Position numbers and translations under genes: made by a program. The notes below the pieces were generated by a model. The model was given only the letters and a program-made list of their open reading frames with translations. It was not told the DNA's origin and ran no database searches. A stretch of DNA of 20,704 nt from a virus: the IMG/VR virus record IMGVR_UViG_3300009774_000303, positions 1 to 20,704 of that record; one strand, given 5' to 3'. Shown piece after piece: positions 1-20,704 of the stretch (within the stretch, counting starts at the first letter, position 1; every line of letters starts with the position of its first letter).

Positions 1-767
1 AATGCTTTTCTGAAATTAAGCCCTTCAGTATCGGCGTGGAATATATAAATAGAGGAGTCCTTTGTCATCACTGCTTCAGTATTTGAAAAGGCAGCCAGCA
101 GAAACTCGTAGAATGCTGAATCTCCCATGTTGTCGTTCTTGATTTTTCCAGCGGCGCCTTCATAGTTTACATTGTAAGGAGGATCGGTCACTACAAGATT
201 TGCCAGCTTCCCATCCATCAGAAGAGTGAATGTTTCAGCCTTGGTGGAGTCACCGCAGACAAGCCTGTGGGGTCCAAGTCTCCAGACATCGCCGAGTTTA
301 GTTGTGGCGGGTTTCTCCAGCTCCGCATCGACATCAAATTCGTCATCATGAATGCCGTCTTTCAGAGAATCTTTAAACAGCTCGTCCAGTTCAGATGGAT
401 CAAAGCCGGTGAGAGAAACATCAAAATCCGCACCCTGCAGATCCGATATGAGCAGTGCCAGTTTATCCTTATCCCAATCACCACTGATTTTATTGAGTGC
501 AATGTTCAGAGCCTTTTCTTTTTCTTCATCCAATTCAATGACTACACACTCAACTTCAGTCATCCCCAAATCCAGGAGAACTTTAAGTCGCTGGTGGCCT
601 CCAACAACCTTTCCTGTGGTTTTGTTCCAGATAACTGGTTCAACATAGCCGAACTGCTCAATGGATCTTTTCAGTTTGTCGTATTCAGGATCACCGGGTT
701 TCAAGTCCTTACGAGGATTATAATCAGCGGGGAGTAAAAGTTTAGTTTTCAGTTTTTCGATCTTCAA
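1..767 (-). CDS. ParB-domain DNA (adenine-N6) methyltransferase, 3' end beyond window
   Basis: This is a phage DNA methyltransferase with an N-terminal ParB/sulfiredoxin-like domain; 255 residues are visible before the gene runs off the left edge. Residues 12-20 read ADYNPRKDL-like and residues 56-60 are GGHQR, the core of the ParB-type fold. A linker follows, then VCGDST (170-175) and DPPY (195-198), the catalytic motif IV of N6-adenine or N4-cytosine methylases of the beta type. The start is a TTG at 767-765, preceded by an AAAGGCGG-like Shine-Dalgarno sequence, and the gene overlaps the end of metK by 26 bases. No ATG fits the full ParB domain. Such fusions commonly sit near the terminase genes of Firmicutes prophages and probably modify phage DNA. 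The target sequence cannot be read, and the C-terminal target-recognition part is outside the window. Confidence 0.9.
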   Translation of the reverse strand, partial: MKIEKLKTKLLLPADYNPRKDLKPGDPEYDKLKRSIEQFGYVEPVIWNKTTGKVVGGHQRLKVLLDLGMTEVECVVIELDEEKEKALNIALNKISGDWDKDKLALLISDLQGADFDVSLTGFDPSELDELFKDSLKDGIHDDEFDVDAELEKPATTKLGDVWRLGPHRLVCGDSTKAETFTLLMDGKLANLVVTDPPYNVNYEGAAGKIKNDNMGDSAFYEFLLAAFSNTEAVMTKDSSIYIFHADTEGLNFRKA

Positions 768-1923
768 ATTTTTCCGCCGCCTTTCTTAAGTTGAGATTGA
801 AATCCACGTTCTCCCAGGGAAAGAGACTCGAATTGAAATGGCCGTAGGTTGCTGTGTCAGAATAGATCGCATTTCTTAGATGAAGTTTTTCTATGATGGC
901 TGCCGGGCGTAAGTTGAAAACCTCTTTGACGATTTCAACCAGGGATTCATCACTGACAATGCCTGTGCCAAAGGATGTCACATTAACCGCTACCGGGTTT
1001 GCTTTACCTATTGCATAAGAAAGAGCGACCTCACATTTCTCCGCAAGCCCGCTCCAAACAATATTCTTTGCAATGTATCTGGACATATAGGCACCGCTTC
1101 GATCGACTTTTGTCGGATCCTTACCGCAGAGCGCACCGCCTCCATGGGAAGCCAGACCTCCGTAAGTATCCACCATGATCTTTCTGCCGGTAAGACCGGT
1201 GTCAGCAGCAGGCCCACCTTCGACGAATCTGCCTGAAGGGTTGATGAGGATTTCTGTTTTCTCATCTAAAGGAAAGTCCTCGAAACACTGCCAGAGCACA
1301 TTATTTAAGATATCTGACTTCAGCTGTTCCTGGGTTTTATCTTTATCATGCTGCACTGAGACCACAATAGTTTTAACCCGGATGGGTTTATCCCCGTCAT
1401 ACTCAAGAGTGACCTGTGCTTTCCCATCTGGCAGGATGCCCTTGATGATTTTACCTTTTCGGTATTCATCGATTCGCTTCACAATCCTGTGTGAGAGTAG
1501 TAGTGGTAGCGGAAGCAGTTCACGGGTTTCATTTGTAGCATATCCATATACGGTTCCCTGATCACCAGCACCGGTGGATCCGTATGGGTCGATGATTCCA
1601 TTTCTTGCTTCTAGGGCAGTATCTACACCAGCGGAAATATCAGCGCTCTGAAGATGTACAAACACAAATACAGTGAATTTCAAAGGACTGTATCCCACCT
1701 CACGAAGTACTTTTCTGACGATAAGACGGATGTTTATTTTTTCGCTGCAGGTGATTTCGCCCGCCACGATAATCTTACCTTTTGTTGCCATGACCTCGCA
1801 GGCAACGCGTGAAGCTTTGTCTTTACGAAGGCATGCATCCAGAACACTATCTGCAATCAGATCACATAGCTTATCAGGATGTCCCTCGCAGACACTTTCT
1901 GCGGTTCTGTAGTTTTTACTCAT
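742..1923 (-). CDS. metK: S-adenosylmethionine synthetase (methionine adenosyltransferase), phage-borne
   Basis: This 393-residue protein makes S-adenosylmethionine from ATP and methionine. It carries the family signatures in order: EGHPDK, GEITCS, QSADI, GAGDQG, a LPDGKAQVT segment, NPSGRF, DTGLTGRK with MVDTYGG, GGGALCGKDPTKVDRS and the C-terminal GHFNSSLFPWE. The ATP-, methionine- and metal-binding residues known from E. coli MetK (His and Asp of GHPDK, the Asp of GAGDQG, the Lys of GRK and GKD) are all present, so it looks active. The segment before QSADI is shorter than in the E. coli enzyme. The ATG at 1923 has GGAGA eight bases upstream. It lies 21 bases after the small terminase gene and overlaps the methyltransferase gene, so it reads as part of the phage late operon rather than a host copy. 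A likely role is supplying cofactor for DNA methylation. Confidence 0.95.
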   Translation of the reverse strand: MSKNYRTAESVCEGHPDKLCDLIADSVLDACLRKDKASRVACEVMATKGKIIVAGEITCSEKINIRLIVRKVLREVGYSPLKFTVFVFVHLQSADISAGVDTALEARNGIIDPYGSTGAGDQGTVYGYATNETRELLPLPLLLSHRIVKRIDEYRKGKIIKGILPDGKAQVTLEYDGDKPIRVKTIVVSVQHDKDKTQEQLKSDILNNVLWQCFEDFPLDEKTEILINPSGRFVEGGPAADTGLTGRKIMVDTYGGLASHGGGALCGKDPTKVDRSGAYMSRYIAKNIVWSGLAEKCEVALSYAIGKANPVAVNVTSFGTGIVSDESLVEIVKEVFNLRPAAIIEKLHLRNAIYSDTATYGHFNSSLFPWENVDFNLNLRKAAEKFEDRKTEN

Positions 1924-1944
1924 ATCATTATCTCCAATCTATTT

Positions 1945-2496
1945 TTATTTGCCCTTACGAGCAGAAAGTAATCTTTCCATTACATCATCCTGCGGATTTG
2001 ATCCTTTGTAATCGCCAGTACAGTTTTCTTTTACTATCTGGAATATTTCAAACCACAGACGATTGGTCTGGTTCATGTAGTTCTGGCCCATTGATACATA
2101 AGGACTTTGAATGGCGTTACCGGTGGTAGGGTGCTTTGCGAGAAATCCATATTCTGTTATAGCTTCTTCACACTGAATCCAACGGGCAATACTCATGGCA
2201 TAGCGCTCCAAGAGCTGTGGGGATACCAGGGCTGCACAACCGCGGTTATTAATCCACTGCCATGTCGCTTTGAACACTTCACCAGCCACCAGAGCCTTTC
2301 CATCTTTTTGTATAGCTTCTAGCATCTTGTTTGGCTCAGGCATTTCTTCACCTTGTAGATCTGCAGTATCAGAAAACTCCATAACCGTCAGTTTTCTGCC
2401 GCCTGGATTACCTTCGGCGATTTTGTCAGCCAGAGGTTTCTTTTTTGCGCCTGCACCAACCCTAGCACCACCTCTGTTTGTGCCGTCTTTTGCCAA
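1945..2496 (-). CDS. Phage terminase small subunit, P27 family
   Basis: This 183-residue protein resembles P27-family small terminase subunits, which recognise phage DNA and recruit the large subunit for packaging. The N-terminus has the typical basic GGARVGAGAKKKP stretch followed by AEGNPGGRKL, a hallmark of these proteins. The middle holds helical segments with a WQWINNRG...LERYAMSIARWIQCEE pattern, and the C-terminus has a conserved QNYMNQTNRLWFEIFQIVKEN-like region. The start is TTG at 2496, chosen because AAAGGAGGTG lies eight bases upstream; no internal ATG keeps the conserved N-terminus. It follows the HNH gene and precedes metK. The large terminase subunit is not in the window and is expected further left, after the methyltransferase. 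Confidence 0.9.
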   Translation of the reverse strand: MAKDGTNRGGARVGAGAKKKPLADKIAEGNPGGRKLTVMEFSDTADLQGEEMPEPNKMLEAIQKDGKALVAGEVFKATWQWINNRGCAALVSPQLLERYAMSIARWIQCEEAITEYGFLAKHPTTGNAIQSPYVSMGQNYMNQTNRLWFEIFQIVKENCTGDYKGSNPQDDVMERLLSARKGK

Positions 2497-2600
2497 TGAT
2501 CACACCTCCTTTTATAGGTAAGGCCTATACCCTTGTTTGAATCTGCGTTTTTTAACACGTGGCCCCACCCCGCTGTCCGGTATGAAAAGTTGTAGAGATT
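2497..2600. other. GC-rich gap between HNH and small terminase genes, candidate cos region
   Basis: This 104-base gap holds no gene. Read on the minus strand it contains a run of G and C bases (CAGCGGGGTGGGGCCACG, roughly 2559-2576), unlike the surrounding sequence, followed by an AT-rich stretch and the small terminase ribosome-binding site. In HK97-like cos phages the cohesive-end site lies between the HNH endonuclease gene and the small terminase gene. The position therefore suggests a cos site. The nick positions cannot be assigned from sequence alone. Confidence 0.35.
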
Positions 2601-2960
2601 TCACCTCCCCCACCGGTCGCCACTCTCAACTGTAATTCTTGAGTGACATGATTTACATAGGGCCATCAGATTGCTTGTTTCGTTGCCTCCGCCTCTAGTG
2701 AGAGGGAGGATGTGGTGCACTTCTTCAGCAGCGGTTACTCGTCCGCCCTTCTCGCACTCCTCACACAGTGGGTGAGCTTTGATGTAGCGATCTCGGATGC
2801 GCTTCCAGGACCTGCCGTACCGTTTATTTGTTGCCGGGTCTCTTTGGTGCTGGTTGTACCGCTTCGTGATCACCTTCTTATGCTCGCCGCAGTATTGCTC
2901 GCTTTCTGAAAGCCTGCCGCAGCCTGGGTATGCACAGGGGCGTTTGGGTTTGTATGGCAT
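2601..2960 (-). CDS. Phage HNH endonuclease (packaging-associated)
   Basis: This 119-residue HNH nuclease has an N-terminal metal-binding knuckle (C9, C14, C24, H27) and a C-terminal HNH domain. The domain has CEEC (66-69), VHHILPL (81-87) with the catalytic histidine pair, the NETSNLMALC asparagine region, and CKSC (102-105) for zinc. The basic stretch YGRSWKRIRDRYI (48-60) is typical of phage versions. The ATG at 2960 has GAGAGGTG five bases upstream. HNH proteins next to terminase genes in HK97-type phages assist the terminase in cutting at cos. It is the first gene after a probable late promoter and leader, which makes it the likely start of the packaging operon. Confidence 0.9.
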   Translation of the reverse strand: MPYKPKRPCAYPGCGRLSESEQYCGEHKKVITKRYNQHQRDPATNKRYGRSWKRIRDRYIKAHPLCEECEKGGRVTAAEEVHHILPLTRGGGNETSNLMALCKSCHSRITVESGDRWGR

Positions 2961-2983
2961 GGGTTCACCTCTCTTTCAGGGCA

Positions 2984-3019
2984 TAAGAAAAGCCCTCGTG
3001 GGGTGTTCCCATGAAGGCT
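2984..3019 (-). terminator. Leader hairpin, terminator-like, before HNH gene
   Basis: Minus-strand RNA can fold AGCCTTCATGGG (3019-3008) with CCCACGAGGGCT (3002-2991) around a five-base loop; one mismatch and one G-U pair occur in the 12-bp stem. TTTCTT follows directly, as in an intrinsic terminator. The structure sits between the candidate late promoter and the HNH start codon, not after a gene. The GAGGGC in its right arm can instead pair with GCCCT at 2978-2982, giving an alternative fold. It could be an attenuator overcome by antitermination. The U-run is short and interrupted, so termination strength is uncertain. Confidence 0.45.
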
Positions 3020-3041
3020 CGTGTTAAATTCTATTTCTCTA

Positions 3042-3101
3042 ATTATACAATAATACAAATCCGATAGTGGTATCTTGTTGCAAAGTGTTGCAGCATGTGC
3101 A
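3042..3101 (-). promoter_or_regulatory. Candidate phage late promoter with three phased upstream repeats
   Basis: A perfect TATAAT lies at 3047-3042 on the minus strand, but the hexamer 17 bases upstream (CCACTA) is not a -35 box, which suggests an activator-dependent promoter. Upstream, three near-identical words begin exactly 10 bases apart: TGCAACA (3082-3076), TGCAACA (3092-3086) and TGCACA (3101-3096). This places them on one face of the helix, about 40 to 65 bases before the expected start site. They begin immediately after the stop codon of the late-regulator-like gene, a plausible source of the activator. Confidence 0.5.
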
Positions 3102-3103
3102 AA

Positions 3104-3529
3104 CTATACTTTGATGGGATCTATAGGAAGAATCACATGGTTAATGGCTGCATTATGCCACCTGTAGACCGTTGTTCTATCAGCATTAAGTTCATCACCG
3201 ATTTGTTCCCAGGTTAAGTTATGGACGTACCGATAGCGTAATACCATGCGTTCATCCGTGTCAGCAACCTCATTTATGACGCATCTTATCTGTTCTTTGA
3301 GTGCTACAAGATTATCCACTTCCCCATTTATCCTTCTTTCCAAGTCCATGATCCGCTCCAGACACCTTACAAATTTAGCATCAGAATTTCGTGAGGTTTG
3401 AACTTTCTCATCCCAGCTTGGTGATGAAACGCTCGTTGCCATTTCTTTAAGAGACTCCATCTCTTCGATGTCAGATTGAATTCTTTTATCAAGCCTATAC
3501 GCCTGGTGTAAATATTCTTTTACTTTCAT
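3104..3529 (-). CDS. Sigma-region-4-like phage transcriptional regulator (DUF1492/ArpU-like)
   Basis: This 141-residue protein has a long N-terminal coiled-coil-like region (about residues 5-90, rich in Glu, Lys, Leu and Arg) and a C-terminal helix-turn-helix. The segment VLRYRYVHNLTWEQIGDELNADRTTVYRWH (about 96-125) is split here only for description; it resembles sigma factor region 4 and the ArpU/DUF1492 families. Such proteins in Firmicutes phages act as late-gene activators. The ATG at 3529 has GGAGGTAAGAG upstream and overlaps the preceding gene's TGA as ATGA. Its position just before the packaging genes, with phased repeats right after its stop, supports a late-activator role. That role is inferred. 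Confidence 0.8.
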   Translation of the reverse strand: MKVKEYLHQAYRLDKRIQSDIEEMESLKEMATSVSSPSWDEKVQTSRNSDAKFVRCLERIMDLERRINGEVDNLVALKEQIRCVINEVADTDERMVLRYRYVHNLTWEQIGDELNADRTTVYRWHNAAINHVILPIDPIKV

Positions 3530-3750
3530 ATTTCTCTTACCTCCGATCGTATTTTTTTGAGTAGGTAGTCTCCATCAACAGAGGTAAGTTCTCCATACCA
3601 ATCAGAGTGGAAGAACCTCTCCACCTCAGCTTTTGTAAATTTCGCTGGTTCATAATATGGACGTTTCTTTAGTTTTGTTAGTGCTTTTCTATAATCCTTG
3701 GCGGCTATTAAAACTATAGCATTAGCAAGTTGCTCGTAAGGGTCGATCAT
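3526..3750 (-). CDS. Small phage protein of unknown function
   Basis: This 74-residue protein is acidic and basic in turns, with no signal peptide or membrane segment. It begins MIDPYEQLANAIVLIAAKDY, followed by a KKRPYYEPAKFTKAEVERFF stretch that suggests a small helical domain. I cannot assign a function. It is translationally coupled on both sides: its ATG overlaps the TGA of the helicase pseudogene and its own TGA overlaps the ATG of the late regulator. A GGAGGTG box lies six bases before the start. Similar small proteins are common between helicase and sigma-like genes in Firmicutes prophages. Confidence 0.75.
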   Translation of the reverse strand: MIDPYEQLANAIVLIAAKDYRKALTKLKKRPYYEPAKFTKAEVERFFHSDWYGELTSVDGDYLLKKIRSEVREI

Positions 3751-5104
3751 TGCTTCACCTCCAATTTAGCTTTTACTGCATCAATTAAGGATGCCTGTGA
3801 TTTTTCTTTTCTTGTAAGTGCTGTCATAACATCTTCATCAATAGTGCCCTTTGAAATGATGTGGTGGATCACAACCGTCTCATTTTGACCTTGCCTATAA
3901 AGACGGGCATTGGTTTGCTGATAGAGCTCCAAAGACCAGGTAAGCCCAAACCATATAAGGGTGGAACCGCCGCTTTGAAGATTAAGGCCATGACCTGCAC
4001 TCGCAGGATGAATAACAGCTAAAGGAATATTCCCATCATTCCAATCCTCAATATCTTTAGGTGTCTTTATCTGCCTTGCTGAAAATCTCTTCTTGATACG
4101 TTCCAGATCATGCTTGTACCAATAGGCTACAAGCACCGGTTTCTCATTTGCCCCTTCGATCAGGTCCTCCAGAGCATCAAGTTTTCTATCGTGGATGGAA
4201 TGTGCCTTGTTTTTGTCGTCATAGACTGCACCATTGGCCATCTGCAGGAGTTTGCCGGAAAGCACTGCTGCATTTGCTGCATCGATCTCCTTTTCACCTA
4301 AACTTGCTACCATCTCATCTCGGAATTTAGAATAAATGCTCCACTCCTTTTCGCTCAGATATACAGGCATTTCGTTAATGATGCATTCAGGCATTTTAAG
4401 ATAATCCGAAGATTTCATGGAAATTGTAATATCTGATATTTGGCTATAGATTTTTTCTTCAGCACCCGGCTGGAGTTTATATGAAAAGATAATCTCAGCA
4501 TTGCGCTTATCTGGGAAAAAATAGGCACTTCGGTAGTGGGTTATGTATCTTCCAAGCCTCTGGCCTAAATCAAGAACTCGAAACTCAGCCCATAGATCCA
4601 TAAGTCCGTTACTTGAGGGTGTACCTGTTAGACCTACAATTCTTTTCAAGGTTGGCCTTACTTTCAGAAGGCTTTTAAAGCGCTTTGCACCATAGGACTT
4701 AAATGAAGATAACTCATCAACGACAACCATATCAAAGTCAAAAGGTATACCACTTCTGTTTATAAGCCAGTCTACATTTTCACGGTTGATGATATAAAGG
4801 GTGGTCCTTTTCATAAGGGCATTTATCCTATCTTTTTCAGTTCCTACCGCCACAGAATAGGATAAACCTTTAAGGTGATCCCACTTTTTTAGTTCTTCAG
4901 GCCAGGTTTGGGCTGCGACTCTTAGTGGGGCTATAATCAATACTTTTCTGATTTCAAATCGATCAAGGCATAGTTCAAATAGTGCTGTAAGGGTGATGGA
5001 TGTCTTTCCTAACCTAAGCCCATATCAAGAAATATTGCAGATATTGGCTTGCTAACTATAAAATCGATCGCATACTGCTGATATTCATGTGGTATGAACT
5101 TCAC
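3747..5104 (-). pseudogene. SNF2-family phage helicase, frameshifted in Walker A
   Basis: The gene starts with GTG at 5104, overlapping the VRR-NUC stop as GTGA, and encodes KFIPHEYQQYAIDFIV..., a typical start for phage SNF2 helicases. At residues 28-31 the Walker A motif begins (DMGLG) and the frame stops at TAG. A 5-bp tandem duplication (CCTAA twice, plus-strand 5008-5017) causes this; removing one copy restores DMGLGKTSITLTALFEL and joins the frame to the 397-residue downstream part. That part keeps VVDELSSFKS (motif II), GLTGTPSSNG (motif III), the C-terminal helicase half and QQTNARLYRQGQ (motif VI). An ATG at 4940 could give a fragment without Walker A, which should not hydrolyse ATP. 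All downstream codons look conserved, so the lesion is probably recent, or an assembly error. Confidence 0.88.
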
Positions 5105-5388
5105 TTGGCATCACCTCCCATCTCTTTTAACACTTCATCTATCTGCTCTACACCATCAATGCAGTAAACCAAAAACCCTAACGCTTCCAGTTGACTTTTT
5201 CGCCTTACTTGTAGTGGACGCATCATTTTGCCTGGTGCCTTTAATTCAGCAAATGCCATTCTTCCCATCGGGAGTAGTACTATACGATCTGGCACTCCAT
5301 CAAATCCAGGACTTACAAACTTTGGTGCGATGCCTCCCATTTCTTTCACTGCTTTTATCAGTTTTTGCTCTATATATTTTTCAGTCAC
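5101..5388 (-). CDS. VRR-NUC domain nuclease
   Basis: This 95-residue protein is a stand-alone VRR-NUC domain, a PD-(D/E)XK nuclease fold found in phage replication modules. The motif residues are visible: GVPDR with Asp34, then AELKAP with Glu48 and Lys50, followed by RPLQVRRKSQLEALG, where a basic patch and Gln66 complete the usual pattern. The start is GTG at 5388 with GGGAGGT six bases upstream. It lies downstream of vapE and is coupled to the SNF2 helicase gene by a four-base overlap, the standard primase-nuclease-helicase order. It is predicted to cut branched or flap DNA; its exact substrate is unknown. Confidence 0.88.
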   Translation of the reverse strand: MTEKYIEQKLIKAVKEMGGIAPKFVSPGFDGVPDRIVLLPMGRMAFAELKAPGKMMRPLQVRRKSQLEALGFLVYCIDGVEQIDEVLKEMGGDAK

Positions 5389-5545
5389 TTTTTACCTCCC
5401 ATCTGACACAAGAACACAACTATCACAACTTTCCCCTATATATACTTACGTGCGTATACGTGCCCAGGTATTTACTATCTGCTTTTAAGAAAAACCATTT
5501 TTAATATAAGGGAAAAAGTTGTGTTGTGTCGCATTCTTGTGTTCC
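5389..5545. repeat. Inverted-repeat cluster between vapE and VRR-NUC gene
   Basis: This non-coding gap is one large imperfect dyad. The left arm, plus strand 5406-5440, holds ACACAAGAA, CACAACTTTCCCC and TATATA in that order. The right arm, 5502-5545, read in reverse complement, holds ACACAAGAA, CACAACTTTTTCCC and TTATAT in the same order. In the centre lies a second imperfect dyad (5442-5471) around GCGTATACGTGC. The arms contain several copies of GTTGTG/CACAAC. The layout resembles clustered binding sites for a replication protein or a replication origin, but no known motif is recognised. Confidence 0.6.
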
Positions 5546-7894
5546 CTATTCGCCATAATGATAAAGTCGCTGCCTACCATAAATCGGCAAACGCTTAATA
5601 ATACTGGTTCGTTCCCAACTAGGAATTTGAGCCATAAGTGCTGCGATCTGATAACTATCAGTGGTCTTTAACTCCGGAAGATTACGATTGAAGCACTCAC
5701 ACCAAATTTCTGCATTGCTTACAGAGGTTCGGGCAATAGTCCCAGTATGTTTGACTCCACCAAATTCGCTGCCGCTTAGGTAATTTCTACGGGCAAATAA
5801 ATCCATACTGTCCCAATCATCTGGAAGTAGTGTATTCAGGTATTCTTCGACCATACCAACACGTTCATCGGCCTCCATGGCACCTTTCTGCGCCTTTTCA
5901 GCCTCTTCTAAAACATCACCCTCGAGATATAGTTTTTCGCTGGAGTTCCATATTGCTTTTGCTTCGGCCCAGAACTGCTGTCTGTATTGCTCCGTGAAAT
6001 TCCAGGTCTTCTTCTGTTTTTTCTGATGTACCTTGATAATCCAAAAGCGGCGGTTCCCCGTTATGTCACGCAAATATCCACGCTCTCCGTTAACCGTTGC
6101 AATGACAATGCACTGTCTGGGATGGCTTTCCACAACTCTGCCATAAGACGGACGGTACTTATCATCCGAAGTAGAGAGGAATGCTTTCACTTTTTCAATG
6201 TCGGCTTTCTTCATTCCAGCAAGTTCCCCGATTTCAACCACCCAAAACCCCTGCAGTTTTTCAGCACCCGACTTGTCGTCCATATCGGTGAGGGATAGAG
6301 TTTCAGAATAGTACTCTGCTGTTACAAGGTCTTTAACAATCGTGCTTTTGCCAATACCCTGATCACCATCAATCACAGGAACGCAGTCAAACTTTATTCC
6401 AGGAACATATATCCGCGCAACAGCCGCTGCGAAAGTCTTTCTAGTCACCGTGCGTATATACTCGGTGTCCTCGGCTTGAAGATTCTTGATTAAAACATCT
6501 TCCACACGCTTAACTCCGTCCCATGCAGGAAGAGAATCAAGATAATCTCTTATAGGATGGAATCTCCTATCATCAGCAACCTTGGTAAATGCAACATCGT
6601 GATTTCTGCTTGAGAACGGAAGGTAGCGAATATCCATAATAGACTTAAGCTGGGCCGTGTCGGCATCTCTCCAAAATACGTTACACTCCGGTCTTTCCCA
6701 GTGAAGTGGACCTGTAACCTGAATACGGTTCGACAGCTCGTTAAATGCAAAATTTTCAAAATCCGGATCATGATTGAGGATAAGATTTAAGTTGTAAACA
6801 CTGTTTTCAAGTAAACTAGACCTTGGCTGATACTTCAGTTTTTCTTTCCAGCTGTCACCAACATCTGTGAAATCCGCTTCAGCTTCTGCAAGTTTTTCAT
6901 TAGTTGCAGAAACTTTCACCGCATCGACCTTCATGGCAAAATCACACATATTCTTGAAGGACTTCTTATCATCGTCCTCACCAAACTTATGGATACGGAC
7001 AATGTCAAAGGCATTGCATAATCTAAGGTATGCCGGGTCCTTGGCATGATGGCTGTAGACGAACTTGCCACCCTCTTTGATTTCAACACCGGCCATACTG
7101 CTTGATTCGATAAAATGGTATCGGTCCTCATTTTCTGTTGGCTCGTAGACGTCTGACAAAAACGCATCGATTGCTTTTGTGACGGGAAAGTAAACCCTAT
7201 TAAAAATCCCCACAACACCGTCCTTTTCAAGAGGGGCTTGTACCTTCTGATGTGCTACCGTATTCGCCTTGCTCTCCCTAGATGAAGTTGGAAGTCTTGT
7301 AGGATCTGTCCATTCGGGATGAGCCTTTAAGATTTCATCCGGGTCGAGCCAATTCTTGTCAACTTCCTTATAAACAAAATCTCCGTTCGATGGAGTACTT
7401 GGCCAGTACATAAGCTGATTTGGCAGATACGAGCATTCATCGAAATAATCAATGCCAAGCATATGTGCAAGGTATCTCGAAACTGCTACAAACTCCTCCG
7501 AGGTGACATCTCTCGCAAGAGGCAAGATAATACGTACTCTGGGATTTTCATCGGTACTGCTATGGGTTGAATAAAGGACAGAAGTATACTGGGCATTCGA
7601 TTCGTAGTTTTCAAGAAAATCTTTATCAATTCTGTCACCATCTAAAGCAATCATGGAGCGCAGCTCAACAGTATCAATTTTCCTGCGACCACCTTTTAAC
7701 ACGCCTGCAACAAAACCACCATGATCTTTTGCATCATCCTTTTGAGCTTTGCTAAACTTGGCATATTCTTCAGCTGATTCTGTTGTTCGGATTGTGGTCT
7801 TCAATCTATCTTTAAGCTGATTAAATGTGATTTCCTTGTTGACCCACTTCTTTGCCTGTCGGCTGTTCCCATAGGCAATGGCTAGTTTTCTCAA
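5546..7894 (-). CDS. VapE-type phage replication protein: primase-polymerase-like N-terminus and helicase
   Basis: This 782-residue replication protein combines an N-terminal primase-polymerase-like region with a VapE/D5-like ATPase. IALDGD (82-87), YSTHSS (108-113) and PRVRIILPL (118-126) match the D-x-D, His and Arg/Leu-rich motifs of archaeo-eukaryotic-type primases. Later come the Walker A motif GDQGIGKST (510-518), a Walker B-like VVEIGEL, and NGERGYLRDITGNRRFW, the arginine-containing sensor region typical of virulence-associated protein E. The start is TTG at 7894 with AAAGGAGG about eight bases upstream, one base after the preceding stop. It probably primes and unwinds phage DNA with the neighbouring VRR-NUC and SNF2 proteins. 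The name VapE is historical and does not by itself mean virulence. Confidence 0.92.
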   Translation of the reverse strand: MRKLAIAYGNSRQAKKWVNKEITFNQLKDRLKTTIRTTESAEEYAKFSKAQKDDAKDHGGFVAGVLKGGRRKIDTVELRSMIALDGDRIDKDFLENYESNAQYTSVLYSTHSSTDENPRVRIILPLARDVTSEEFVAVSRYLAHMLGIDYFDECSYLPNQLMYWPSTPSNGDFVYKEVDKNWLDPDEILKAHPEWTDPTRLPTSSRESKANTVAHQKVQAPLEKDGVVGIFNRVYFPVTKAIDAFLSDVYEPTENEDRYHFIESSSMAGVEIKEGGKFVYSHHAKDPAYLRLCNAFDIVRIHKFGEDDDKKSFKNMCDFAMKVDAVKVSATNEKLAEAEADFTDVGDSWKEKLKYQPRSSLLENSVYNLNLILNHDPDFENFAFNELSNRIQVTGPLHWERPECNVFWRDADTAQLKSIMDIRYLPFSSRNHDVAFTKVADDRRFHPIRDYLDSLPAWDGVKRVEDVLIKNLQAEDTEYIRTVTRKTFAAAVARIYVPGIKFDCVPVIDGDQGIGKSTIVKDLVTAEYYSETLSLTDMDDKSGAEKLQGFWVVEIGELAGMKKADIEKVKAFLSTSDDKYRPSYGRVVESHPRQCIVIATVNGERGYLRDITGNRRFWIIKVHQKKQKKTWNFTEQYRQQFWAEAKAIWNSSEKLYLEGDVLEEAEKAQKGAMEADERVGMVEEYLNTLLPDDWDSMDLFARRNYLSGSEFGGVKHTGTIARTSVSNAEIWCECFNRNLPELKTTDSYQIAALMAQIPSWERTSIIKRLPIYGRQRLYHYGE

Positions 7895-7895
7895 C

Positions 7896-8504
7896 TTAAT
7901 AACCTCCTTTCATACGAGGTCTTTCTCCATGTTCAAATCTCGACTGTCTTGCAGCACGGTAGGCTTTCTCTGTTGCTCTAGAATCCATATCACAAAGATA
8001 GGTGCTGTCATCACCGAACAGCTCAAATTTGCCTTTATAATTTATCCCAGGATATGCAGCAAAGTAATCTCCATCGATGGTTTCGAAGTTGTACTTATTA
8101 GGCCAATTACCGTTGTCATCATAAGCTTCACTTTCAATGCACCATAGGATTTCGTTAATATCTGCACCACTTGGAATATTTCCAACCACTAGGATTGCTG
8201 TCTTGGACTTTCCGTTAGCATCAGGATCGTCTTTTCCCATCTCGTAGAAACGGTTAATTTTCTCGGCATCAGCATCGGTCATCTGACCCTTGACCTCAAC
8301 ATAAAGATCTCCTCCATCTCTACCATCCACACCATGAAGAAGGAAATCCGGAAGATACATCAGACCATTTCCAAGATCATAGCCTTCAGGTTCATATTCG
8401 TAATCAACGCCACAAAAATCGAAGAATACTGCCCAGCGGGCTTCAAGCCTTGATCGAAAGAGGTAACCTTTGTATTCGCTCTGTATTGCTTTTATTTTTC
8501 TCAT
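7896..8504 (-). CDS. PD-(D/E)XK nuclease-like phage protein
   Basis: This 202-residue protein looks like a small restriction-endonuclease-fold nuclease. It starts with a SRLEARWAVFFD segment (18-29, including Glu21), then YLPDFLL with Pro-Asp at 52-53, and YVEVKG with Glu70 and Lys72: together an E...PD...ExK active site. The remaining part has GDYFAAYPG and other aromatic-rich segments without a recognised domain. The ATG at 8504 has GGAGGACTC upstream and overlaps the preceding TGA as ATGA; vapE starts one base after its stop. Tight coupling to replication genes suggests a role in phage DNA processing. The fold call rests on motifs only. Confidence 0.7.
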   Translation of the reverse strand: MRKIKAIQSEYKGYLFRSRLEARWAVFFDFCGVDYEYEPEGYDLGNGLMYLPDFLLHGVDGRDGGDLYVEVKGQMTDADAEKINRFYEMGKDDPDANGKSKTAILVVGNIPSGADINEILWCIESEAYDDNGNWPNKYNFETIDGDYFAAYPGINYKGKFELFGDDSTYLCDMDSRATEKAYRAARQSRFEHGERPRMKGGY

Positions 8505-8932
8505 AAAGAGTCCTCCTCAAAATCTTTATTGAAATATCTGATCGGCTGTCTGCGTATCTTTGCTTTTTCAATTTCAACACCCATACCTCTTGAAATGACA
8601 TCACCGAGCACCCATACTTCCTGGCATTTACCCATCAGGATGATGTCCATAAAAAGTGCGAGGTCGCGCTCTTTCTCATTGTTATCATCCATAAACTGTG
8701 GAAACATTAGATGAGGAGCCAGTGGAATGTTTCCTTTCTCTAATGCAAAGCGGCAGAAATCCTGTGCCATTTTAATATTGCCTTCGGTGTCCCCACTAAA
8801 AGGAGAACAAATATACACGAGGGGTTTAAAGGCAGCTTTGGATACTGCCTTTTCCTCACGAGTGATATTGTTTAGTGCTTCATAACACGTTAAATCAAGA
8901 TAACCTTCGGAGTTTCTCATATCGATTCCCAT
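8501..8932 (-). CDS. DUF4406 protein, nucleoside deoxyribosyltransferase-like
   Basis: This 143-residue protein matches the DUF4406 family, which is related to nucleoside 2-deoxyribosyltransferases. VYICSPFSGDTEGN (39-52) gives the Rossmann-like phosphate-binding start, APHLMFPQFMDD follows, and the segment ISRGMGVEIEKAK carries the S-x-G-x3-E pattern equivalent to the catalytic glutamate region. The start is the ATG at 8932 because GGAGGTG lies six bases upstream; a longer TTG-initiated reading overlaps the antirepressor gene without its own ribosome site. The gene begins one base after the antirepressor stop and overlaps the nuclease gene by four bases. A role in nucleotide metabolism of phage or host is possible, but the substrate is unknown. 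Confidence 0.8.
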   Translation of the reverse strand: MGIDMRNSEGYLDLTCYEALNNITREEKAVSKAAFKPLVYICSPFSGDTEGNIKMAQDFCRFALEKGNIPLAPHLMFPQFMDDNNEKERDLALFMDIILMGKCQEVWVLGDVISRGMGVEIEKAKIRRQPIRYFNKDFEEDSL

Positions 8933-8933
8933 A

Positions 8934-9716
8934 TCACACCTCCAACTCAATCTGCGGATAGATACCGTCCACTTTCAGCTGCTCATAGATGAAGAGTCTG
9001 CCTTTTTGCGTCCATTTGGTATGAACTTTCGTGTGTTGGATACCTTTACTATCCGCATAAATATGTGTGTTGGTTTTGGTATATCCGTTGGGAGCATGCT
9101 TTTGATACAACAGCCAAATGTCACCCTGCTTGAACTGGATTCCGTTCTCATGAAGATATTCATTCATACGGATCCCGCTCCAACCGTAGTCTTTGGCAAT
9201 AACGGAGATGTTAACGGCATCCTTGCAATTAAGAACCACATCGTAATAATTTGCTTTGGGTTTCATCTCAGCAATTTGCTGTTGTCCCACTGCAACTGCT
9301 GCCATAAGTCTCTTATTCTTCTCACGTTCTTCCTTAAGTGCAGTAAAAGCAGCAATGGCAAGGTCAGGATTGGCTATGAGTTCATCGGTTGCGTACATAC
9401 CATGCTTTCGAATGTCTGGTAGCACTTCGCTGGTAACCCATCGCTTAAACTTCTTAGCTTTTGGCATTTTGCTTGAGAGGATAAGACTATAAAGACCTGA
9501 TTCGTTGAAAGCAGTCATTGTTTGATTTCTACCGATGGCGTCACGAATCGTTACGTCACTCTTGTCTTCTTCGTCTACATGGTCAATTAGGGCTTTTCGA
9601 GTGTTGGTGTAACTGAGAATATCTGCTACATCCTTTCCAACAAAGTATGGCTGACCATCAATTGTTGTGGTGCGTACAGACCCAAATTCTGCATTGTTGT
9701 AAACTTGTAATTCCAT
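8934..9716 (-). CDS. Phage antirepressor, BRO-N plus KilAC domains
   Basis: This 260-residue antirepressor has an N-terminal BRO-N domain (about 1-110: FGSVRTTTIDGQPYFVGKDV, then ALIDHVDEEDK and FNESGLYSLILSSKMPKAK, RWVTSEVLPDIRKHG) and a C-terminal KilAC domain (about 155-255: VNISVIAKDYGWSG, MNEYLHENGIQFKQGDIWLL, TKWTQKGRLFIYE). Proteins of this kind promote lytic development by inactivating the phage repressor. The ATG at 9716 has AAGGAGGT at ideal spacing; a TTG 23 codons upstream overlapping the previous stop would extend the frame but adds no conserved sequence. The ribosome-binding site is part of a multi-state RNA fold (see 9723-9785), so expression is probably coupled to the upstream gene. 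Confidence 0.92.
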   Translation of the reverse strand: MELQVYNNAEFGSVRTTTIDGQPYFVGKDVADILSYTNTRKALIDHVDEEDKSDVTIRDAIGRNQTMTAFNESGLYSLILSSKMPKAKKFKRWVTSEVLPDIRKHGMYATDELIANPDLAIAAFTALKEEREKNKRLMAAVAVGQQQIAEMKPKANYYDVVLNCKDAVNISVIAKDYGWSGIRMNEYLHENGIQFKQGDIWLLYQKHAPNGYTKTNTHIYADSKGIQHTKVHTKWTQKGRLFIYEQLKVDGIYPQIELEV

Positions 9717-9722
9717 AAGAAT

Positions 9723-9785
9723 TACCTCCTTGAATTTTTTTTGGAGGTATTGACCTCCTAAGTGGTAGCCTCGGGAGGAGGTCAA
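9723..9785 (-). promoter_or_regulatory. Four-segment RNA switch candidate sequestering the antirepressor SD
   Basis: On the minus-strand transcript four segments follow one another. Segment 1, TTGACCTCCT (9785-9776), contains the stop codon of the sigma-like gene. Segment 2 is AGGAGGTCAA (9759-9750), segment 3 is TACCTCC (9749-9743), and segment 4 is GGAGGTA (9729-9723), which is the antirepressor Shine-Dalgarno box. Segments 1 and 2 pair over 10 bp without mismatch. Segments 2 and 3 pair as GGAGGT-CAAT-ACCTCC. Segments 3 and 4 pair over 7 bp and hide the ribosome site. The three hairpins exclude each other. A ribosome finishing the upstream gene would cover segment 1, let 2 pair with 3, and free the site. 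Confidence 0.6.
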
Positions 9786-10309
9786 ATCTGACGATTCTGA
9801 TATTCTTCTTGTAATTTTTTTGTAGCTCTTTTCAATTTTTGTGTAATATTATTTTCTTCAGCACCGATGGAGTTGGCATATTCACGGATTGACATGCCAT
9901 CGATTCGAACTGCAATGAAGGCATCTGCCCATTCTGGTTTTTTGGAAAGTGCGCTTCGTATCCATTGGCAAACATCTTGGTGTATATTCTGGCTATCACA
10001 ACTAATTTCATCTTTTCTAAACACTCTGTCGTCAGCCACTTCTTTCATAAGAGGTTCTGAAGTATCAATTCCCTCTCCTTCTTCATTAGGCTTTGCTTTG
10101 GAATAGCCCCAGTGCCTGTCAAACTTGTGCCAATTGTTGTACTCTTGTCTGTTGAATTTCTCATTAAATGCATTTTGGATTAACTGTTCTTTATGTGATT
10201 TAGGAAATACATCACCTTCTATAGACAAACTAATCCACATTTCCTCAACTTCCTTTTCACTGAGTTCAATTGTTTGAAATTTGTTTTCATACCTTACTGA
10301 TAATCTCAT
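9782..10309 (-). CDS. Sigma-70-like factor of the mobile-element type
   Basis: This 175-residue protein has a C-terminal sigma region-4-like helix-turn-helix: FIAVRIDGMSIREYANSIGA followed by ENNITQKLKRATKKLQEEY (about 131-170). The N-terminal half, with YENKFQTIELSEKEVEEMW, FNRQEYNNWHKFDRH and SEPLMKEVADDRVFRKDE, resembles sigma-like proteins I know from integrative elements of gut Clostridia rather than from classical phages. It is probably an alternative sigma factor or activator for element genes. The ATG at 10309 has AGGAG seven bases upstream, inside a hairpin (see 10316-10344). Its stop codon lies inside the next gene's regulatory structure. Family membership is from pattern recognition, so the exact target promoters are unknown. 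Confidence 0.75.
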   Translation of the reverse strand: MRLSVRYENKFQTIELSEKEVEEMWISLSIEGDVFPKSHKEQLIQNAFNEKFNRQEYNNWHKFDRHWGYSKAKPNEEGEGIDTSEPLMKEVADDRVFRKDEISCDSQNIHQDVCQWIRSALSKKPEWADAFIAVRIDGMSIREYANSIGAEENNITQKLKRATKKLQEEYQNRQI

Positions 10310-10627
10310 TAGATTCTCCTATACCGTCTTGCAAGACGGCGGAGTACTAATGAGTCTTTGTAAAATAATGACCAACAGAGTTATTTCCTAAAAATATGTA
10401 TAGGAAATAAAACGGAGGATCATAAATTTTTCCAATAGCCTATAATTGGCAATCTTCGAATCATTTATGTATCCGCCATCTTCTGCTGGCCAGCTTTAGA
10501 CGCATTTATATTTTTGTAAAGTTTTGTCCCTTACATTTATAAATATAATAGGTTTTCAAATTTCACGCCCAACTCGATGAGTTTGATACAAAATGGCTAT
10601 TTACAAGGCTTTTTAACATTTATGCAT
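10310..10627. other. Structured leader and intergenic region before sigma-like gene
   Basis: No convincing protein gene lies here. Besides the SD hairpin at 10316-10344, it holds a perfect 10-bp inverted repeat with a 10-base loop, TTATTTCCTA and TAGGAAATAA at 10381-10410, and a smaller CCAAT/ATTGG dyad at 10432-10449. On the minus strand an 11-codon ORF (10423-10388) ends inside the inverted repeat; it has only a weak upstream GGA. A loose promoter (TTGGGC, 17 bases, ATTATA) can be seen near 10546-10574 in minus orientation. The region probably carries the promoter and a long 5' leader of the early operon. Confidence 0.5.
10316..10344 (-). promoter_or_regulatory. Hairpin sequestering the SD of the sigma-like gene; 16-bp perfect palindrome
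   Basis: CCGTCTTGCAAGACGG at 10324-10339 is a perfect palindrome. In the minus-strand RNA it folds as CCGTCT-TGCA-AGACGG. The flanking CTCC (10344-10341) and GGAG (10319-10316) extend the stem across a small internal loop. That GGAG is the Shine-Dalgarno sequence of the sigma-like gene, so the folded leader would hide it. As DNA the palindrome could equally be an operator. Confidence 0.55.
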
Positions 10628-10671
10628 AAAAAAAGAACCCCTTTCGGGGTCCAAAACCAACTCAATGAGTT
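10571..10671. repeat. Pair of 13-bp dyad repeats AACTC(G/A)ATGAGTT
   Basis: AACTCGATGAGTT (10571-10583) and AACTCAATGAGTT (10659-10671) are each an inverted repeat with a three-base centre and differ at one position. They are 88 bases apart and flank the terminator of the restriction operon. Both are preceded by a CC dinucleotide, giving a 15-base match. They may be operator sites or a recombination scar at the junction between the restriction island and the phage module. Confidence 0.5.
10628..10650 (-). terminator. Intrinsic terminator of the restriction-modification operon
   Basis: The minus-strand RNA folds ACCCC-GAAA-GGGGT (10650-10637), a five-bp stem closed by a GNRA-type GAAA loop, followed by TCTTTTTTT (10636-10628). 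It lies about 30 bases after the stop codon of the ImmA/IrrE-like gene. It should end transcription of the restriction operon before the phage early module. Confidence 0.85.
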
Positions 10672-10680
10672 ACCTGATTT

Positions 10681-12267
10681 TTATTCTGTAATTTCACTAC
10701 CTAATTCAGATATTCCAAACTTCTCTAAGACACCATTAAAATCTTTAATTGAGAGCCCTGGCATAATATCCAATATCCGAATATAAATTTTATCTGGTTC
10801 GTCATAATAATTTAATTTATTCTTTGATTTATCAAATAATTTTTGCGTTACTCTAGAGCACAATCGCATTCCTACACAAATTGCCATAAGAACGTTAGTG
10901 GTCATGTTGTTATAATTATTTTTCTTAATTTTCCCATGGTAGTTTTTATGAAGTCCAGTCTCTTCTTTGAATTTCTCAGGATAGTTCCATTTTCTTTTAT
11001 CCATCAAGAACCATAGACAATCACATAGGGTCTTATCTGGATTGCCTATCATCGTCATAAGTTCTCTTTCCTCTTGTTCATCATAAAAAGTTAACTGTTT
11101 ATAAAACGCTTGATAAGCTTCCTCCGATTCTACCTTTATAGCGGACTGAAATTCCGGATGGAATGCAAGAATTCTCCTATCAACTCCCTCCATCCTTGTA
11201 AGCATTGAATAACCAAGGAAGTCTTTATATGTGTTAGTATAATTAACGTACTTCAATTCGCGGATATTAATAATGCATTTTGAGAGATTCTCTTTTGCCT
11301 TTGGTGTTAAATATAGATTACCATCTTTTTGTTTTACATACTGACTATTCGCGAGTACAAAGTACCCATCAGCGAATACAAAATGTCTCCCTTTTATCCA
11401 TTTCTGAAGAACTGAATCCGAATCAATAATATTTATTGCTTCAACAGGAGTCAATTTTACAAAGTCATTTTTGTTGTTAATTTCTTCATAAACAATTTCG
11501 TAATCTTCAAACTCTGAAATTGTTTCTTCTAAACCAACTTCGATCAATCGATATTTAATAGATGATCTTGATGTTATAAAAAACTCACTTAAATCATTAA
11601 TTAAAGTGTCACAGGATAAAATTGAATTTTCTTCTGGTATGCTATATTGCTCAATAAGTTCTATTGCTTTATTTTTAAAGCTGTTTTTGGGCATTAATAC
11701 TCTTGGTGCCAATCTATGTGCCTGCCACTCTAGCCATCTTACTTCATTTTCCTTTGTTTTTTTCCCTTCTGGAGGTGTATAGAAGGTTTCAGACTGGCGG
11801 CATAAAATAGGGTATAGTTTTTCAGGAGCGTCCCTATTTTTTCTCTCTAAGATTTCAAAATATCTCTTATCCTTTTCCCAATGAAGAGCCTCATGAATTA
11901 GTGTATTTCTTTTGAAACCTTCACCATAGGCGGACACGGATAAGGGATCGACCAAAACCGTTTTAGCCTTAAACTCGGTTGATCTATACTGTCCTGTTTC
12001 CAGATCATAAACTTCTACACTTGTATCCAGCATTAAGCAGCATCCGAAAATATCTAAATCTCTGGATAAAGATACTTCTTGTACAGTTAGTCCCATTACC
12101 TTGAGAATATCATCAACAGGAAGAGGCATTGGGTCAACCAATGCCTGTTTACAATATTTTGTTAGAAATTTAGTTGCATAATCGTCAAGTCGATTTTTAC
12201 CAAGAATCAATGCTCCTGATTTTTTATTTATATCAAAAATATCACTTGATGTTATTACCCTCTTCAT
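10681..12267 (-). CDS. ImmA/IrrE-type zinc metallopeptidase with unknown C-terminal domain
   Basis: This 528-residue protein begins with an ImmA/IrrE-like domain: a YATKFLTKYCKQ...PLPVDDILKVMGL helix region (30-60), then TLIHEALHW with the zinc motif HEALH at 125-129, and WLEWQAHRLAPRVLMP with Glu180, the usual third-ligand region. Such peptidases cleave XRE-family repressors or other regulators. The remaining roughly 330 residues are unrecognised. Its ATG overlaps the end of the YgjP-type gene by 26 bases, so it is translationally coupled to the restriction operon and is its last gene. It could cleave a regulator or subunit of this system; the target cannot be read from the sequence. Confidence 0.82.
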   Translation of the reverse strand: MKRVITSSDIFDINKKSGALILGKNRLDDYATKFLTKYCKQALVDPMPLPVDDILKVMGLTVQEVSLSRDLDIFGCCLMLDTSVEVYDLETGQYRSTEFKAKTVLVDPLSVSAYGEGFKRNTLIHEALHWEKDKRYFEILERKNRDAPEKLYPILCRQSETFYTPPEGKKTKENEVRWLEWQAHRLAPRVLMPKNSFKNKAIELIEQYSIPEENSILSCDTLINDLSEFFITSRSSIKYRLIEVGLEETISEFEDYEIVYEEINNKNDFVKLTPVEAINIIDSDSVLQKWIKGRHFVFADGYFVLANSQYVKQKDGNLYLTPKAKENLSKCIINIRELKYVNYTNTYKDFLGYSMLTRMEGVDRRILAFHPEFQSAIKVESEEAYQAFYKQLTFYDEQEERELMTMIGNPDKTLCDCLWFLMDKRKWNYPEKFKEETGLHKNYHGKIKKNNYNNMTTNVLMAICVGMRLCSRVTQKLFDKSKNKLNYYDEPDKIYIRILDIMPGLSIKDFNGVLEKFGISELGSEITE

Positions 12268-12997
12268 TATCTACCTGTTCTCCTTTTTCGATATAGTCTA
12301 AAGGCATCTCTGATAATAGTTTTCTTGCCTCTTTCCAGGTAGGGTAGAACTCCTCAACAAGAGAATAGAATCTATTAGTGTGATTTTTTTCTACTAAGTG
12401 CACAATCTCATGAATAACTAGATACTCAAGACATTCTATTGGCTTTTTAGCGAGCTGCAGGTTAATCCATATTCTTTTCTTATCAATATTACAGGTACCC
12501 CACTTAGTCCTCATGTTCTTGATTTTATACTCATTAGCATAAACATTTGTTTTTGCCTCACACCTTGATACAACCCCATCCAATACTCGATTAAGCTCTT
12601 CTCTATACCATTCATTAAAAACTCTTTCCCTTGATTCTTTGCTTGATCTTTCGGGAGCAGTTAGTATAATCTTATTTGGCAGTTTAGAAATTTCGTATTT
12701 ATTCCCCTCATAAACCACCTGTAAACGATATGGCTTTCCCCATAAATAGTGTGACTCACCAGAAACATACTCTCGTTCTGATTGTCGTGCTTGTGATAAC
12801 ATTCTATCTCTTACCTTTGTTATCTCAGGCATTTTCTTTAAAACAAAAAGTCTTATTTCTACATCAGGATAATCACTAGGAGCGCTGACGGTTACATTGC
12901 CTTCTGGAGGATTAACTCTTACATAAAGATTTTTAAGATTTTTCTTTTTGATAATTTCAATTGGCATTCCACCAATTATTTCTTCACTACTCATCAT
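12242..12997 (-). CDS. YgjP/DUF45-type zinc metallopeptidase of Type I R-M operon
   Basis: This 251-residue protein matches the YgjP (DUF45, M48-like) family. The C-terminal half has MRTKWGTCN, INLQLAKKPIECLEYLVIHE and then HEIVH at 196-200 with a further His at 206, the HExxH-x5-H zinc signature, followed by FYSLVEEFYPTWKEARKLL. The N-terminal part has IEIIKKKNLKNLYVRVNPPEG and the VTVSAPSDYP segment usual for the family. The ATG at 12997 (or 12994) overlaps the end of hsdR; AGGT lies six bases upstream. YgjP-like genes are frequent partners of hsdR. Here it is followed by a second, different zinc peptidase. It is probably cytoplasmic, with no signal peptide. Confidence 0.88.
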   Translation of the reverse strand: MMSSEEIIGGMPIEIIKKKNLKNLYVRVNPPEGNVTVSAPSDYPDVEIRLFVLKKMPEITKVRDRMLSQARQSEREYVSGESHYLWGKPYRLQVVYEGNKYEISKLPNKIILTAPERSSKESRERVFNEWYREELNRVLDGVVSRCEAKTNVYANEYKIKNMRTKWGTCNIDKKRIWINLQLAKKPIECLEYLVIHEIVHLVEKNHTNRFYSLVEEFYPTWKEARKLLSEMPLDYIEKGEQVDNEEGNNIK

Positions 12998-15900
12998 ATT
13001 CAACCTGCCTTTCAGTCAATTCAAAGACAGCGTTGGTTTTTTCAGTGGCTTCGTCTACGTCATAACCATCTATCAATAAATTTTGATAGATAGCAAGCCT
13101 TATATTTTGTTGTTTCTGGAAGTTTCTCTTCCAATCAGGACGCAATGCATTACGTATAGCGCTATCGATACTTACTGCTAGTTTTTCAGCTTTATCAAAA
13201 TAATCAAATAAAGCTCTTCTGGCTTCGCTATTTTTTACAGTATCCGGATAATCAGAGTTTTGCTCAGGATGCAAAATCGCTTGTGCAAGTTCCACAACTT
13301 GGCGCAGATATTCTTCATAACTCATTGCTTCAATTCGTCTCTGATCAATAATTATCTGAAGCATTTCTGACAGCTTGCCATAGTAAACTTTGTTAGCGGA
13401 CATCTTTTTGACGATTTCGTGTTGTAAGTTGTTTTCAATTATCTCCGCCTTAGCATTTTCACTTCCCGGAAGACCTTTCACTATTGCCTCAATTGGAGTT
13501 GTAGTCGTGCTATCTAATAACAACTCAACTAATGACATATTCCCAAGCTCACTTACAACCGTAGAATCCTCCGCACGAATGTAAGTATCAAGAATATAAC
13601 GCATATCAGCCTCATAAGGCTTTAGGTCAATGTAATCACAGCTTGCGAGTTTAATCATTTCTTTAATTTTATTGTAGCTGGAAATTTCATTTCTCAGTTT
13701 GTTCACTTGTATCTCTGAGTAGCCATAGTCACTCACAAGTTTATCGCTGCAATTTGCAAATGAACGAGTTAAAGAAGCGGTAAGAGTATATAAAATATCC
13801 CTGAGACCGGTATTTTCATCATCTTCACTATTCTCACCACAAAAGTAATCAATATAATCTGTGTCTTCTTTTGGTGAGTTTACATTTTCCAGCAACTCAG
13901 TAAGTGATGCAATCGCTCCCGCCATTTCAGATTTAGCCTCATCATAACGACCTTTGATAAGCCCTTCAACATCTTCCTTATCAAAGTCATCGAAAGCTTC
14001 AGCGGTATAGTCGGAGACCGCTACTTGAACATTACGGAATAAATCCATGTAGTCAACAATATAACCATAGTCTTTATCCTCACCGTCTGGTCTATTAACG
14101 CGACATATAGCTTGGAACAAATCATGATCACGCATAGATTTATCGATATATAAATAAGTTGCACTTGGTGCATCAAACCCAGTCAATAGTTTATCCACCA
14201 CAATAAGCAGTTTCATTTTAGCAGGTTCTTTCTTAAACTGTTCTTTTGCTTCTTTTTCAAATTCAGACAGTTTTTTACCTCTGAGCATCCGTTCATAAAT
14301 TGACTTCTTATATTCTTCTTCGCCTTCTTGGCTCAAGTCGCTCGTGGCTGTTCTGACGCTTGCAGTAGAGGGCTCATACGATGTGACAACAGCACATCTA
14401 CTAAAACCATTGCTCGTAAAGATATCCCAATATCTACAAGCTTCATAAATACTGTTAGCAACAAGCATTGCTGTGCCACGTTCATTTTTAAGGCGAGGTT
14501 TTAAGTTCATGTCAAAAATAATGTCGCCTGCAATTTTCTCAAGTCTTTGTCTTGAACTATATAATTTATTGATCGAAGTCCAACTTTGTTTTAACTGTGT
14601 CTTTGCCCTATCTGTAAGACCTAAAGTTTTATTATCAAACCACAAATCAACCTTGTCTTTATTCGATAAATCTTGGTCAACATCTCTAGCCTCATAGCGC
14701 AAATCAAGGACAACACCATCCGCAACACCCTCATCGAACTTATAAGTGTGAATGTATGGTCCAAAGGTTTCAAGACTGGTCGATTTATCTTTTTTAAGTA
14801 GTGGAGTTCCGGTAAAACCAATTAGCAAAGCTTCAGACATCAGTACTTTAACAGCTTCATGCAATTTACCTGAGTTTGTACGATGACATTCATCAATAAA
14901 AGCAATTATTTTTCCTTTTGCTCTAAAGTTAGCAGGCAGATCTTTTAGCAATTCTTTACGATACTGATCCACATCAGCTTGTTTACCTGCGTTATGTCCA
15001 TACTTATGAATCAAAGAACATATGATTGAATCATCATTTTTATTTAAGACATCTCTTAAATCAGCACTACTCTTTGTTCTTCTTACTTTCTCATTGACAT
15101 CAATAAACAAACTTTCTATTTGGTCATCAAGTTCGTCACGATCTGTAATGATTACCACTCGGCTATCTGCTACATTTTCTATAACCCATTTAGTAAGCCA
15201 AACCATAATCAGAGATTTACCAGATCCTTGCGTATTCCAGATAATCCCGCCTTCATTTGAATTAATCCTTTTTCTAGCGGCAACATTAGCGAAATATTGA
15301 TTATGTCTTGCAACTTTTTTTAAACCTGCATCGAAGATAATAAAGTTGTGAATCAACGAAAGGAATCTCTCTTTTTGGCAAAGGGAAATTACACCATCTC
15401 TTAACTTATTCTTTTCTTTTGATTGAATGCTCTTAACAGTTGCAGAAAGTTCATCCGTAGCTTTACTATCTTCTTTCCAATTCAGAAAAAATTTCTCAGG
15501 TGTTTCGATTGTTCCATACTTAAGCCCCTCTGCCTCATTACCTGCAAAAAGAAATTGTACAGTACTAAAGTAGTTATGAATATACTCCTTCTTTTGGTTC
15601 GTAAGATTTTGACGAATACCTTCGCCGATGCTTACACATGAGCGTTTTAACTCAAATATACCAAGAGCGATGCCATTTACAAACAACACCACATCAGGAC
15701 GTTTTTTTTCTATTTGATTGTAGCAAAGTACACTTACTTCTTCAGCAACATAAAAGTCGTTATTCTCTACATTATCCCAGTCGATATAGTGCACAGTTTG
15801 CCGATTTCTATTTTCATCTTTAACACCTTGTTTACCATAACGAAGAAGAGAATAAATCTCTTTATTGATTTGGTAGAGACTATCTGCTTGATTACTCGCC

Positions 15901-16112
15901 TTTGAAATAAGCTCAGTTACTGCTTTAGTAATTTGATCTTTCGTATATCCACGCTTTTCTAGATTCTTCTTTAGCAAATCCTCTTTAACAGGCGTATTGT
16001 CTTGATCCTCAAGGTTGCCAAGATACGTGTATCCTAAACCACCATCTTTCTCTTCTTCTACTAACCAGTGGAGAACTTTATTTTGTAGTTTTCTTTCTAA
16101 ATCAACAGACAT
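12987..16112 (-). CDS. hsdR: Type I restriction enzyme R subunit (translocase-nuclease)
   Basis: This 1041-residue HsdR has all expected parts. The nuclease domain has RPD (138-140) and ELK (154-156), the PD-(D/E)XK site. The motor has Walker A TQGSGKS (294-300), DECH (407-410), the GFTGTP motif and AICRVNRP motif VI. The C-terminal helical region that docks on the methylase follows. With HsdM and HsdS it cuts unmethylated DNA far from the recognition site, using ATP and S-adenosylmethionine. The ATG at 16112 was chosen because AGGGGGG lies upstream and it follows the hsdS stop by 13 bases; a longer frame up to 16145 would overlap hsdS and adds no conserved sequence. The frame is intact. Confidence 0.95.
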   Translation of the reverse strand: MSVDLERKLQNKVLHWLVEEEKDGGLGYTYLGNLEDQDNTPVKEDLLKKNLEKRGYTKDQITKAVTELISKASNQADSLYQINKEIYSLLRYGKQGVKDENRNRQTVHYIDWDNVENNDFYVAEEVSVLCYNQIEKKRPDVVLFVNGIALGIFELKRSCVSIGEGIRQNLTNQKKEYIHNYFSTVQFLFAGNEAEGLKYGTIETPEKFFLNWKEDSKATDELSATVKSIQSKEKNKLRDGVISLCQKERFLSLIHNFIIFDAGLKKVARHNQYFANVAARKRINSNEGGIIWNTQGSGKSLIMVWLTKWVIENVADSRVVIITDRDELDDQIESLFIDVNEKVRRTKSSADLRDVLNKNDDSIICSLIHKYGHNAGKQADVDQYRKELLKDLPANFRAKGKIIAFIDECHRTNSGKLHEAVKVLMSEALLIGFTGTPLLKKDKSTSLETFGPYIHTYKFDEGVADGVVLDLRYEARDVDQDLSNKDKVDLWFDNKTLGLTDRAKTQLKQSWTSINKLYSSRQRLEKIAGDIIFDMNLKPRLKNERGTAMLVANSIYEACRYWDIFTSNGFSRCAVVTSYEPSTASVRTATSDLSQEGEEEYKKSIYERMLRGKKLSEFEKEAKEQFKKEPAKMKLLIVVDKLLTGFDAPSATYLYIDKSMRDHDLFQAICRVNRPDGEDKDYGYIVDYMDLFRNVQVAVSDYTAEAFDDFDKEDVEGLIKGRYDEAKSEMAGAIASLTELLENVNSPKEDTDYIDYFCGENSEDDENTGLRDILYTLTASLTRSFANCSDKLVSDYGYSEIQVNKLRNEISSYNKIKEMIKLASCDYIDLKPYEADMRYILDTYIRAEDSTVVSELGNMSLVELLLDSTTTTPIEAIVKGLPGSENAKAEIIENNLQHEIVKKMSANKVYYGKLSEMLQIIIDQRRIEAMSYEEYLRQVVELAQAILHPEQNSDYPDTVKNSEARRALFDYFDKAEKLAVSIDSAIRNALRPDWKRNFQKQQNIRLAIYQNLLIDGYDVDEATEKTNAVFELTERQVEYDE

Positions 16113-16125
16113 AAGCTTAACCCCC

Positions 16126-17325
16126 CTATACTTTAAGACGCACACGACCAGTTAAAAGATCATCCATTGCACCATCTCTAATTTGAACCATTTTTGTTTT
16201 TTCAATTTCGAGTAATTTAATATCTTCATCCATCTCATATAGAATTGATGAAATGGCTTGTTGTTCTTTGACATTAACAGGGATACATAATTCAGTTTCG
16301 CCTATTGATTTTTTAGAAATTGAAGAAACCTTAATACCTGTTACATAAGGCAATAGCTGATCATGGTAGCAATTTGAATTGATATAGTAGCCCAAGAAAC
16401 CAAATGCTGTTGGATAATTAGGTCTGCAAGCCATCGTATGCAGACCACTTACAATAGGCATATTTATATCGCCAATTTGCACTGCTTTCCCTACAACATC
16501 ATCTTCAGCTGTATCAGCGATAATAATATCGTTCTTTTTAAGGAAATGTCTTTTATTTAAATTAGAAGTATCAATAATCCTTGGAATATGATCTTTTTCA
16601 GTTAAAACGCATCCATATTTTGTTAAAATGTCACCGTAATGAATGTTCCCTACTGCCCCCCTTTCAGAGAGCCGTTCTCGTGAATATGTGTTTGTAGGTA
16701 GTAGTGTGAAATACTGATTAAATGGTATTTTCTCCCACTGTCCTTTAAATCCACCAAGCCTTGTTCTACCACTTAGAAGATCCTCTAAAGCACCGATACG
16801 GATTGCAATTTTCTTATCGATTAATTTAGTTAGATTATCAATGTGTTCATCAAAATCTGATAATACCGTGGCTATAGCTTGTTGTTCCTTGGAATGAATC
16901 AATGGGACTTTATATTCTTCGGTTACAGGTAGTGAAATCTGAGGAAAAGAACTTCTTCCATCACCGGCATTTCTAAAATAATCAACATTATACTTAAGAT
17001 AGTAAAAAAGAAATTTTACAGCATATAAATCAGCTGACGTATATCCCCACATCTCATTTTTAAAAGTACAAGGTTCATCGCAATATATAAAATCTATCAC
17101 TCCTCTAGATTGAACTATTACCACTGGAACATTTACAATATTAGCATCAGGCAAATCAGATAGATTCGCTTTGATTTCTGTTGCTCCTCCAGCAAAAACT
17201 CTTATAGATCCAGTAGAAGATTTAATTCTGTGCATTTTTTCAGCTGTTATAGGAGTCCCCTTTACGCGCCTATAAATTTCCTTTATTTCGCTATACTCGA
17301 TTATATCTCCAGGATAAGCTACCAT
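16126..17325 (-). CDS. hsdS: Type I restriction specificity subunit
   Basis: This 399-residue HsdS sets the recognition sequence. It has two target-recognition domains, each followed by a conserved helix. The first helix region reads QQAIATVLSDFDEHIDNLTK...ALEDLLSGRTRL and the second QQAISSILYEMDEDIKLLEIE...AMDDLLTGRVRL; their similarity shows the internal repeat. The first recognition domain includes VPVVIVQSRGVIDFIYCDEP and the second YGDILTKYGCVLTEKDHIPR. The ATG at 17325 overlaps the hsdM stop as ATGGTAG, giving coupled translation; an upstream start at 17373 would overlap hsdM further and looks unneeded. The bipartite DNA target cannot be derived from the sequence. Confidence 0.93.
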   Translation of the reverse strand: MVAYPGDIIEYSEIKEIYRRVKGTPITAEKMHRIKSSTGSIRVFAGGATEIKANLSDLPDANIVNVPVVIVQSRGVIDFIYCDEPCTFKNEMWGYTSADLYAVKFLFYYLKYNVDYFRNAGDGRSSFPQISLPVTEEYKVPLIHSKEQQAIATVLSDFDEHIDNLTKLIDKKIAIRIGALEDLLSGRTRLGGFKGQWEKIPFNQYFTLLPTNTYSRERLSERGAVGNIHYGDILTKYGCVLTEKDHIPRIIDTSNLNKRHFLKKNDIIIADTAEDDVVGKAVQIGDINMPIVSGLHTMACRPNYPTAFGFLGYYINSNCYHDQLLPYVTGIKVSSISKKSIGETELCIPVNVKEQQAISSILYEMDEDIKLLEIEKTKMVQIRDGAMDDLLTGRVRLKV

Positions 17326-19991
17326 TTGTACCCCATCCTTTCCAACGCAGACTTCACCTTTTCTTTTGAACAATCTGTTTTTTCTTCAATTTCACTTAAA
17401 GTATGCTCATATCGTTTTGCAATTAAAACCACTCTTGAAGCAAGGAAGTTAATTACTTGGTCTACTTCTTTCGTGACATCACTCTCCAGTCTTGCCATCC
17501 ACTTCTCATCAAATAATAAGTGTTTGATTTCATCAATTGTAAGCTCATCGTACTTAGCAAGCACCAAATCATCAAGAGCCTTTTCCGCTTCCTCTTTTTC
17601 TGTCATCTTAGTTTGATATGTGATTAAAGCATTATATTCATCTACATAAATAGCAGGCATTATTGCATTTAAGTTTGCCTCCTTTAATGCAGTTCTTAAT
17701 TTAGTTTTACCAAATGAACCATTCTTGTTTCTAAGCTCATAAGCGTTCAACTCACTATTGGATATTACGATTTTCTCCATATCAGTTGTATTACCCACAT
17801 CAAACAACTCGATTAGCATTGTAATGTCGCTTATTACTGGTGATGTCTTTTTACTTTCAAGTTCCTTAATCTGCTTTGTAAGATTTGTTTTAGGAATACC
17901 ATCACCTTTTTCATTCAAGGCATTTACAAGTAATCCTTCATCACCAGATTCTTCTTTCCGCATTTCATCAAGTTCAGATTCAAGCGAATCCGCTTTTTCA
18001 CTCAACTCATTAAGAGCCAATGATTCATCTTCAAAATACACACGCTCAATGATATTTCTCGGAATTAAAGCACCTTCAAACGACTTCATTTTTGATGTAT
18101 CATCAACCTTTATTTCTTCTCCACTTTCATCTTTTGCTTTTTTTTGAGCGTACACATATTCAATCTCGCGACCAGCTTCATATCCGCTAGCCTTTATTAT
18201 ATACACATCATCTTGCATTTTCTCATTCCAGTAATTAAGTAATGAGTCATATACATCATAGTTATCTAATAGCTGTGTTGTTTCAAAACTACTCAGCATC
18301 TCAAAGCCTATGTTACGAATTCGTTCTTTTGGATTAGTATTTACATTTAAATTTAGCAGAGAATTTTTTACTGAACTTCTCCAAGTTCCGAACAGCTCAC
18401 CACACTCGTTTTCTTTTTCATTTTTGATATTTTCATCCTCAGAAATAGCTGTTTCTATTTCGTCTGGTGACATAACAAGTTTAAAGACATTGTGCTCTTC
18501 ATTAATACAGGTAAATATCTCTTTTTTTAATTCCGGCGATATTCTCCACAGTTTTTCTATCGAATTTATGTCAACCCCTGGTACTCCTCCCTTTAGATGT
18601 GATGCAATATTTTGCGGTAATGAATCATCAATCTTTTGGATATAACGAGGCACATTTAAGTTTCCATCATTCTCTTCCATGATTTCTTTATAAGTAATAA
18701 AGCGGGAGTATCCTTTAATCTCTTCTTTATTGATAAAAGTTTGTACTACTTTCTCTATATCTTGTTCGCGAAGACGGTTCTTGTTTCCATCTTTCATAAA
18801 TCCTTTGCTTGCATCAATCATAAAGATACCTTCGCGTTCAGCAGCATTCTCTTTATCGATTAGAATAATACTAGCAGGGATTCCCGTTCCGAAAAATAAG
18901 TTTGCAGGCAACCCAACGATACCTTTAATATACCGCTTATCAAGAACTGCCTTTCTAATAGTTTCTTCGGAGTTAGGTCTAGATAGAACACCGTGAGGCA
19001 AAATAATACCTGCCTTGCCACTATGGCTCTCCAATGCTTTTAGGACATGTAAAAACCAGGCATAATCACCATTTTTCTCTGGTGGGATTCCATAGCCATC
19101 AAATCTTTTGAATTTATCCTCAGTTACCTTAATTCCATCAGTCCAATCCTTATCAGAAAATGGCGGATTCATTACTATAAAGTCAAATTTCTTAAGCTCA
19201 CCAAAATCATCCTTATACGCTGGACTTGCTAATGTATTGCCACTTTTGATTTCGCCTGTACCCTTATTATGTAGTATAAAGTTCATCTTTGCTAAACCCG
19301 CCGTATCAGGGTATTTTTCTTGGCCAAATATTGTGACGATAGAATCTCCATTTTCATCCGTAGGAGCTTCATCAGCTGCACGAATTAATAGTGATCCACT
19401 CCCCGCTGCAGGATCGTGAATCGTCCATTTCTTACCTGTCTCCTGCTTAATATCACCTATACCAATAAGTCTAGCGATAATACGTGATACCTCGCTAGGT
19501 GTGTAAAATTGTCCCTTACTCTTACCTGACTCCTGAGCAAACTTCATCATGAAGTATTCATAAGCGTCTCCAATGATGTCATCTCCACTGGCTCTATTAC
19601 TCTTAAAGTCAATCGCAGGATTTTGGAATATAGCAATAAGCCCAGAGACCTTATCCACTAGTTCCTTACCCGATCCTAGCTCATCAGGGTTATTAAAACT
19701 TACATCAGGCAAAGACCCTTGAAGACGGTTTTCTTCTAAGAATTTTTGGATGATTTTATCTACTCTTTCACCAACATCACTTTTGCCCTTTGCAGCAATC
19801 AAATCATCAAATGATGCACCCTCATTCACCTTAAATTCAGCGAATCGCTGACCCTTGTATCTATCAGATACGTATTTAAAAAATAAAAGAACAAGTACAT
19901 AATCTTTGTATCTTGACGGTTCAACTCCACCTCTTAATTTATTGCATGCATCCCATAGAAGGGAATACAATTCTGATTTTTTCACAGCCAT
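17319..19991 (-). CDS. hsdM: Type I modification methyltransferase subunit, long form
   Basis: This 890-residue HsdM starts with the family N-terminus (SELYSLLWDACNKLRGGVEPSRYKDYVLVLLFFKYVSDRY) cut here as two known helices. GQFYTPSEVSRIIARLI precedes motif I DPAAGSGSLL (193-202), and motif IV is NPPF (275-278), so it is an N6-adenine methylase using S-adenosylmethionine. GIPASIILIDKE and GIFMIDASKGF complete the catalytic domain to about residue 480. About 400 more residues follow, longer than the roughly 500-550 total of classical HsdM, and end in a possible winged-helix-like segment (LSEIEEKTDCSKEKVKSALE). The ATG at 19991 has AAAGAGGT upstream. hsdS starts inside its last codons. Confidence 0.95.
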   Translation of the reverse strand: MAVKKSELYSLLWDACNKLRGGVEPSRYKDYVLVLLFFKYVSDRYKGQRFAEFKVNEGASFDDLIAAKGKSDVGERVDKIIQKFLEENRLQGSLPDVSFNNPDELGSGKELVDKVSGLIAIFQNPAIDFKSNRASGDDIIGDAYEYFMMKFAQESGKSKGQFYTPSEVSRIIARLIGIGDIKQETGKKWTIHDPAAGSGSLLIRAADEAPTDENGDSIVTIFGQEKYPDTAGLAKMNFILHNKGTGEIKSGNTLASPAYKDDFGELKKFDFIVMNPPFSDKDWTDGIKVTEDKFKRFDGYGIPPEKNGDYAWFLHVLKALESHSGKAGIILPHGVLSRPNSEETIRKAVLDKRYIKGIVGLPANLFFGTGIPASIILIDKENAAEREGIFMIDASKGFMKDGNKNRLREQDIEKVVQTFINKEEIKGYSRFITYKEIMEENDGNLNVPRYIQKIDDSLPQNIASHLKGGVPGVDINSIEKLWRISPELKKEIFTCINEEHNVFKLVMSPDEIETAISEDENIKNEKENECGELFGTWRSSVKNSLLNLNVNTNPKERIRNIGFEMLSSFETTQLLDNYDVYDSLLNYWNEKMQDDVYIIKASGYEAGREIEYVYAQKKAKDESGEEIKVDDTSKMKSFEGALIPRNIIERVYFEDESLALNELSEKADSLESELDEMRKEESGDEGLLVNALNEKGDGIPKTNLTKQIKELESKKTSPVISDITMLIELFDVGNTTDMEKIVISNSELNAYELRNKNGSFGKTKLRTALKEANLNAIMPAIYVDEYNALITYQTKMTEKEEAEKALDDLVLAKYDELTIDEIKHLLFDEKWMARLESDVTKEVDQVINFLASRVVLIAKRYEHTLSEIEEKTDCSKEKVKSALERMGYKW

Positions 19992-20017
19992 TCATTTAAC
20001 CTCTTTCATTAATTTTT

Positions 20018-20230
20018 TTAATATTCTGTAATATCAATTCCTGCTTTCAATAACCTTTCATATCTCTCGTGAGAAATAAGAACAGCCACAGGCTTTCCGT
20101 TTTTCAACACAAAAGCAGTTTTATCCTCATCAGATAATCCAGTGATTAGCTTTGAAGATTGCCCTTTTAAAAAATCAGACATATTATAGAATTCCATTGG
20201 CTGTTTCTGAGCTTTATCCTCATTTACCAT
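20018..20230 (-). CDS. Phd/YefM-like antitoxin-type protein, no toxin partner seen
   Basis: This 70-residue protein resembles Phd/YefM antitoxins. The segment MSDFLKGQSSKLI is followed by AFVLKNGKPVAVLISHERYERLL, where the NGKP-x-AVLIS-x-xxYE pattern is the family signature. The start is ATG at 20230 with GGGTG five bases upstream; a GTG at 20242 is possible. No toxin gene lies beside it; hsdM begins 26 bases after its stop. Phd-type proteins bind DNA, so it may act as an autoregulator of the restriction operon. It is the first gene after the operon promoter. That regulatory role is inferred from position. Confidence 0.75.
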   Translation of the reverse strand: MVNEDKAQKQPMEFYNMSDFLKGQSSKLITGLSDEDKTAFVLKNGKPVAVLISHERYERLLKAGIDITEY

Positions 20231-20266
20231 ATCTACACCCACTTTTTAATTTTTCTTTTCCTATCA

Positions 20267-20295
20267 ATTTTATCACATTAGTGCTTTTATTTGAA
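20267..20295 (-). promoter_or_regulatory. Promoter of the restriction-modification operon
   Basis: On the minus strand TTCAAA (20295-20290) is followed after 17 bases by TAAAAT (20272-20267), with TG one base before it as an extended -10 element. This matches a vegetative sigma-A promoter well. Transcription would begin about 30 bases before the ATG of the Phd-like gene and can read through all six genes. Confidence 0.6.
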
Positions 20296-20459
20296 CTCTA
20301 ATTTATACTTAAAAAGTAATTACTATTAATACCTATTTTCAATTATTACAACCATGTTATCAACTCACCTCATTTTCGACAGTAATCATGTCAACTCATA
20401 AGCACTAAAGTAATTCTCCCATCTCAGCCTCATGCCTTGTGAGTTCTGGATAAATCCCC

Positions 20460-20514
20460 ACAAAGCAAAAACCGTGATTGTCCTTCCGGCTTAAAGCTAG
20501 ATCTCAAACCACGG
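20460..20514 (-). terminator. Intrinsic terminator for transcription entering from the right
   Basis: The minus-strand RNA can pair CCGTGGTTTG (20514-20505) with CAATCACGG (20480-20472), using one G-U pair and one bulged base, and TTTTTGCTTT follows. This fits an intrinsic terminator protecting the restriction operon promoter from upstream transcription. Confidence 0.5.
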
Positions 20515-20553
20515 AAAGCCTTTATTTACTCACCTTTTGTACTATTAATTATC

Positions 20554-20618
20554 CACCCTTGACATCAATACTACTGTCTCAACGTGGCTCGAGTTGGTGG
20601 CATTGATGTCTAGGGGTG
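20554..20618. repeat. Long imperfect inverted repeat
   Basis: GACATCAAT (20561-20569) pairs perfectly with ATTGATGTC (20602-20610). The flanks CACCC and GGGGTG extend the stem past a mismatch and a one-base bulge. The loop contains a smaller CAAC/GTTG dyad. It is not followed by a U-run on either strand, so it is unlikely to be a terminator. Confidence 0.6.
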
Positions 20619-20661
20619 AATTTTGAACCATACGTATGAGGGAACATGTCAATATGAACCA
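20616..20661. mobile_element. Possible IS21-family end, two TGAACCA repeats
   Basis: GTGAATTTTGAACCA (20616-20630) and TGTCAATATGAACCA (20647-20661) are direct repeats 31 bases apart. IS21-family elements carry multiple end repeats of the TGTCAA...TGAACC kind. No transposase reading is visible before the window ends, so this is only a suggestion of an insertion-sequence end. Confidence 0.35.
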
Positions 20662-20704
20662 CATTATGCTATTAGGTGTGTGAAAACAATTAGCACGGCA
20701 TGGA

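Follow-up and report, generated by a model that had tools for sequence, protein, structure and literature searches.

The element that precedes the antirepressor gene of this virus is probably a promoter specific to the phage and embedded in an RNA switch, from which it would follow that the antirepressor is translated only from messages started locally. In the scheme that we propose, a conserved nonamer (as -35 box) and the hexamer GGCTAC (as -10 box) would be recognized jointly by RNA polymerase and the sigma-region-4-like protein that the phage encodes just upstream, and the same promoter would be used at two further sites of the genome. RNA that reads through from upstream would contain the first of four pairing segments, and in such RNA hairpin 1:2 would form and hairpin 3:4 would hide the Shine-Dalgarno (SD) sequence, leaving the antirepressor untranslated. 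Since the putative promoter lies between the hairpin arms, RNA begun at it would lack segment 1; segment 2 would then capture segment 3, and the SD would be free. If the origin of the message decides its translation in this way, the antirepressor would stay silent until the regulator accumulates: leaky early transcription would supply the regulator without the antirepressor, which would be made only after the regulator had acted on its own promoter class.

Pairing segments in front of the antirepressor gene

The window, i.e. the whole stretch of 20,704 nucleotides that was analyzed, contains the following features of the locus:

8934-9716, minus strand: antirepressor (Bro-N and KilAC), the controlled gene; ATG at 9716-9714; Pfam Bro-N 9e-29, ANT 3e-36; PHROG anti-repressor 8e-92
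9723-9729, minus strand: segment 4, GGAGGTA, the SD of the antirepressor
9743-9749, minus strand: segment 3, TACCTCC, the anti-SD, with segment 2 or segment 4 as its partner
9750-9759, minus strand: segment 2, AGGAGGTCAA, the 3' arm of hairpin 1:2 and proposed anti-anti-SD
9758-9759, minus strand: predicted transcription start, 7 nt past the hexamer, placed by spacing; a 5' end here frees the SD best
9765-9770, minus strand: GGCTAC, proposed -10 box, always 14 nt past the nonamer
9776-9785, minus strand: segment 1, TTGACCTCCT, the 5' arm of hairpin 1:2, inside the proposed -35/-10 spacer
9782-10309, minus strand: sigma-region-4-like regulator gene (175 aa, phrog_11138), whose 3' end overlaps the nonamer
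9785-9793, minus strand: nonamer CGTCAGATT, proposed -35 box, conserved at sites A, B and C (see below)

As an earlier note on this DNA had described for the minus strand, the four segments can pair over 10 bp (1:2), 6 bp (2:3) and 7 bp (3:4); segment 1 holds the stop codon of the upstream gene (TGA, 9784-9782, minus strand), and segment 4 is the antirepressor SD, whose AGGAGG is kept in the relatives. Contrary to that note, the three hairpins are not all mutually exclusive: the computed minimum free energy (MFE) fold of the segment RNA contains 1:2 and 3:4 together, and only 2:3 is an alternative to both. This fold has an energy of -27.8 kcal/mol (z -3.2), a stability equalled in none of 200 dinucleotide shuffles, and the full chain of 10, 6 and 7 bp appeared in none of 20,000 base shuffles; a second copy of the chain was sought elsewhere in the window and none was found. 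Computational folding, one of the checks suggested earlier, thus yields alternative hairpins that hide or free the SD.

Another suggested check, compensatory change in relatives, also came out in favor of the pairing: the arms are conserved, and both 1:2 and 2:3 covary. Relatives were first collected through proteins similar to those of the upstream gene and the antirepressor, and later by DNA pattern. In hairpin 1:2, true partners pair better than arms exchanged between elements (38 elements, z -5.4, 0 of 5000 permutations), and the same is true of 2:3 at site A (30 elements, z -7.7, 0 of 5000) and at site B (15 elements, z -3.4, 2 of 5000); the permutation test ignores the relatedness of the elements, and these figures should therefore not be taken as strict probabilities. 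The SD hardly varies across the relatives, so covariation says nothing about helix 3:4, strong as that helix is. The caution, raised with the original observation, that all segments are variants of the SD and anti-SD sequences is fair, yet the covariation of 1:2 and 2:3 exceeds that effect. These comparisons support a switch that would operate by alternative pairings.

A larger element at three sites

Segments 1 and 2 lie inside a wider element, which consists of the nonamer CGTCAGATT, 14 nt, GGCTAC and then TAG, and which takes the form CGTCAGATT-N14-GGCTACYNNNTAG across the relatives, with a purine-rich SD-like stretch behind it. Most of the complete relatives carry three copies, all in one orientation:

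Site A: 3' of the sigma-region-4-like gene, the locus under study
Site B: 55-82 nt 3' of the endolysin gene
Site C: 5-19 nt 3' of the DNA polymerase gene

Site A alone falls within the window, which is a 20.7-kb virus record. It lies directly 3' of the regulator gene wherever both are found, and is followed by genes of varying kind (antirepressor, Rha-like or DUF7768). According to a weight-matrix scan, the complete phage Javan630 has exactly the three sites, with the rest not above background. Among 24 bacterial genomes searched with up to two mismatches, the matches are in prophage, usually three per contig and in one orientation; the single match outside prophage is weak (two mismatches, on another contig of genome G011), and the reversed control pattern gave no match in the same 24 genomes. 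A search of plasmids returned chance matches only. We found no description of the element in the literature on the nonamer, on DUF2800 RNA motifs and on read-through SD sequestration, and the sequence paper on prophage 1207.3 makes no mention of sigma or promoter.

Four matches from Ruminobacter and Succinivibrionaceae (L231, L255, L261 and L289), which were first read as a terminator form, were not counted because they may represent a coding repeat and have no recognizable regulator adjoining. In three of them (L231, L261 and L289) an arrangement CGTCAGATTTCACC-stem-GGCTACTTGTTAG-stem-U-run fits the motif, possibly within the coding repeat RTSDFTNPxGYLLGGL. Two further observations concern site B. 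The first gene after it in nearly all these phages encodes a small conserved protein, phrog_7234, KISVSKKPQTGG (L304 34122-34340), and one contig (L427, G025:C1:8700-9100) has a fourth site, CGTCCTTTT-N14-GGCTA, 81 nt upstream of site B, apparently a tandem promoter.

The regulator and the promoter-like signals

The regulator encoded next to site A matches Pfam Sigma70_r4_2 with an E value of 0.0019, under the cut-off, and the PHROG sigma factor profile with an E value of 3e-5, and its NCBIfam sigma matches are confined to the C-terminal ~90 aa. In the predicted structure this C-terminus appears to have the -35-binding fold of sigma region 4: ECF sigmas superpose on it through their region 4 (SigR at 1.8 A rmsd), and the comparison with SigE region 4 on -35 DNA gave a probability of 0.99. 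For the N-terminus, profile searches detected no sigma region 2 and the model had no significant match in the PDB. Because the regulator lacks a detectable sigma region 2, its role may be that of an activator and not of a sigma factor.

The surroundings of the gene contain two additional inverted repeats. A perfect 16-bp palindrome, CCGTCTTGCAAGACGG (10339-10324, minus strand), just 5' of the regulator SD, may serve as an operator or form a hairpin, and was not conserved in the nine genomes checked. A hairpin resembling an intrinsic terminator, GGACCCCGAAAGGGGTTC-TTTTTTT (10652-10635, minus strand), lies between a peptidase-like gene (10681-12267) and the regulator gene. Elsewhere in the window (742-1923 and 12242-20242), translations suggest an S-adenosylmethionine synthetase-like gene and, next to a metallopeptidase-like gene, putative genes for type I restriction-modification.

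Apart from its final one or two bases, the nonamer stays outside the conserved pairing. The 14 nt that separate it from GGCTAC are constant as far as the distant members, whereas the 1:2 stem shifts in register (position sums of 51, 53 or 54, derived by hand). In 13 complete phages, one nonamer type (CGTCAGATT-like, CGTCCGATT, CGTCCTTTT or TGTCCAAT) is present at all sites of a phage; the type differs between phages and changes in concert within one. A common nonamer core is shared by sites B and C in all 28 contigs that have both, and a search for site C with the nonamer left out of the query still recovers it. The nonamer mostly tracks the recognition helix of the regulator (ENNITQKL, ENNLSHKL, NNVSHRYR, KRxTVYKR or AISHRM), the exceptions being regulators L131 and L342/L343, which have other helices and still adjoin CGTCAGATT. 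The phage G026 (L425, L426) is a mosaic, whose site A and regulator belong to the TGTCCAATC type but whose sites B and C carry CGTCCTTTT; a second regulator was sought in it and none was found, leaving one regulator gene.

The element is most likely a promoter for the phage's own regulator, an identification that we infer, like the start site, from these signals and their spacing. With GGCTAC taken as positions -12 to -7, the start would fall at index 35 (index 0 being the first C of the nonamer), i.e. at 9758 in the window. Segment 1, between the nonamer and GGCTAC, would then be part of the promoter DNA itself.

An RNA operator, in which the nonamer and the loop GGCUACC would bind a phage RNA-binding protein or a small RNA and, riboswitch-like, shift the pairing at all three sites, would likewise accommodate a conserved single-stranded flank and loop, a variable output structure and the concerted change within each phage. 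Nonetheless, we consider it unlikely, as the spacing from nonamer to loop is fixed although the stem register slides, and as the candidate partner has the fold of sigma region 4, which binds -35 DNA. Moreover, an A-rich run stands immediately 5' of the nonamer and an intrinsic terminator precedes site B, both of which are expected of promoters, and searches of the window and related loci against Rfam, at gathering as well as permissive thresholds, gave no relevant match. Complementarity of GGCUACC to 16S rRNA was also considered, and dropped as plausibly due to chance.

Accessibility of the Shine-Dalgarno sequence

The promoter reading makes the position of the RNA 5' end decisive, and in equilibrium computations, on which all our folds are based, the hairpin of the long RNA hides the SD at all three sites. 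The computed probability that the SD is free is 9e-5 in long RNA versus 6e-2 in RNA starting at index 34 at site A, 7e-4 versus 0.36 at site B, and 3e-10 versus 0.17 at site C. When the 5' end is moved along the element, accessibility peaks at indices 29-35, and at site A it is about 300-fold lower by index 37. For the window itself, the computed values are 1.4e-7 for the full RNA, 0.0096 for a start at 9758 and 2.5e-6 for a start two bases later. The freed SD in the window still reaches only about 0.01, because a second hairpin forms with the start codon. Segment 2 doubles as the SD at site C, where the loss of segment 1 frees it directly; the hairpin of this site, with its U-run, resembles a terminator for read-through transcripts. 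The upstream frame extends beyond segment 1 in about nine relatives at site A (stop at indices 26-74), and therefore ribosomes would be expected to unfold the read-through RNA there.

We incline to the view that these messages would sense their own start site: the 5' bases (segment 2) would act as an anti-anti-SD, and the antirepressor would be made only from starts at its own promoter. Such a design would be shared by three operons throughout a large group of temperate phages with mainly Gram-positive hosts, and would co-evolve with the sigma-like regulator.

Translation coupling and recombination as alternative explanations

Attenuators of the ermC type have four segments that form alternative hairpins, and their SD is freed when segment 1 is unavailable. 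By this logic, which the earlier note had adopted, a ribosome that terminates at the UGA of segment 1 would open 1:2, hairpin 2:3 would form, and the antirepressor would be translated while the sigma-like gene is. The pairings that it requires are real, and the stop codon lies within segment 1 not only in the window but also in many CGTCAGATTTGA relatives. However, the stop at site A ranges between -7 and +74 as counted from the nonamer, and the element is kept at site B (stop 55-82 nt upstream) and site C (5-19 nt upstream) with no coding overlap, where a terminating ribosome would stop short of segment 1; a translated leader with a ribosome over segment 1 is thus not what the three sites have in common. 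In addition, the frame in which CGTCAGATT is translated differs from phage to phage (RQI, ASDF), and the nonamer, its fixed spacing and its concerted change are left without account. We therefore regard ermC-like coupling as improbable. Of the post-transcriptional switch suggested earlier, the alternative pairings are supported, as the arms covary, and ermC-like coupling as the shared mechanism is not, because the position of the upstream stop is not conserved. In the phage of the window, where the UGA is within segment 1, there is room for some coupling, which may operate at this locus.

It is very improbable that the element is merely a module-boundary linker, kept through its use in phage recombination, with the pairing as a by-product of SD-like repeats, since, for all that it lies at module borders, that the gene downstream of site A varies and that the mosaic G026 exists, 1:2 and 2:3 covary, the nonamer changes in concert at three sites, and no similarity between sites is evident outside the element.

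Relation to known systems

The promoter-and-switch reading likewise shares with ermC the four segments and a choice of hairpins that determines whether the SD is free. On the other hand, it involves no ribosome stalled by a drug or on a leader peptide, the position of the stop varies, and in the active RNA segment 1 is proposed to be missing, not occupied by a ribosome.

Phage sigma factors such as T4 gp55 and SPO1 gp28 and gp33/34 each serve their own class of promoters over several operons. The regulator proposed here would similarly command its own multi-operon promoter class; unlike them, it is recognizable in region 4 only, and its promoter would be fused to an RNA switch. The role of gp55 as a T4 regulator with promoters of its own is also covered in the literature on T4 (PMC3014915).

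The closest parallel appears to be the control of T4 gene e (lysozyme), soc, 49 and I-TevI, in which a hairpin in long RNAs begun upstream conceals the ribosome-binding site, and a late promoter over the 5' strand of the hairpin gives rise to shorter, hairpin-free RNAs that are translated (PMC3014915, PMC2988022). As in gene e and I-TevI, the long RNA is computed to hide the SD. In contrast to these genes, a relay is added at sites A and B, where the first bases of the transcript would be the anti-anti-SD, and one design recurs at three operons. Furthermore, the promoter motif and the regulator are unrelated to the T4 late promoters and gp55, the hosts are mainly Gram-positive and the phages are temperate. 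By analogy, the control described here would resemble that of gene e and I-TevI with a relay added, and not an ermC attenuator.

Implications

If the proposed mechanism is correct, it would provide a large group of temperate phages, which includes relatives with macrolide and tetracycline resistance genes, with a defined regulator and a regulon of three promoters. It would make clear how transcription can cross the antirepressor gene in a lysogen and yet yield no protein, and it would extend the principle known from T4 lysozyme to a relay RNA. The element would also offer a searchable motif that marks the starts of operons in many unannotated prophages.
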